This document shows positions 1 to 64,000 of a stretch of DNA of 64,000 nt, in pieces. The position numbers and the translations under genes were made by a program. How positions within the stretch are numbered: position 1 is the stretch's first letter; each line of letters opens with the position of its first letter. This DNA comes from Poriferisphaera corsica (GTDB taxonomy: Bacteria; Planctomycetota; Phycisphaerae; Phycisphaerales; Phycisphaeraceae), in NCBI RefSeq assembly GCF_007747445.1, contig NZ_CP036425.1, forward strand, positions 1,100,175-1,164,174. The letters run 5' to 3'. Below the pieces are notes generated by a model. The model was not told the origin of the DNA. It saw only the letters and a list, made by a program, of their open reading frames with translations, and did not search any database.

Positions 1-1388
1 GTTAAGTCGATTGTCCAGTTGTGCCATTTCAGATTAATTAAGCTCATTTCATCAATGCCTTTGGGGAGGTGTGGATGAAATCTCATGCCTGTATCACTTG
101 CACGGATTCCAAGGATGCAGTGGAGGACCATATTCATGTAGGCTGTGGCTGACCATGTTTGATGGGTGCATGATTTTGTTAGGACAATACCGTCTTGCTC
201 GCTGATCTCTTGGAGACCGCCATACATTTCGGTAGTATCTGGATGGTAGATTTCAGCGAATTGTTGATCGCGGATGGCGTGATTGAGTAAATTGTTGAAT
301 TCAAAATCGAAGAGATCATGTTGTTTATGTAAGCATGCTGCAAGTGCCCAGAAACCTTGTATGAAAGGCCAAACGGCGCAGTGGCGGCCGACGGCTCGCG
401 CGTCTGGTTCGTCAATGTCTATGAGTTGATTAGGATGGTTGAATTTTTCAAGGTATTTTAGTGGCTTGGGATATGCTTGATAGCGTTTGTAGTCGGGGTA
501 GATTGAGGGGATGCCAGCGTTGCTGATGGGTTGATTTTTGAAGACGAGATTACGCTGCCTATCGTCCGCGATTTTGAAGATGATCGCGTAGCTTTGCCCG
601 AGTGCTTCGGATTCTTCTGTGTAGCCGATGGGGTCGCATAAGTAACGGTAATAGCCTTTATCCTCGCACCAAAAATGCTTGTTAATTGCTTTGATCAGGC
701 GGTTTTCTTTTACTTGCCAATGATGGTGATCGTTGATTCTTATGGTGTGTTTAATTTGATGAAGGCAACTGTATGCTTGAGCGTAGATACAGTTTGTAGA
801 GAAGGTTTTGATTGGGAACCCTTCGCCGAGGTTACGGCATTTATCAGGATTAAAGTTTTTCCAATCGTAGATTCCACCTGTTGCTGTTGCGTACGGATCG
901 GGGTATCCGGAGCAGCCATCCCAACCGGGGCCGAAGAAAAGATCATCTGTAGTGTCCATCTCCTGCTCTTCGAGCTGGCGGATGGTGTTGACTCCAGCTT
1001 CGTATGCTTTTCGGAGGAAGTTATTGTCGCGGGTGTGGAGCCAATGATCCCATGCGCCCCAGATCCAGATGATTTTGTCCCAGTATTCGCCACTGATGAT
1101 GGTATTGTCATTGTGTTTGGTAAGGACGGACAGGAGCGTGTTTTTTGCGATTTGTGGTAGAAGAAGTGAGCAGCTGAATATGCTGTTGATGGCGGCGTCA
1201 CGAGTCCATGGGGAACTGTAATCATTTCCTGCCATAATACAGGGTTTGGGGTTGGGCATATCTTTGGTTTGGTATGATTTGATATTTGATTTCAGATCCT
1301 TGATGGCAATTTGCCAGGCATCGACGACCGATTTCATCGAGCATGAAAGCTGAATGTGGTTTACTTCTCGGATCAGAGTATCGGTCAT
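1..1388 (-). CDS. six-hairpin glycosidase-like protein, 3' end cut by window edge
   Basis: An open frame runs from an ATG at 1388 down to base 1 without a stop, so about 462 residues are present and the C-terminus lies outside. GGAG sits six bases before the ATG, which supports this start. The protein has no signal peptide. It is rich in Trp, Tyr and His, with SSPWTRDAAINS near residue 58 and GPGWDGCSGYPDPY near 153, a pattern typical of (alpha/alpha)6-barrel glycosidases of the GH63/GH37/mannosylglycerate-hydrolase type. The exact family, catalytic acids and substrate cannot be assigned by eye. It is likely a cytoplasmic carbohydrate hydrolase. It is followed upstream by a 220-base gap and then the terminator of ptsH, so it is probably a separate unit. 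Family-level call is reasonably sure, substrate unknown. Confidence 0.65.
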   Translation of the reverse strand, partial: MTDTLIREVNHIQLSCSMKSVVDAWQIAIKDLKSNIKSYQTKDMPNPKPCIMAGNDYSSPWTRDAAINSIFSCSLLLPQIAKNTLLSVLTKHNDNTIISGEYWDKIIWIWGAWDHWLHTRDNNFLRKAYEAGVNTIRQLEEQEMDTTDDLFFGPGWDGCSGYPDPYATATGGIYDWKNFNPDKCRNLGEGFPIKTFSTNCIYAQAYSCLHQIKHTIRINDHHHWQVKENRLIKAINKHFWCEDKGYYRYLCDPIGYTEESEALGQSYAIIFKIADDRQRNLVFKNQPISNAGIPSIYPDYKRYQAYPKPLKYLEKFNHPNQLIDIDEPDARAVGRHCAVWPFIQGFWALAACLHKQHDLFDFEFNNLLNHAIRDQQFAEIYHPDTTEMYGGLQEISEQDGIVLTKSCTHQTWSATAYMNMVLHCILGIRASDTGMRFHPHLPKGIDEMSLINLKWHNWTIDL

Positions 1389-1545
1389 GAGGTGCTCCGG
1401 ATGCTTGAAGGGCAACAGTTGCTCAATTTTATGCAACCTCAAATACAAGTCAACGAAATTTTGGGTTTTAGTGATGTGTACGCAGGCAACGTCGACTGAT
1501 TGCAAGGCAGGAAGATTGGAAACATGAAATGGTTGGTATTAGATG

Positions 1546-1578
1546 TCAAAAAGCTGAACATTGTTGCGTGTTCAGCTT
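1546..1578 (-). terminator. hairpin terminator after ptsH
   Basis: A perfect 10-base inverted repeat (arms 1551-1560 and 1569-1578, arm AAGCTGAACA) lies just past the ptsH stop. Read on the minus strand it is followed by a short T-run, so it is a plausible though weak intrinsic terminator for ptsH. Confidence 0.6.
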
Positions 1579-1613
1579 AGTAATTAGTTGATTGTATATG
1601 GGGGTTAGGCGAT

Positions 1614-1880
1614 TCACTCTTCATCGAACTTGCGATCGACGAGGTCTTTAAGGCCGGCTACGGCTGCGTCAGCGTCGTCACCATCTGCGATGATATCGAG
1701 TTGGGTGCCTTTGGTTGCGGCGAGCATCATGAGGTGCATGATTGATTTGCCGTCGACTTCTTGACCGTCTTTTACAACTTTGATGGAACTGTTGTAGCCG
1801 GTGGCCGTATCAACGAACGCCATTGCAGGACGCGCGTGCATCCCGAGCGAATTCGTGATTGTTACGGTCGTTTTGGCCAT
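1614..1880 (-). CDS. ptsH: phosphocarrier protein HPr
   Basis: 88-residue HPr, the small phosphotransfer protein of the PEP phosphotransferase system. The phosphorylated histidine is His15 in GMHARPA, and Ser46 in GKSIMHLMML is at the site phosphorylated by HPr kinase in many bacteria. An ATG four codons upstream (1892) is in frame, but GGAG lies six bases before the ATG at 1880, so that start is chosen. The gene lies about 190 bases downstream of ptsN on the same strand and has its own terminator. No enzyme I, HPr kinase or sugar permease is in the window. With EIIA-Ntr beside it, a regulatory rather than transport role is inferred. Identification is firm; the regulatory role is inference. 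Confidence 0.93.
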   Translation of the reverse strand: MAKTTVTITNSLGMHARPAMAFVDTATGYNSSIKVVKDGQEVDGKSIMHLMMLAATKGTQLDIIADGDDADAAVAGLKDLVDRKFDEE

Positions 1881-2069
1881 CGTTGGCTCCATCGGCTCAT
1901 TTCAAGGCTTGGTGGTCGTTGTGTGGGTATAGTTTTAGTCGCGAATGATGCGTTTCACTCGCTCCAAGTGATACCTTATTATAGGTAATTTACCACGTAA
2001 CGTCAGATTACAGTGGATCCATTCTCAGTCCACATGGTTGCTTCCGGAGATGAATCAATGTTTGGGACG

Positions 2070-2546
2070 TTAACCTGGGAGTTGCTGAGTATCGGCTTCA
2101 TTGAGCAGATCTTTGATTTCGTCGGCACTGGTTGATTGGCGAAGAAAACGTCGGAACTGATCTTTTTGGAGGTTAGAAAAGATGTTTTCCATTGCCTGGA
2201 GGTGTTCATCAGGGCTATCTTTGGGGCTAAGGAGCATGAAGATGGAGTAGACGGGTTGTTTATCAAGGGCGTTGAAATCGACACCTTTTTGACTGACACC
2301 GACTGCGGCCTGCATTTTTGTGATGCGTTCATGTTTGACGTGCGGTACGGCGACCCCTTTGCCAAAACCTGTTGAGCCATGATTTTCGCGTTCGATAATC
2401 ATGCTGACCAGTTCGTCTTTCAGGTCTGCGGGGACGGTGCCTGTTTCAACAAGTTTGTCCAAAACTTCATTGATAGCGGCATCGCGTTCTGTGGCCTGGA
2501 GATCTGAAATCAGAGCGTTGGTGCAGACGAAGTCGAGTAGTTTCAT
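2070..2546 (-). CDS. ptsN: PTS fructose-type EIIA domain protein (EIIA-Ntr-like)
   Basis: 158-residue single-domain EIIA of the fructose/mannitol family. The phosphorylated histidine is His69 in GVAVPHVKH, preceded by the family's typical ERE..GSTGFGKG segment at about 52-64. Stand-alone EIIA of this type (PtsN) usually receives phosphate from HPr and regulates other proteins rather than moving sugar. GAGG precedes the ATG by seven bases. It is flanked by the candidate structured RNA and hpf upstream and by ptsH downstream, the company ptsN keeps in many Gram-negative bacteria. Start and family are well supported; the partner proteins it controls are unknown. Confidence 0.9.
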   Translation of the reverse strand: MKLLDFVCTNALISDLQATERDAAINEVLDKLVETGTVPADLKDELVSMIIERENHGSTGFGKGVAVPHVKHERITKMQAAVGVSQKGVDFNALDKQPVYSIFMLLSPKDSPDEHLQAMENIFSNLQKDQFRRFLRQSTSADEIKDLLNEADTQQLPG

Positions 2547-2587
2547 TCTATAACCTCAAAAAAAGCAAATGATTACAGGTGTTATCT

Positions 2588-2750
2588 TGCCGTGTGTATG
2601 TTTACACTGCGGCTGATTGGTCTTGGGTTTCAAATCAGGTGGTCCGGTTCCAAGCTTGGAGACCATTGGACTGTTACAGCTTAGGCCGAGTTGGGTTCGG
2701 CATGCTGCATACCCTGAGGAGGGATCCCGCCCTGAACACACTCAGATGGG
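2588..2750 (-). ncRNA. candidate structured RNA, 6S-like
   Basis: The 420-base gap between hpf and ptsN holds no credible gene but many complementary segments. On the minus strand a 4-5 base outer helix (GTGTGT near 2740 with ACACAC near 2592, then GCGG with CCGC) would enclose a long imperfect hairpin whose tip is CAGC-GCCGA-loop-TCGGC-GCTG (about 2710-2673) plus a side hairpin around the palindrome CCAAGCTTGG (about 2650). The tip resembles the GCATGC..CGG..CCGAG..GCCTTAA part of E. coli 6S RNA, and the overall closed-stem shape and length fit. It lies after the hpf terminator, so it would need its own promoter; none is convincing. The strand and identity are not certain. Confidence 0.4.
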
Positions 2751-2816
2751 TCGCGTTTAACAGCGACACGATCGTAAACCAGGCGATAATGATGCATTAT
2801 CATAACATAAAACGCA

Positions 2817-2848
2817 CAAAAAGGGCTGACATGTCGTGCAGCCCTTTT
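2817..2848 (-). terminator. terminator after hpf (symmetrical)
   Basis: Stem GGGCTG / CAGCCC around a ten-base loop, flanked by AAAAA on one side and TTTT on the other, so it can act in both directions. On the minus strand it ends the hpf transcript 120 bases after the stop and separates hpf from the RNA/ptsN region. Confidence 0.7.
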
Positions 2849-2969
2849 ATCACATTATTCGATTTACAGTGAAGCAGCCCCGCGAGGCGGCTTCCAATCC
2901 ACGTTCCGGCGTACTCAGTGAGTTTGAGTCCGGACAGTGGTCATGATTATCAATCATATCGTACAGCAC

Positions 2970-3272
2970 TTAGTGGTGCTTGTGATTCTTGATTTTTTCT
3001 TTGTGGTCGTGGATCTGGCGCTCGATTTTGGATGAAGTTTCATCGATGCAGGCATAGAGATCATCGTGTGCGCCGGTCGCGACGAAGTTGTCATGTCCGT
3101 TGATGTGGGCAATAAGCTCACAACCGTAGGTATGACTGTCTGTTTTGTCGATGATGACGTCCATCGAGGTTACGCCGTTGAAATATCTGGCGGCTCGTTT
3201 TGCCTTTTCACTGGCATACTCTCTGATCGCTTCAGTAACTTCGATGTGCTTGCCGCTGACAGTCACTTCCAT
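2970..3272 (-). CDS. hpf: ribosome hibernation promoting factor, short form
   Basis: 100-residue protein of the HPF/YfiA family, which binds the 30S decoding region and inactivates ribosomes in stationary phase. The family beginning (M-E-V-T-V-S-G-K-H-I-E-V-T) and the basic helices AIREYASEKAKRAARYF and ETSSKIERQIHDHKEK are clear. It lacks the C-terminal dimerisation domain of long HPF, so it is the short type that usually needs RMF or pairs with other factors; RMF was not seen. An in-frame ATG two codons upstream (3278) touches the AGGAG, while the ATG at 3272 is six bases from it, so 3272 is chosen. The DUF502 gene precedes it on the same strand. Confidence 0.9.
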   Translation of the reverse strand: MEVTVSGKHIEVTEAIREYASEKAKRAARYFNGVTSMDVIIDKTDSHTYGCELIAHINGHDNFVATGAHDDLYACIDETSSKIERQIHDHKEKIKNHKHH

Positions 3273-3361
3273 ATTCATCTCCTGTCATCTAGGTGAGAAA
3301 TTGATGTCATGGATCCCGGCCCATTTGAAATTATATATGCATTGAGGGCAGGTATCATCAA

Positions 3362-4333
3362 CTATTTTGTAGTGGATTTATCGTCGATTTCATCGTCGTT
3401 CGGTACATCAAGTTTGTTAGTATCAAAAGATTGCGTGTTTTTAAGTGAGTCTTGTGACGGTGGTACCAATACGCCGAGGGAGACGGCGAATTTGAGTGCG
3501 TCTTCGATCGTTATATCCAGATCAATCGTGTCATTTTCCGCAATCGTTATGACGTAACCTGTGAAAGGTGTTGGGGAAGATGGAATGAAGACGGTGAGGC
3601 ATTTTTGGCCGGCACGTTGTTCGATTGTGAGCATGGTTGAGCCGGTGACGAGGCCGACGGACCATAGGCCTTTGCGTGGGTATTCGACTGCAACAACGCG
3701 GCTGAATCTGGATTTTGGGTCTTGATCTTCGCTAAAGAAGAAGTCGGTGACTTGCTTAACACTGGGGTAGATGCGTCGGATGATGGGCACGCGGTCGATG
3801 AATTGCTCACCCTTCGAGTATAGACGGCGGCCGATGAAGCCGGAGAGGACAACGCCGATGAAGTAGATGATAATAACGGCGACGACGAGGCCGATGAGAT
3901 TGAGGACATTGAAGCGGCCAATTTTGATGGTATTCCACCATCTGCCAATCGCGTTTTCTCTGGCAAGAATGACGATGTCTGGTTGCTCTTTGGTCCACTG
4001 TTCATAGAGAACTTTCTCAACGGCGGGCGAGAGTTCCTGCTGCTGATTTTTGTAGGTTTGAGCAAGCTCAAGGCGTTTGTTGGCCCAGCGGTTTTTTAAT
4101 TTGGATGTATCGAGATAATCGAGCACGATTTCGCTGTTGTAATCGTCGGATGTGGCTTCGGGCCAATCCGAGAAGGTGACGATGAGCGAGCGGATGCCAT
4201 CGTTGATGGGGTCTGCGATACGCTGCTCAACGAAGGAGTATGCGTAGTACAAGAGCCAAGCGGTTAAAATGGTTGGCAAGAGGATGCCGAGGCCACGGAA
4301 GAAGAATTTTCGGACATGTGATTTTGTTGCCAC
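3362..4333 (-). CDS. DUF502 family membrane protein
   Basis: 323 residues with two predicted membrane helices (about 12-33 and 143-167) separated by a roughly 110-residue exported loop rich in charged residues. After helix 2 comes the family's hallmark VPIIRRIYPSVKQ (about 182-194) and a conserved cytoplasmic or membrane-peripheral domain ending near GVLVPP. DUF502 proteins are widespread in Planctomycetes, Proteobacteria and plants (COV family), with no established biochemical role in bacteria. The Asp/Ser/Thr-rich C-terminal 35 residues look disordered. It may be co-transcribed with hpf, which starts about 90 bases downstream. Family call is good, function unknown. Confidence 0.85.
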   Translation of the reverse strand: MATKSHVRKFFFRGLGILLPTILTAWLLYYAYSFVEQRIADPINDGIRSLIVTFSDWPEATSDDYNSEIVLDYLDTSKLKNRWANKRLELAQTYKNQQQELSPAVEKVLYEQWTKEQPDIVILARENAIGRWWNTIKIGRFNVLNLIGLVVAVIIIYFIGVVLSGFIGRRLYSKGEQFIDRVPIIRRIYPSVKQVTDFFFSEDQDPKSRFSRVVAVEYPRKGLWSVGLVTGSTMLTIEQRAGQKCLTVFIPSSPTPFTGYVITIAENDTIDLDITIEDALKFAVSLGVLVPPSQDSLKNTQSFDTNKLDVPNDDEIDDKSTTK

Positions 4334-4466
4334 GCGTTTGCCTGTTTCTTAAATGATCAGTCGCAATGCCCGCCGCGGCGACAGATCGTGTATGAGCATC
4401 TGCTCGTGATGCGTGTGTAGATCGTAACGATATTGGTTTGCCATATAACCGATACCAACATCGGCT

Positions 4467-4483
4467 ATTCCCTTAAGGGGAAT
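4467..4483. other. inverted repeat in the DUF502-Kelch gap
   Basis: The 200-base gap between the Kelch gene stop and the DUF502 start holds an inverted repeat ATTCCCC/GGGGAAT-like arm pair with a TTAA centre. It is near the end of the Kelch gene but has no proper T-run, so its role as a terminator is doubtful. Confidence 0.35.
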
Positions 4484-4534
4484 GTATTTTATCAATCGTA
4501 CGACCGCTATGCTTATTTCAGGCAATATTTGTGG

Positions 4535-5767
4535 TTATTCGACAATGCTGGTTATTTCTGATCTTTTGATGATATCGGGGATTTTGAGTGATTCGACGGT
4601 TTTTACAGGTCTGGGCATATTAAGAAACGCATATCCACCGGCATCCCCCGTGACTTGTCCACCGAGAACGTAGATGCGGCCATTGCGCGTGAATCCCACA
4701 GCATCATCGTGCGCGACCATGGATCGTGGTAGGGGATAGATACGCAAGCCATTGCTGAGAAGTAGGTAGGCTTCGCGAAGTTCAAGATCGCTGCCTTTGA
4801 ACTGTGATTCGCCTCCCACCATGACTGCGATTGGATTTCCATTGCTATCTTGAGTTTGGATCAGTAAATGGTCTGCGACACCTCGCGTGTGTGGTAGACG
4901 TGGCCCTCTCTCAATCTTGTCGTCATCACTGGTTTGCCCGACGTGGATGAGGTGGGTTTCTTTAACTGTTTCGCCGGTCTTGCCGTCTTGTCCACCGATA
5001 AGCCAAACTTTTCCATTGCCGATATACATGGCTTGGGCGTCATCGAGTGCGCGAGGTAGTCGAACGCCTAGCAATCTAGAACGTTTAGAATCCATATCGA
5101 TGAGTTCCATTGTTCGTTTGCTCTCACCTCCGATGACAAGAATTTGCTTCGTGTTGAGTTGGACAGAAGTATGAGCGATGCGGTCTTCACAAAGTCGGAT
5201 GAGCTCTTTTTCCCATGTGTTGGTTTTTGAGTTGTAGATGGCAGCGTAGTCGTTGCTGATTGCGAGGATATTGCCGTCATTTAATGCATGGGCAGTCGGG
5301 ACAGCCATAGTGATTGGGAGGCTATCGCCAACAACGGTTTTGTTATAGTCATTTGAAATGATTTCACATGAGCGGAGTGGTTCGTATTGTCCTTTTCCGA
5401 ATTGGCGGCCACCGATGATTAGTATGCGGCCATCGGGTAGTTCGATTTGTTGATGCATAAAACGGGGTATATGCAGTTTGCTGCCTTTATGCCATGTGTC
5501 GTCATTGGGTTTGTAGATAGAAATTTGTGTCGCTTCGTCACCGTTCGCTTTGATGCCGCCTGATACAACATAAGCATCATTTTTACTTGAGTAGCTTCCT
5601 GCCGCCGCGATGACTCCAACGGGCATGGATGTGTGCTGTTCCCAACCAATGTCGTCGTGGCTGATTGAAGCAAACGTAGGGTCATAAGCACAACCGGACA
5701 ATCCGAGAAGAGCTGTTAACGCCAACATGATGATGATTGATACGCTTTTGAGCGTTCGTTGATTCAT
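4535..5767 (-). CDS. Kelch-repeat lipoprotein
   Basis: About 410 residues. A positively charged N-terminus, hydrophobic stretch and lipobox L-S-G-C (Cys26) mark it as an outer-surface or periplasmic lipoprotein. The rest shows repeated Kelch-type blades, each with a Gly-Gly pair in contexts such as ILIIGGRQFG, ILVIGGES, VWLIGGQDG, AVMVGGES and IYVLGGQV, which together would form a beta-propeller. The listed upstream ATG at 5785 is rejected because GAGG lies six bases before the ATG at 5767. It stands alone between tyrS and the DUF502 gene, on the same strand. Kelch propellers mediate binding or act as oxidases or lyases; nothing here decides which. Confidence 0.8.
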   Translation of the reverse strand: MNQRTLKSVSIIIMLALTALLGLSGCAYDPTFASISHDDIGWEQHTSMPVGVIAAAGSYSSKNDAYVVSGGIKANGDEATQISIYKPNDDTWHKGSKLHIPRFMHQQIELPDGRILIIGGRQFGKGQYEPLRSCEIISNDYNKTVVGDSLPITMAVPTAHALNDGNILAISNDYAAIYNSKTNTWEKELIRLCEDRIAHTSVQLNTKQILVIGGESKRTMELIDMDSKRSRLLGVRLPRALDDAQAMYIGNGKVWLIGGQDGKTGETVKETHLIHVGQTSDDDKIERGPRLPHTRGVADHLLIQTQDSNGNPIAVMVGGESQFKGSDLELREAYLLLSNGLRIYPLPRSMVAHDDAVGFTRNGRIYVLGGQVTGDAGGYAFLNMPRPVKTVESLKIPDIIKRSEITSIVE

Positions 5768-5833
5768 ACTCAACCTCACTTTCAAGTTGCCAGTTTAGCA
5801 GTAGATGGGCGTGTCTAATATCGGGGATACACG

Positions 5834-5861
5834 TATAAAGCCGCAACTTTTGTTGCGGCTT
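5834..5861 (-). terminator. terminator after tyrS
   Basis: Perfect ten-base stem (5838-5847 and 5852-5861, arm AAGCCGCAAC) with a four-base loop, 50 bases after the tyrS stop. The minus-strand tail is T-containing (TTTATA). Confidence 0.75.
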
Positions 5862-5910
5862 GGATGATTATTCAGAATTAATCGAAGTCGATCGTTGGCA
5901 AAGCCAACAC

Positions 5911-7179
5911 TTAGTTCGAGATATCAAATCGGTGCATACGTTTTTTGCCAGCACGAAGCAATATGTATCCGTCTTTCACGTGCTCATCAGTGACCTTCAT
6001 CAGAAAATCACTGATCTTTTCATCATGCAAACGAACGCCGCCGTTTATGATAAGTTTTTTTGCTTCACCTTTTGATTTGGTGAAGCCTGCCTTGCAGAGC
6101 AGATCGCGGACATCCAGCCCGTTATCTAACTCGCTGTTAGGCAAGTCGGAATTTGGAATTGAGTCGCCTGTGACGTCGGCAGCGGCGCTGAATGCTTTTT
6201 GTGCGGATTCTTGTGCTGCTGTCGCTTCATCTTCGCCGTGGATGAGCTTTGTGACTTCGTAGGCAAGGCGTTCTTTTGCGGGGTTGAGGGCAGCCCCTTC
6301 GCAATCTGTAAGCTGATTGATTTCATCCATGGGTAGGAAGGTGAAGAAGCCGAAGAAGCGTTTGAGGTCGGCGTCTGCGACGTTACGCCAGAACTGGTAG
6401 AACTCGAAGGGTGAAGTGCGGTTTGCATCGAGCCAAACGTTGCCTGCTTCGGATTTACCGAACTTGCCGCCGTCGGATTTGGTGATCAGTGGGAAGGTCA
6501 AGCCGAAGAGTGAGGCGTCGTGCATTTTGCGGCCAAGCTCGATGCCCATAACGATATTGCCCCATTGATCCTGCCCGGCAATTTGAATGGTGCAGCCTTC
6601 TTTTTGGTTGAGGTACGCGAAGTCATAGGCTTGCATAATCATGTATGAAAATTCGAGGTAGGTGATACCGTCGCCTTCGCCGGACATGCGGCCTTTGACG
6701 GACTCCATTGAGAGCATACGGTTGACGGAGACGCGTGAGCCAACTTCACGGAGTAGATCAATCCATGTGAGGTTTTTGATCCAATCAGCGTTGTTGACGA
6801 GCTTCGCACCGGTGGGCGAATCGTCGAAACGGACGACACGGCCGATCTGCTTGGCGATGCAGTTAGCGTTGTGGTTGACTTCATCAATGGTGAGCATTTT
6901 GCGGGTTTCGGTTTTGCCGGAGGGGTCACCGACGAGGCCAGTTGCGCCGCCGACGAGGACGAGGGGGCGATGGCCGCAGCGTTGCATGTGGGCGAGACCC
7001 ATGATGGGGACGAGTGAACCGATGTGCAGCGAATCAGCGGTCGGGTCGAAACCGCTATAGGCGGTGACGGGCTTCGCGAGGATATCACGAATATTCTCGT
7101 CAGTGGTTTGCGCGAAAAGGCCTCGCTCTTTGAGGACGTCAAAGAGGTTACGTGATTCGATTGCGGTGTCATTACTCAT
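5911..7179 (-). CDS. tyrS: tyrosyl-tRNA synthetase
   Basis: 422 residues, the normal length for bacterial TyrS. It charges tRNA-Tyr in the cytoplasm. The class I signatures are present: HIGS at 52-55 (HIGH motif) and KFGKS at 239-243 (KMSKS motif), with the tyrosine-pocket segment YMIMQAYDFAYL near 179-190 and AGQDQWGN near 201-208. The C-terminal 70 residues form an S4 RNA-binding domain (AKKLIINGGVRLHDEKI). The ATG at 7179 gives the standard N-terminus; a Shine-Dalgarno is weak. It is a single gene with its own terminator. Confidence 0.95.
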   Translation of the reverse strand: MSNDTAIESRNLFDVLKERGLFAQTTDENIRDILAKPVTAYSGFDPTADSLHIGSLVPIMGLAHMQRCGHRPLVLVGGATGLVGDPSGKTETRKMLTIDEVNHNANCIAKQIGRVVRFDDSPTGAKLVNNADWIKNLTWIDLLREVGSRVSVNRMLSMESVKGRMSGEGDGITYLEFSYMIMQAYDFAYLNQKEGCTIQIAGQDQWGNIVMGIELGRKMHDASLFGLTFPLITKSDGGKFGKSEAGNVWLDANRTSPFEFYQFWRNVADADLKRFFGFFTFLPMDEINQLTDCEGAALNPAKERLAYEVTKLIHGEDEATAAQESAQKAFSAAADVTGDSIPNSDLPNSELDNGLDVRDLLCKAGFTKSKGEAKKLIINGGVRLHDEKISDFLMKVTDEHVKDGYILLRAGKKRMHRFDISN

Positions 7180-7456
7180 AGTCCGTGCATTTTAGCGTGA
7201 ATAGCGATGCGGGTGAATTTGAGGGTTTGGGATCTGTGGTAAACCGAGTTGTATTGCTGTGTAATTGCCTAGCTTGTTTTGCTTGAGCCGATCTGTAATT
7301 TGATAATTTCGATCATGCGATTCACAGATATCAAAAATAATTCACGGGTATCTTGTAAAAATTGCCTATAAATGAAATGTCGGTGCATAATGTAGAGTTG
7401 TGAATGTCAATTGTTGTTTGACTAATTCGATCTTGATTCTCAGGCCAAGGTAAAAC

Positions 7457-8794
7457 ATGCAAACCACAAATCTCGCACAAACTGTTCGTACCATCATCTC
7501 TCAACAGCGGGTTACGGATCTGCACACCCATTGTTTTGCTCCCGCGTTTGGCTATAAATTGAGTATTGAAAAAACTCAGGGGGCAGGCCTATTGCTTTGG
7601 GGTGTTGATGAATTGGTGACGTATCACTATCTGATTGCAGAGTTATTTCGGGTCGTAGGAGCAGATCAGATTACGCCAGATCAGTTTTATGGTCTGTCGA
7701 AGATTGAGCAAGCGAATTTGATTTGGGATGAGCTTTTCATCAAACGAACACCACTTTCCGAGGCTTGTCGTGGTGTGATTACGACACTTACAAAACTCGG
7801 TTTAGACCCGAATACGCAATCGCTTGATCCCATTCGACAATGGTTTAGTGAGCAGGATGTTGATTCATATATCGATCGTGTTATGTCCGTGGCAGGTGTT
7901 GATCACATTGTTATGACGAACGAAGTGTTTGATGCGGCTGAACGTAAGTTGTGGCTGTCAGATGCTGAAGCGTTGAAGCGTGATTCACGATTTAGTCCGG
8001 TGTTGCGTATCGATAAGTTGCTGAATGATTGGCCGAGTGTATGTCAAGATTTAGTGGAACTCGAATACGCGGTATCTGAGCCAGTAACACCTGACACACT
8101 TGCTGAGATTAGGCGTTTCTTAAATGATTGGCTTGACCGTACAGAAGCGATATATGTGGCCACCTCGTTTGGACCGGAGTTTCGTTTCGTGCCAGATGGT
8201 TCGGAACCGACAGAGTGTGAGTTGATTATCGAGCATGCGCTCATGCCGGTGTTGGCTGAACGCAATCTCGCTTGGGCATTAATGATCGGGTCTGTTCGTG
8301 GGGTGAATCCAAGACTCGGTGATGCAGGCGATATGTGCGGTAAGGCGGATATTTCTTCACTGACGAATCTTGCGTTACGGTTCCCTGAGAATAAATTCAT
8401 GGCTACACTCTTAAGCCGTGAAAGCCAACATGAACTATGCATCGCGGCGAGGAAATTTGGTAATCTCTTGCCATTTGGATGTTGGTGGTTCTTGAATAAT
8501 CCATCGATTATTGAAGAGATGACGCGGGAGAGGATTGAACTGCTCGGTACTTCATTTAGCCCACAGCATTCCGATGCTCGTATTCTCGATCAACTTGTCT
8601 ATAAATGGGATCATTCGAGGCAAGTTTTGTCGAAAGTTCTAACGGAAAAATATGAAGATCTAAGTCGAGCCGGTTGGATCGTTACGGAAGAGCACATCAG
8701 AAATGATGCAGAGCGTTTGCTCCGTAATAATTTCAGAACGTTTGTGGGGATGGATGAATCCGCTATGTTGCGAGTTCAAAAGACGGGTCAGTGA
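7457..8794 (+). CDS. uronate isomerase-like amidohydrolase
   Basis: 445 residues, related to the glucuronate/uronate isomerase (UxaC) branch of the amidohydrolase superfamily. The metal-binding motif is D-L-H-T-H at 21-25, followed by GLLLWGVDELVTYHYL, a pattern seen in planctomycete proteins annotated as glucuronate isomerase. Later segments with conserved His/Asp/Trp (SRESQHE, GCWWFLNNP, SAQHSDAR-like GTSFSPQHSDAR) fit the barrel. AAGG precedes the ATG by six bases. No other hexuronate genes are nearby, so substrate assignment is uncertain; it could be a diverged member with another hydrolytic role. Its last 32 bases overlap dusB tail to tail. Confidence 0.65.
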   Translation: MQTTNLAQTVRTIISQQRVTDLHTHCFAPAFGYKLSIEKTQGAGLLLWGVDELVTYHYLIAELFRVVGADQITPDQFYGLSKIEQANLIWDELFIKRTPLSEACRGVITTLTKLGLDPNTQSLDPIRQWFSEQDVDSYIDRVMSVAGVDHIVMTNEVFDAAERKLWLSDAEALKRDSRFSPVLRIDKLLNDWPSVCQDLVELEYAVSEPVTPDTLAEIRRFLNDWLDRTEAIYVATSFGPEFRFVPDGSEPTECELIIEHALMPVLAERNLAWALMIGSVRGVNPRLGDAGDMCGKADISSLTNLALRFPENKFMATLLSRESQHELCIAARKFGNLLPFGCWWFLNNPSIIEEMTRERIELLGTSFSPQHSDARILDQLVYKWDHSRQVLSKVLTEKYEDLSRAGWIVTEEHIRNDAERLLRNNFRTFVGMDESAMLRVQKTGQ

Positions 8795-9806
8795 TGCCGT
8801 CTTCTTGGCTGATGCGTTCGAGTCCAGCGTTTAAGAAGTCACGCATTTCGCTTGCTGTTTTAACGTATTGAATATCACGCTTGAGATTCGGCCACGGTTG
8901 AAGGTGAGGCGAGTAACGCGACATGCGGACTCGGATCGTGTTGGTTGCGATACGTTCATCACGCATCGTGAGCATATTCTCAAAGTGTCGTATGACACAC
9001 TTCATGCGTTCAATGCGAGGGTAGGGGCGCGGCAGTTTGCCTGTCTCAAGATGGTAAACAATGTCGCGGAATAACCATGGTTGGCCCATTGCGCCGCGAG
9101 CAACCATGATGCCATCGCATCCTGTTTCATCTATCATGCGCTTAGCATCTTGAGGTATTTTGATGTCGCCATTTCCAATAACAGGAATGCTATGATTAGA
9201 CTTCAACGCGGCAACCGTCTCTGCGATCAACGGGATTCTAACCGATGGTTTGAAGCGTTGTTCCGTGGTCCGGCCATGAACAGTAATCATGGCGATGCCG
9301 ACATCGGCGAGTTGTGTGGGCAGCGTGGTATGAATTAATGAACTGTCGTCCCAGCCTAGCCGTATCTTTGCGGTTACTGGGATATTGACTGATTTGACGA
9401 TTGCCTCAGCCATCTTGATGGTATTGCATGGATCGCAGAGCAGTTTGGAGCCGCCGTTTCGTTTCGTGACTTTATCGACGGGGCAACCCATGTTGATGTC
9501 GATCATCGTTGCGCCATGGGCTTCAGACCATTGTGCGGCCTCGGCCATAATTTCGGCATTGGCGCCGTATAGCTGCATGCAAACTGGTTTGTCATCGGGA
9601 GAAGTGGCGGCCAGCCAGAGAGATTTTTCATTTTCGGATAAAAGTGCCTGAGGGCAAAGCAAGTCCGTGCAAGTTAGGCCAACTGCTGCGTGGCCTTTGT
9701 AGCCCGGGACGGATCGGACAACAAGCCTATACGCAAGGTCAAAATATCCCGCGACAGGCGCTAAAAAAGCATTTGAGGGTAGTTGTACGTTGCCAACTTG
9801 AAGCAT
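8763..9806 (-). CDS. dusB: tRNA-dihydrouridine synthase
   Basis: 347-residue FMN-dependent Dus enzyme that reduces uridines in the tRNA D-loop. The barrel starts with NAFLAPVAGYFDLAYR, the catalytic cysteine is Cys108 in INMGCPVDKVTK, and GNGDI and GIMVARGAMGQPW are the FMN phosphate-binding and DusB-type segments. The helical C-terminal domain follows (RHFENML...RMSRYSPH). Length and motifs fit DusB better than DusA or DusC. It converges on the uronate isomerase-like gene with a 32-base overlap of coding ends. No fis or ntr gene is beside it. Confidence 0.9.
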   Translation of the reverse strand: MLQVGNVQLPSNAFLAPVAGYFDLAYRLVVRSVPGYKGHAAVGLTCTDLLCPQALLSENEKSLWLAATSPDDKPVCMQLYGANAEIMAEAAQWSEAHGATMIDINMGCPVDKVTKRNGGSKLLCDPCNTIKMAEAIVKSVNIPVTAKIRLGWDDSSLIHTTLPTQLADVGIAMITVHGRTTEQRFKPSVRIPLIAETVAALKSNHSIPVIGNGDIKIPQDAKRMIDETGCDGIMVARGAMGQPWLFRDIVYHLETGKLPRPYPRIERMKCVIRHFENMLTMRDERIATNTIRVRMSRYSPHLQPWPNLKRDIQYVKTASEMRDFLNAGLERISQEDGITDPSFELAT

Positions 9807-9929
9807 CAGAGGATTTTAGGGGTTTTATGGCCTGAGGCAAGGGTGTGGCGGGTTAGCTGTTGGGTGTGATTGACGATTACGATTTGCGATCGTGCCAATC
9901 ATATCTGAGGTAATGCTGCCAAGGATGAT

Positions 9930-11087
9930 TTAGATAATGAGCTGAGTAATTGGGTTGTCGTTATTGGTGAAGTCCTCGGCTGCGCGTTTGATCAATGCTT
10001 GTTCGAGTGCAGCAAGGGCGGCGCCGTGGCATACCGCTTCTTCGCCTAGCTTGGCGTAATGGATCTGAATTGAGCGGTCAGGAAACTGGATTAACTGGTT
10101 TGGCAAATTGTCATAAAGGTATGCTAGAAACTGCCTGTTTTTGAGTGGGAAGTTGGTACCCAAAACATATGCTTGCGGGTCAAGTAAATTCGTGATGATC
10201 GCAAGAGAGGTTAGTAATTGTTTCGCGTACTCAAGCAGTGTAGGGCCAAGCTTTGCATCAGGATCAGCTAAAAGATCGAGCTGCTCTTTGGTGAGAATTT
10301 CATCATACTGCGGGTAAAGGCGGTGATCGATTTCGCCTGCTGCGTGGTGAAATCCAGCTTGATGTTGGCCGTCAAGATGGATTGAAGAGCCGTAGCCTGC
10401 AAATGAAAATCCAGCACCCTTTTTAATGATACTAATCATAAGATAGATGAAAGAGTGCAGGTCACGTGCCGAGCCTGCGGTTTTTTCTGCAATCGCAGCG
10501 GCATCTGCGTCGTGCAGGATAGAGATTGGCGTATCCGCAAACTCACGCTGTAATTTGTGCTTGAGTGGGTAGTCTGTGAGCTTCAGATCTGAGGATGTGC
10601 AGATGACGCCAGTTTCAGGTTGAACAATGCCTGGGACGCCAATACCCATACCGAGAAATTGTCCTGGAGGCGCATCAAACTCAGCGAGGAACAGATTGAT
10701 TGTTTGTCGCAACTGTTGAGCGAGATTATCGAAATCATTGGGGATCGCGATTGATTTCTTTGCGAGTTGGTTGCCTGCCGCATCGTAGTAGATGATCGAG
10801 ACATTACCCGAAAAAATGGAGATGCCTGCGCACCAGCCTAATTTGGGGTTGATTTCAAGGAGTACTTGTTTTTGCCCGACTGTTTTTGATTCTCTCTTGC
10901 CGGTGGAAATGAGAATATTTTTTTCGAGAAGCTCTCTAACAATATACGACAACGTGGAATTCTGGAGGCCGATCATCTGTGCAAGCTGCCGTCTGGACAG
11001 CTGGTTGTGGTGTTGGAGTAGCTTGATGGCAAGCGCACGATTGTGTGCTGCTGCGAGTTGCTGATTTGCTTTTGTGATCTTAGCCAT
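9930..11087 (-). CDS. ROK-family transcriptional regulator lacking the zinc motif
   Basis: 385 residues. Residues 15-60 form a winged helix-turn-helix (NQLSRRQLAQMIGLQNSTLSY), and the rest is a ROK (repressor/ORF/kinase) sugar-kinase-like domain with MGIGVPGIV and LHDADAAAIAE. In typical NagC/Mlc-like ROK proteins a CxCGxxGCxE zinc motif follows the G-E-x-x-H segment; here GEIDHRLYPQYDE continues without cysteines. It probably senses a sugar or sugar phosphate and represses nearby or distant carbohydrate genes, but no sugar operon adjoins it. The GTP/ATP-binding and catalytic Asp position look kept, so weak kinase activity cannot be excluded. Confidence 0.82.
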   Translation of the reverse strand: MAKITKANQQLAAAHNRALAIKLLQHHNQLSRRQLAQMIGLQNSTLSYIVRELLEKNILISTGKRESKTVGQKQVLLEINPKLGWCAGISIFSGNVSIIYYDAAGNQLAKKSIAIPNDFDNLAQQLRQTINLFLAEFDAPPGQFLGMGIGVPGIVQPETGVICTSSDLKLTDYPLKHKLQREFADTPISILHDADAAAIAEKTAGSARDLHSFIYLMISIIKKGAGFSFAGYGSSIHLDGQHQAGFHHAAGEIDHRLYPQYDEILTKEQLDLLADPDAKLGPTLLEYAKQLLTSLAIITNLLDPQAYVLGTNFPLKNRQFLAYLYDNLPNQLIQFPDRSIQIHYAKLGEEAVCHGAALAALEQALIKRAAEDFTNNDNPITQLII

Positions 11088-11184
11088 GAGCGGATTACAT
11101 TGTTGTTATTGCGAATTTAAGTAGTCCTGGATGAACTAGTGAATCGCATTGTTGTAGGGTTGTCAAATATCATCAGCCCGGAGG

Positions 11185-11218
11185 TAAGAAAAAACGCTCA
11201 GTCACTTCTGAGCGTTTT
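11185..11218 (-). terminator. terminator after folC
   Basis: Eleven-base perfect stem (AAAACGCTCAG, 11191-11201, with 11208-11218) and a six-base loop. On the minus strand it continues into a run of six T, a textbook intrinsic terminator 25 bases beyond the folC stop. Confidence 0.85.
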
Positions 11219-11240
11219 GGGTTTTGTGTAAAGTGTTAAT

Positions 11241-12698
11241 CTACTTTTTGTTTTTCTTGCCAGCCAGATCAAGGAAGAACTTGCGTGCTTCACCAGCCAG
11301 ATAGAAAGAACCGGCAACGACGATAATGTCTTCACGTGATACTGCACGAGAGGCAAGTCGAAGTGCATCTTCAAGCTTTGGAGCACATTGAGCCATCTTA
11401 CCAGACATCTCTGTAAAGTCTGACATCAGGTCTTCTGCATCAACAGCACGTGGATTGTGTTTGGCTCGTGTGAAAATGACTTTGTCCGCGCCAAGAGCGA
11501 CTTCCTGTAGCATCCCGTTGATGTCTTTATCTTGGCCGCAGCCGAAGACTAGTACCAACGAGTCATAGGCAATATGTGCCCCGAGTGCTTTGATGAGTGC
11601 TTTAATTGAAGCAGCATTGTGTGCGCCATCAATAATCACACGCGGCATGGGGTGAACAAGTTCCATACGTCCCGGGAGTTTGGTTTTTGCAAGGCCTTCA
11701 ATGACCTTTTCCTCAGGAAGATTGAAACCGTGATTTTTCAGTTTATCGATCATCGCCAACGCGAGGCCGCAGTTGAGAGACTGATGCTCGCCCTGAAGTG
11801 GAACTGGCAGGTGTTCGAATTTAGATGTTTCCGTTGTCACGCAAACACGTGTATGAGGGCCTAACTCGCGGTTAGCCTCGAAACGAAACGAAAAGTCAAT
11901 ATCTTCGCCCGTAAACTGAAGCGGTGTACTATTTTCTTCTGCGCATTGCTTTAAAACATCGGTCACTTCCTCAGATTGAGGCACAGAGACTGCTGGGATA
12001 CTTTGTTTGAATGTACCCGCTTTTTCTTTGGCAATATCTGTCAGCTTGTTTCCAAGTAGGTTTGTGTGATCCTTGGAAATCTGCGTGATACCTGTGACAA
12101 GTGTGTCGCAAACAGTCGTGCAGTCCAGTCGGCCGCCGAGCCCTGTCTCCAAAACAACAATGTCAACGCATTCATCCGCGAAGTAGCACAATGCGGCAGC
12201 GGTCATGATTTCAAAGAACGTTGGCAGGTCTTTGCCTAATGCCTTCTCGACCGATGCAATACGCTTGAAAATATCGGCACAGTCCGGATAGGAAACCATA
12301 TTCCCGTCAATTGTGATTCGCTCGCGAAGATCAATCAGATGGGGTGAGGAGTAGAGGCCAACGGTGTAGCCACAGTTTTGAAGCATTGAGGCAAGCATCG
12401 CACAGGTCGAGCCTTTGCCCTTGGTACCCGCTACTTGGACGCATTGCAGCATTTCATGCGGATTGCCCAAAAGGTCCAACAGCTTGCGCATACGTTCAAG
12501 CTTAAAAGTGTCTTCGTTGTAGTTGATCAGACGCATGCGTTCATAATCTACGTGGTCGTAGAGCCAACGCAGGGCAGTTGTATAGTTCGTAATCTGTGAT
12601 GCTGGGAGGACTTTGACGTTATTGGGATTTTTAGAAGCGCTTGAGCTGGTGGATGCCGCGCGCGACGATTTATTCTTCGAGGCAGTAGTCGTTGGCAT
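11241..12698 (-). CDS. folC: folylpolyglutamate / dihydrofolate synthase
   Basis: 485 residues of the Mur-ligase-like FolC family, which adds glutamate to folates (and in bifunctional members makes dihydrofolate). The P-loop is GTKGKGST at 91-98, the second glycine/aspartate motif region is VVLETGLGGRLDCTTV, and VIIDGAHNAASIKAL is the family signature near 350. The first 30 residues are Ser/Thr/Lys/Ala-rich and look disordered; the true start could be later, but no better in-frame ATG with a ribosome site is visible. The C-terminus is Lys-rich (AGKKNKK). Stands alone with its own terminator; divergent from the PEP-CTERM gene at 13140. Confidence 0.9.
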   Translation of the reverse strand: MPTTTASKNKSSRAASTSSSASKNPNNVKVLPASQITNYTTALRWLYDHVDYERMRLINYNEDTFKLERMRKLLDLLGNPHEMLQCVQVAGTKGKGSTCAMLASMLQNCGYTVGLYSSPHLIDLRERITIDGNMVSYPDCADIFKRIASVEKALGKDLPTFFEIMTAAALCYFADECVDIVVLETGLGGRLDCTTVCDTLVTGITQISKDHTNLLGNKLTDIAKEKAGTFKQSIPAVSVPQSEEVTDVLKQCAEENSTPLQFTGEDIDFSFRFEANRELGPHTRVCVTTETSKFEHLPVPLQGEHQSLNCGLALAMIDKLKNHGFNLPEEKVIEGLAKTKLPGRMELVHPMPRVIIDGAHNAASIKALIKALGAHIAYDSLVLVFGCGQDKDINGMLQEVALGADKVIFTRAKHNPRAVDAEDLMSDFTEMSGKMAQCAPKLEDALRLASRAVSREDIIVVAGSFYLAGEARKFFLDLAGKKNKK

Positions 12699-13139
12699 AG
12701 TCCAGCCAGTGTAGCAGAAGCCCGCCTTTACGTCAAATTGCTTGGCTTAAGTGTATATACTTAAATGGTTTACGTCGAATATAGCGTTTTGCGTAAGCCG
12801 TGCCGATATGGCAGATTTTGAATACTCAAACAAGACTAATTGTGGTTTATTATCTTCTGCGATAATAATGACTCGATTTCTAATTCGCTGTCGAAAATAG
12901 GTTTATGCCATATACGGACAATCAATGGACATATGTAGGTTGTGTTACAGCTACAAATCTTACAATTGCTATGACCGTGTTTCTGTCGCAAATAGTATGA
13001 TTTGTCTGCTAAATGATTTGATGGGTATGACGCGGTGTGGTAGTTTTAATCCCATTAAGGGTCAATTGACGAAGTATGCTCCTAAGTTGACCTATCACGA
13101 GAGAGACGCGAGAACAACATCATTACAAAGAGAGAGATC
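12699..13139. other. intergenic region, divergent promoters expected
   Basis: 440 AT-rich bases between folC and the first PEP-CTERM gene, which point away from each other. It should hold both promoters. I see no convincing open frame, RNA gene or repeat in it. Confidence 0.6.
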
Positions 13140-14348
13140 ATGCTAAAACAAGTATGCAGTGTTTGTAGCTGTGCTATTGCGATATCGATCGCGACACCAG
13201 TGCAAGCTGATATCGTGGAGGGTTCGTTTGCAGGTGGCTCATTCTGGGCGGATTCGCCCGGTAGCTGGTTTGGGATGGGCAATAGCACAGCCATCTCCGG
13301 CACAGTCCAGTTCAACAGCGATGAAATTTTCGACAACGTGGCAAGCAATAACAAGAGCGTCATCCTCATTGGCGACTACTTCACGCAGCCCGGCTTCAAT
13401 TTTAATCTGAATATGGGCAATCTGGCGCTGACCGACAGCCATATCGCTTTCAAAGATCAGCAGAATTCCGCGACGCTCCAATTCGGTGTGACTGGCTCAA
13501 CTTGGAAATTTGAGGGCCTGTTTGCACAACTCGACTTCAACTCTTCAGGTAAAGCGTATCGCCTTGAGCAATCTGGTTTCACATGGGAGGTCAAAGAACG
13601 TAACTCTGATGGCACCACGACCCTCAAGCCGGTTCTCGTTTCGGGCTTCTGGAACTACGGCCAGCTTAATATCACGAATCTCAACAAGCCGAAGCCAATC
13701 GCGGATGCAGGTGGCGATTACGTATGGACTGCTAGCGACTTTTTTCTCAGCCTAGATGGTTCTGGCTCAAACAGCCCCGATCCAGATCCAGTCCTTTATG
13801 TTGACGAATACCAGTGGACGATGGGTGGCAATGAGTACAGTGGCGTTAACCCGCAACTCGGCACGTTCGATGTTGATTTCCAAAGCACGACAGATTCCGT
13901 TGATATCACGCTCGACGTGAAGGATTCATTTGGTGTTTGGAGTGAGGCAAGTGATACTGCGACGATCTCGTATCAAAATGCGGACCCGATCATTGATGCG
14001 TTTACCGCGGTGAATACAGATGAAGGCTTGGCGCTTGGCGTTGAGTTTAGTGATGTGGATCTGAACGCGATGTTTAATTTCATGACGCCCGGCTTCGAGT
14101 CGCATGACGTGGAATTTACCTACGCAGGTCAATTGCTTGGTGAAGATGCTTCTGTAATCTTGGATCAAAAACAATTGCTCGCAATTTTTGGCGATAGCGA
14201 TGACTACGAAATTACCGTGACGGTGACCGATCGGGCAGGCGTATCCGTCAGTGATTCGATGTTGGTGTCGGTGGTGGTTCCTGAGCCGGCCAGCCTTGCG
14301 TTGATGGGTTTGGCAGGATTAATGGTCATGCGGCGTAAGCGTGCGTGA
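13140..14348 (+). CDS. PEP-CTERM secreted protein with PKD-like domain
   Basis: 402 residues. A short signal peptide (cleavage likely after V-Q-A, residue 23) is followed by a beta-rich region, then a PKD-like Ig domain at about 185-290 (PIADAGGDYVW, LDGSGSNSPDPD, YQWTMGG). The last 24 residues form a PEP-CTERM tail: VPEPASLAL, a hydrophobic helix, then RRKRA. Such tails are recognised by an exosortase that processes and anchors exported proteins; no exosortase gene is in the window. AGAGAG precedes the ATG. Function of the N-terminal part is not recognised; it is an exported, possibly matrix or surface protein. It shares a bidirectional terminator with serS. Confidence 0.85.
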   Translation: MLKQVCSVCSCAIAISIATPVQADIVEGSFAGGSFWADSPGSWFGMGNSTAISGTVQFNSDEIFDNVASNNKSVILIGDYFTQPGFNFNLNMGNLALTDSHIAFKDQQNSATLQFGVTGSTWKFEGLFAQLDFNSSGKAYRLEQSGFTWEVKERNSDGTTTLKPVLVSGFWNYGQLNITNLNKPKPIADAGGDYVWTASDFFLSLDGSGSNSPDPDPVLYVDEYQWTMGGNEYSGVNPQLGTFDVDFQSTTDSVDITLDVKDSFGVWSEASDTATISYQNADPIIDAFTAVNTDEGLALGVEFSDVDLNAMFNFMTPGFESHDVEFTYAGQLLGEDASVILDQKQLLAIFGDSDDYEITVTVTDRAGVSVSDSMLVSVVVPEPASLALMGLAGLMVMRRKRA

Positions 14349-14371
14349 TGGTGTTGTAAATATTATCAATT

Positions 14372-14403
14372 AAAAAAACTGCCTATTATTAGGCAGTTTT
14401 TTT
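14372..14403. terminator. bidirectional terminator between PEP-CTERM gene and serS
   Basis: Stem AAAAAACTGCCTA / TAGGCAGTTTTTTT with a four-base loop. A-run on one side and T-run on the other let it serve both the plus-strand gene ending at 14348 and serS ending at 14454. Confidence 0.9.
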
Positions 14404-14453
14404 ATGCTTAGTTTTTTTTCTATTTCGTGGTTAGTCGCTCTGGAGGCAGTCGA

Positions 14454-15779
14454 TCAGCTTTTCTTTTCAATCTTGGTCATGCCGCCCATGTAAGGCCTCA
14501 AGCATTCGGGGACGGTGATCGATCCGTCTTCATTTTGGTACATCTCCATCACAGGGATCAAGATACGTGGCGAAGCGATCACGGTGTTGTTGAGGGTGTG
14601 GCAAATTTGAACTTTGCCCTCTTCATCGCGGTAACGAAGGTTGAGACGGCGGGCTTGAAAATCGTAGAAGCGTGATGCGGAGTGGGTTTCGCCGTAGGAC
14701 TCGCGTGAAGGCATCCATGTTTCGATGTCGTACTTAGCAACTTGGCCCATGCCGAGGTCGCCTGAGCAGACGTAGACGACACGGTATGGGAGGCCGAGCC
14801 GTTGGAGGATTTCTTCAGAGTTCTGAAGGATTTCGTCGTGGAATTTTTTGGAGGTTTCCTCATCGTTTTCGCAGATGACGACTTGTTCGACTTTGTCGAA
14901 TTGGTGGATACGGTAGAGGCCGTGGGTGTCCTTGCCGTAGGTACCGGCTTCGCGACGGAAACAGGTGGACATCGCAACGGTCTTGAGCGGCAAATCTTTA
15001 CGATCCACCATCTCGTCCATGTGATAAGCGGTGAGCGAAACTTCGGACGTGCCTACGAGGAAAGCGGTTGGGTCTTCCTCTTTCATTTCGTATGCCTGAT
15101 CGCGGCCCATCGGGAGGTAGCCGGTACCTTCCATTGCGTGTTCACGAACGAGCAGTGGCACGTTTTGCGGGGTGAAGCCTTTCTCGAAAACCATCATGTC
15201 GTAAGACATGCGAAGGATGGCTTGGTGAAGTAGAGCGCCTGCACCGGTGAGATAGTATGAACGTGAGCCCGCGATTTTGACGCCGCGTTCGACGTCGATC
15301 ATGCCGAGGTCAGCGCCAAGAGCGACGTGATCTTTTGGCTCGAAGTCGAAGGTTGGGATCTCGCCAACTTTGCGGAGTTCAACGTTCTCAGCATCATCTT
15401 TGCCAAGCGGAACGTCGTCAGCTTGTGGCTGCGGTACACGGAGGAGCAAGTCTTTACGCTCAGGCTCGATGGCTTGGATGCGTTCGGTGAGTTGCTGCTC
15501 TTCTTTCTTAATTTCGGATGGACGAGCTTGGAGGTCCTTCATTTGTTTTTGAAGGTCTGCTTTTTCATCATCGGAGGCTTTTTTGAGGCGGCCTGCAATT
15601 TGGCCGATCTGCTTGCCGATCTGATTTTTCTCAGCGGTCAGCAACTGCTGCTTGGAGAAAAGCTCGCGATATTCATCGTCAAGTTTGATCAGCGCGTCAA
15701 CATCCACGCCAATATGCTTATCAGCGGCGGCTTTGCGGAATTTGTCCGGATTACTGCGAAATTCTTTGATATCGATCAT
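14454..15779 (-). CDS. serS: seryl-tRNA synthetase
   Basis: 441 residues. It charges tRNA-Ser and tRNA-Sec. The N-terminal 110 residues form the long antiparallel coiled-coil arm that reads the tRNA long variable arm. Class II signatures follow: TSEVSLTAYH (serine pocket), motif 2 STCFRREAGTYGKDTHGLYR and a motif 3 region near GVLN-like CHTLNNTVIASPRI. The ATG at 15779 gives the conserved MIDIKEFRSNPDKFR start. Single gene, own promoter, terminator shared with the convergent PEP-CTERM gene. Confidence 0.95.
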   Translation of the reverse strand: MIDIKEFRSNPDKFRKAAADKHIGVDVDALIKLDDEYRELFSKQQLLTAEKNQIGKQIGQIAGRLKKASDDEKADLQKQMKDLQARPSEIKKEEQQLTERIQAIEPERKDLLLRVPQPQADDVPLGKDDAENVELRKVGEIPTFDFEPKDHVALGADLGMIDVERGVKIAGSRSYYLTGAGALLHQAILRMSYDMMVFEKGFTPQNVPLLVREHAMEGTGYLPMGRDQAYEMKEEDPTAFLVGTSEVSLTAYHMDEMVDRKDLPLKTVAMSTCFRREAGTYGKDTHGLYRIHQFDKVEQVVICENDEETSKKFHDEILQNSEEILQRLGLPYRVVYVCSGDLGMGQVAKYDIETWMPSRESYGETHSASRFYDFQARRLNLRYRDEEGKVQICHTLNNTVIASPRILIPVMEMYQNEDGSITVPECLRPYMGGMTKIEKKS

Positions 15780-16408
15780 AGTGAGGGGATTTTAACCGGT
15801 ATCGCGGCAATGGGCGAGTTCCCAGTATTTCGCCAATCTAGCCAGTTTCCCTGCGTTACAGGCCCTACATGACATTTTACACTCGTATTAAGTGCTGTGG
15901 GAGAGAGTGATGCGCAATAATGGGGTACTAACGTGTTAGGAATTGATGAAATTGCGATAACGTTGGTACCTGATTCAAGAACATGCACCAGTAAAAATAT
16001 TGCCACTTAATCTGAATCCTCATAAAAAAGATGCAGCGATGTGCTCATTATCACAATAGCCATTAACAACTCATTACTAATGGCCTCTCTACCATACTCC
16101 TGAAAACGTGAAAGGCAGTTGTTGTTTGTATGAGCTGATTGGATATGTTCGCCTCATCCAAAATGTAGTGCTTCATTAAGTGTTGATCGTTTGTTTGATA
16201 ATTTTTTACTTCAATGGTTGAATTATTTTGTTGTTATTCTATTTCTATCCTGTAGATTTATATAACAATTAATAAGCGCAACGTGATCTGCACACAATTT
16301 GCTCCTACAAACGCAGCCCGACAATCCAATTCCATCAGCCCAACGTTTTGCCTCGTTGTGTTATCCCATGTTCACTCACCATCATCATAGATATCAGGAG
16401 TATGTAAG
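15780..16408. other. intergenic region upstream of second PEP-CTERM gene
   Basis: 630 AT-rich bases between the diverging serS and PEP-CTERM genes. GGAG at eight bases before 16409 is the ribosome site for the plus gene. I see no further gene, RNA or repeat. The plus-strand composition changes from G-rich to C-rich around here. Confidence 0.55.
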
Positions 16409-17851
16409 ATGAGATGCCAGCACTTATCAACTAGCCTTGTTGCTGTTGTTGCATTATTAGCGATCACTTCAACATCTTTTGCTTGGGAAACAAGCAACCC
16501 TTTCGAAGGCGTTACCTACAATAAGCTTCGTGAAAAAGATGTGCATCCCATACTCGGTTGGCACACCAGTCATCTATCTGTTGATGTCTTTGAAATTGAT
16601 ATGGACGCCAATGGTATCTCATTAACTTCTACGCCTTCCAACGGATCCGCGCTCGGCGAAACGAATCGGCAGACCACGCTCAACTTCATGAAAGCCTCTA
16701 ACACTGAAATTGCATTCAATACCTCCTATTTCTATACACAAACAGACGGCGGCAATAATAATCACGGTATTCTTGCCTCCGATGGCGATCTCATCTCTCC
16801 ATGGGGGACCGAATTCCCCTTCACCGTTTGGCCAGCCATCAATATCACCTCCGACAATAATGTTGAACTTGTGACGGAAAATGGCAAGAATATTTTCGAC
16901 TACCATAATGCAGTTACAGGTTCCGCGGTTATCCTACACAACGGCAACGTAATCGGTGACCCAAACTCTGGTATTCATCCTCGTACATCAATCGGTTACA
17001 ACGAAGTGGATAACAAGCTCATCGTGATGGCTGTCGATGGTCGCAGTTCCTCATCCTACGGCGTACGCCTTTCGCACCTTGGCACACTCATGAAAAACTT
17101 CGGTGCAACTTGGGCCATCAATCTTGATGGCGGTGGTTCCACTCAACTGACGATGGACAACGGAACCGCGCATTACGTCAATACACCTTCAGACAAATAT
17201 CGGGCCGTCGGCGCAAATATGGGTGTTCATGCCAACGTTGATAACACCTATACCGAAATCGCAAACTTCGAGCATAACAACCAAGGCAATTTTAATTCGG
17301 CGCTTACTCTCTCCGGATCAAACATTAACCTTTCAGGCTCCTCCAATTATCTAATTACAACCGACAGCGCCGCCATTGGGCACGCTTCAGTTAAATTAGA
17401 ACTGAATAAGAACAATGATGATTCCGGCTTTTTCTGCCGGTTCCTCTCTGGTGGTGGCGCCGCACCAAATAACACAAAGTATGCAGCCGATGGCTTCCTC
17501 GGTATTTGGGCCAAAACCAATGACGCTGATCAGCAAATAGCCATCGCGATCGACGAAGGTTCTGACCTGGAAAAATCAATCAAGCAAGATCTGATTGCGG
17601 ACGGCCAATGGCATTACTACGAGTGGCAGCTTGATGACAACAGCAACTGGGAAAATTTTGTTGGCAATGGTGAAATCGATAATGCTACTTTTTCGATCGA
17701 TTCAATCCTTCTCTATGGCGAGCAGAATAGCACGGTCTACCTGGATCATCTCGCTCATGATACTGATGAATCCATGGTCATCCCAGAACCTGCAACCATT
17801 ACCTTTCTTTCACTGGCCGCGATTACTTTTCTCCGTCGCAGCCAAAAATAG
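16409..17851 (+). CDS. secreted phosphodiester glycosidase-domain protein with PEP-CTERM
   Basis: 480 residues. A signal peptide (about 1-25, ending S-F-A) leads into a domain of the NAGPA/DUF2233 phosphodiester glycosidase family at about 50-275. Its hallmarks are FNTSYFY, PRTSIGYN, VMAVDGRSS and WAINLDGGGSTQL, the last two carrying the acidic residues of the active site. A jelly-roll-like beta region fills about 280-455. The C-terminus is a PEP-CTERM tail (VIPEPATITFL, hydrophobic helix, RRSQK). The enzyme family removes N-acetylglucosamine or related sugars from phosphodiesters, or cleaves exopolysaccharide; substrate here is unknown. GGAG precedes the ATG by eight bases. Confidence 0.85.
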   Translation: MRCQHLSTSLVAVVALLAITSTSFAWETSNPFEGVTYNKLREKDVHPILGWHTSHLSVDVFEIDMDANGISLTSTPSNGSALGETNRQTTLNFMKASNTEIAFNTSYFYTQTDGGNNNHGILASDGDLISPWGTEFPFTVWPAINITSDNNVELVTENGKNIFDYHNAVTGSAVILHNGNVIGDPNSGIHPRTSIGYNEVDNKLIVMAVDGRSSSSYGVRLSHLGTLMKNFGATWAINLDGGGSTQLTMDNGTAHYVNTPSDKYRAVGANMGVHANVDNTYTEIANFEHNNQGNFNSALTLSGSNINLSGSSNYLITTDSAAIGHASVKLELNKNNDDSGFFCRFLSGGGAAPNNTKYAADGFLGIWAKTNDADQQIAIAIDEGSDLEKSIKQDLIADGQWHYYEWQLDDNSNWENFVGNGEIDNATFSIDSILLYGEQNSTVYLDHLAHDTDESMVIPEPATITFLSLAAITFLRRSQK

Positions 17852-17879
17852 AATCTCTAAAGTTAATCGATAAACGTGC

Positions 17880-17906
17880 AAGCCCTCAAAAAATTCAGAA
17901 GGCTTT
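17880..17906 (+). terminator. possible terminator after PEP-CTERM gene
   Basis: AAGCC and GGCTT arms with imperfect inner pairing, 30 bases after the stop, followed by TCTTG. Weak U-tract; moderate at best. Confidence 0.4.
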
Positions 17907-18269
17907 CTTGTTAGTAAATTCTGATTAGAGAATACTGATGGTATTTCGATAATGAGGCTATTTTAATATGCGTAGTTACTGCAGTCAGCTTCAGTAAGTT
18001 TGAAAATAATCCCACCGCAGCTTGTTGACTTGTAAACCAGGGATTTGTGCGACATCGGTGTGGTTTGAGAATGCGTTTCGGCGCTCGGTTTCAGCAGTGT
18101 TGCTTGTTAAATTGAAGGTCATGAAGAGTGGATCAGTCGCATTACTATGTGAGCAAGCAGAATCAAAATCGATTCAGTTAGCAGAAGTATTTGAGCTGTG
18201 GGGTTGGTTTTTGAGCCGGAATATCTGAATTAGTGTATGCGATAGCACAACGCAGAAAAATAAACCGAT
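17907..18269. other. intergenic region between convergent genes
   Basis: About 360 bases between the PEP-CTERM gene and the convergent TPR gene. A 68-codon open frame at 18022 lacks a ribosome site and recognisable content. Nothing else supported. Confidence 0.5.
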
Positions 18270-19625
18270 TTATGTCTTTCTGAATTTAGCTTGAAACATC
18301 CCCCACCATTCGAGCAGTGTCAGATGTCGTAGGCGGTGAGCCAGCGGAGCGTAATCGTCAGCATGTGGCGCAGCCTGCTTCAGTCGGCGTAGCCACGCTC
18401 TTGCCCGTGTCATATCACGCATCTGAATATAAGCCAACACCATATTCCGTAGCGCCTGCGCATTCTCAGGCCGCAATTGCAAACAATGCTTTAACGCCGC
18501 AACCCCCATCTCAATATCACCAATCTTTAGCCGAGCAATTCCGCCATATAAATACGCATGGGCTAGTTGATTCTCATCGCTAATGACATACGCTCCTGTG
18601 CTGTTTTCCAGCGTAATCAACGCATCCAACGCCTCCTCAGGCAAATCCAACTCGATAAACAATCTCGTCATATCCAGCAGCTGCTCAACCGATTGCCCCA
18701 GCGCATCCAATTCCTTGATCAGCAGCCTTCTTGCTTCATCTAGTTGCCCACGCTTGTGCGCTATGATCGACAGCCCCAAATTGATTCCCGGCCTTTGCGG
18801 GTCTAGCCGCTTCGCTCTTTTGAACCGCCGTTCCGCCGCATCTACATGTCCTCGCTGCAATGCTAATTGCCCAAGCTCCGCATGCGCCTCGGGCAACGCT
18901 GGATCAAGCTCAAGCGCCTGTCGCAATTTTTCAGCACCCTCCGCATCGTAGCCCATATCAATCAACAGATAAGCCAACTGCAGCAGCGTATCCAAATCGC
19001 CCGGCTCGACGCGCAGTTGTCTTAAAAACAACCGCCTCGCTCGTTCTTGATTTCCCATACGCATATGGATCCGAGCCAGATTCCCTCTAACACTTGGATA
19101 GGATGGATCTAGACGAAGTGTTTGTTGCCAGCACCAGATCGCCCGCTTGAATTCCGAACGATAGGACAGTGACTGCGCGAGAAAGTCATAACAGATCGGG
19201 CATTCCTCCTCGATCTGCCTAGCCAAATAAAACATCTCTTCCGCTTTTTCGTGATCCCCTAACTGTGTATAGGCTGCAATGCGTTGGCAGTATGTCGCCT
19301 CAGTGCCCGGTTGTAACGCTTCAATTTCTTCTAACAGTTTGATCGCCCGATGAGGTTTTCCAATCCGAATATGGTTCACCGCGACGCACATCCGTGCACC
19401 GATGTCTTGCGCATCCAGATCCACCGCCCGCTGATAGCTGACGATTGCCTCCTCGTACCGCTCCATCGCATCCAATGTCAGCCCCAAACCATAGTGCCAT
19501 TCCGGTTTGTGTGGATTCTGACTCAGCGCTAAATTCAGCGCATCATAAGCCTGCTCCCATTGACCTGCCTCAGCAAATCGGTGAGCTCTTTCCGCATGTT
19601 GTTCAGCATCAAACCAGTCGTTCAT
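18270..19625 (-). CDS. TPR-repeat protein
   Basis: 451 residues made of about eleven tandem tetratricopeptide repeats, each about 34 residues with the W/Y-x-x-L/A...G...A-x-x-x-Y/F pattern (for example PEWHYGLGLTLDAMERYEEA, GARMCVAVNHIRIGKPHRA, PSVRGNLARIHMRMGNQERA). No signal peptide or membrane helix, so cytoplasmic; a protein-protein interaction scaffold. Function unknown. It is divergent from the HEAT lipoprotein gene, the 274-base gap between them probably holding both promoters. Several candidate starts exist; the ATG at 19625 preserves the first repeat. Confidence 0.85.
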   Translation of the reverse strand: MNDWFDAEQHAERAHRFAEAGQWEQAYDALNLALSQNPHKPEWHYGLGLTLDAMERYEEAIVSYQRAVDLDAQDIGARMCVAVNHIRIGKPHRAIKLLEEIEALQPGTEATYCQRIAAYTQLGDHEKAEEMFYLARQIEEECPICYDFLAQSLSYRSEFKRAIWCWQQTLRLDPSYPSVRGNLARIHMRMGNQERARRLFLRQLRVEPGDLDTLLQLAYLLIDMGYDAEGAEKLRQALELDPALPEAHAELGQLALQRGHVDAAERRFKRAKRLDPQRPGINLGLSIIAHKRGQLDEARRLLIKELDALGQSVEQLLDMTRLFIELDLPEEALDALITLENSTGAYVISDENQLAHAYLYGGIARLKIGDIEMGVAALKHCLQLRPENAQALRNMVLAYIQMRDMTRARAWLRRLKQAAPHADDYAPLAHRLRHLTLLEWWGMFQAKFRKT

Positions 19626-19899
19626 AAGCCGCGACTTTCCTGTTGATCAGCTATCAACCCGCCGAACCTGTCATACTTGCCGATCCTCTATACTGATCTA
19701 TCGACTATTTTACCACGTCCTGCCTATCAAAAGGAAGGATAATCACGCGATTCTCCCCTGCGAAATCTGTTATCTGAATTTCTGCTTAAGCCAAAAAAAT
19801 TACCAGCCTTATGAATGAACCTTGTTAAAACTTTCCGATCTGTTAAACGTATATCCAATACAGTACGCAGATTAACTCCTGAACAACGCACTTAAGCCA

Positions 19900-22104
19900 A
19901 TGGAATGGGCACGCATGGGTCTATATTCGCATCGTGGTCGAAATCAACAGTCTCACCATAACCCTGTTTTTGGGGTTCGCTGTCGCCATTGGCTCTCAGT
20001 TACCCTTTTCTCATGCTTGCTTTGGGGCTGTTCTGCCGCCCCCACCGGCATGCTCCCCGATGCCATCCTTGATATCACCCCGGTCAAGTCCGAATCCCAA
20101 GCCAAATACATTCAGCTCAGCGATGAAAAAAATCCCACTGATCAGCGACGCGAAGCCGCCGATTATCTTCTAGCGCTCGGCTCCACCGAATCCATCAGCC
20201 TGCTCAATAAATCCATCGTTTCAAACAGCGATCCGCAAGCCACCGATGCCGTCCTTCAAGCCATTATCCTTTCCCCATCCACGCCGCCGACCTCGCTATA
20301 CGACAGCCTGCGAGGTCTGCTTCTCCGCGCCGAAGGCAATCTACGCTTCCGCGCCGCCGAGGCGATCAGCCGATATAACAATGACGACGCCATTCGCACC
20401 AACATCATCCGCCTTGCCAACAACGACAAGTCGCAAATTGAGCATCGGCAAGCAGCCATCCTCGTCCTCTCGCGTATGCACTCACGCATCGCAGCCCAAG
20501 CGCTCATCAATCTAACCGCTCCCGAGCAGCCTGACGCCATCCGTGCTGATACTTACGTCGCGCTTGCTCTTCTTGCTGGCGACAACACCCGAGGCCAGGA
20601 CCGCGCCAAATGGCTTAGCTGGTGGGAACTCGCACGTACATGGTCCAAAGACCGCTGGTACGCATCACTCATCAACAACACCACACGTCAAAACGCACGC
20701 CAACGTCTCGAACTCGAAGAAACCACCCAATACCTCTTTGCCCTTGGTCGCTCCAGCTACCGCAACTCCAGCGAATCCGATCGCCCTAAAATCCTCGCAT
20801 ACATGCTCACCCATCTTCGTCCGGTTCGGCAACTTGCCATGGAGCTAGTCCTTGAACGTATCCTCGATCGCCAACCCTTTGACGAAAATCTCCTCACCGC
20901 CTTGCGTGATCGGCTCACCGATAGCAATGCCAACATCCGTCAGCTCGCTGCGCTCCGTCTTAACGATCTGCTTGATCAACCCGCCGCAAAAATGATTGCC
21001 AATAGACTACAAAACAAGCAAGAAATCTCTCAAAGCGTTATCAACGCCGACCTCCTCCTCCTGACCAACATGCCCCAAGCTAATGCGGTTGAGACCGCGC
21101 TCAATCTCCTTGAAAACCCAGCACTTCAGCACACCGCTGCCGGTATGCTCGCCGCCGCATCCGAGCATTCTCTCTTAAGTGAAACTCAAGCCGCACAAGC
21201 TGCAGTCTACGTTCGCCAAATGTTCAAACATCCCAACGGCATCTCACCTCAGTCTATTCGTCTGTTAGGTAAAGTTGGACGTGACAACGATTGGAACACC
21301 ATTGCCGAGCTCATCGATCACGAAGACCCCGCATTGCGCCAAGCCGCCGCACAAGCCTGGGCAGACTCTGATCGCTCACTTAAAATATTGGCCGACCGTG
21401 TCTCCGATCTCATCATTCAACCGATCGTTATTGGTGCCGCAACTCAACGCGGTAACGATCCTTTCACACTTTTTGAACTTGCCAAATATCCACCCGAACA
21501 GCAGCAAAACCGTGAAGCGTGGGGCAGGGCACTATCCGCCATGGCCGGCCGCGTCTCACCTGATACCGTCCTAACGATTACTGAGGGCATCCTCAACATC
21601 GAGCACGTCAATCCAGAAGCCGCCGTCCTCGCCGAATCCATGATCACCGCCTCGCTCGAAGCGCACCAGCAACATGATCAATTCAAATCCGAAATGATGT
21701 TGTTGCGCCTTGACCGTGCAGAGATTTGGCTCAAGGCCAGTAACGTAGCCGGGGCGATTGGTGACTATCAATACATCAACCAAAACATATCCGATCTCCT
21801 CATGCCTCATCGCAGCCGCTTCTACCGTGGCTTCATCAAAACTCAACTCCAGCGTGATGCCATCGAATCTGCTTTCGACATCGCCCGAGATCTCTTCAAG
21901 CTCATCAAGCTTCGTGGCATCGCCCCTACCGACGACCCCATCGTCAATCTCTTTACGACCCAAGCTAAATACTACATTGATGCCCAGCGTTACGAAGAAG
22001 CCCAGCTCATTCTCGACAAACTCCGCGATCTTCTCGGCGACCAGATTTCTCCAGACGCCGCCCTCAAACTCAATCAACTCGATAATCAGCTCTCCTCGCC
22101 CTGA
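19900..22104 (+). CDS. large HEAT-like repeat lipoprotein
   Basis: 734 residues. A long hydrophilic leader precedes a hydrophobic stretch and a C-S-A-A lipobox-like site (Cys44, L-L-W-G-C); Trp at -2 is unusual, so lipidation is likely but not sure. The mature part is almost wholly alpha-helical with HEAT/armadillo-like units (for example NLRFRAAEAISRYN, HRQAAILVLSRMHSRIA, ALRQAAAQAWADSD) and TPR-like helices near the C-terminus. Start could be the ATG at 19900 or the one at 19915; neither has a good ribosome site. Role unknown; likely periplasmic scaffold. It is followed after 170 bases by leuD. Confidence 0.75.
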   Translation: MEWARMGLYSHRGRNQQSHHNPVFGVRCRHWLSVTLFSCLLWGCSAAPTGMLPDAILDITPVKSESQAKYIQLSDEKNPTDQRREAADYLLALGSTESISLLNKSIVSNSDPQATDAVLQAIILSPSTPPTSLYDSLRGLLLRAEGNLRFRAAEAISRYNNDDAIRTNIIRLANNDKSQIEHRQAAILVLSRMHSRIAAQALINLTAPEQPDAIRADTYVALALLAGDNTRGQDRAKWLSWWELARTWSKDRWYASLINNTTRQNARQRLELEETTQYLFALGRSSYRNSSESDRPKILAYMLTHLRPVRQLAMELVLERILDRQPFDENLLTALRDRLTDSNANIRQLAALRLNDLLDQPAAKMIANRLQNKQEISQSVINADLLLLTNMPQANAVETALNLLENPALQHTAAGMLAAASEHSLLSETQAAQAAVYVRQMFKHPNGISPQSIRLLGKVGRDNDWNTIAELIDHEDPALRQAAAQAWADSDRSLKILADRVSDLIIQPIVIGAATQRGNDPFTLFELAKYPPEQQQNREAWGRALSAMAGRVSPDTVLTITEGILNIEHVNPEAAVLAESMITASLEAHQQHDQFKSEMMLLRLDRAEIWLKASNVAGAIGDYQYINQNISDLLMPHRSRFYRGFIKTQLQRDAIESAFDIARDLFKLIKLRGIAPTDDPIVNLFTTQAKYYIDAQRYEEAQLILDKLRDLLGDQISPDAALKLNQLDNQLSSP

Positions 22105-22271
22105 TTCCTCCCTTCCCCTCAAATATGACCATCCACATCCCATCCGTTATACTGGCACCCCGCTCCTGATTCGGCGGTGGCGTCCTCGCCTCCCCACGCA
22201 GGCATCACTCGCGTCTACAATCAAACGCGCCCTGCCATTCTTCTCGGGAGCCTTCATTACGGAGATCCAAC

Positions 22272-22835
22272 ATGGAAAACATCATCACCGGCAAAGCATA
22301 CGTCCTTGGCGATGACATCGATACCGACCAGATCATCCCCGCTGAATTCCTCTCATACGACCCCTCAAAGCCCGAAGAACGCAAGTACTTCGGCATGTAC
22401 GCAAACGTCGGCGTCCCCAAAGGCCAACGCGGCCTCCCCGATGGCGACATCCCTTTCGTACCCGAAAATGAATTCAAAACCGAATACACCATCCTCATCG
22501 GTGGCAAAAACTTCGGCTGCGGCTCATCCCGCGAACACGCACCGCTCGCTATCGCTGAAGCCGGCGCGAAAGTCGTCATCGCTGAATTCTACGCACGTAT
22601 CTTCTTCCGAAACTGCGTCAACGGCGGATACCTGCTTCCATGCGAATCCGTTCAACGTCTCGTCGAAGAGGTCAAAACCGGCGATAACCTCGAAGTCGAC
22701 CTCGAGAAAGCTGAAGTACGCAACACCACCTCCGGCAAGGCATACGCCCTGAAACCACTCGGCGACGTCAAGCCCATTATTGAAGCTGGAGGCGTCTTCG
22801 ACTACGCTCGCCAATCTGGCATGCTCGAAAAATAA
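22272..22835 (+). CDS. leuD: 3-isopropylmalate dehydratase small subunit
   Basis: 187 residues of the aconitase swivel-domain family. With LeuC it isomerises 2- to 3-isopropylmalate in leucine biosynthesis. The signature GKNFGCGSSREHAP is at 78-91 and the start GDDIDTDQIIP (13-23) is the substrate-side loop. The length is shorter than E. coli LeuD (about 200) and fits the archaeal/planctomycete-type small subunit, so it could alternatively serve homoaconitase. GGAG precedes the ATG by seven bases. LeuC is not in the window, so the two subunits are not encoded side by side here. Confidence 0.9.
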   Translation: MENIITGKAYVLGDDIDTDQIIPAEFLSYDPSKPEERKYFGMYANVGVPKGQRGLPDGDIPFVPENEFKTEYTILIGGKNFGCGSSREHAPLAIAEAGAKVVIAEFYARIFFRNCVNGGYLLPCESVQRLVEEVKTGDNLEVDLEKAEVRNTTSGKAYALKPLGDVKPIIEAGGVFDYARQSGMLEK

Positions 22836-22878
22836 ATAGCCTGCCTCCCTCATCCCCCCCTTAAAAAACAATCATCAG

Positions 22879-22902
22879 ACCCGCCCCACGGCGGGTTTTT
22901 TT
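22879..22902 (+). terminator. terminator after leuD
   Basis: Seven-base GC-rich stem ACCCGCC / GGCGGGT with a four-base loop and then six T, 45 bases downstream of the leuD stop. Strong. Confidence 0.9.
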
Positions 22903-22952
22903 ATTCTCCCCATCCTCCTCCCCATCCTCCCCGCCTACATTTTTCTCCTACT

Positions 22953-22977
22953 TCAAGCCCGCCAACAACCAACCCCA
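22953..22977 (+). repeat. hairpin-less copy of the dispersed repeat
   Basis: TCAAGCCCGCC joined directly to AACAACCAACCCCA. The same two flanks surround the hairpin in the full copy at 23081, so this looks like a copy that lost its stem-loop. Confidence 0.55.
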
Positions 22978-23009
22978 TTTCCTTCTCCATTCTCTAACTT
23001 TTTTTCTTC

Positions 23010-23048
23010 TCAAGTAGCCGCGACCTGACAGGTCGCCGGTCTTGACCC
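23010..23048 (+). repeat. hairpin beginning TCAAG, possibly related to the repeat family
   Basis: Seven-base stem GCGACCT / AGGTCGC with GAC loop (23020-23036), enclosed by TCAAG and CTTGA that can also pair. Lies between the decayed and full repeat copies. Related by its 5' TCAAG only, so kinship is uncertain. Confidence 0.4.
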
Positions 23049-23080
23049 AATGCGTATTGAATTGAGCTGATGCGTTTCTT

Positions 23081-23127
23081 TCAAGCCTGCCACCGCCGGT
23101 GGCAGGGTGTTTGCAACAACCAACCCC
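23081..23127 (+). repeat. dispersed hairpin repeat, copy 1 (CCTGCC stem)
   Basis: TCAAG, stem CCTGCC-ACCG, centre, CGGT-GGCAGG, then GGTGTTTGCAACAACCAACC. Shares constant ends with the copies at 29477, 60019, 60816 and 62094; the stem arms are identical to the copy at 62094 and different, but still complementary, in the others. Confidence 0.8.
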
Positions 23128-23455
23128 AATCGCCTGCAATCTCATCCCTCCCCCCGCACCTGCCTCCTTACGCCTTTTTTCTCCCCTCCAGCTTGATGTT
23201 TCGCCAATTCACGCAATCCTTATTCCCTGTTGACAGCCTTGTAGGACACTTTTTGACGTAATTGGCAAGAATTTCCACATTTTCCGCCGATATCCACGGG
23301 CTAGCCGATCGGGAATAATTTCCATGATCCCACGGGTTGGTCACACAATCCCCCCCCCCACCCCCCACTTCCTTCCTCATCCCCTCACGCACCTCCTCAT
23401 TACCTTGAGCCATACCACGCTCAACCAACCTAAAAGCAAACGGAGAATCATCCCC

Positions 23456-24022
23456 ATGGATGCAGCATTCCTAAAAAGCATTCACGACGCCGCCACCGAC
23501 TACCCAACCTATGTCGCCACCGGCAAACCCCAGCAGCAAGCCGACTGGACCGATATCTATAACCAAATCGAACTCACAGATGCTCAAAAGCAGCTTCTTG
23601 CCGAGTTCTCTCGTGAAATGAAAATTATTGTCGTCTCAGGTATCTGGTGCGGCGACTGTGTTCAGCAAGTTCCGCTTATCGAGAAAATTGCTCAAGCTTC
23701 CGATCGCATCGATCTCCGCTACGTAGACCGCGATGAAGTCCCCGAGCTTCGTGATCAGATCACCATTAACCAAGGCACACGCGTCCCTGTCGTCGTCTTC
23801 CTTGCAGAAGATTATGAGCAAGTTAGCTGGTACGGGGACCGCACGCTATGCCGTTATAGACGCCTCGCTGCTCAGCAACTCGGCGGCGCATGCCCACTTC
23901 CAGGAGCACCCGTGCCCGATGAAGAACTTGAAGAGTCACTCCAGTGTTGGCTCAACGAATTTGAGCGCGTCCAACTCCTCCTCCGTCTCTCAGGCCGCCT
24001 CCGCCAAAAACACGGAGATTAA
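23456..24022 (+). CDS. thioredoxin-family protein
   Basis: 188 residues with a thioredoxin fold and active site W-C-G-D-C at 64-68 (Cys65, Cys68), and a cis-proline segment TRVPVVVF near 108. No signal peptide, so cytoplasmic. The N-terminal 50 residues (IHDAATDYPTYVATG...) and a long C-terminal helical part are outside the minimal fold. Such proteins are often annotated as thioredoxin family, of unknown partner. The open frame extends 44 codons upstream, but the ATG at 23456 has GGAG ten bases before it and starts the conserved part. It stands alone between the repeat region and the DksA-like gene. Confidence 0.8.
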   Translation: MDAAFLKSIHDAATDYPTYVATGKPQQQADWTDIYNQIELTDAQKQLLAEFSREMKIIVVSGIWCGDCVQQVPLIEKIAQASDRIDLRYVDRDEVPELRDQITINQGTRVPVVVFLAEDYEQVSWYGDRTLCRYRRLAAQQLGGACPLPGAPVPDEELEESLQCWLNEFERVQLLLRLSGRLRQKHGD

Positions 24023-24415
24023 TCTCCTCCCACTCCAGATTTCATCCCGCACCGCAAAATAACCCTCATGACAGCGCAAACATTACTGAAATCACGCTAG
24101 ACACGCCCATTCCCCGTACCCCCCGCAGCCTCACCCACCTGTAGCAGACAATCATGTAAGTACCTTGCAGGTAAACCTGTGCCGGTCATTCCGATCCGTG
24201 GAATCCAAAGTTCTACAGATCATTAAAATTGCTTGCGGTTTGTTAATCCCAAAGTTAAGATTCGGCCACCTCGGGCCCAATCGCCTGATTCACACGAGAG
24301 AGAGTTCCGGATTCTTTCGATTACACATACCTGTGAATTTTGGTCATTGAAATAAATAATCACTCCCTCTTAGTTGTTTCAGATTAACAACTTACAGAAC
24401 GCATGGAGTCTCACG
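24023..24415. other. intergenic region before histone-like DksA gene
   Basis: About 390 bases without a recognisable gene. Probably holds the promoter of the DksA-like gene. GGAG at 24405 is its ribosome site. No hairpin of note. Confidence 0.5.
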
Positions 24416-25228
24416 TTGGCTAAGAAAAAAGCGACCAAGAAGAAAGTTGCCAAGAAGGCAGCCAGCAAGAAGAAGGTAGCCAAGAAAGCTGCAACGAAGA
24501 AAGCCGCCACCAAAAAAGCGGTCGTTAAGAAAGCTGCAACGAAGAAAGCCGCCACCAAAAAAGCGGTCGTTAAGAAGGCTGCCACGAAAAAGGCTGTGAC
24601 TAAGAAAGCTGCTACCAAAAAGAAAGTGGCAAAGAAGAAAGTGGCCAAAAAAGCAGTCGTTGCCAAGAAAGCCGCGACTAAAAAAGCCGTCACGAAAAAG
24701 GCCGCCGCCAAAAAAGCAGCAACCAAAAAAGTGACTAAAAAGAAATCGACAGCGTCCAAAACCCGACGCAAACCCATCATCCCAAAAGCTCAGGAAGAGG
24801 AAGTTATCGATAATTTCCTTATCGAGCTCACAGAAGATGAACTCAAAAAAATCGATTCTGGCCTAAGTGCCGCCGACCTCGAAGAATTCACCGAGCTTCT
24901 CCTCGAAAAACGTGAAGAAATTATCGGCGACGTCGAGCATATGGAGTCCGCACGCGATAAAGCAGGCAACCTCTCCAACATGCCGCTACACATGGCCGAC
25001 GTCGGTACTGACAATTACGAGCAAGAGTTCACTCTCGGCCTCATGGAGTCTGAACGCCGACTCCTCCGCGATATCGACGCCGCTCTCCTGCGCGTCCGCA
25101 ACGGAACCTACGGCATCTGTGTCCAGTCAGGCAAACCGATTCAACGTGTCCGCCTCGAAATCAAACCATGGGCCAAGTACTCAATTGAAGTTGCCCGTGA
25201 ACGTGAACGCCGCGGCCTGCCGATCTGA
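24416..25228 (+). CDS. DksA/TraR-like protein with histone H1-like lysine-rich N-terminus
   Basis: 270 residues from a TTG start that has GGAG seven bases upstream; an ATG 42 bases earlier is in frame but has no such site. Residues 1-120 are almost only Lys, Ala, Thr and Val in KKAATKKAVVKK-type repeats, like eukaryotic histone H1 tails and bacterial Hc1/AlgP-type proteins. Residues about 135-270 match the DksA/TraR fold: a coiled coil (ADLEEFTELLLEKREEI), then MADVGTDNYEQE and GTYGIC..SGKPI. DksA normally has a C4 zinc finger; here only the first cysteine is left (others are Ser, Ser, Val), so zinc binding is lost. It likely binds DNA and perhaps RNA polymerase. Separate transcript with its own terminator. 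Confidence 0.85.
   Translation: MAKKKATKKKVAKKAASKKKVAKKAATKKAATKKAVVKKAATKKAATKKAVVKKAATKKAVTKKAATKKKVAKKKVAKKAVVAKKAATKKAVTKKAAAKKAATKKVTKKKSTASKTRRKPIIPKAQEEEVIDNFLIELTEDELKKIDSGLSAADLEEFTELLLEKREEIIGDVEHMESARDKAGNLSNMPLHMADVGTDNYEQEFTLGLMESERRLLRDIDAALLRVRNGTYGICVQSGKPIQRVRLEIKPWAKYSIEVARERERRGLPI
24482..24571 (+). repeat. two exact 45-bp tandem copies in the lysine-rich region
   Basis: The unit starting AAGAAAGCTGCAACG at 24482 recurs identically at 24527 and begins again at 24572. It encodes 15 residues of the KKAATKKA type. Exact identity suggests recent slippage duplication. Confidence 0.85.
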
Positions 25229-25301
25229 TTTTTTTCACATCCGCAGCATTTAAACCGATATATAGACTCATTGAGCGTGACCGGCGTAAACTGAGACTAT
25301 C

Positions 25302-25328
25302 AACGCTCTCCTCGTGAGAGCGTTTTTT
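25302..25328 (+). terminator. terminator after DksA-like gene
   Basis: Nine-base stem AACGCTCTC / GAGAGCGTT, five-base loop, then TTTT. About 75 bases after the stop. Followed by an 11-base C run at 25332. Confidence 0.85.
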
Positions 25329-25427
25329 ACACCCCCCCCCCCACACACACACTCACCCTCGCATCCCTCTCATTATTCTCGCTACAATATCGTAAAACTA
25401 ACCTAACCAGCGATTAGAGATACAGAT

Positions 25428-26129
25428 TTGAACCCTGAAAACACACAACCATCTCCTCCATCCCCCCCGTCTCCCGCAAGTGGCACCCCAACGCCCAGCC
25501 TCTGTGCCTACAAATCCCCACGCGCCATCATCGTCTTTCTTGCCGCGACTATAACCCTCCTCGCCGCAGACCTGCTCATCAAGCACTACGCATTCGAGTA
25601 CGTTGCGCCGCATCCGGTCGACATTCTCGCCGCCGCTCCTGACATGACGCCCACCGAATACCCCTCGCTCTCAACCGACGCCAAACGCTATCAAATCTAC
25701 GTATTCCCAACCGCTGCCGATCGCATCCCAACACGAGAAGAACCCGTCGTTGTGATCCCCTACCTCCTCAATCTTCAACTCACGCTCAACACCGGCGCCG
25801 TTTTCGGCCTCGGCAAGGGCGCGCGACCGATCTTCATCGCAATCTCTCTGATCGCCCTTGTTGTCATCTCGCTTTTCTTTGCACGATCACCCGCCAAATC
25901 CCGCCTCTTCCACCTAGGTCTCGCCTGTATCCTCGCCGGTGCACTCGGCAACCTCTACGACCGCGCAGTCTACAGCGCTGTCCGCGACATGTTTCACATG
26001 CTGCCAACAACACGACTCTATCCATGGATCTTCAATTTAGCTGACGTCCAGCTGCTTATCGGGGTTGCGCTTGTGATCCTGCACGGCTGGCTTTATAGCG
26101 ACGAGCAGCCTCAACAACCAAAGCAATAG
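25428..26129 (+). CDS. lspA: lipoprotein signal peptidase (signal peptidase II)
   Basis: 233 residues, TTG start. LspA removes signal peptides from lipoproteins in the inner membrane, which suits the many lipoproteins around. Four membrane segments (about 32-50, 133-152, 161-178, 203-221) and the two catalytic aspartates are visible: Asp187 in YDRAVYSAVRDMF and Asp206 in FNLADVQLLIG, with NTGAVFGL before them. It is longer than E. coli LspA (164) because of a Pro-rich N-terminal tail (about 28 residues) and a larger periplasmic loop (about 60-110). It overlaps the convergent amidotransferase gene by 74 bases. Confidence 0.9.
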   Translation: MNPENTQPSPPSPPSPASGTPTPSLCAYKSPRAIIVFLAATITLLAADLLIKHYAFEYVAPHPVDILAAAPDMTPTEYPSLSTDAKRYQIYVFPTAADRIPTREEPVVVIPYLLNLQLTLNTGAVFGLGKGARPIFIAISLIALVVISLFFARSPAKSRLFHLGLACILAGALGNLYDRAVYSAVRDMFHMLPTTRLYPWIFNLADVQLLIGVALVILHGWLYSDEQPQQPKQ

Positions 26130-26775
26130 TCCCAAGTCCGCACGCATCTCGCGCACTCCGCTCCGGATGCCACTGCACCCCCAAATAGAACGGCTTACTC
26201 GGGTCATCAATCGCCTCAACCGTCCCATCTTCATCACGCGCAACAATTCGCAGATCACCCGGATCTTCAATCGCCTGCCTGTGATAGCTAGTCGTCAAAC
26301 CCGTCACATCATTCAGCACCGAGTCATTCACAACCAGCTCCACTGGATGCTTCAAATCATTCATGTGTTTCGCATGTGACTCTAGCGTTTCAGGTAAACA
26401 CTGATTGATCTTCCCGCCATGCATTAACGCCATTAACTGCATACCCAGACAGATCGCCAAGACCGGATACTCCGAATCTTTATGTATCTCGTTGTACAAA
26501 GCCGTCTCGAACTCTTGCCTCTTTTGGCAAAGCAGATTCGACTTCGGATGCTGTTCATGCCCGAATTTGGCCATATCTAAATCGTCGCCGCCGGTGAAGA
26601 TCATGCCATCGCACAAATCGACGTACTCTTTCACCAACTCAACGCGCTGTGGCAACAGGATCGGGATCCCGCCCGCTTCAGCGACGTAATTCGAGTAACC
26701 CAGCCCAGACTGATATTTGCCTGAGTCCCAGGTGTTGTCTTTTGTATCTACGGTAATTCCAATAATGACTGACAT
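26056..26775 (-). CDS. class I glutamine amidotransferase / peptidase C26 (gamma-glutamyl hydrolase type)
   Basis: 239 residues. Nucleophile Cys109 in AICLGMQLM and the His203/Glu205 pair in QWHPE form the class I amidotransferase triad, and FTGGDDLDM resembles the PuuD group. Members hydrolyse gamma-glutamyl-GABA or similar gamma-glutamyl amides. The open frame extends upstream to 26910, but the conserved part starts at the ATG at 26775 (MSVIIGITVDT). No putrescine genes adjoin, so the substrate is undecided. Its 3' end overlaps lspA by 74 bases on the opposite strand. Divergent from thrC. Confidence 0.82.
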   Translation of the reverse strand: MSVIIGITVDTKDNTWDSGKYQSGLGYSNYVAEAGGIPILLPQRVELVKEYVDLCDGMIFTGGDDLDMAKFGHEQHPKSNLLCQKRQEFETALYNEIHKDSEYPVLAICLGMQLMALMHGGKINQCLPETLESHAKHMNDLKHPVELVVNDSVLNDVTGLTTSYHRQAIEDPGDLRIVARDEDGTVEAIDDPSKPFYLGVQWHPERSARDACGLGTIALVVEAARRYKASRAGSQAQPR

Positions 26776-26980
26776 GCCGACTATTCTACAAATTGTTATA
26801 TAAAAATCAGCATAATTATCTCCCAAAACACCACCTTTTTCCCTCAATTCCAACCCCCTGATACAATATTCATCTAGCCTCATCCCGCACGCACTCATTC
26901 CCACTGGCACTAGTCACTAGCACTAGCACTTTTCCTTCCTAAATAACCTCAATTTGCTTCTCATAACCGGAGTAATTACC

Positions 26981-28399
26981 GTGCGTTACATCAGTACTCG
27001 TGGATCAGCCGAACTTGTCGATTTCGAAGGCGCCCTCATGACCGGCCTCGCCCGTGATGGCGGCCTCTACGTCCCCGAAACGTGGCCCACTTTCTCCGCC
27101 GATGACCTCCGCGCAATGCGAGGCCTCTCATACCCCGAAATCGCCTTCCGCGTTATGAAGCCTTTCGTCAGCCCATGCATCCCCGACGAAGACTTCAAGA
27201 AGATCATCGATGAGTCATACGCAACCTTCGTCGATCACTCCGTCGCACCCCTCTCACAGCTCGGCCCAAACCTTTGGCTCATGGAGCTCTATCACGGCCC
27301 AACCCTCGCATTCAAAGACGTGGCCATGCAAGTTCTCGGCCGTCTCTACGACTATGTCCTCAATAAACGCGATAAACGCATCACCGTCGTCGGCGCAACC
27401 TCAGGCGACACAGGCTCCGCAGCCATCGAAGCAATCCGTGGCCGCTCGCGTGCATCCATCTTCATCATGCACCCCAACAACCGCACCTCCGAAGTGCAGC
27501 GACGCCAGATGACAACCGTCGATGCAAACAACGTCCACAACATCGCCATCGAAGGCACCTTCGACGACTGTCAAAACCTTCTCAAAGCCATGTTCAACGA
27601 TCACGACTTCCGTGACGAGATCAAAATCTCAGGCGTCAACTCAATCAACTGGGCGCGCATCATGCCTCAGATGGTGTACTACGTCGCAGCCGCTGTCTCC
27701 CTCGGCGCTCCCGATCGCACCATCAACTTCACCGTCCCCACCGGCAACTTCGGCGACATCTTCGCTGGCTACGCCGCAAAACAAATCGGCCTCCCCATCG
27801 ACAAGCTCGTCATCGCATCCAACCTCAACGACATCCTCACCCGCGTCATGAACACCGGCGCTCACACCCTCGGCGAAGTTCACCCAACCATGTCCCCATC
27901 AATGGACATCCAAATCTCATCCAACTTCGAACGTCTCCTCTTCGACCTCTACGACAGAGACGGCAAAGCCATCGCTGACCTCATGAACCAACTCACCGAA
28001 ACAGGCACCTTCACCCTCGGCCAAGCCCAGCGTGAAAAAGCACTCAAACTCTTCACCGCTCAACGCGTCGATGAAGAGCAAACACTCAAGACCATCGAAA
28101 AAGTCTATCAACAAAGCGAAAAACTCATCGACCCCCACACCGCCGTCGGCGTCGAAGCAGCGTGGCGCGAACAAGACGCAGCCACCGACAAGTCCACACC
28201 TATGGTCACCTTGTCCACTGCTCACCCCGCCAAGTTCCCAGACAACGTCGAGAAAGCAACCGGCACCCGTCCCCCACTCCCACAACACATGCTCGACCTC
28301 TACGATCGCGAAGAACGTTTCACCGTTCTGCCAAACGATCTCGAGACAGTCACCACCCACATCCGCAAAACCCTCGCCGCCGAATCGCAAACCGTCTAA
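26981..28399 (+). CDS. thrC: threonine synthase
   Basis: 472 residues, PLP-dependent. It converts O-phosphohomoserine to threonine. The start is GTG at 26981, because GGAG sits eight bases before it and the protein then begins VRYISTRG as in the family; an ATG 27 bases upstream is not supported. The PLP lysine is in GPTLAFKDVAMQ, VVGATSGDTGSAA is the substrate phosphate region, and VPTGNFGDIFAGY binds the PLP phosphate. The C-terminal 39 residues (LDLYDREERF.. to AESQTV) are repeated as a diverged fragment 890 bases downstream. The gene ends with its own terminator. Confidence 0.93.
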   Translation: MRYISTRGSAELVDFEGALMTGLARDGGLYVPETWPTFSADDLRAMRGLSYPEIAFRVMKPFVSPCIPDEDFKKIIDESYATFVDHSVAPLSQLGPNLWLMELYHGPTLAFKDVAMQVLGRLYDYVLNKRDKRITVVGATSGDTGSAAIEAIRGRSRASIFIMHPNNRTSEVQRRQMTTVDANNVHNIAIEGTFDDCQNLLKAMFNDHDFRDEIKISGVNSINWARIMPQMVYYVAAAVSLGAPDRTINFTVPTGNFGDIFAGYAAKQIGLPIDKLVIASNLNDILTRVMNTGAHTLGEVHPTMSPSMDIQISSNFERLLFDLYDRDGKAIADLMNQLTETGTFTLGQAQREKALKLFTAQRVDEEQTLKTIEKVYQQSEKLIDPHTAVGVEAAWREQDAATDKSTPMVTLSTAHPAKFPDNVEKATGTRPPLPQHMLDLYDREERFTVLPNDLETVTTHIRKTLAAESQTV

Positions 28400-28410
28400 T
28401 ATATGATTGG
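28288..28410 (+). repeat. direct repeat left copy: 3' end of intact thrC
   Basis: About 118 bases ending about ten bases past the stop are repeated, diverged, at 29186-29303. This copy is part of the working thrC. Confidence 0.8.
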
Positions 28411-28430
28411 GTTGTAAAAAAATCGCAAAT

Positions 28431-28458
28431 AAGCCTCGTACTTTGGTACGGGGTTTTT
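28431..28458 (+). terminator. terminator after thrC
   Basis: Eight-pair stem CCTCGTAC / GTACGGGG (one G-T pair) with TTTG loop, then five T. About 32 bases after the thrC stop. Confidence 0.85.
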
Positions 28459-28479
28459 AAATACTAATTCTTTGATAAA

Positions 28480-29037
28480 TTACTTCGATGAAATCAGCTT
28501 GTTTGCTTGATGTTTCTTCACTTTGAAGAGTCGTTTAAATCGTGGTATTAAGAAGATTGCGGCAATCACGATGCCCAAAGAAGCAAACTTTAACGCGGTA
28601 AATAGAGAGCTATACATTGATAGGTCGGCGGCTGTATTTAATGTACTCACGGAGTGGTCGTTTGGTTGGTAAAACACCTCAATGCGTTTGTTTTCACGTA
28701 TATTCTCTCTTAACCATTGCTTGGCATCTTCTCGTTTTCTAAATGTTACCTCACGCGCCAATGCAATTCGGCTGCCAGTATATTCCTTCCCCTCAACCTT
28801 ATACTTATATCGCACCACAGGTTCGTATTGATTCCGAGCGCCCAAAGCAGAGCTGAGGATAACCGTTTGCGATTCTACATGACCTTCAACTGATTGAAAT
28901 GTATCAGAGCGCCAAGCAAGCTGTATTTCATAAAGCTTCACGGCCACGCCGCCAACTAAGCCCAAAATCATCACCGACCCAACGAGTATCATGTAAGCTT
29001 TTATCAACTTTGAAAATGAGAATTTTAACAGCCCCAT
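28480..29037 (-). CDS. DUF3592 family membrane protein
   Basis: 185 residues. Two membrane helices (about 14-34 and 147-166) flank a beta-rich domain with the DUF3592 pattern VVRYKYKVEGKEYTGSRI, then FYQPNDHSVSTL. Function of this family is not known; it is a small integral membrane protein with a domain outside the membrane. It is encoded against thrC, bracketed by the intact thrC 3' end and the second, partial thrC 3' end, which suggests it entered as a small insertion or that a segment was rearranged here. Confidence 0.75.
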   Translation of the reverse strand: MGLLKFSFSKLIKAYMILVGSVMILGLVGGVAVKLYEIQLAWRSDTFQSVEGHVESQTVILSSALGARNQYEPVVRYKYKVEGKEYTGSRIALAREVTFRKREDAKQWLRENIRENKRIEVFYQPNDHSVSTLNTAADLSMYSSLFTALKFASLGIVIAAIFLIPRFKRLFKVKKHQANKLISSK

Positions 29038-29185
29038 ACGTGTTCATCTCCAGACTATGTCAACGGAATGACTAAAAATGTAAACTACATCCTTCCGACC
29101 AATTGTACCGCAAAATTGAATTGACTCGTGTTTATCTGTTTCCTCTGCCAGCAATTATCTGCGTCTAGCAGTTTCGTAATAAATA

Positions 29186-29303
29186 CTCGACCTCTACGAC
29201 CGTGAAGAACGCTTCACCGTTCTCGCCAATGACCTCAATACCGGCACCGCCCACATCCGCAATACCCTCGCTGCCGAATCGCAGACCATCTAATACACGA
29301 TTA
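29186..29303 (+). pseudogene. duplicated 3' end fragment of thrC
   Basis: In one frame it encodes the last 35 or so residues of threonine synthase (LDLYDREERFTVL.. to AESQT-I, stop) with no start or upstream part. It matches the intact gene's 3' end through the stop and into about ten bases of downstream sequence. Many differences are silent third-base changes (GAT/GAC, CGC/CGT, TTT/TTC, AAC/AAT, CAA/CAG), so this copy evolved under protein selection before being cut off, rather than decaying in place. It keeps its own terminator at 29326. Confidence 0.85.
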
Positions 29304-29325
29304 GTCTAACCATTGAATATACACA

Positions 29326-29354
29326 AAGCTGACTCGGTCGAGTCAGCTTCTTTT
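29326..29354 (+). terminator. terminator after thrC remnant
   Basis: Ten-base perfect stem AAGCTGACTC / GAGTCAGCTT with GGTC loop, then CTTTT. Probably the terminator that followed the source thrC copy. Confidence 0.8.
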
Positions 29355-29476
29355 GATCTCGAACGTATATGCGCTTGTTGCTGTTATATATCTAACTCAA
29401 ATAGCTGCAACCTTTCCAGCTCAGCTCCAGATTCTTCTCAATATCCAAGCCCCCCCCCCCCTCCCATCTCCCTCCC

Positions 29477-29520
29477 TCAAGCCCACGACCGCCGGTCGTG
29501 GGGTGTTTGCAACAATCAAT
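29477..29520 (+). repeat. dispersed hairpin repeat, copy 2 (CCCACG stem)
   Basis: TCAAG, stem CCCACG-ACCG, centre, CGGT-CGTGGG, then GTGTTTGCAACAATCAAT. Same ends and ACCGCCGGT core as copy 1, but outer six stem pairs all replaced by complementary alternatives. Confidence 0.8.
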
Positions 29521-29647
29521 TCCCAGTCGCCCCAGCAGCTTTTCTAAAAACCTAGCCGCAGTATCTTCCATTAGCGACGATTTTCTGGGGCCGCTCATAG
29601 ATTCTTCCTTTGCTGCTTGCACCAAATCCAACCACAAATTCTCCTGC

Positions 29648-29676
29648 TTCAAGCCTGCCACAGGTAGTAGGATATG
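29648..29676 (+). repeat. decayed copy of the dispersed repeat
   Basis: TTCAAGCCTGCCACAGGTAGTAGG: right 5' end and left arm, but the core is shortened and the right arm has mismatches. Same gap as copy 2. Confidence 0.5.
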
Positions 29677-29723
29677 GTTCATCCCATCTCTCAAAATCCT
29701 GCAGCCTAGCTCATTTTTTCAGC

Positions 29724-29761
29724 ACACAAAAAAACCTGAAACTTCCAGAGAAGTTTCAGGT
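29724..29761 (-). terminator. terminator after pseudopilin gene
   Basis: Twelve-base perfect stem (29734-29745 with 29750-29761, arm ACCTGAAACTTC), four-base loop, then seven T on the minus strand. Very strong. Confidence 0.9.
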
Positions 29762-29817
29762 CAGATTGGGATTGCTCGATCTTAAAGATCGAACAGGTGG
29801 TGTGGGGTCAAATTAAT

Positions 29818-30675
29818 TTAGTTGATGTCCCAGATGTTTTCTGCTTCTTGCGTGCCGATACGGATTAGGTATGAATCGCCAAGTGCATTTTCAGCATATG
29901 CAGAATCTTCTACGGCTCGTGCGACACCATCTGCATCTGGCTTCCATGGTGTTGATCTGCTTTCAACGTGACCGTCAGCAAAAGTTACGTTAGCCGCATT
30001 CTGGTGGCGAGGATGAACCTCGTAAGTGTTCAGGTTGTTGTATGAGTCGTGGATCTGGAAAATACCTGCTTCGTCACCAGTCAAATTCCACTTAGGATTG
30101 AATGAGTCAGCAAACATGATTGTGCTTGTTGGCTTCTTTACTTCAACCATTTTGTGTGTGTATGGGACCCAATCAGGAGCGGCACCGTACCAGCTGCCAG
30201 GGCCTGGGACCGTATGTGTTTTATACGACGACACGGAGCGGTACATTGTACCTAGGTTGCCCCAGTTGTAACCGTAGTCTGTTTTAAAATAGCCAAGGTC
30301 AGTTGGATCGTTGACATTAATATTCAAAAGAAGATCTTCACGTGCAGGTGTCCAGCCCGGGCACATGAAAAATTCACCACTCTTGATAATGCCGCTTGAG
30401 TTCATGATACCAGCCCAATACTTACGATTGGTTGTGCTCGCCATGCCCCATTGGGTCTGAGAAGGCATAAGGAAGTCATCTGAGTCATTGAGGTAGACGT
30501 AAGCCGCAACCCCCAATTGCTTTTGATTACTTCCGCACTGAATTTTTTGGGCTGTTTTGCGAGCCGCACCTAAGGCTGGCAGCAAGATACCGATAAGCAA
30601 TGCGATAATAGAAATAACGACAAGAAGTTCAATTAGTGTAAATGCTTTACGCTGTGTGTTTCGCAACAAAACCAT
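29818..30675 (-). CDS. pseudopilin-like protein with H-x9-DG motif
   Basis: 285 residues. The N-terminus [12 protein letters not shown] is a prepilin methylation/cleavage site followed by a hydrophobic helix, as in type II secretion and type IV pilus subunits. The C-terminal part carries [15 protein letters not shown], an exact H-x9-D-G motif typical of the large DUF1559-like families of Planctomycetes. It is processed by a prepilin peptidase and assembled or displayed at the envelope; the role of these expanded families is not known. AAGGAG lies nine bases before the ATG. Monocistronic with a strong terminator. Confidence 0.88.
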
Positions 30676-31601
30676 TGTTTTGCTCTCCTTTTAATCCCGA
30701 AAACCAAACTGTCAAGAACCCGGAAGCAAAGTGAACATGCCATGCCCATGGCGTTGATTCTTTGTGGTTGTGTTAAGAGTCCATTATGAATCCTAAATCA
30801 AACAAACAATCAAGTACGTGTTTGCCAATTACTTATATAACATTAAGCAATACCCCCAGTCAACCTGCATGTTTGGAAATAATTAAAATTTCTTTAGTTC
30901 GTCTTATATGATATCAGGATGCTAAATTATGAGCGAGTCATTCGGTTGGAACGGTATTTAAATCATAAAAACAATAATAACAATAGTTTAAATTCGTGTA
31001 TGATCTTGCTGTACGTCTAGGTTTTTTGAAAATGGGATACGGGGAAGTCTTTGTGCAGCTTAATTTGTATGAAGAATGATAATAACAATATGATCTATAA
31101 GTTATATAAGACAAGACGTTAAATGAGCGTCTGAATTTGTTTGATTGCAGAATACTAGAGTAGTAATGCTATGTTAGACGCCTGCAATGCCCAAATTTAT
31201 GCCATTTGACATTATGCTTCAGCACATTTCAGTGTCACAAGTACGTTCACCATAGATGTTGTGGATTACTGTCCCAACTTTTCAGCAGAGTAATCCATCC
31301 GCTGATCCTTGATCGCATTTTCTCAGGCCAGTTTTGTTCACTATCGTGGAAATTTGTACAAAAAAATGTAAAAATACGCCCTTAACCCCTTGGCAGCCCA
31401 CTCCGCCACCGCTAAAGTACCTCCCATACCCGCAGCGGTGTGGCTGCGATATCAAACCAACAATATCAAAATCGTCTGGAACGAAGCCAACCAAACTCGT
31501 TTCACCGGCCCAACCATTCAAACCCGCCCAGCAACCTTCGCTCGATTCACACCAAATCATCGAGCCGCACGGTCGGGGGAGAAGACACGGAGAACAGACC
31601 C
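30676..31601. other. AT-rich intergenic region between pseudopilin and metY
   Basis: 925 bases between diverging genes, markedly AT-rich at 30780-31200 with several AATAATAACAATA-type stretches. It should hold promoters for both. The frame open from 31440 is only the extension of metY upstream of its start. I looked for a methionine-related riboswitch and recognised none. Confidence 0.5.
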
Positions 31602-32912
31602 ATGTCAGATCAGAACTATAAACGTGGCACCCAAGCCCTTCACGCAGGTCAAGAAGTCGACCCTACTACAAACTCACGCGCAGTACCCATCTACGCCACA
31701 ACCTCATACAACTTCAACAACACCGAGCACGCCGCCAACCTCTTCGGCCTCAAAGAGTTCGGCAACATCTATACACGGCTCATGAACCCAACAACCGACG
31801 TCCTCGAAAAACGCCTCTCCGCACTCGACGGCGGCGCCGCAGGACTCGCCTTCGCATCAGGCCAAGCCGCAATCAACGCAGCCATCCTCACTATCTGTCA
31901 CTCAGGCCAGAACTTCATTGCTTCCAAACAACTTTACGGCGGCACATGGACACTCTTCACGCAAACATTCAAGCAGCTCGGTATCGAAGTCCGCTTCTTC
32001 GATCCATTAAAACCAGAACAAATCAACGACCTCGTCGATGAGAACACACGCTGTGTTTATTTCGAATCCGTCGGCAACCCCAAGTGTGACGTCCCCGATT
32101 TCCAGAAAATCTCAGACGCCGCTCACGCTCACGGCCTCCCCGTCATCTGTGACAACACCGTCCTCACACCCTACCTCTTCCGCCCCATCGAGCACGGCAT
32201 CGATATCGTTGTCTACTCAACCACCAAATTCATCGGCGGTCACGGCACGCACATCGGCGGCTGCATCGTCGACTCCGGTAACTTCAAATGGGCTGACAAC
32301 CCCGAAAAATGGCCTGAATTCTGTGCACCTTGTCCGTCTTACCACGGCGCCGTCTTCGAAGAAGCGCTCCGTCCAATCGGCAACATCGCGTACATCATTC
32401 ACATCCGCACCAATTGGCTCCGCGACACCGGCGCTGCCATGAGCCCATTCGCCGCGTTCCTATTCCTGCAAGGTCTGGAAACGTTGCACCTCCGCCTCCC
32501 ACGTCATACTGAAAACGCGCTCAAGGTCGCTAAGTATCTCGAATCGCATCCCGATGTGGAATGGGTTAACTATCCCGGCCTCGAAAGCCATCGCACCAAC
32601 GATAATGCGAAGAAATACCTCCCAGACGGAGCGGGCGCCATTCTCGGCTTCGGCGTTAAGGGCGGTATCGAAGCTGGCAAAGCCGTCGTTAACAACGTCA
32701 AGCTGCTTTCGCACCTTGCCAACATCGGCGACGCAAAATCACTCATCATTCACCCTGCCTCAACAACCCACTCTCAGCTCAGCGAAGAAGAACTGCAAGC
32801 CGTCGGCGTGACGCCTGAATTCGTCCGCGTATCCGTCGGCATCGAAGATGCCGAAGACATCATCGCTGACCTCGATCAGGCTCTTAAAGCCGCCAGCCTC
32901 GCAACTGTTTAA
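31602..32912 (+). CDS. metY: O-acetylhomoserine sulfhydrylase
   Basis: 436 residues of the Cys/Met-metabolism PLP family; makes homocysteine from O-acetylhomoserine and sulfide. The PLP lysine is Lys209 in YSTTKFIGGHG; YTRLMNPTTDVLEKRL and SVGNPKCDVPDF are family segments, and the length (about 430) fits MetY rather than the shorter MetB/MetZ. The open frame extends 54 codons upstream, but the ATG at 31602 with GGAG nine bases before it starts the conserved N-terminus. The next gene makes its substrate (metX), so the two form the direct sulfhydrylation route, although hairpins lie between them. Confidence 0.92.
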   Translation: MSDQNYKRGTQALHAGQEVDPTTNSRAVPIYATTSYNFNNTEHAANLFGLKEFGNIYTRLMNPTTDVLEKRLSALDGGAAGLAFASGQAAINAAILTICHSGQNFIASKQLYGGTWTLFTQTFKQLGIEVRFFDPLKPEQINDLVDENTRCVYFESVGNPKCDVPDFQKISDAAHAHGLPVICDNTVLTPYLFRPIEHGIDIVVYSTTKFIGGHGTHIGGCIVDSGNFKWADNPEKWPEFCAPCPSYHGAVFEEALRPIGNIAYIIHIRTNWLRDTGAAMSPFAAFLFLQGLETLHLRLPRHTENALKVAKYLESHPDVEWVNYPGLESHRTNDNAKKYLPDGAGAILGFGVKGGIEAGKAVVNNVKLLSHLANIGDAKSLIIHPASTTHSQLSEEELQAVGVTPEFVRVSVGIEDAEDIIADLDQALKAASLATV

Positions 32913-32946
32913 CTTTGATTGAGTTCAATTGAAATCAAGTGAATTG

Positions 32947-32979
32947 GCATGGGGTATCGAATCGATACCCCATGCTGTT
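32947..32979 (+). terminator. terminator after metY
   Basis: Fourteen-base arms GCATGGGGTATCGA / TCGATACCCCATGC, then TGTTT. Thirty-five bases after the metY stop. Long perfect stem with a modest U-tract. Confidence 0.65.
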
Positions 32980-33134
32980 TATACCTGCTGTCTGAATTGA
33001 GAACCATGCTCGCTACACGAGGAGATCTGTAGGGAATTGGATCGGGAGGAGAAAGATAGGAGATCGATCCCGAGGAGGAATTGAGGAAGGGAAAAAGGGG
33101 AGTGAAGATGGCTAATCAACAGTTAGGTAATATC

Positions 33135-33166
33135 AGAGGGCGGAGCGAAAGCTCCGTCCTCTGTTT
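33135..33166 (+). terminator. GNRA-capped hairpin upstream of metX
   Basis: Twelve-pair stem AGAGGGCGGAGC / GCTCCGTCCTCT closed by a GAAA tetraloop, followed by GTTTGATAA. Could end a leader transcript or be a processing element. Confidence 0.5.
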
Positions 33167-33226
33167 GATAAGCAGTGAGCATCTAAAATAGCGCATTTTG
33201 CCTGTAATTGAGTAGAATAAGAAGAT

Positions 33227-33256
33227 CAAGCGGTGAGCTACAAAACGCTCCGCTTG
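33227..33256 (+). promoter_or_regulatory. hairpin 40 bases before metX start
   Basis: Arms CAAGCG and CGCTTG with inner GAGC/GCTC pairing. It sits in the leader of metX and could affect its expression; no known regulator site recognised. Confidence 0.35.
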
Positions 33257-33294
33257 CACAATAATCCAAAACAGGGGGCGGATAGAGTGAAGCA

Positions 33295-35106
33295 ATGACA
33301 GAGCAATTGCCAATTAGTAGCGATGATGCCCGGACAAACGCACCGCTGAAATATGCAAAGACCGAGACGTTTGAAGGCCCGATTGCGCTCGAACGGGGCG
33401 ATCATCTGCCTAAGGTTGAAGTCGTTTATGAAACCTATGGCCAGCTTAACGCGGTAAAAGACAATGCCGTGATGGTTTGTCATGCACTCACCGGCGATTC
33501 GCATATTGTGGCCCATGATGAAAATGACGACCCCGGTTGGTGGGAGATCATGGTCGGCCCGGGCAAGCCGATCGATACAGATAAATACTTTGTGATCTGC
33601 TCAAACGTACTCGGCTCATGTCGCGGTACAACCGGCCCTGGCAGCATTAATCCCGCAACGAATAAGCCTTATGGCAAAGACTTTCCGCTCATCACGATCG
33701 GTGACATGGTTGATGTTCAAAAACGATTACTTGACCGCCTTGAAATCGAAAAACTCTTCGCGGTTGTCGGCGCTTCTTTAGGCGGACATCAAGCACTGTG
33801 CTGGGCAACCAAGTATCCGGATCGTGTTGGCGCGATTGCTGCGATTGCAACCGGCCCGACGTTGACCAGTCAGGCATTGGCGTTTGATGTGGTGGGGCGA
33901 AATGCGATTACGTTAGATCCGAATTTTCATGACGGGCAGTATTACGATAAGGAAACCAAGCCGAATACCGGTTTAGCGATTGCGAGAATGCTGGGTCATA
34001 TCACGTATTTATCGCGCGAATCGATGCGAGATAAGTTTGATAACAATCGGCTTGAACCACGGGCGGTCGATACTGAGTTTGAGAAACACTTTAGTATCAG
34101 CAGCTATCTGGCGTATCAGGGAGATAAGTTTGTTGAACGGTTTGATGCGAACAGTTATGTGGTGATCTCGCTTGCGATGGATCATTTTAATCTGGGTAAT
34201 ACGCATGAACAGTTGGCGGAATCGATTGGGAAATCGGGCTGCCGTTGGCTGATTATGAGTTTTAGTAGTGATTGGCTGTTCCCGCCGTTTCAGGCGAAGC
34301 AGATGCGCAATGCGCTGATTAGTCGTGGAAAGTATGTCAGTTACTGCAACATTAAGAGTGATTGTGGTCATGACGCGTTTTTGTTGCCGAATGAGTTTGA
34401 GCGTTATGGCGGGATCGTGCGTGGATTCTTAGATACGACGACGGTGGATGCGACGTTTGCCGATGTGGATGTGAATCAGCTGCCACAGGATGTGAAGAGT
34501 ATCTTCCATAATAAGCGCTTAGATTATGACCAGATCTGCGGATTGATCGAGAAAAATAGTAGTGTTTTAGATCTCGGCTGCGGGCAGGGGGGGCTGCTGA
34601 TGCAATTAGCAAGGCAGCGTGAGGCGTCGCGATTGGTGGGGATTGAATTGGATGAAGCGAATCTGCAGGCTGCGATTCAGTTGGGTTTTGACGTGATTCA
34701 GAGCGACCTTGAAAAGGGCGTTCCGATGTTTGGGAATGGGGAATTTGATTACGTGGTGCTGAGTCAAACATTGCAGTCGGTGGTTCATACCGAGCAGTTA
34801 GTTGAGCAGATGGTACGAATTGGGAAGAAGTGTATTGTGAGCTTCCCGAACTTTGCGTACAAGGATCTGCGTAACGAGTTGTACCATGAGGGTGTGAGTC
34901 CGGGGACTGAGCATGGGCAATTGAGTTTTGAATGGTTTAACACGCCGAACAGACGGTTCTTGTCGATCAAGGACTGGGAGGATTTCTGTAAGCAAAAGGG
35001 TGTTGTGATTCACGATGCGGTTTGCTTGAATAGTGAGACGGGTGAGCGTGTTGCGGATGATCCGAATCTGAATGCTGATCTAGCAATTTATGTCATTTCT
35101 AAATGA
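33295..35106 (+). CDS. metX: MetX-MetW fusion: homoserine O-acetyltransferase plus MetW
   Basis: 603 residues in two domains. Residues 1-395 are the alpha/beta-hydrolase MetX, acetylating homoserine: nucleophile Ser161 in VVGASLGGHQ, Asp326 in SSDWLFPP and His359 in CGHDAF form the triad. Residues 408-603 are MetW, a Rossmann methyltransferase-like partner of MetX: LDLGCGQGGLL at 425-435, IELDEANL, and PNFAYKDLRNEL. In most bacteria metX and metW are separate neighbouring genes, with MetW needed for MetX activity. Here they are one reading frame with a short linker and no sign of a frameshift. Next to metY, it completes homocysteine synthesis from homoserine. Confidence 0.93.
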   Translation: MTEQLPISSDDARTNAPLKYAKTETFEGPIALERGDHLPKVEVVYETYGQLNAVKDNAVMVCHALTGDSHIVAHDENDDPGWWEIMVGPGKPIDTDKYFVICSNVLGSCRGTTGPGSINPATNKPYGKDFPLITIGDMVDVQKRLLDRLEIEKLFAVVGASLGGHQALCWATKYPDRVGAIAAIATGPTLTSQALAFDVVGRNAITLDPNFHDGQYYDKETKPNTGLAIARMLGHITYLSRESMRDKFDNNRLEPRAVDTEFEKHFSISSYLAYQGDKFVERFDANSYVVISLAMDHFNLGNTHEQLAESIGKSGCRWLIMSFSSDWLFPPFQAKQMRNALISRGKYVSYCNIKSDCGHDAFLLPNEFERYGGIVRGFLDTTTVDATFADVDVNQLPQDVKSIFHNKRLDYDQICGLIEKNSSVLDLGCGQGGLLMQLARQREASRLVGIELDEANLQAAIQLGFDVIQSDLEKGVPMFGNGEFDYVVLSQTLQSVVHTEQLVEQMVRIGKKCIVSFPNFAYKDLRNELYHEGVSPGTEHGQLSFEWFNTPNRRFLSIKDWEDFCKQKGVVIHDAVCLNSETGERVADDPNLNADLAIYVISK

Positions 35107-35682
35107 CCCCCGTAAGCTTGAGTCTGGAGTGCTGGGTTTCTGGGTGTTTTGAGGCTTCTGTATAGAGCAGTGGTGACGCGTTTTTGTGCGCGCGGGCGGA
35201 TGATGATGAGATTGGATGTGGATCAAAAACAGGGGGAGATGGGCTATGCGCAGGTTAGAGAAGGGTTGGCTGTACGCATGCAGTGAACATTTTTTGAACA
35301 GTCATAAAAATGCTTGTGCGCAAAAAGGCGCGTTTTGCGTGTGCGCACAGATTTTGTGCGCGTGTTTTGAAATGCATATAAGTGTTTAATTTGATGGTGG
35401 TTGGAAAGCGTTTGGGGGGAATTCTCAAATCTGCAACTTTTACGGGTTCTGCGTGAGGAATGTGAAAGTTAGCTGATAAATAGGTGAAAATGAGTGTGTT
35501 TTGGTCACAGAATGGGATGAGAAAATGAGAATCACATGATTGGTGGTTGCAAATGGTGTGCCAAATAGCGATGAGTTGATGTGTGTAAAGGTTTCGAAGT
35601 GATAGGAAAAGAATTATTATGTTGGCTTGTTTGTTCGTATGAGTTTGAGTGTGGATTATTTGAATAGATGGAGATAAATCGC
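35107..35682. other. intergenic region with TTTTGTGCGC-type motifs
   Basis: 575 bases, G-rich on the plus strand. It holds several copies of a GTGCGC-containing word (35181, 35314, 35339, 35354), one of them a full TGTGCGCACA palindrome. No gene recognised. Confidence 0.6.
35181..35362. promoter_or_regulatory. cluster of TTTTGTGCGC / TGTGCGCACA motifs
   Basis: TTTTTGTGCGCGCG at 35181, CTTGTGCGCAAAAAGGCGCG at 35313, GTGTGCGCACA at 35339 and TTTTGTGCGCG at 35353. The same word recurs in the gap at 62.7-63.1 kb. Looks like binding sites for a dimeric regulator; identity unknown. Confidence 0.4.
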
Positions 35683-36783
35683 ATGTACAATCGTAGGGTT
35701 CAGTTGAGGCGAGAGTTTGTATTGTTAATTGGGATGTTGTTGGTAGGGATGGTTGGCTGTATGGGGTTGCCAGAGGCGAGTAGCGATTGGAATACGGTCT
35801 ACAACGGTGCGCGGATGCGATATCAACGGCAGCAGTTTATGCAGGCAAAAGGCCTTGGGCAGCGGGCAGTGGATCTTGCGATGGAGCAGTATGGGGCGGG
35901 TGATATGAAGGTGGTGGAATCGTTTATTGTTATGGGGATGGCATCATATGCGATGGAGGCGTGGCCGGAAGCGGCACATGCTTTTGAGCGGGCACTTGCG
36001 CAGCGGGGGATCGAGGCGTCAGGGAATGAGAACATACAGATTGATGCGGTAAATTTGCTTGGTCTGTGTTACACAGAGATGGGGCGGTATCAGGATGCGA
36101 TCAGAGCGCATAAGCGGCAGCTTGCATTGGTGGAGCGGAAGTATGGTGCGGAGAGTACTGAGATGGCGATGTCGCTGAACAACTTGGGCTTTGTTTATAC
36201 TCAGGCTGGGCAGTTGAGCCATGCCGAGCCACTGCTCGTGAGGCAGATTGAAGTTTTGGAGGTGACGGGTAATAAGGCGGGACGAGATTATTCAGATGCT
36301 CATTACAATATGGGGCTGCTTCGCTACAAACAGGGGCGGTTCAGCGATGCGGCGGCCAAGTTCAAGAAGTCGGGCGATCTGCTTGATCGAATACATGGCG
36401 TGGGTGAAATTGAAGTTGCAGCGTACCGCTTGCAGGCTGGCATGATGTGGTTGAAGGCGGGTCGCGGGGGCGATGCGAAAATCCAGCTTGAAAATGTCGT
36501 TCGGGTTTATGACAGGCATGTGGCGAAGCTGGGATTGCAGGTTGCGATTGGTAAGGCGGCGCTTGCGGCGGCATGCGAAAAGGTGGGTGATGTGGAGCGT
36601 GCAAAACAGTTGAGAGGTGAGGTGAGGGGGATGTATCGATCGGCGTTTGGTGCTGAAGATGCGGTGATTGCTGAGATGCTTGGGGGCAGAGTGAAGGAGT
36701 TGCGATCGTTGAATCGTTGGGTTGAGGCGGATTTCCTAAAGGCGTATTCGGCGAGATTTAAGGCTGGGCAGTGGGTGCAGTGA
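35683..36783 (+). CDS. TPR-repeat lipoprotein
   Basis: 366 residues. Charged N-terminus, hydrophobic segment and G-M-V-G-C (Cys26) indicate a lipoprotein signal, although Met at -3 is unusual. The rest is a series of Kinesin-light-chain-type TPRs with paired repeats (INAVNLLGLCYTEMGRYQDA-like and MSLNNLGFVYTQAGQLSHA). An ATG five codons earlier is in frame but the ATG at 35683 has GGAG nine bases before it. A scaffold at the envelope; partner unknown. The gap before it carries the GTGCGC motifs, so it may be regulated through them. Confidence 0.8.
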   Translation: MYNRRVQLRREFVLLIGMLLVGMVGCMGLPEASSDWNTVYNGARMRYQRQQFMQAKGLGQRAVDLAMEQYGAGDMKVVESFIVMGMASYAMEAWPEAAHAFERALAQRGIEASGNENIQIDAVNLLGLCYTEMGRYQDAIRAHKRQLALVERKYGAESTEMAMSLNNLGFVYTQAGQLSHAEPLLVRQIEVLEVTGNKAGRDYSDAHYNMGLLRYKQGRFSDAAAKFKKSGDLLDRIHGVGEIEVAAYRLQAGMMWLKAGRGGDAKIQLENVVRVYDRHVAKLGLQVAIGKAALAAACEKVGDVERAKQLRGEVRGMYRSAFGAEDAVIAEMLGGRVKELRSLNRWVEADFLKAYSARFKAGQWVQ

Positions 36784-36928
36784 TTGTGAAGACGAGAGGA
36801 CAGAGCGTCATTCGCAAATCCTTCCCGCGTTGGTTAGTTGGTCGTTATGGCTAAAGATTTTGGGGATTGATTGGCTGCCGCTTGTGGTTTGGATAAGGCG
36901 GAAAGTCAATACGCAAATTGCTTTATAG

Positions 36929-36956
36929 GCCAGTAGCTTTTGCTACTGGCTTTTTT
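36929..36956 (+). terminator. terminator of TPR lipoprotein gene
   Basis: Nine-base perfect stem GCCAGTAGC / GCTACTGGC, TTTT loop, then six T. Lies 145 bases beyond the stop. Confidence 0.85.
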
Positions 36957-37007
36957 GTATGAATGATGCTGGGCCGGTTTTGATCGTAGCGTCTTGTAGT
37001 ATGCATG

Positions 37008-37035
37008 TGAAACAACCCCGCGAGGTGCGGGGTTG
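37008..37035 (-). terminator. terminator after rpsT
   Basis: Nine-base stem CAACCCCGC / GCGGGGTTG, five-base loop; minus-strand tail TTTCA. About 75 bases after the rpsT stop. Confidence 0.7.
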
Positions 37036-37112
37036 CTGAGTCTTCTATTTTGTTGCCTAGCCTCATAATGCCCGATTGGAAGTGGTCAAGCTTCCGGGGG
37101 GGGGAGGGGGTG

Positions 37113-37382
37113 TTAGGCAGCTTTTTTCTTGTTGAGCTTAACAGCGAGACGGCCTTTGTAGCGTGAGGCGGTCTTTTTGTGCATCGCTGAGGTGGAAGCG
37201 GTCTGGTCGAGAACCTTGTAGATCTCGGTGAGTTTCGCTTCGCACTGTTCGACTGAGCCGTGGAGGATGAGTTCGTGGTACTCTTTGATTGCTTCACGGT
37301 ATGAACGCTTGCGCCAGCGGTTGACTGCGCGGCTACGGATATTTTGGCGGATGCGCTTTTTGGCACTCAGTGAGTGGGCCAT
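37113..37382 (-). CDS. rpsT: 30S ribosomal protein S20
   Basis: 89 residues, highly basic, with the S20 start MAHSLSAKKRIRQNIRSRAVN and helices ending in KLNKKKAA. Binds 16S rRNA in the small-subunit body. The open frame runs 44 codons further upstream, but the conserved start at 37382 has AGGA nine bases before it. Monocistronic, as usual for rpsT. Confidence 0.93.
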   Translation of the reverse strand: MAHSLSAKKRIRQNIRSRAVNRWRKRSYREAIKEYHELILHGSVEQCEAKLTEIYKVLDQTASTSAMHKKTASRYKGRLAVKLNKKKAA

Positions 37383-37870
37383 GTTTTTGATTCCTGTTGA
37401 AAAAACTGCTGTCTGTTTGGTTACAAATCCACAATAAAGGGACTGTTTGGCCCGCGAGGGGCCGTGAGAGCAAGTCGAGCGGGGTATTATGCGCGATTGG
37501 AGGTGAGTTATCAAGCTGAGGTTGGCCCGGGGGGAGAAAAGTGGGGTTGTGGTGACTGAGAAGGGGATTTTGTGTGGAGTACAGGCGATGGGTCGGGGGT
37601 GGAGGAGCTTTATATTAAGGTCTTGTGTCGTTTGGTGTTGAGAAGGATGGCGGAGAGAGGGGTGAGGAGGGGGGGGAGATGGGGGTTAGAATTGGATTAG
37701 GTAGTGGTAAGGTGGTGGGGATTCTTGACAGGGGGGCTGTGTGTTATAGACTTAGTGACTCAAGGACAGGCGTTTTGCGCTTGTTGTTTACCGTTTTGTA
37801 TGGAATTGACAGCCTGAGGCGTATGCGAATGGTCCACGAAAGTGAACATTCAATTGGAGCGTTGGCACAG

Positions 37871-38156
37871 TGATGGGCGCTGAATCGGCCCATCATGGAA
37901 GTTGTGTTTTGCCAACACTTCTTGGAGCTCCGGCACCTTCGTCGGTCTGGATGGAACATGCTGTTCCGGAAGGATCGTTAAGGTTCGCTGATTTGCTTAT
38001 AGATTGCAGTGATGTGATCGTTAAGTATGCGGCGAGCGAAAAGGAGGTGACGGGCGTGGTGTAACTGAAGTGTTACATTCGCTGCGACTGATCGATCGAA
38101 AGATCTGATTGGTTTTCGTCTTAGGCCACGTTTCCAGAAGTTGGAGCGTGGTTTTT
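37871..38156 (+). ncRNA. candidate structured leader or small RNA upstream of nusA
   Basis: Successive hairpins: TGATGGGC / GCCCATCA (37871-37895), GTGTT / AACAC (37904-37918), GGAACA / TGTTCC (37953-37967), TGTAAC / GTTACA (about 38059-38076), ending with a terminator-like hairpin at 38125-38156. A perfect AAGGAGGTGA lies at 38040 with only GTG-GTG-stop after it. No known RNA family recognised; the 5' end is not defined. Confidence 0.4.
38125..38156 (+). terminator. terminator upstream of nusA
   Basis: Interrupted stem CCACG-TTCCA / TTGGA-CGTGG with GAAG loop, then five T. It is 130 bases before nusA, so it either ends an upstream small RNA or attenuates the nusA operon. Confidence 0.75.
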
Positions 38157-38302
38157 CGTTGCAGGACGACTGGGGGGCGGGGGATTGGGAGGGGATTGTG
38201 CTCGATGCCTGTGAGAGATTTGACAGGCGAGCCGTGTATGTTGAATTTCGAAGGTGAGCTTGAAGAAGCTTGCTAACAACTGAATAGATGGAAACTGGCC
38301 AA

Positions 38303-39832
38303 ATGAACTCTAGTGAAATGCTACGACTGATTGATTCGATCTCACGTGAAAGAAACGTGGATAAGGATGCTTTGTTTGCTGATATTGAGCAAGCGATGGT
38401 GAGTGCTGCACGTAAGCACTTCAATACAGAGGGTACAGAAGAGTTTCGTAGTGAGGTTGACCGGTTGACGGGGCAGATTCGGTTGTGGCATGAAGAAGAA
38501 GAAATCGATCTTGCGGAGCTTGGCCGAATTCCGGCACAGACCGCGAAGCAGGTGATGATCCAGCGATTCCGTGAGGACGAGCGTTCGAGCATCTATAACG
38601 AGTTTGCTGACCGAGTTGGCGAATTGGTGACGGGTATGGCTCAGCGTTATGAGGGTGGGGCGCTTGTGGCACAGATTGGTCGTGCGGAAGGTTTTATGCC
38701 GCGCAGCGAGCAGATACCGGGAGAGCAGCATCAGGCAGGTGAGCGCGTGCGTTGTTTGATCTTGGATGTTCGCGAGAGCGGCAATCAGGTGAAGATCGTG
38801 CTGAGCCGTGCTTCGACTGAGTTTATTCGCAGACTGTTTGAGGTTGAAGTGCCAGAGGTTAGCGAGCGAATTATTGAGATTAAGGCGATGAGCCGCGAGC
38901 CGGGTCACCGCACGAAGATTGCGGTGAGTTCGATTGACTCGAAGGTTGATGCGGTGGGTGCGTGCGTTGGCGTGCGTGGTAGTCGCATTAAGAACATCGT
39001 TGATGAATTGGGTGGTGAAAAGATTGATATTGTGCGTTGGAATGAGTCGAGCCAAATCTTGATTCAGAACGCATTGAAGCCTGCAGAGGTTGTTGAGATT
39101 TCGCTGTGCTTTGAGCTTGGTCGTGCGACGGTTGTTGTTGCAGATGATCAGTTGTCGCTGGCGATTGGTAAGCGTGGCCAGAACGTGCGTTTGGCTGCAA
39201 GACTGACGAACTGGGACATTGATATTCTGACGCCTCCTGAATACACGAAGAACTTGGATGCGATGGAAACATGCTTGCGAACAGTTGAAGGCATGGATGA
39301 TACGACGATTGATAAGCTGGCTGCACTTGGTGTGATCAGTGTGTTTGATATTGAAGAGGTGGGTGGTGAATATCTTGCTGAGCAGCTGGCGATTGAGTCC
39401 GAGCTTGCTGAGAAGATGGTTGACGCTTCGATTGAGCGTGGCAAGACATTGAGCGAAGAGCAGGCGAAGGAGAAGGATGCTGCGGCGAAGCGTAAGGCTT
39501 CGGAGCAGGATGAGATCTCGAGTATGCCAGGCGCTGCTCAGGCTGCTGCGATTTTGGGTGATCTGGTGACGCCAGCTCCCGAAACTGCTCCTGAAAGCAC
39601 CCCGGAAAGTATTTCTGAGAATGCTCCAGAAGATGAAGCTGCTCCCACAGAGGAAGCAGCTGGGGAAGCTGAAGTGACTGCTGAGGTTGAGGAGGAGGCT
39701 GAAGAGGCTCCAAAGACTCCAGAAACACCTGCGGCAGACGAAGGTGGCAGTATTGTTGATATGCTCGAAAAACAGCATGAAGATGCGGCGACTGGTGAGG
39801 CGGAAGCTTCAGAAGAAGAAAAAGCAGAGTAA
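38303..39832 (+). CDS. nusA: transcription termination/antitermination factor NusA
   Basis: 509 residues. Binds RNA polymerase and RNA at pauses, terminators and rRNA antitermination complexes. N-terminal domain (MNSSEMLRLIDSIS.., DKDALFADIEQAM), S1 domain with GMAQRYEGGALVAQIGRAEGF, and two KH domains with VGVRGSRIKNIVDEL and AIGKRGQNVRLAA are clear. A helix-hairpin-helix region (VEGMDDTTIDKLAALG) follows, and the last 120 residues are a Glu/Ala/Pro-rich acidic tail. An ATG five codons upstream is in frame; 38303 matches the family start. First gene of the nusA-infB-rbfA group. Confidence 0.93.
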   Translation: MNSSEMLRLIDSISRERNVDKDALFADIEQAMVSAARKHFNTEGTEEFRSEVDRLTGQIRLWHEEEEIDLAELGRIPAQTAKQVMIQRFREDERSSIYNEFADRVGELVTGMAQRYEGGALVAQIGRAEGFMPRSEQIPGEQHQAGERVRCLILDVRESGNQVKIVLSRASTEFIRRLFEVEVPEVSERIIEIKAMSREPGHRTKIAVSSIDSKVDAVGACVGVRGSRIKNIVDELGGEKIDIVRWNESSQILIQNALKPAEVVEISLCFELGRATVVVADDQLSLAIGKRGQNVRLAARLTNWDIDILTPPEYTKNLDAMETCLRTVEGMDDTTIDKLAALGVISVFDIEEVGGEYLAEQLAIESELAEKMVDASIERGKTLSEEQAKEKDAAAKRKASEQDEISSMPGAAQAAAILGDLVTPAPETAPESTPESISENAPEDEAAPTEEAAGEAEVTAEVEEEAEEAPKTPETPAADEGGSIVDMLEKQHEDAATGEAEASEEEKAE

Positions 39833-40129
39833 GCGTGTTCGCTTGCTTGGTTGAAAATAGATGTTGGGGGAGTGGAATTGTCGATGGGGAGATGATTTGG
39901 GGGAGATAAGGGGGGAGTTTGGGAGGGGCGGCCTTTGTGGCCGTTGGGCTTAAAGCGGCGAGAGCCGTGGCGGGCTAATCAGAACCTGCGTTGGGTTTTG
40001 ATTGAAAGATTGAAGCTGGACTGCGTTGCAGCGGATTGTTAGACGTGAGTATGCGTTGCCGTTGCGATGATAAGTAAGAAGGGTCCAGCAGGACTAACCG
40101 CCGATCGAAGAGATCGGAAGGAGTGAGCA
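39833..40129. other. nusA-infB gap
   Basis: About 300 G-rich bases with a small hairpin (CGGCC / GGCCG, 39928-39942). No gene. AAGGAG at 40117 is the ribosome site of infB. Confidence 0.5.
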
Positions 40130-43100
40130 TTGGCAAAAGCCAAGCGCGTATTTGAGCTCGCCAAGGAACTTGGCGTAAAGAGCAAAGCGATCGTTGATAA
40201 GTGTCAGGCCGAGGGCGTGCCGGGCATAACGAATCATATGTCAACGGTGAAGCTGGGCTTGGCGGAGACAGTTCGCCAGTGGTTCAGTGGAGCAGCAGCT
40301 GCGACTGATCGAACAGCCGTTGAGACGGCTGAGAAGGTTGACCTTGAGAAGGTTAAAGCCCCTGCGCGTAAGAAGGCGAAGCCATTGAAGGCAGTTGAGC
40401 CTAAGGCGGCGAAGGCCGTCCCAACAGAAGCTCCAGCAGCGGTGGTGAAGGAAGCTGAACCCGTTGTGGTTGAGAAGGTTGAGGCAGTAGCTGAAGCGAA
40501 AGCTGAGGTTGTTGCCGAGATCCAGGCTGAAGAGCCAGTGGTTGTTGAGGAGAAGGTTGAGAAGAAAGAGCCGCCGAAGAAGGTGGAGAAGGTGGTCGAG
40601 CCTAAGGTTGAAGAGGAAGCTGAGAAGCGTCCTGAGAAGCCAGCGGTCGTGACACCAGAACAGATTGCGGGCAAGGCGAAAGCGAAGCCCAAGATTGTGG
40701 AAGAGAAGAAAGTCCAGAAGAAAAAGGGCGAGGATAAGAAGCCTGTGGTGAAGGGGCCAACGAAGGTCGCAAAGGTGAGTGGTCCTCGCGTCGTGAAGGC
40801 GTTGGGTAAGGTGAATGTGCCTGACCGTCCGGAGATCATTAAGCCAGTTGGTCAGATGATGGAGAAACCGAAGCAGGTAGCTCTGAAGGGACCGAAGGTT
40901 ATCCGTGTTGAGAAGCCTGAACCAGTGGTTCAGCGTCCTCCACGTGGCCAAGGTGGTGGCGGTCCTCGTCGCGGCGGTGGCGGCGGTGGTGGTCCACGTG
41001 GCCCAATGGGCGGCGGTGGCGGTGGGCAAAGAGGCCCACGCGGCGGCGGTGGTGTTCAGATGCCACCGATGGACATGGGTTCAGTTGAAGGAATCTCACG
41101 ATCACGTGGTCCGGCACGCGGACGTGGTGCTGGCGCTGGTGCTGGTGGCCCGGGCCAAGGTGGTGGCGGTCCACAGCGTGGCGGTAAAGGCGGCGGTCCA
41201 GGTGGCGGTCGTCGCGGTATGAATCAACGTCGTGGACGTAGTGGTTCGGCTGCATTGCCATCGGGTCCAAGTAAATTTTCGCAAGCGGATATGGAAGAAC
41301 TGGATGCACGGCTGAAAGGTGCATCGGGTTTCATGAAGCAACGTCGTCGTGACTTGAATAAGCGCGGCCAAGCGATTGCTCAGACGCCAGCGATGATCGG
41401 CGGCAAGGTTGAAATTGCTGAGCCAATTACGATTAAGAGTTTCAGTGCTGCGACCGGTATTAAGGGCGCAGAAATCATGAAATACTTGTTCGCTAAGGGC
41501 ATCATGGCGACGATCAACTCGGCGATTGATACTGAGGCAGCGATGGAAGTTGCGCTTGAGTACGACATCGAGTTGGAAGTGAAGGAAATGGAGACTGCTG
41601 AGCAGACACTTGTGAAGCAGTTTGAAGGTCGTGAGAAGGTTGATGTTAAAGGCCGTCCGCCAGTGGTTACCGTGCTCGGTCACGTTGACCATGGTAAGAC
41701 GAGCTTGCTCGACCGAATTCGTCAGGCAGACGTTGCAGCACACGAAGCTGGTGGTATTACCCAGCACGTTGGTGCGTACCGTGTGACGATCAAGGGTTCG
41801 GATGCTAGTGATAAGACGGTTGTGTTCCTGGATACGCCGGGTCACGAAGCGTTTACATCAATGCGTGCACGCGGTGCTGGTATGACTGACATGGTTGTAT
41901 TGGTTGTTGCGGCAGACGACGGTTGTATGCCTCAGACGATTGAGTCGATCAATCACTCGAAGGCAGCAGGTGTGCCGGTGGTCGTTGCTCTGAACAAGTG
42001 CGATACGCCACAGGCAACACCAGAGAATATTCAGAAAATTTACGGCCAACTTGCTGAGCATGGACTTAACCCAACTGAGTGGGGTGGCGAAACTGAGATT
42101 ATTAAGACCAGCGCGATTACCGGCGAAGGTGTTGAGGATCTGATTGAGATTCTTGACTACCAGGCTGAGCTTCTGTCACTGACAGCTGATTACGGCGGCC
42201 CTGCGAGGGGTACGGTTGTTGAGGCTGAAATGCAGACGGGCCGCGGTAGTGTTGCGAGAGTGTTGCTGCAGGAAGGCCAAATGAAGGTCGGTTCCTACAT
42301 CAATATTGGGCGTGCGTTCGGTCGTGTCCGTGACATGACGGATGACAAGGGTATTAGCTTGAAGAGTGCTGGCCCGGCGACACCACTGGAATTGTCCGGT
42401 ATTGATATCTTGCCGGATGCTGGTGACAAGTTCTATGTAACGGATAGTCTGCAACAAGCAGAGCAGGTTGCACAGCAGTACCGCGATGCGGAACGTATGC
42501 AGATGCTCGCGGCTCAGACCAAGGTCACACTCGACAACTTTGCGAGTGCGATTAAGGAAGGCCAAAAGCAGGATCTGCGTGTTGTCTTGAAGGCAGACGT
42601 GCAGGGTACCTTGCATGTGCTTCGTGATAGTCTTGAGAAATTGTCAAACGATGAGGTCCAAGTCAAGGTGCTGCACAGTGCTGTTGGCGGCGTGACGGAG
42701 TCGGACGTTGTTCTGGCGGATGCATCGGATGCGATTATTATCGGTTTCCATGTGACAATCACGCCGGCGGTTCGTGAAATCGCAGAGGCGCGTAAAGTTG
42801 ATGTGAGACTTTACCGCGTGCTGTATGAACTGACGGATGAAGTGAAACAGGCACTTGAAGGCATGCTCGCTCCAGAGAAGAAGGAAGAGCAAGTCGGCGT
42901 TGCGGAAGTTAAGGAAGCGTTCAAGATTTCGAAGCTTGGCATGGTTGCGGGTTGTGTCGTCGAAGACGGTTCAATGCGGAAAGATTGCAAGGCAAGAGTC
43001 ACACGTAACGGCGTTGTCGTTATTGATGAACGTGATATCGAGAGTATTCGCCGCGTGAAGGATGAGGTGAAGGAAGTCAGAGCAGGTACCGAGTGTGGTA

Positions 43101-43192
43101 TCAGGCTGGTCGGCTTCGAGGACATCAAGTCCGGCGACCGTATCGAGTGTTACCGCGTCATTGAAGTGAAGCGTAAGCTTGAGCTTAACTAA
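40130..43192 (+). CDS. infB: translation initiation factor IF-2
   Basis: 1020 residues from a TTG start with AAGGAG six bases before it. IF-2 brings initiator tRNA to the 30S subunit. Residues 1-50 are the IF2-N domain (VFELAKELGVKSKAIVDKC). About 55-270 are Lys/Glu/Ala/Val-rich, and 275-375 are Gly/Arg-rich (RGGGGGGGPRG-type), both probably disordered. The G domain has G1 GHVDHGKT at 517-524, G3 DTPGH at 568-572 and NKCD at 622-625, where Cys replaces the usual Ile. Domains II-IV follow to the C-terminus. Followed by a hairpin and ylxP. Confidence 0.95.
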   Translation: MAKAKRVFELAKELGVKSKAIVDKCQAEGVPGITNHMSTVKLGLAETVRQWFSGAAAATDRTAVETAEKVDLEKVKAPARKKAKPLKAVEPKAAKAVPTEAPAAVVKEAEPVVVEKVEAVAEAKAEVVAEIQAEEPVVVEEKVEKKEPPKKVEKVVEPKVEEEAEKRPEKPAVVTPEQIAGKAKAKPKIVEEKKVQKKKGEDKKPVVKGPTKVAKVSGPRVVKALGKVNVPDRPEIIKPVGQMMEKPKQVALKGPKVIRVEKPEPVVQRPPRGQGGGGPRRGGGGGGGPRGPMGGGGGGQRGPRGGGGVQMPPMDMGSVEGISRSRGPARGRGAGAGAGGPGQGGGGPQRGGKGGGPGGGRRGMNQRRGRSGSAALPSGPSKFSQADMEELDARLKGASGFMKQRRRDLNKRGQAIAQTPAMIGGKVEIAEPITIKSFSAATGIKGAEIMKYLFAKGIMATINSAIDTEAAMEVALEYDIELEVKEMETAEQTLVKQFEGREKVDVKGRPPVVTVLGHVDHGKTSLLDRIRQADVAAHEAGGITQHVGAYRVTIKGSDASDKTVVFLDTPGHEAFTSMRARGAGMTDMVVLVVAADDGCMPQTIESINHSKAAGVPVVVALNKCDTPQATPENIQKIYGQLAEHGLNPTEWGGETEIIKTSAITGEGVEDLIEILDYQAELLSLTADYGGPARGTVVEAEMQTGRGSVARVLLQEGQMKVGSYINIGRAFGRVRDMTDDKGISLKSAGPATPLELSGIDILPDAGDKFYVTDSLQQAEQVAQQYRDAERMQMLAAQTKVTLDNFASAIKEGQKQDLRVVLKADVQGTLHVLRDSLEKLSNDEVQVKVLHSAVGGVTESDVVLADASDAIIIGFHVTITPAVREIAEARKVDVRLYRVLYELTDEVKQALEGMLAPEKKEEQVGVAEVKEAFKISKLGMVAGCVVEDGSMRKDCKARVTRNGVVVIDERDIESIRRVKDEVKEVRAGTECGIRLVGFEDIKSGDRIECYRVIEVKRKLELN

Positions 43193-43206
43193 TAAAACTA
43201 ATGAAG

Positions 43207-43240
43207 CGCGGGCTATGAAAGTAGCCCGCGATCTTCTTTA
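43207..43240 (+). terminator. hairpin after infB
   Basis: Nine-base perfect stem CGCGGGCTA / TAGCCCGCG, six-base loop, then ATCTTCTTTA. Seems a partial terminator inside the nusA-rbfA group. Confidence 0.65.
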
Positions 43241-43264
43241 TTGACAAATTGGACGTGAGCGAAG

Positions 43265-43555
43265 ATGGTCATCGGCGTGCTTCAAGTTGAACTGGTCGTA
43301 GACGGATCGACGTCGCTGAAAGATAAGCGGCGTGTGGTGAAGAGTCTGAAAGATCGTCTTCACCGTGAGCATCAGGTTTCAGTTGCTGAAGTGGGTATGC
43401 AGGACAGCATGACAACGGCGGTACTTGGGATCGTGATGGCAGCGAGTGATGTGAAGTATGCGCAGGGTGCTATGGACAAGCTCGTGGACAAAATTATGGC
43501 GGGGCGAGGTTACTACGTCCAGGATCATAACCTGGAACTGTTGACAGGGCAGTGA
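43265..43555 (+). CDS. ylxP: DUF503 family protein (YlxP-like)
   Basis: 96 residues with the DUF503 pattern VIGVLQVELVVDGSTSLKDKRR, VVKSLKDRLH..HQVSVAEV. YlxP-like proteins sit beside infB and rbfA in many bacteria and are small ferredoxin-like-fold proteins linked to ribosome maturation; a biochemical role is not settled. Position between infB and rbfA supports the call. Confidence 0.85.
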   Translation: MVIGVLQVELVVDGSTSLKDKRRVVKSLKDRLHREHQVSVAEVGMQDSMTTAVLGIVMAASDVKYAQGAMDKLVDKIMAGRGYYVQDHNLELLTGQ

Positions 43556-43637
43556 GTAGTGAGGTCGTCGGATTGAGTTTGAACTAATCGTAAGTTAGAT
43601 AGTTGGACTTGATCAATCAAGGGAAGAAAAGGTATTC

Positions 43638-44051
43638 ATGTCGCACAAGATTGCACAGATTCAGTCAGAGCTGAATAAAGCCATTTCGAAGGTTCTTCAG
43701 ACGAAGATTTCTGATCCGCGTATTCGTGGGATGATTAGTATCACACGGATGAAGGTGACGAAGGACATGAAGCAGGCATTGGTGCATGTGTCAGTTTTGC
43801 CGAAGGAGTATCAGAACCTGACGGTGGACGGTTTGAATCATGCTCGCGTGCATATTCAGCACTTAGTACGGAATGAAGTGGCGCTTCGGATCGTGCCACA
43901 CTTTGAGTTTCGACTGGATGAGAGCTTGAAAAAGCAGGCAGAGATTTTTACGGCGATCAATGAGGGGATGGAAAAAACTTCTGAAAACGAAGAGGAAAAT
44001 GGGGTTGAGGACGTGGTTGAACAGGATGAGACAGGGGAACAGGCTGAGTGA
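43638..44051 (+). CDS. rbfA: ribosome-binding factor A
   Basis: 137 residues. RbfA is a KH-fold protein that helps mature the 5' end of 16S rRNA in the 30S subunit. The family pattern ISKVLQTKISDPRIRGMISITRMKVTKDM, VHVSV and RIVPHFEFRLDES is clear. The last 28 residues are Glu-rich and outside the fold. Fits its place after infB. AAGAAAAGG lies before the ATG. Confidence 0.92.
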   Translation: MSHKIAQIQSELNKAISKVLQTKISDPRIRGMISITRMKVTKDMKQALVHVSVLPKEYQNLTVDGLNHARVHIQHLVRNEVALRIVPHFEFRLDESLKKQAEIFTAINEGMEKTSENEEENGVEDVVEQDETGEQAE

Positions 44052-44114
44052 GCTCGCGTTGGCAAGCGGCTGATGAGAGGCTCAGATGACAAGGGTTAGA
44101 TAAGGAATATCAGA

Positions 44115-44966
44115 GTGAGTGATCAAGCGAAAAAGTTTGAAACGCTGCTGAAGAAGATAAAGAAAAGCTACAAGCCAGAGGAGTTTCCTCCTCGTGATGG
44201 CGTGACGCAGTTGATCATTGGTTTCCTGACTTGGGAAACGACACGCGATCAGGCTGAGGACGCGCTGGGGGCATTGATGGAAGTGATGGTCGATGTGAAT
44301 GAACTTCGCATCACACACGTTTCAGAGCTTGTTGAAATTATTGGTAAAAAATACCCGTTTGCTCAGGAACGTATCATTCGGCTGCGTGAAGCGCTGAATG
44401 CTGTGTATAACCTTGAGCACGGTGTGACGATGAAGTCGATCGATGGCAAAGGCAAGAAAGAGCAGAAGGCGTATCTTGATGCGTTGCCTGCCGTGCCAAG
44501 CTATGTGAAATCACAGGTCATGCTGTTGTGTTACGGCGGACATGCGATGCCAGTGGATCGACGTTTGGCGTTTTTATTGGAACAAGAGGGGGTAGTCAGC
44601 GATGGAGGTGATCTTCCAGCGGTCGAGTCGTTCTTGCTTAAGCAAGTCAAGGCGAGCGACTGTTTGGAGAGCCATCTATATTTGCAGGCATGGGCCGATG
44701 ACCAGAAGGTTGCCGGCTTGAAGATGAAGAGCACGGTGATTGAGTTGGCGGATAAGCCTCGTGGTTCAGTTAAGAAAACCACGAAAAAGGCTTCGAAATC
44801 CCACTCAGAATCAGCAGCTAAGAAGAGCAGCAAGAAGACGACGGCTAAGAAGTCGAGCAGTACCGCGACTAAAAAAACTGCGGCTAAAAAGACCACTGCA
44901 AAAAAAACTGCTGCAAAGAAAAGTTCCAGTAAACAAACCAAGAAGAAAACCAGTAAGAAGAAGTAA
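44115..44966 (+). CDS. HhH-GPD (endonuclease III-like) protein with lysine-rich C-terminal tail
   Basis: 283 residues, GTG start. Residues 20-205 look like the helical endonuclease III fold: DGVTQLIIGFLTWETTRDQAEDAL matches the first helices, LDALPAVPSYVKSQVMLL the helix-hairpin-helix region, and MPVDRRLAFLL the aspartate loop (Asp of VD). The lysine expected in the L-P-G-V-G-x-K-T-A hairpin is displaced (P-A-V-P-S-Y-V-K-S) and no Fe-S cysteines follow, so glycosylase activity is doubtful. Residues about 213-283 are Lys/Ser/Thr/Ala repeats (KKTAAKKTTAKK), a histone-like tail. It lies between rbfA and hisG, in the same direction with short gaps. Confidence 0.7.
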   Translation: MSDQAKKFETLLKKIKKSYKPEEFPPRDGVTQLIIGFLTWETTRDQAEDALGALMEVMVDVNELRITHVSELVEIIGKKYPFAQERIIRLREALNAVYNLEHGVTMKSIDGKGKKEQKAYLDALPAVPSYVKSQVMLLCYGGHAMPVDRRLAFLLEQEGVVSDGGDLPAVESFLLKQVKASDCLESHLYLQAWADDQKVAGLKMKSTVIELADKPRGSVKKTTKKASKSHSESAAKKSSKKTTAKKSSSTATKKTAAKKTTAKKTAAKKSSSKQTKKKTSKKK

Positions 44967-44972
44967 ATAAAG

Positions 44973-45857
44973 ATGAGTGAGAATCAAGACAAGATGTTGA
45001 AGATCGGCATCCCCAAGGGGAGTCTTCAAGATGCAACCGTCGATCTGTTTGCACGTGCAGGTTATGGGGTTCGAGTGCCTAGCAGGTCCTATATCCCTGA
45101 GATCGACGATGATCAGATCAGCGGCGTTCTGTTCCGTGCTCAAGAGATGAGCCGATATGTAGAAGACGGTGTGGTGGACATGGGAATTACCGGCCACGAC
45201 TGGGTTATTGAGAATAATTCGGACGTCGTCGAAGTTTGTGAATTGAAGTATTCCAAGGCAACCAGCAAGCCTGCTCGTTGGGTGCTGGCAGTCGCTGAGG
45301 AAAGCGGCATCGATAAGGTTGAGGATCTTGAAGGCAAGATCATTGCAACCGAATTACCTGAAACGACCAAACGCTTCTTTGCAGAAAAAGGCGTGAACGC
45401 CAAGGTCGAGTTCAGTTGGGGTGCAACTGAAGTGAAGGCACGTCTTGTTGACGGTATCGTCGACGTGACTGAGACCGGCTCTTCACTTCGTGCGAACAAA
45501 CTAAAAGTGTTGGCAGAACTTTTAAGCTCGACCACACGTCTGATTGCTAACAAGGATGCATGGAATAATCCTTGGAAGCGTCAGAAGATCGAAGATTTGG
45601 CATTGCTTCTTCAAGGGGCAATCGCAGCCAAGTCCAAGGTCGGACTGAAAATGAATGTTGAGAAAACGAACCTGGATGCTGTATTGCAATTGCTGCCTTC
45701 GGAGCAGTCGCCAACGGTGAACCAGCTTGCAGATAATGCGTGGGTTGCGATCGAAGTGATCGTTGACATTAAGATCGAACGTGAGATCGTTCCACAACTG
45801 ATGCGAGCCGGTGCAAAAGCGATATTCAGCTATCCGCTGAACAAAGTAATCCCCTGA
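44973..45857 (+). CDS. hisG: ATP phosphoribosyltransferase, long form
   Basis: 294 residues. First enzyme of histidine synthesis, joining ATP and PRPP. The N-terminal catalytic domains show [18 protein letters not shown] and [10 protein letters not shown], with the PRPP loop [17 protein letters not shown]. The C-terminal 80 residues ([40 protein letters not shown]) form the ACT-like regulatory domain that senses histidine, so this is the self-sufficient long form not needing HisZ. It starts six bases after the previous gene. No other his genes are nearby. Confidence 0.93.
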
Positions 45858-45901
45858 AGCTTTGAATCGAGCGAAAGGGATTACGCTTGGCAAGGTGACA
45901 G

Positions 45902-48900
45902 ATGAATAGACCAAAGACTGGGTTGATTGCAGTATCGGCAATGTTTGGCGTGATCGCTTCTTGTGGGGTACTGCCTGCTGGCGAGGGAACGATTAAGACC
46001 CCGGCTGCAACCAAGCCTGAAAAAGCTGAAGTGAGCAGCCCAGAAGCTGCGCAGTCTTATCAGCGGATGGCGAGTAAGTCAGGTGGCCGCGAGGTTACTG
46101 TTCCTAACGGTCTTATTGCTGAGCGTATTGCGCCGATCGCATCTTTCGATGAAAAAGCGCAGCTAACAATTGAACAAGTAATCCAACGAGTAGCTCTGCC
46201 TAAATACCTGCAGGAATTGCAGGAACAAGGGCAGGGCTATTCTGCTATCCAGACCGATACAGAATCTGATACTAATCAGGTGATAGAATCGGATGAGTCA
46301 CTGGATGTATATAAACACCTCTGGGAGGGAAGTGAAACACTCACTTGGGCCGAAGACTTGGAGGATGTGGTCACGGTTGAGGTGGGTGACGTTGATGTGC
46401 CTGAGAGTGTTAAGAGCGAGCCATCTCTCGAAGCAACGATCGCGTATGAAAAGGGGATGGAAGCATGGTTGAGCCGGGATTATGAAAACGCTCAGAAGTT
46501 TTTCCTGCAAGCCTACAAAATTGAACCCGACAATATCCCAATCATTCGTCAGATGGGTTGGGTTAGTATGCTCAATCCTGCCAACCGGGCTAGGGGTGTA
46601 CGATTTTTTAAGCGCGTGCTTAAGCAGAATCCGGGCGATGTTGAGGCAATGCATTGGGTTGGCTGGTATGAAATGGAAGAGGGGAATTGGGATACCGCAA
46701 TCGCTTTGCTCGGGCGGGTATATCAGAAATTAAGCAGCGGAGAAGTGAAAGCTGACGGGGCAATGCTGCCGCTGACTCAACACTACCTAGCTTCTGCAAT
46801 GAGGCGTGGCGGGTATCTCTATGCAGCCAGCGATATGCTTGAAGGATTTCTTGTATCACCCAAGCGGGTGAATGCGAGGACACTGTATGGCCAGAGATTG
46901 ATGTTTGTGGGCAGGCAGATCGGATTGGTTTGGCTTGCGGCAGGTGATTTACGCAATCAACTCAATGAGCCAGAAGCGGCGCTTGCGATGTATGAGCAGG
47001 GGATGCAATACGGCTTACGGCAAAATGAACAACTCAGACTACGACTGGCCTATACAAAGCTTCGGTTAGATGACGAAACAGGCGCACTTAGTCAAATTTC
47101 AGGCATATTGCGTCAAAAAAAACCGCAAGCAGATCACCAGCAGATTGTGGATTGGGTCATTGATGCAGGTGTTGAGCGTGATGATTTGATTGCTCGTTTG
47201 CTGGAAGTCTACAACGAATCGAATCAACAGGATGACCAGTTAGCAATTGTCATCAGCGAGACCTATCAGGATACCCGAGGCAAGTTATTACTGGTCGAAC
47301 ATCTGAAAAATAACCCAGAAAACGAAGTGGTTTATGAGCATCTTCTGCGGCAATGGGTTTATGTGGATGTCGAAGATAAGTCGAGAAATGTCAGCAAATA
47401 CGATCATGAGGTACGTGTCCGTGAAGGGCTCAATATCTGTCTGCTTGCGATGGAGGGTGCGCCCAATAAGGCAGGTGAGTATGCACGCATGATGCTTACG
47501 TATGTTGGTGATTGGAATCAGGTTGAGCACGTCATTGATGCAATGAGTGAAGAGGATCGTTTACGTGCGGAAGTGCAGGTTATCTACGGCCTCTCAAAAG
47601 CTGCAAAGGCAGATATGCCCAGCGCAAGTGTCGCCTTTGAAAATGCTTTCAATAAAGCGCCAGAATTAATGGTCGCTCGCCTCGAATTAACCAAGATGAT
47701 GCTTGTCATGCGGCGGTACAACCGGGCTACTGAATTACTTGATGGCGCCCCACAATCGAACCGGCATAGTTCTGAAGTTGTTCAATTGCGTGCAAGGATG
47801 TTTGAGCAGCAAAGCAAGATGAAGAAGGCGCTGGAGATCTATCAGACCGCGCTTGATTCGGGTAACAACGATGTAGATATCCTGCTCGGCAAAGCTGATA
47901 TACAAGTGAGGATGGGACTTGTAAAACCTTGTGAACAAACCTTACTTGATGCTGTAAGTGCTCATCCTAAATCAGAGAAACTCTATGCCGCGGTGTTCAA
48001 ACTCTACGAGCAACGTGCACTTGAGTTGGGTGATATGAAATCGCGATATCAACGGATTCTCACGCGTTTGATGAGCTCTCTGCCTAATAGTCGATTAGCT
48101 CGTATGAAGCGTGGTGAAATTGCTGGGGCGCAGGGCGATATCAAAACAGGTGAACGGCTTCTTCGTGAATTACTTGCAGATTATCCGCAAGATATCGAGG
48201 TGATGGGTAGGCTTATTCAGGTTTACATGCGCGATAATCAAGTCGAAAACGCCACGGCATTTATCGAGCAGCAAGCCGTGATTTATGCGGCAAATCCAGC
48301 AGTTCTCAAGCTGGCCGCAGATTACTTCAAATCGATCAAGAACATGGAGAAGGTATTTGTTTATACCGAGAAGATGATCCGTTTGGAGCCAACCAATCAC
48401 GCGCGTGATCTGCAATTGGCTTCACTCTATGTAGCATGGAAAAAAGATCTTGAGGCCGCTGCAATACTAGGTCGCATGATTGCAGATCCATCACTTGAAC
48501 AGCCGCATGTGATCGCAGGCATGCTTTGGTCCGCTCTGCACCGTGTTGATATGGAAGGGCAGGGCGATGATGAAATGAAGGCCGCGATTGTGCGTTTCCC
48601 CAAGCAGGCAGCCGACATCGCATTCCAGTGGTCGTTGCTTGTTGATAGTGTTGGCAACGAAGGCAAATCAGAGCAGCTGATGCTTGAAGTGCTCAAGATC
48701 AATCCGGATCATGGGCCTGTCAATAACCAATTGGGGTATCGTTGGGTGATGCGGGGCGAGAACCTCGAAGAAGCCAAATCGATGATCGAGCGAGCTCTGA
48801 AAGTTGAGCCAGAAAATGGCGCATATATGGACTCGCTAGGTTGGGCTTACTACAAGCTTGAGCAGTATGAAGATGCGGTCGTTTGGCTTGAGAAGGCAAC

Positions 48901-49111
48901 ACAGAGTACCGATGGCGAGTATCCGGTGATTCAAAGTCATTTGGGTGACGCGTATTGGGAGCTTGGCCGCAAGGGTGACGCTGTGCGAGTGTGGGAGAAG
49001 GCCCGTCTCAAGCTTGAAAACGAAGCTGGCAAATATCGTCCGGAGCTTGATCCGGAATTGAATGGCTTGCAGGATATGCTCGGTCAGAAGATCCTAAAAG
49101 CGGGTGAATAA
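45902..49111 (+). CDS. very large TPR-repeat lipoprotein
   Basis: 1069 residues. A signal with V-I-A-S-C (Cys21) makes it a lipoprotein. Residues 40-165 are low-complexity; from about 175 onward tetratricopeptide-like units continue to the end, with sharper TPRs at both ends (AYEKGMEAWLSRDYENAQKF, QLGYRWVMRGENLEEAKSMI, LGWAYYKLEQYEDAVVWLEKA, HLGDAYWELGRKGDAVRVW). It probably acts as an outer-membrane or periplasmic assembly scaffold; partners unknown. It starts 44 bases after hisG and may be cotranscribed with it. Confidence 0.85.
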   Translation: MNRPKTGLIAVSAMFGVIASCGVLPAGEGTIKTPAATKPEKAEVSSPEAAQSYQRMASKSGGREVTVPNGLIAERIAPIASFDEKAQLTIEQVIQRVALPKYLQELQEQGQGYSAIQTDTESDTNQVIESDESLDVYKHLWEGSETLTWAEDLEDVVTVEVGDVDVPESVKSEPSLEATIAYEKGMEAWLSRDYENAQKFFLQAYKIEPDNIPIIRQMGWVSMLNPANRARGVRFFKRVLKQNPGDVEAMHWVGWYEMEEGNWDTAIALLGRVYQKLSSGEVKADGAMLPLTQHYLASAMRRGGYLYAASDMLEGFLVSPKRVNARTLYGQRLMFVGRQIGLVWLAAGDLRNQLNEPEAALAMYEQGMQYGLRQNEQLRLRLAYTKLRLDDETGALSQISGILRQKKPQADHQQIVDWVIDAGVERDDLIARLLEVYNESNQQDDQLAIVISETYQDTRGKLLLVEHLKNNPENEVVYEHLLRQWVYVDVEDKSRNVSKYDHEVRVREGLNICLLAMEGAPNKAGEYARMMLTYVGDWNQVEHVIDAMSEEDRLRAEVQVIYGLSKAAKADMPSASVAFENAFNKAPELMVARLELTKMMLVMRRYNRATELLDGAPQSNRHSSEVVQLRARMFEQQSKMKKALEIYQTALDSGNNDVDILLGKADIQVRMGLVKPCEQTLLDAVSAHPKSEKLYAAVFKLYEQRALELGDMKSRYQRILTRLMSSLPNSRLARMKRGEIAGAQGDIKTGERLLRELLADYPQDIEVMGRLIQVYMRDNQVENATAFIEQQAVIYAANPAVLKLAADYFKSIKNMEKVFVYTEKMIRLEPTNHARDLQLASLYVAWKKDLEAAAILGRMIADPSLEQPHVIAGMLWSALHRVDMEGQGDDEMKAAIVRFPKQAADIAFQWSLLVDSVGNEGKSEQLMLEVLKINPDHGPVNNQLGYRWVMRGENLEEAKSMIERALKVEPENGAYMDSLGWAYYKLEQYEDAVVWLEKATQSTDGEYPVIQSHLGDAYWELGRKGDAVRVWEKARLKLENEAGKYRPELDPELNGLQDMLGQKILKAGE

Positions 49112-52016
<2,905 letters not shown>

Positions 52017-52035
52017 TTTACAACGATAAATTATC

Positions 52036-52067
52036 TAAAACCCCATGTTTTCATGGGGTTTTTTTTA
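52036..52067 (+). terminator. terminator after gyrB
   Basis: Stem AACCCCATG / CATGGGGTT with TTTT loop, then seven T. 20 bases after the stop. Confidence 0.92.
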
Positions 52068-52186
52068 TTGCGCACGGATAATTCATAGTTTGAGATTGCA
52101 GAATTATACTGAAAAATGTATGGTATGTGTTAGGTATTCGAAAACCAATTTTCTGGTGACGATATGATGATCACAAGGAGCTAGCA

Positions 52187-52783
52187 TTGGCTAAATCTAA
52201 ATCTTCCACGATTAAGCGTTGTGAGTGGTGTTCCAATGATGAACTGTATCAAGCGTACCATGACCATGAGTGGGGTGTCCCAGTTCACGATGATCGTTTG
52301 CTCTTTGAGTTTCTGATTCTTGAAGGTGCACAAGCAGGCCTTTCATGGATAACGATCCTGAAAAAACGTGAGCACTACAAGAAAGTTTTCGCCGATTTTG
52401 ATCCCGTAAAGGTTGCTCGTTTCACTGAAACCAAAATCGAAAAGCTACTCCAAGACCCCGGCATTGTGCGTAATCGACTCAAAGTCAATGCGGCCGTCAC
52501 CAACGCAAAGGCTTTTCTCAAAGTTCAGAAAGAATTCGGTTCATTCGATAAATACATCTGGTCCTTCGTCGATCAAAAGCCCATCCAAAACACGTTTAAA
52601 ACACTTAAAGAGATACCAGCTAAAACCGACATTTCAGATCAAATGTCCAAGGATCTAAAAAAGCGAGGATTTAAGTTTATTGGCTCGACGATATGCTATG
52701 CTCTAATGCAAGCTATCGGCATGGTCAATGATCATACCACCGACTGCCATCGTTATAAGCCGATTAAGAAATTATCCCATTAA
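52187..52783 (+). CDS. tag: DNA-3-methyladenine glycosylase I
   Basis: 198 residues, TTG start with AAGGAG six bases before. Removes 3-methyladenine from alkylated DNA. The zinc ligands of the Tag family are visible: Cys12 in RCEWCSND, His25 in YQAYHDHEWGVP, and His183 and Cys187 in NDHTTDCHRY. LILEGAQAGLSWITILKKRE and RNRLKVNAAVTNA are hallmark segments. Stands between gyrB and a membrane protein gene. Confidence 0.93.
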   Translation: MAKSKSSTIKRCEWCSNDELYQAYHDHEWGVPVHDDRLLFEFLILEGAQAGLSWITILKKREHYKKVFADFDPVKVARFTETKIEKLLQDPGIVRNRLKVNAAVTNAKAFLKVQKEFGSFDKYIWSFVDQKPIQNTFKTLKEIPAKTDISDQMSKDLKKRGFKFIGSTICYALMQAIGMVNDHTTDCHRYKPIKKLSH

Positions 52784-52812
52784 GCGAACGCTTAATCATT
52801 TCGGGAGTCGTC

Positions 52813-53415
52813 ATGAGTGAATTGAAAAAGAAACCTAGCAAATTGTGGTACTTGCTTGCGGTGATCTGTTTAGTGTTTTCATTACTCATCATGATCAGTG
52901 CAGGTGTCGTTGGCTATCGCGGCATCGTCTCGTTCGTATCTCCCGATCTGCAGCGCGTCATCATCCCCGGCAGCGAAACGCTTTCATTTAAAGAGCCCGG
53001 CAGGAAAACCATTTTTTATGAATACACCAGCCAAGTAAAAGGTCGTGTGTTTAGTTCACGCAACCAATCTCCCGAGATGACCATTACCGTTACAGATTTG
53101 CAATCGCAGAGCATCATCCCTGTCGTTGATCCCAAAGGTAGCACGACATATAACCTGCCTTCACGCAGCGGCTATAGCATCGCTTCTTTTAATGTTGTAA
53201 ATCCAAACGCCAAATACAACATCAATGTCACATATCCAGATAACGTGCAGAATCAATCTTCTGTTGTCTTGGCTATCGGAAAGTTGCCAGTGCTACCATT
53301 CGTTCTCGCGCTGCTCAGCATCATCTTTGGCGGCATACTCGGATTTGGATTAGCCATTGCCGGGACCGTGATTATTATCATCACGATCGTACGAGCCAAA
53401 CAGGCTTCAGCCTAA
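52813..53415 (+). CDS. membrane protein of unknown function
   Basis: 200 residues with membrane helices at about 11-34 and 160-192, the latter possibly two passes, and a beta-rich exported domain between them (GSETLSFKEPGRKTIFYEY...). No family recognised. GGGAG precedes the ATG by five bases. It starts 29 bases after tag and may share its transcript. Confidence 0.65.
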   Translation: MSELKKKPSKLWYLLAVICLVFSLLIMISAGVVGYRGIVSFVSPDLQRVIIPGSETLSFKEPGRKTIFYEYTSQVKGRVFSSRNQSPEMTITVTDLQSQSIIPVVDPKGSTTYNLPSRSGYSIASFNVVNPNAKYNINVTYPDNVQNQSSVVLAIGKLPVLPFVLALLSIIFGGILGFGLAIAGTVIIIITIVRAKQASA

Positions 53416-53431
53416 ACCGCTCAATAAAAAA

Positions 53432-53460
53432 GCTGAGCAAACACAGGCGTGCCGCTCAGC
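53432..53460 (+). terminator. possible terminator of membrane protein gene
   Basis: AGCTGAGC / GCTCAGCT arms with a 13-base loop, 20 bases after the stop. No T-run after it. Confidence 0.45.
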
Positions 53461-53658
53461 TCCGGTTTATGGGGAGGGAATTGGTTCGTTCATACCAGCA
53501 TCAATCTTCATCGTGCTAGCAGTGACAAAAGCGTTGCTCTGATTGCCTTGTCATGTGCCCTCTGTTCACATAACCACAGTTCTCATTGTTTTATTTCAGG
53601 CTTTTTCACCCGCCGTGATGCCGACTGTTCTGGTTGCAGCATTCGCAATCGTATTACA

Positions 53659-53691
53659 TAAAAAAAAGCCCACGAGAATCTCGTAGGCTTT
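53659..53691 (-). terminator. terminator after rpsI
   Basis: Twelve-pair interrupted stem AAAGCC-ACGAGA / TCTCGT-GGCTTT, then eight T on the minus strand. 55 bases past the rpsI stop. Confidence 0.85.
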
Positions 53692-53746
53692 GTAATACCA
53701 AATTTTGGGTGGAAGCTGTCCAGCTTTCGTGCAGAATCCAAGGGGA

Positions 53747-54214
53747 TTAACGCTTGGAGAACTGGAATCGACGACGTGCACCACGTTGACCGTATTTCTT
53801 ACGTTCAACCTTACGTGGGTCACGAGTCAAGTAGTTCAGATCACGCAATGCCTGCTCTAGAGCAGGGTCGTAACCTTTCAATGCACGGGCAACACCAAGT
53901 AGGATCGCTCCGGACTGGCCGGTGATACCACCGCCACCAACATTGACGAATATGTCCAGTTGGCCAAGAGTCTTGGTTGCGTCCAAAGCCTTGCGGCAAT
54001 CTTCGCGGTGTTGTGGCTCGGAGAAGTAGTCATCGACTTCACGGTTGTTCACAAGGAACTTGCCTTCGCCTGGGCGAACGCGTACACGTGCGACTGAACT
54101 CTTACGGCGGCCTGTGCCCCATACGAATCCACCCTTGTCACGCTTTGCCGGCTCTGCGAGTGGGCGAGCGATTTCAACTGCTTCTGCTTCTGCGTTGATC
54201 TTTATTTCTTCCAT
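53747..54214 (-). CDS. rpsI: 30S ribosomal protein S9
   Basis: 155 residues. A 27-residue Glu/Lys-rich N-terminal extension precedes the S9 core GTGRRKSSVARVRVRPGEGKFLVN. The C-terminal tail KKYGQRGARRRFQFSKR ends in S-K-R, the conserved tail reaching the P-site tRNA. Follows rplM by 38 bases, the usual rplM-rpsI operon. Confidence 0.95.
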   Translation of the reverse strand: MEEIKINAEAEAVEIARPLAEPAKRDKGGFVWGTGRRKSSVARVRVRPGEGKFLVNNREVDDYFSEPQHREDCRKALDATKTLGQLDIFVNVGGGGITGQSGAILLGVARALKGYDPALEQALRDLNYLTRDPRKVERKKYGQRGARRRFQFSKR

Positions 54215-54252
54215 AATGCTTCAGTCTCTACTGATCGATGGATTAGCCGCGA

Positions 54253-54696
54253 TTAGGCGGATTTTAGTTCGTGCACTGTTGGCTGTTGAGCCTGATGTGG
54301 ATGTTCTTCACCAGCATATACCTTCAACTTGCTCAGCATCTTAGTAGCGAGCTTGTTCTTAGGCAGCATGCGGCGAACTGCAAGCTTAATCAACAATTCT
54401 GGCTTCTTCTCTACCAACTCACGGTATGAGTAGAGTTTACGACCAGATGGATGACCCGAGTAAGTTTCGTAAAACTTCTGGTCAAACTTGTTGCCTGTCA
54501 GCTTGATCTTGGCAGCATTGGTAATCACAACAAAATCACCCACATCATGGTGTGGTGTGTAAGTTGGCTTGTTCTTACCCATCAGGATTACAGCAATCTC
54601 GGTAGCCATGCGACCCAGAACCTTGTCTGAGGCGTCAACCAGCAGCCAATCCTGCTTTACTTCATTATTTTTTGCGAGATAAGTCTGGCGATTCAT
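54253..54696 (-). CDS. rplM: 50S ribosomal protein L13
   Basis: 147 residues. Binds 23S rRNA early in assembly. [39 protein letters not shown] and [22 protein letters not shown] are L13 hallmarks. The frame is open 67 codons further upstream, but [17 protein letters not shown] at 54696 is the family start. First gene of the rplM-rpsI pair. Confidence 0.95.
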
Positions 54697-55138
54697 CGTC
54701 TTAAATCCGTAATTAGTACCCCATATAGACGCGAATCGTCTATGGAAGGATTGTGAACGGAATAGTTTAGTGAGCACACCCGTCCTGTCAACCGACGCGC
54801 TCGGAACCATCTTCCGATCCTCAGCTACCAGGTCGGCATGAATTGGGTTCCATATTCTAGCGTAACCCGCCCTTCGATGCGAACTCACGCACTCCATCTG
54901 TTATTTTGCTCAGGCTTCATCCCCATATTCAGCCCAGCAGCTCTTGTTTTTAGTGGAAAACTACCCGTATTGCCCTACAAATCCACTTTTTTATCCCCCA
55001 CACATTCCCCATTCTCATCACTTCATCTGCCTACCCACACCCTCTCCACCAGCTATACCCATACCCATCTCAATAAAAAAGAGCCCGTTAAGGGCTCTTG
55101 TGTTATTCATTATAGATTGTGGATTTCCTTCACCTCAC
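54697..55138. other. intergenic region, C/T-rich, upstream of rplM
   Basis: 440 bases. The rplM end should hold its promoter; the rest (54840-55060) is strongly pyrimidine-rich on the plus strand without a recognisable gene. Ends with the terminator of the coiled-coil gene. Confidence 0.55.
55072..55099 (-). terminator. terminator after coiled-coil gene
   Basis: Eight-base perfect stem AAGAGCCC / GGGCTCTT, five-base loop, then six T on the minus strand. 40 bases past the stop. Confidence 0.88.
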
Positions 55139-57847
55139 TCATCCACCTCGGCTGAGCGGTGACCATGTCTCCGGTTTGTCGAGCATCTGAAGCTCCGGTG
55201 CCGCGTTAGACTCGAATATCCCCTTCGTCTTTGTCAGCCAGATCTTCATCAAGATGAACAGCACCAACCCAGCTCCCAGCATTCCACCCATAATCATCCC
55301 CGCCAGTCGCAGCGATTCATCTTTCACTGGCTCACTTCGCAGCGCCGCCGCGTCCGTAATCTCAGTCGAATCCGTCCTATTGAGAATCTGATCCTGAGCT
55401 AGCTGATACGCCATAAACGCTCGCGTCATCGCTTTCAGCAGCGGAACCGCACGATCCTTATCTGTCGTCTGGTATGACAACTTCATCATCGGCGCTGTGC
55501 CGCTTACTTTCAAACCTTCACCCAAGACTTCTTTAAGATTCGCCACATTGTATGACTTGATATTCATCTGTTGCAGCTGAGCCACCGCTTCCTTCAGCAC
55601 AGGATCGCTCATCAGTACCTTACGCTGTTGCGGCAGCCATCCCTGATCTTTAATCGTATTATTCCCACTCACCGGCAAATCATCTGCCTTCGCCGTCGTC
55701 ACACGCATGGGATCAAACGTTAGTCCCGCTGTGGCCTCATACGTCGGCTTTTCCAGCCTCATCGCCGCAGCATACGAAAACAGCGCCGAACCGATCACTG
55801 CAAAGATCAGCAGTAACACCTGCGTTGTCGCTTTCGCTGTCGCCCAGCGTTTGACCATCTCCGTCTCAGATTGCTCCAGAAACTTCTTCACATCCATCAG
55901 CATCTGACGTTCTTTCTCAACGCCCAACTGCTGCGCATTGGTTGATTCAACATTCACTTCCACCTGACGCAACTCAAAATCGCGTTTCTTCAGTAGCCGC
56001 TTCAATGTCTTCAGCCGCTCCATGCGCCGGTGCATGTGCTTCAGCTCCATGCCATCAATCTGTCCGTCCGCCCCGTTGCTTTCACCTCGCGCTTCAAGTT
56101 CTGCTTCTTTCTCTTTAAGCTTCGCTTTTTCTTGTTCCAGTTGTTCCTTGCCCTGAGCCAGAATCTGCTTGAATGATTTCTGTTTTTCTTCAAGCTGCTC
56201 ACGTTTGCGCTCAAACTCAGCCGCCTGCTGCTTGTATAACTCCAACTCCTCGGTCAGTTGATGATTCTGCTCTTCAAGTTGATCCGAACGCTGCTGCAAT
56301 TCTTCAACAAACTCACCTTCATGTGCCGCCGCGGATGATAACTGCTCTCGCTTCGCCTTCAGTTCACTTTCCATGACCTCAAGCGCAGCTTCCCGTTCGC
56401 CCAATGCATGCTCGCGTGTTTCAATTTCGCTCAGCAACTTATCTGCGTCAGCCGTCTGGCCTTCAAGCGCGTCCGACTGTGTATGCAGTAAATCTTCAAG
56501 TTCTGTCAGTCGGCCGCGTCCTGTTTCAAGCTCATTTCTGAGCTTCTCATTCTCTGTCCCCATCGCATCCAACTCGCCGCGCAGAATTTCAAATTGCTCA
56601 GATCCTTCTTCAGAATCCGCCAGATTCGCCGCCTGCTCTGCAAGTTTGTGGCGTGTCTGATCAAGCTGCTGCTCCTGCGCTTTCAGCGCATCTTCTCGCA
56701 TCTGCAACTCAAATTTGTGCTTCTCAAATTCTTTTTTCTGCCCAACAACTGCTTCGCGTTCCGCATCAACCTCGCCGCGCACAGCTTCAGCTTCTTCTCG
56801 CATCTGTGCAATCGCGACCTGTTCTTGTTCCACTGCCTCACGAGACTGCCGCACTTCTTCGTGCTGCTCTTCAATCAGTTTGGCATGAACATCTTTTTGC
56901 GAATCAAACTCACTATATTGCTGCTCAAAATCTGCTTCACGTTTCGTGAGTTTCTCACGATCATCATCAACTAGTTTTTGCAGGTGATTCAGATCTTCAC
57001 GAGTCTGCTCAATCTCATCCAGCACAGCCGTAAACTTCTCACGATCCTGTTCGAATGCACCGCGTTCTTCTTCTAACTTACGCTTAGATCCGCTGTGTGA
57101 TTGCTCATCTCGATCAATCGCCTCTCGCCGTTGGCTGATATCAGCCTCAAGATCCTGCAGTGATTGCTCACTGTCTCGGAATTCTGCCCAGCAATGGTCC
57201 AGTTTTTGGCGGTCGTCCTCATAAGCTTGTTTCGCTTCCGCAAGCTTCACACGCGCTTCTTCTAATGCTTCGTTTTCTTTCGTATACCCCGCCACTTTTT
57301 CCTTCAGATCCCCGCGATCCTTTGCCAACTCCCCCTTCAATCCCTCAAGTTCATTCTTCCACAGATCCAAACGATCCCGCTGTTCATTCAGCTTTTGCTG
57401 CGCTGATTCAACTTCACCAATCCGCCCCTGTAGATCTTCTTCACGCGCAGATTGTTCCTCTTGCCTTCCGCGAAGTTCTTCCCATTGGCCTTTTAATTCA
57501 ACTTTCTGCTTGTCCGCATCTTGCTGCAATTGTTCAACAAGCTGATGCCGCTCCTCCAGCAGCGCCTGCTCCTGATCGTGCAGCTTCACCTTTTCATCAT
57601 GCTGACGTTCGCGTTCCTCAAGCTCCGCCCGTCGCGCACCAAGCTCCTCGGTCAGCCCTTCCAGCTTATTCCGATCGTCCTCAATGCGCGCAGCTTCACT
57701 CTCCAGCCGCTCCTTGCTCGACTCCTGATCCTGCTGCCAACTCTTCAGCTGCTGCAGCTTCGACTCAAGATCACCAAGCAATCCCAGCACCTCACCAGAA
57801 CCCGGCGAGTCAATCTGTTTCGTTTCGTTAATTTTCTCTTCTTTCAT
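55139..57847 (-). CDS. long coiled-coil protein fused to Wzz-like two-helix membrane module
   Basis: 902 residues. Residues about 20-660 are an almost unbroken coiled coil, rich in Glu, Gln, Lys, Leu and Arg, in SMC/Rad50-like heptads without ATPase motifs. At about 675-697 and 849-868 lie two membrane helices. The roughly 150 residues between them begin E-K-P-T-Y-E-A-T-A-G-L-T-F-D-P, like the periplasmic start of Wzz/polysaccharide copolymerase proteins, and the second helix follows a long helical stretch as in that family. The coiled coil would be in the cytoplasm. A link to surface polysaccharide export or to envelope-chromosome organisation is inference. Monocistronic. Confidence 0.75.
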   Translation of the reverse strand: MKEEKINETKQIDSPGSGEVLGLLGDLESKLQQLKSWQQDQESSKERLESEAARIEDDRNKLEGLTEELGARRAELEERERQHDEKVKLHDQEQALLEERHQLVEQLQQDADKQKVELKGQWEELRGRQEEQSAREEDLQGRIGEVESAQQKLNEQRDRLDLWKNELEGLKGELAKDRGDLKEKVAGYTKENEALEEARVKLAEAKQAYEDDRQKLDHCWAEFRDSEQSLQDLEADISQRREAIDRDEQSHSGSKRKLEEERGAFEQDREKFTAVLDEIEQTREDLNHLQKLVDDDREKLTKREADFEQQYSEFDSQKDVHAKLIEEQHEEVRQSREAVEQEQVAIAQMREEAEAVRGEVDAEREAVVGQKKEFEKHKFELQMREDALKAQEQQLDQTRHKLAEQAANLADSEEGSEQFEILRGELDAMGTENEKLRNELETGRGRLTELEDLLHTQSDALEGQTADADKLLSEIETREHALGEREAALEVMESELKAKREQLSSAAAHEGEFVEELQQRSDQLEEQNHQLTEELELYKQQAAEFERKREQLEEKQKSFKQILAQGKEQLEQEKAKLKEKEAELEARGESNGADGQIDGMELKHMHRRMERLKTLKRLLKKRDFELRQVEVNVESTNAQQLGVEKERQMLMDVKKFLEQSETEMVKRWATAKATTQVLLLIFAVIGSALFSYAAAMRLEKPTYEATAGLTFDPMRVTTAKADDLPVSGNNTIKDQGWLPQQRKVLMSDPVLKEAVAQLQQMNIKSYNVANLKEVLGEGLKVSGTAPMMKLSYQTTDKDRAVPLLKAMTRAFMAYQLAQDQILNRTDSTEITDAAALRSEPVKDESLRLAGMIMGGMLGAGLVLFILMKIWLTKTKGIFESNAAPELQMLDKPETWSPLSRGG

Positions 57848-58091
57848 AGGGCGTCTCGCATCCGAATCGTCACATATCCTCCAGATCGACCAGATCCACC
57901 CCCGAGATAAGGGCTAACCATGTAAAATCACACACCTGTTTTCCACCCTTCCCCAATCACCGCTCAGCACCACCCCGACTCTCATCTTTCGCCCTCACAA
58001 TCCGCCCCTAGCATCCCCCCATTCACCCATAATTGATACAATCAGCCGATAATCTTCCTGTTCCTTTATCCGCACCGCACGCAAAAAAAAG

Positions 58092-58949
58092 ATGACCGAC
58101 GCCACCTCCATATCCCAGCCCGACGCCTCAGACGTCTTCCTTGACGTTAAGAATGTCTCCTTCGCTTATCCGCCTTCTCCACCAAACCCGCACGTCCTCA
58201 CCGACATCTCTCTCCAACTCCATCCCGGCCGCATCACCGCCCTCATCGGCCCCAACGCCGCCGGCAAATCCACCCTCGTCAAGCTCATGCTCGGCCAACT
58301 CGCACCCACCACAGGCTCAATCCTCCTTCCACCACTCGGTTACAACACAACCGTCTCCTCACTACCCCCCATCCAACGTGCCAAGCACATCTGCTATGTT
58401 CCTCAACGCCCCACGCTCTCCTTTGCCTACACCGTTCGCCAAGTCGTCGAAATGGGGCGCTTCGCCCTCGGCCAATCCCCCCAAGCCGTCGATTGGGCAC
58501 TCGAACGCTGCGATCTCCACCCACAAGCCAACAAAATCTTCTCCCAGCTCTCAGGCGGACAGCAGCAACGCGTCACCATCGCCCGCGCCCTCGCCCAAAG
58601 CTATACCGATCCCGAAATCGAAAAAACCGCCACTCAGCCTTCTCAAAACCTAAAAATATTCCTACTCGATGAGCCCGGCTCCAACCTCGACCTTTGGCAC
58701 ATCCAGCAAATGATGGCCGTCCTTCGTCAACGCGCCGACGCAGGCTTCGCCGTCCTCGTCGTCCTCCACGACATCAACCTCGCCGCCAGGCACGCCGACG
58801 ACGTTCTCCTCCTCAATCAAGGCGCACTCGCTGCCGCAGGCCCTTGGCAAACCGTCCTCAATCCACAAATCCTTCAATCAGTCTACCGCGTTAAAATCCA
58901 ACAACTCGCCATCCCCCACTCCAATCGCCCCTACTTCCTCATCGACTAA
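58092..58949 (+). CDS. ABC transporter ATP-binding protein (iron-siderophore/heme type)
   Basis: 285 residues. Walker A GPNAAGKST at 53-61, Q-loop at YVPQRP, signature LSGGQQQR at 153-160, Walker B IFLLDEP at 189-195 and H-loop His226 in VLHDINLAARHAD. Overall sequence and the long helical region resemble FepC/BtuD-type ATPases that drive iron-siderophore, heme or B12 uptake. An unusual 20-residue insert (SYTDPEIEKTATQPSQ) sits between signature and Walker B. No permease or binding protein is adjacent, so the transported compound is unknown. No clear ribosome site. Confidence 0.88.
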   Translation: MTDATSISQPDASDVFLDVKNVSFAYPPSPPNPHVLTDISLQLHPGRITALIGPNAAGKSTLVKLMLGQLAPTTGSILLPPLGYNTTVSSLPPIQRAKHICYVPQRPTLSFAYTVRQVVEMGRFALGQSPQAVDWALERCDLHPQANKIFSQLSGGQQQRVTIARALAQSYTDPEIEKTATQPSQNLKIFLLDEPGSNLDLWHIQQMMAVLRQRADAGFAVLVVLHDINLAARHADDVLLLNQGALAAAGPWQTVLNPQILQSVYRVKIQQLAIPHSNRPYFLID

Positions 58950-59154
58950 CCCCCCCTGTTCATATCACCACACTTCCAACTCCGCCCTTGACCCAACGCG
59001 CAAAAAAACGTCTTATCTCTATCAATCTCGCTCCAGACCCTAGACCCATTTCTTCACTCCCGCATATCCCAATCCCATTCTTCCCACATTTGTGAGCGCC
59101 TTTTCATTCTTCCCCTGTTAGAATGCCTACAACTGGCAACCAACAGGAAACCTC

Positions 59155-59943
59155 ATGATGATCCCACTAATCCCAAACATCCTCGCACAAAACCAGCCCA
59201 GCGGTGGCAGCGGCCAACTCATTTTCTGGATTATCATGCTCGTCATCATCTTTGGCTCGACGATCGCAAACGCCGTCAAAGAATATCTCAAATCTCAAAA
59301 AGCAAAGTCCAACCGCAATTCGCCTCAGCAAAGCAATCAACGTCAACAGGAAATGCAAGCCCGTTCAGGTAACCGTTCTTTCGACACCGAGCCCGCTAAT
59401 CTCTCCATGGCTGAACGCATCGCCCGCGCCCGAGCCAAAGCCGAGTACGAAAAGAAACAGAAATCTCTCAATCAACGCCCACCCATCACACAGTCCTCAC
59501 CAACGCCAACACAACAACCCGACTCCGACGTAACAGCTAGGCGGCAAGCCGCCGAACAAGCACGCATCCGGCAGCAGCGCGAACAAAAGCGCATGGCCGC
59601 AGAGCGTCAACGCCAACGCGAAAACGAACGCCGTCAACGTATCCGTCTCGAACAGCAAAAACGCGCCGAAGCAGCTCGGGCACATCGGCATCACGAACAC
59701 AAAGATCCACCCCCTCAAACCGCTTCCTCTCCTCCTTCGCCACAATCCGAACAAACTCAGCAAGCAGAATCGTCACAATATCAGCGTCCATCTAGACGTG
59801 TCGCCTCATCACTCAATACAGCCAGTGATTTGGATTTCGACAAACTCACCACCAACGATCTCCGCACCGCCTTAATCCTCAAAGAAGTCCTCGACAAGCC
59901 CGTTGCCCTCCGTTCACCCGACGACAGCAACACCTTGTTTTAA
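59155..59943 (+). CDS. small membrane protein with charged linker and conserved C-terminal motif
   Basis: 262 residues. One N-terminal membrane helix (about 20-44) precedes a Gln/Arg/Lys/Glu-rich region with coiled-coil character (residues 95-180), a Pro/Ser/Gln linker, and a short C-terminal motif DLRTALILKEVLDKPVALR. Similar short motifs end several membrane-anchored hypothetical proteins of Planctomycetes. AGGAAAC precedes the ATG. Function unknown; topology suggests a cytoplasmic tail that binds a partner. Confidence 0.65.
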   Translation: MMIPLIPNILAQNQPSGGSGQLIFWIIMLVIIFGSTIANAVKEYLKSQKAKSNRNSPQQSNQRQQEMQARSGNRSFDTEPANLSMAERIARARAKAEYEKKQKSLNQRPPITQSSPTPTQQPDSDVTARRQAAEQARIRQQREQKRMAAERQRQRENERRQRIRLEQQKRAEAARAHRHHEHKDPPPQTASSPPSPQSEQTQQAESSQYQRPSRRVASSLNTASDLDFDKLTTNDLRTALILKEVLDKPVALRSPDDSNTLF

Positions 59944-60018
59944 TAGACTGATTGCAGATCTCCAAGCAGGCAATCCAGCCTCTCCGTAACCAAGCTTTCA
60001 CGTATTTTAAAACGTCCT

Positions 60019-60058
60019 TCAAGCCCACGACCGCCGGTCGTGGGGTGTTCTGCAATCC
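60019..60058 (+). repeat. dispersed hairpin repeat, copy 3 (CCCACG stem)
   Basis: TCAAG-CCCACG-ACCGCCGGT-CGTGGG-GTGTTCTGCAATCC. Identical stem and core to the copy at 29477. It lies 75 bases after the stop of the 59155 gene and 85 before the macrodomain gene. Confidence 0.8.
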
Positions 60059-60141
60059 AACGATCAATGGCTGGCAAACTTTCGTTATCAACCAATAACC
60101 CAAAGTGTGAGTATTTTCTCAAAGCGCACTAAAATATACGC

Positions 60142-60798
60142 ATGAGCGATATCCCCCTCCCGCAATCCGAAAACGATCCTGTCCTCTCGCGCATCGAGGT
60201 TCTCGTTGCCGACATCACCACGCTCAATGTTGATGTGATTGTCAATGCCGCCAACGAATCTCTCCTAGGCGGGTCAGGTGTCGACGGCGCCATTCACAAC
60301 GCCGCCGGCCCAGAGCTACTCGAGCACAACAAAACGCTCGACGGCTGCAAAACCGGGCTCGCCGTCATCACTCCCTCGTTCAACCTCGCTTCTCGCAGTA
60401 TCAAGCACATCATCCACACCGTCGGCCCCATCTGGCGTGAAGTGACTGACAACCCTCTTCCAGGTCAGCCCAACGTCAACGCCAAGATCGGTTACACCCT
60501 CGAGGACACACTCCTCGCAAGCTGCTACATGCAGGCTCTCACACTCACGACTAATCATAAGTTAGAGACGATCGCGTTTCCCTCGATAGCCACCGGTGTC
60601 TACAACTTCCCCAAACCTCGCGCCGCCAAGATCGCCTTCGGCCACATCTTCGGCTACCTCTCAAACTACGCACCTAACCCTGAGACAGACTTCCCCAAAA
60701 AAGTTACCATCTGCTGCTTCTCTCAAGCCGATGCGGATCTCTACATCCAAACTATCGCTACCAAAGATGACTGGATGTTCAATCGAGGCCGCATCTAA
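60142..60798 (+). CDS. macrodomain protein (MacroD-type ADP-ribose hydrolase)
   Basis: 218 residues. A macrodomain binds ADP-ribose and, in the MacroD group, removes it from proteins or from O-acetyl-ADP-ribose. The signature NAANESLLGGSGVDGAIHN spans 35-53 with the catalytic-type Gly-Val-Asp segment; IAFPSIATGVYNFP and HTVGPIW are the other ligand loops. It starts at the ATG at 60142 with no strong ribosome site. It lies between two copies of the dispersed hairpin and has no ADP-ribosyltransferase nearby. Confidence 0.9.
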   Translation: MSDIPLPQSENDPVLSRIEVLVADITTLNVDVIVNAANESLLGGSGVDGAIHNAAGPELLEHNKTLDGCKTGLAVITPSFNLASRSIKHIIHTVGPIWREVTDNPLPGQPNVNAKIGYTLEDTLLASCYMQALTLTTNHKLETIAFPSIATGVYNFPKPRAAKIAFGHIFGYLSNYAPNPETDFPKKVTICCFSQADADLYIQTIATKDDWMFNRGRI

Positions 60799-60815
60799 CT
60801 AACATCAGCACCACC

Positions 60816-60848
60816 TCAAGCCCCGTCCGTTGGTGCGGGGGTGTTATC
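60816..60848 (+). repeat. dispersed hairpin repeat, copy 4 (CCCCG stem)
   Basis: TCAAGCCCCG-TCCGTTGGT-GCGGGGG-TGTT. Third stem variant: outer CCCCG / CGGGG, core TCCGTTGGT instead of ACCGCCGGT. 18 bases after the macrodomain stop. Confidence 0.65.
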
Positions 60849-60975
60849 CCATATAAAAGTAAATACCTGCAACCACACAAACACCTCGCTTGCGTCTTAT
60901 CTAGCACTAGAACTTATAACTAGCACTATTCCACCCATTGACAATGCCCCCCACATCGCTCACACTGAACCCATC

Positions 60976-61431
60976 ATGCGTGCCCCAAAACATATCCTGA
61001 CTATCTTAATACTCAGCCTGCTCTTGACTGCATGCAATCTCGGCCCGTCCATTAAAGTTAAATCCGACATTGGCTCGCTTAAAACCGTCACACTTTCCGG
61101 CTCACTCACCTTACGGCCTGAACTCAAACAAATACTTCACGAAGAAGATTGGACCATCCAACGTTTCGGCCGCATCGAAGACACCACCGGCCAAATCGAT
61201 GACTACCCCAGCATCGATCCCGCCAACCAACTCCCTACGTATCATTATCTGGACATTGCCGCGTACGAAACCAAAACTTCCGACAATCCCCAGTTATCAA
61301 TCTACCGCATCCATATCCGCATGTTCGGCGCAGACCCCAATCGTGATATATTCGAAATAAAGGGTATCGCAAACAAAAATCAAATCCTCGAGAACTTCAG
61401 ATCTCTCGTCAGCGGTCGATATACTAAATAG
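60976..61431 (+). CDS. small lipoprotein of unknown function
   Basis: 151 residues. Signal with L-L-L-T-A-C (Cys20) is a clear lipobox. The mature part is beta-rich (SIKVKSDIGSLKTVTLSG..), with no family recognised. The open frame extends 45 codons upstream, but the ATG at 60976 starts a proper signal peptide. It may be cotranscribed with the next lipoprotein, 32 bases downstream. Confidence 0.7.
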   Translation: MRAPKHILTILILSLLLTACNLGPSIKVKSDIGSLKTVTLSGSLTLRPELKQILHEEDWTIQRFGRIEDTTGQIDDYPSIDPANQLPTYHYLDIAAYETKTSDNPQLSIYRIHIRMFGADPNRDIFEIKGIANKNQILENFRSLVSGRYTK

Positions 61432-61463
61432 GGCGGTCCAGCTCTTACGACCAAGGTGGGATC

Positions 61464-61997
61464 ATGCAACATCTGAAAGCAGTTCTTCAGACCTCCATCG
61501 TTATCACTGTTATACTCACAGCAGCCGGCTGCTCCCTCTTCCGCAGCGATGCTGTCGATGACATGATCATCGGCTCTGCGCCATCCAACCCCTCAGCCAT
61601 CGACTATTACAATGTCTACGAACCCTACAACGATGCAGCCTCCGGCCTCAAAGGCACTTGGTATATGCATAACTCATCAGGTGGCTGGGACCTCATCCTC
61701 TACGAAAACGGCTTCTACTCGCTCCAAAAGCTCGTAGGCTACGGCATGGACGACTCGGAAGTCGGCACATTCAAACTCAAAAACAACATCCTCTATCTCT
61801 CATCTAACGGCCAGTTAGATGAAACCCGTCGCCGTCAATGGGCACCTCGTAAACTCATCGTCATGCAGAACGAAACCAACACAATCCTCGTACCTAAACG
61901 CTACGAGACCCAATTCCGCAAGTACGGCTCATCCCGCTATGTCTGCTTCAACCGTCGCGCGATCGGCGAAACCGTCGATTTTGTACCCGAAGATTAA
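61464..61997 (+). CDS. lipoprotein of unknown function
   Basis: 177 residues. Signal and lipobox L-T-A-A-G-C (Cys23). The mature part (GLKGTWYMHNSSGGWDLILYENGFYSLQ, later TNTILVPKRYE) looks like a lipocalin-like or DUF-type beta-barrel of a small solute- or lipid-binding protein, but this is only suggestive. AAGGTGGG precedes the ATG. Ends at a strong terminator. Confidence 0.7.
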   Translation: MQHLKAVLQTSIVITVILTAAGCSLFRSDAVDDMIIGSAPSNPSAIDYYNVYEPYNDAASGLKGTWYMHNSSGGWDLILYENGFYSLQKLVGYGMDDSEVGTFKLKNNILYLSSNGQLDETRRRQWAPRKLIVMQNETNTILVPKRYETQFRKYGSSRYVCFNRRAIGETVDFVPED

Positions 61998-62020
61998 TTC
62001 GACTGAACAAACAAAAAAAC

Positions 62021-62054
62021 AAAACCTCGCAGCCATATGCCGCGAGGTTTTTTT
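62021..62054 (+). terminator. terminator after lipoprotein gene
   Basis: Nine-base stem AAACCTCGC / GCGAGGTTT with an eleven-base loop, followed by T-run. 25 bases after the stop. Confidence 0.88.
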
Positions 62055-62093
62055 ATGTCAGCATCTGTCAAATACGACACCTCCCCCCTCCAC

Positions 62094-62130
62094 TCAAGCC
62101 TGCCACCGCCGGTGGCAGGGTGTTTGAAAT
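62094..62130 (+). repeat. dispersed hairpin repeat, copy 5 (CCTGCC stem)
   Basis: TCAAG-CCTGCC-ACCGCCGGT-GGCAGG-GTGTTTGAAAT. Same stem as copy 1 at 23081. Lies between the lipoprotein terminator and the convergent trmL gene. Confidence 0.8.
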
Positions 62131-62192
62131 AGTCACGCACATCATCTGTACAGGTGTCTAACCACCAGTTATCCGTACCCTTAATCCAACCA

Positions 62193-62663
62193 CTACTCAA
62201 GAATATGTTTGTCCAATAATCCCGCTTTCAAGGAAGCTTGCGTTAAAACGATCGCAGCCGTGTTTGATAAATTGTAAGAACGCACTGGCCCAGGGATCGG
62301 CACATAAATACACGTCTTCGCATACTTCTCTCGCCAGCTTTCTGGCAGCCCCGTGTTTTCATTCCCAAAAATCAAAACATCCCCATCCTGATACGCCGGC
62401 CCATCAAACCGCATCTCGCCAAACTTCGTAACTAAATATGGTTGCCGATCACCGAGCCATTCCAAGAACGCGTCATCATCCTCATGCAATGTGATGGTTA
62501 GATCATCCCAATAATCCAACCCAGCACGTTTTGCATTGGTGTCGGTGATTTCGAACTTGGTTGGGCCGATGATGTGCAGATGGGCATTCATGCCCACGCA
62601 TTGGCGGGCAATGTTACCGGTGTTTGGCGGGATCGCAGGCTGATAGAGAGCAACATGAATCAT
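62193..62663 (-). CDS. trmL: tRNA (cytidine/uridine-2'-O)-methyltransferase
   Basis: 156 residues of the SPOUT superfamily, about the size of TrmL, which methylates position 34 of tRNA-Leu. The knotted SAM site is IFGNENTGLPE and IPGPVRSYNLSNTAAIVL; the start IHVALYQPAIPPNTGNIARQC is the family pattern. A TTG two codons upstream (62669) is possible; the ATG at 62663 is preferred. TrmL is the best name; close relatives (TrmJ-like, short) cannot be excluded by eye. Confidence 0.9.
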   Translation of the reverse strand: MIHVALYQPAIPPNTGNIARQCVGMNAHLHIIGPTKFEITDTNAKRAGLDYWDDLTITLHEDDDAFLEWLGDRQPYLVTKFGEMRFDGPAYQDGDVLIFGNENTGLPESWREKYAKTCIYVPIPGPVRSYNLSNTAAIVLTQASLKAGLLDKHILE

Positions 62664-63335
62664 GTCCAAATCTTAGAACCACGTAGCAGATCTGCAAGGC
62701 GGGCTTTGCTTAGGTCGATGTCATCACCTTCGTGCAGTGACAGCATGACCCAGTATCCGGGTGGCGCACAAAGGCAAAAATCCTGTACAACGGTTGCGCG
62801 TTGAGGAGGGGTTTAAAAGCCGAATATGCGGTTCTGGGAATCGTTGTTTGGCGCACAAAACCGTTGAATTTCCGGAGCAACAATAGAGCAAGTGATTGTT
62901 TGGTCAGAGCTTACGATGTGGGAATGGATGAAAAGCAAAAGTACTCACTTTCACTCGGAATCTTCAAAGAATGCCAAACTGTGGCTGAGAATCATGAGAA
63001 AACCACAAGGAATGGCCAGGAAATGGCTTTTTTTTGTGCGCACAAACCCGACTGTTAAGCAAAACGTGCGCACAGGATCGTATCAAATTAACGTCAACAA
63101 AAAGAAAGCATAATTCGCATCTGCTCCGTTAATTTGGGCGAGATATGAATATCAATTTGATTGAGACGGTTTTAGTGTGCTTTGCATTCGGCAGCTTCAA
63201 TCTTTTTGTCCAAATCATTTGAATCGGAAATTTGCTGGCGCATACTTGCGGGTAGGAGAAAGATCGACTGATGCAATGTCAGTTGTTCCTGTGCTTAAAC
63301 CCCCAAAAGTTTGTGTAGATCAGAGGAGATAGATA
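62664..63335. other. intergenic region with GTGCGC motifs
   Basis: 670 bases between diverging trmL and the last gene. It holds four copies of the GTGCGC-containing word (listed next). An 85-codon frame at 62801 spans two of them and has no recognisable content or ribosome site. Composition changes from C-rich to G-rich here. Confidence 0.55.
62762..63075. promoter_or_regulatory. cluster of TTTTGTGCGC / TGTGCGCACA motifs, second site
   Basis: GGCGCACAAAGG at 62762 and GGCGCACAAAACC at 62850 (both the motif on the minus strand), full palindrome TTTTGTGCGCACAAA at 63032 and CGTGCGCACAGG at 63065. Same word as in the 35.2-35.4 kb gap. Confidence 0.4.
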
Positions 63336-64000
63336 ATGCGAGCTATTCTTGCAAAGTTGTGTGTTGTTGGTACATTGCTTGGTTTTGGTGCTGCGAATGT
63401 CGATGCTGGGATGTTGTGGATTGCCGATAAAGCTAATCGTTTGGTTTCGATTGATACCAATACATGGCAGACGAGCTATAAGGGTAAAATGTCGAAGCAG
63501 ATGACGGACATCGCAATGGATGGTCAAGGCAATCTGTTTGGTATTGATTACGGAAAGCTTTATTCTATCAATAAGAACAATGCGAATACGTGGTCGATTA
63601 CGAATGGGACCAGTGAGGTGGGGAATGCGCTAGGTTTTGTTGACGGCAAGCTATACAGCATGAAGGCTAACTACCTGTTAGAGATCAACAAATCTTCGGG
63701 TTATCCGGTGAAATCACGGTATACAGGGCGATTGACGAGTGGCGATCTCTCGGCTCATAACGGCAAAGCATATATGGTTTCGTACTACAATAAAAATAAC
63801 TACACGAATGTGTTGGCTGAATTGGATGTGAAGACGGGCCGCGTGAGTGATGTGGGGAGTTTAGGCCGAAAGAATGTTTATGGGTTGGCTGAAGCGGACG
63901 GGAAGCTTTATGCGGCGAGCGAGAATGTGATCTATGAAGTGAATACGTCGAATGCGAAGATGACGAAGGTCAAGACGTTGAGCGGTGTGGGGCAGATTTG
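63336..64000 (+). CDS. secreted beta-propeller-like repeat protein, 3' end cut by window edge
   Basis: At least 221 residues, running off the right edge. A signal peptide (about 1-24, ending N-V-D-A-G) is followed by repeating segments such as LWIADKANRLVSIDTNT, NLFGIDYGKLYSI, ALGFVDGKLYSM and GLAEADGKLYAA, each a short beta-blade with a Gly-Lys-Leu-Tyr turn. This suggests an exported beta-propeller; a PEP-CTERM tail is common in such proteins here but would lie outside. AGGAG seven bases before the ATG supports the start. Function unknown. Confidence 0.75.
   Translation, partial: MRAILAKLCVVGTLLGFGAANVDAGMLWIADKANRLVSIDTNTWQTSYKGKMSKQMTDIAMDGQGNLFGIDYGKLYSINKNNANTWSITNGTSEVGNALGFVDGKLYSMKANYLLEINKSSGYPVKSRYTGRLTSGDLSAHNGKAYMVSYYNKNNYTNVLAELDVKTGRVSDVGSLGRKNVYGLAEADGKLYAASENVIYEVNTSNAKMTKVKTLSGVGQI

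Follow-up and report, generated by a model that had tools for sequence, protein, structure and literature searches.

What is the role of a DksA-like domain that has lost its zinc site and carries a histone H1-like, lysine-rich tail at its N-terminus? Studies of DksA have dealt with its partnership with ppGpp and with its zinc/thiol sensing. The question arises from a gene located in a stretch of 64,000 nucleotides of the Poriferisphaera corsica genome (contig NZ_CP036425.1, positions 1,100,175 to 1,164,174), hereafter the window, to which all coordinates refer. ORF translation and comparison with Pfam and NCBIfam identify it as a tailed, zinc-less DksA/YteA-like gene of 270 aa on the + strand (24416..25228), with an ORF running from a TTG at 24416 to a stop at 25228. 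A Shine-Dalgarno-like GGAG (24405..24408, + strand) is found in the sequence 7 nt 5' of the TTG. The sole earlier in-frame start, a TTG at 24374, received a Shine-Dalgarno motif score of 0 in scripted scoring.

Residues 149-268 (24860..25219, + strand) are predicted to fold like DksA, forming in the model a long antiparallel coiled coil, a globular part and a C-terminal helix. The AlphaFold2 model covers residues 134-270 and was computed from an input of 79 sequences; alignment A1 comprises 79 of 81 sequences, L059 and L079 being omitted on account of their long acidic C-terminal ends. Mean pLDDT is 85 and pTM is 0.74, the coiled-coil tip being the weakest part (pLDDT 52-61, model residues 51-70 of 137). 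A separate model of the full-length protein, built from 15 sequences and with a mean pLDDT of 60, also has a pLDDT below 50 at residues 251-255 of the domain. All seven Foldseek matches in the PDB at E<=0.001 are DksA-family chains. Structural Z-scores over 116-117 residues are 12.9 for DksA2 and 12.8 for E. coli DksA. An unrelated chain comes next, at 9.9; a Z below ~13 can reflect a common helical-hairpin arrangement. In line with the original prediction, the C-terminal part of the protein is predicted to be DksA-like in fold.

Family models place the domain within the DksA superfamily's Pfam entry at some distance from the curated members. PF01258 scores 30.1 bits, over its gathering score of 24.9. 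The best NCBIfam model is YteA (TIGR02890; 81.7 bits, E 5.9e-23, residues 154-265), whose cut-off of 134.4 bits is missed, as are the curated DksA cut-offs (TIGR02420, 56.2 versus 115.5 bits; NF033459, 58.1 versus 105). The best PDB sequence match is a DksA-family protein, Chlamydia trachomatis Dks (6ptg; E 5.8e-12). Genome-wide, PF01258 exceeds its cut-off in this gene only, with five matches below it (E 0.018-0.81), and no other DksA/YteA-type protein passes the thresholds; the genome further has one GreA/GreB match and two HU-type matches.

The former zinc site, located by alignment (25118..25192, + strand), consists of C235 (25118-25120), S238 (25127-25129), S256 (25181-25183) and V259 (25190-25192). 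The C4 zinc set is therefore absent and the first cysteine alone is retained, exactly as originally predicted (first kept, then Ser, Ser, Val). In the named set, window included, the first cysteine is kept in 81/81 proteins and the third in 41/81, and the second and fourth in 0/81 each. Four cysteines are found in 0/45 full-domain proteins of the Phycisphaerae versus 55/65 from other classes, the latter being a non-random sample. Function does not always depend on a zinc finger, as DksA2 is reported to work like DksA without one (PMC9239242; PMC9213440). Judging from the alignment, chlamydial Dks (PDB 6ptg) apparently lacks the four-Cys set too, so zinc loss may have occurred repeatedly among PVC bacteria at large. 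In genome G263 of the same family, the tailed protein is accompanied by a short TraR-like ORF (L209) that by inspection keeps four cysteines. This ORF of 103 aa matches the last third of the model only, without coiled-coil tip and without tail, and was counted as a probable distant TraR-like protein rather than as a full-domain member.

To compare individual residues, E. coli DksA served as alignment reference for the 45 Phycisphaerae full-domain proteins. The coiled-coil tip, HMADVGTD (residues 192-199; 24989..25012, + strand), contains D195 (24998-25000), which aligns with E. coli D74; this equivalence depends on an alignment with short gaps. The D74 equivalent is acidic in 45/45 proteins (43 D, 2 E). 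The DxxDxA tip motif is not intact and reads HxADxG, with D71 replaced by H and A76 by G in 45/45. By hand count, 40 residues separate the tip acid from the first cysteine here, in DksA and in DksA2. The F82 equivalent is F in 30 proteins and L in 15, the L84 equivalent is L in 43/45, and the equivalents of R125, L126 and P130 are kept in 45/45. For E. coli DksA, replacement of D74, F82 or L84 has been reported to abolish or weaken complementation (PMC7461557).

The residues reported to coordinate the ppGpp phosphates in E. coli, namely K98, R91 and K139 (PMC7676912), are absent. In the Poriferisphaera protein R91, K98 and K139 are replaced by S, D and A, respectively, and among the 45 proteins the K98 equivalent is E/D in 42, the K139 equivalent is K in none and the R91 equivalent is S/T in 32. 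As the K98 position is mostly non-basic in other classes too, ppGpp blindness is probably older than both the tail and the zinc loss.

A RelA_SpoT synthetase domain was not found in the Poriferisphaera genome, using a search that was positive in 11/14 named genomes as a control, nor in 115/120 sampled Phycisphaerae genomes. A match is present in the other five (L158-L161, G356), so some members of the class may possess ppGpp synthetases. A published RelA/SpoT survey, in which one planctomycete was included, lists none in the PVC group (PMC3153485). Zinc loss and tail accompany missing ppGpp contacts in a lineage with few RelA/SpoT synthetase domains.

The tail itself, delimited by Pfam HC2, composition and the full-length model, spans residues 1-123 (24416..24784, + strand). 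With 52 K, 34 A, 14 T, 13 V, 2 R and zero D/E, it has the lysine-rich, H1-like character that had been predicted. Pfam HC2 (PF07382) matches residues 2-119 (48.9 bits, cut-off 40, E=1.1e-12); this match is composition-driven, and the tail scores below cut-off with the NCBIfam HC2/H1-like models (29.5 versus 135 and 42.2 versus 80 bits). At E<=0.01 no other HC2 match is found genome-wide. A search of the genome with the tail as query returned the DksA-like gene only at E<=0.001; the search is non-exhaustive, having missed the Lys-rich tail of a protein encoded at 44115-44966 of the window. That protein (+ strand, between rbfA and hisG) carries its tail at the C-terminus, ending KKTSKKK. It has no Pfam match at E<=0.01, and we suspect a NusB-like fold.

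At the DNA level, the tail includes the exact 45-bp tandem repeat noted previously (24482..24571, + strand). Two full copies, 24482-24526 and 24527-24571, are identical, and a partial, less exact third extends to 24592; identity at offset 45 holds over 50 bases. Residues 10-112 are predicted to be disordered, having a pLDDT below 50 and no secondary structure in the full-length model. A partly acidic linker, residues 124-148 (24785..24859, + strand), connects tail and domain, its boundary being inferred from the model range. Tail plus linker measure 137 residues in one other genome of the genus versus 148 here.

Codon statistics bear on whether the tail is translated. Compared with the sister species (L008), whose core is 88% identical, tail plus linker have a pS of 0.735 and a pN of 0.217; dS is saturated in this comparison, making the ratio of distances unusable for this pair. 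Ten pairs were hand-chosen and are non-independent, as loci recur, and 'tail' in these comparisons includes the linker. Tail pN/pS is 0.28-0.43 in 8/10 pairs and 0.81-0.85 in the two with a weakly constrained tail (L051-L083 and L034-L086), whose script-chosen starts are doubtful. Core pN/pS is 0.06-0.31, below that of the tail in 10/10 pairs. In eight named relatives, moreover, the start is fixed, because only one codon separates the GTG of their VAKK start from a preceding in-frame stop, making it the earliest possible start. Codon statistics, stop-adjacent starts and persistence across the order together argue that the tail is translated in frame. This agrees with the original prediction of an in-frame tail from the TTG, for which the GGAG 7 nt upstream and the synonymous bias in 8/10 pairs also speak. 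An untranslated or neutral tail was rejected as the main reading on the basis of codon statistics, starts near stops and order-wide conservation.

Downstream of the gene, a terminator-like hairpin (9 bp, loop 5) followed by a T run is found at 25302..25328 (+ strand; -13.1 kcal/mol, z -4.7), between the DksA-like gene and lspA; it is absent from the pattern-scan output. The lspA gene (signal peptidase II; 25428..26129, + strand), assigned by Pfam and neighbourhood comparison, is a common downstream neighbour in the order. It follows immediately, on the same strand, in 40/72 named loci where this could be judged; in a second set it does so in 30/44 Phycisphaerae loci, including 29/30 in the order, and in 50/64 non-Phycisphaerae loci. 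A thioredoxin-like gene is located upstream in 12/69 loci. A promoter scan yielded one site, on the opposite strand, versus 0.9 expected, and no Rfam family reached its gathering score in the region 22800-26200.

The folded domain is widespread, being detected in 271/292 Planctomycetota genomes at E<=1e-5. Our comparison set consists of 110 proteins, 45 from Phycisphaerae and 65 from other classes. The former represent 45 of 46 matches in 40 genomes and include five second copies in family f8, the 46th match being the short ORF of G263. The latter derive from 64 of 232 genomes with a match and were hand-picked, mostly as best-scoring, so that shares among them may be biased. Loci L001 and L089 correspond to the window itself and were not recounted.

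Searching the phylum for the same fusion, as the original prediction had proposed, revealed a long N-terminal extension in 31/31 compared members of the order to which the window belongs (75-386 residues, given script-chosen starts). A tail was scored as strongly basic if it had at least 60 residues and a net charge of at least 0.25 in some 40-residue window; 27/31 exceed this threshold. The others (L097, L098, L114, L117) have long, less basic extensions. Script-chosen starts are uncertain for L098, L114 and L117 and, outside the class, for L120, L138 and L140. The tail fusion is common in this bacterial order and not a one-genome oddity. The distribution across relatives led us to reject a recent fusion private to this genome.

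Many named relatives have a short basic start only (e.g., VAQKRKKT, ~27 residues). Because tails are short in family f7 (14-23 residues) and almost lacking in the f8 second copies, the tail is dispensable in some members of the class. Five f8 genomes hold two copies each (L094/L198, L099/L154, L110/L199, L109/L200, L091/L153), one basic-tailed with CTCY and the other nearly tail-less with CLSY. A GYVxxNGRRVRxI-type motif, with variants, was seen by eye between tail and DksA domain in f4 (L096, L097, L100, L102, L107, L113, L114) and in L034, L072 and L084-L086; it is absent from the window protein.

Basic tails also occur on 3/55 sampled zinc-bearing homologues of other classes (L139 in f61, L169 in f24, L187 in f55). 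In f61, which belongs to another class, L139, L141 and L176 combine a long N-terminal extension with all four zinc cysteines; L139 is strongly basic, and L141 and L176 miss the charge threshold. The existence of zinc-bearing tailed and zinc-less tail-poor homologues indicates that tail and zinc loss are separable, and the idea that zinc loss is required for, or caused by, the tail is unsupported given zinc-bearing tailed and zinc-less nearly tail-less proteins. Zinc loss and tail are both shared across the clade and, in other parts of the phylum, occur independently. Tree-based counts give six changes for zinc and 11 for the tail; these are rough, as the tree (126 columns, 110 rows) has few columns and 57/107 of its inner branches are open.

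With tip and function residues kept and both the ppGpp contacts and the zinc set lost, we read the domain as a zinc-free, ppGpp-independent secondary-channel factor. It would act in the secondary channel of RNA polymerase without zinc and without ppGpp, and the disordered polycationic tail would emerge from the folded domain at a point outside the channel and bind nearby DNA or RNA. Such binding would enrich the factor locally, both on the nucleoid and around polymerase engaged in transcription. Tethering to DNA or RNA by the tail is suggested by analogy, and we infer polymerase binding, an effect on initiation, nucleic-acid binding and the target of the tail. Overall, we consider it fairly probable that the protein acts in the secondary channel independently of zinc and ppGpp, its tail keeping it close to nucleic acid.

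Other explanations are conceivable. The protein might mainly be a nucleoid protein, its H1-like tail compacting DNA and its DksA fold serving as a scaffold inactive on RNA polymerase, as could be argued from a tail that is the only HC2 match of the genome at E<=0.01 and, in the non-exhaustive tail-query search, the only hit at E<=0.001, next to a domain with its zinc site gone and the curated DksA cut-offs missed. However, that domain evolves more slowly than the tail in 10/10 pairs (0.06-0.31), conserves a tip acid needless for a mere scaffold and is retained nearly without tail in the f8 second copies, and the genome has two HU-type matches besides; we regard this explanation as unlikely. 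DNA is not the only possible ligand of a polycationic tail, which can also bind RNA, ribosomes or polyphosphate, and tail composition cannot discriminate among polyanions. H1-like AlgP, for instance, is reported to help space polyphosphate granules in Pseudomonas (PMC9239181). Instead of DNA, the tail might then target RNA, ribosomes or polyphosphate and place the factor at nascent transcripts or granules, but the attached domain is of an RNA polymerase-binding type and points to the transcription complex, which leaves this explanation similarly improbable in our view.

Still less credible to us is a tail without any role, arising as a neutral low-complexity expansion through slippage of repeat units of 15 and 45 bp. 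The exact tandem repeat, extension lengths of 75-386 residues across the order, the relaxed tails in 2/10 pairs (pN/pS 0.81-0.85) and the parts of the class with a short or nearly absent tail would all fit such an expansion. It is nonetheless difficult to reconcile with a tail pN/pS of 0.28-0.43 in 8/10 pairs, with zero acidic residues among 123, with long extensions in 31/31 order members despite sequence drift, 27/31 of them strongly basic, and with basic tails on 3/55 zinc-bearing homologues of other classes. Extending the secondary-channel interpretation, the H1-like tail could conceivably have replaced both DksA inputs (ppGpp and zinc/thiol), such that nucleoid state and polyanion content set channel occupancy, f61-type tails being separate inventions. 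We hold this to be doubtful, albeit a genuine possibility; if true, growth control of transcription would be coupled directly to chromatin instead of to an alarmone.

Zinc-less DksA proteins, H1-like tails and the union of an RNA polymerase-binding domain with a basic tail are each known separately. A search of the open-licence PMC literature (titles and abstract starts) found no description of a DksA protein with an H1-like tail. Likewise, nothing was found there on a protein uniting these features and serving as the usual DksA-type factor throughout an order that mostly lacks ppGpp synthetases, which is weak evidence of absence. A lineage having the factor without either input and with a tail added makes the role of DksA without ppGpp directly testable. 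Tailed and tail-less, zinc-bearing and zinc-less homologues within one phylum constitute natural controls, and the two-copy genomes of f8 offer a natural pair for tail function.

Compared with known systems, the Poriferisphaera protein resembles E. coli DksA (PDB 1tjl, 5vsw, 7khi) in fold (Z 12.0-12.8), in its D74, F82 and L84 equivalents and in R125 and P130. It differs in lacking the four-Cys set and K98, R91 and K139, in its altered DxxDxA motif and in the addition of a 123-residue H1-like tail. DksA2 of P. aeruginosa (PDB 4ijj) ranks first among the structural matches (Z 12.9, 32% identity over 116 residues) and shares the tip-to-first-Cys spacing of 40 and, with DksA-like function, the lack of a zinc finger. 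In contrast, its tip reads DEADLA, its aligned chain bears no comparable tail, and DksA1 is present in the same organism, whereas the Poriferisphaera protein is the sole one of its kind over threshold in its genome. DksA2 is described as being expressed under zinc starvation alongside DksA1 (PMC9213440). The match to the YteA family (TIGR02890), the best NCBIfam model albeit under cut-off, leaves the tail outside. Chlamydia trachomatis Dks (PDB 6ptg), the best PDB sequence match, is a 132-residue chain without H1-like tail; the chlamydial HC2/histone H1-like family (PF07382), over whose cut-off the tail scores, forms a whole protein there and a tail on another domain here.

In design, the closest parallel is Myxococcus xanthus CarD, which likewise joins an RNA polymerase-binding domain to a disordered basic DNA-binding domain. 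CarD differs in that another type of domain binds RNA polymerase beta and in that its tail is C-terminal, of the HMGA/AT-hook type and accompanied by an acidic segment. A CarD_CdnL domain is absent from the Pfam scan of our protein at E<=1, and the likeness is put forward as a possible design analogy, with no homology claimed. The disordered basic domain of CarD is reported to bind DNA, to maximise activity and to be replaceable by other basic disordered domains (PMC4374960).
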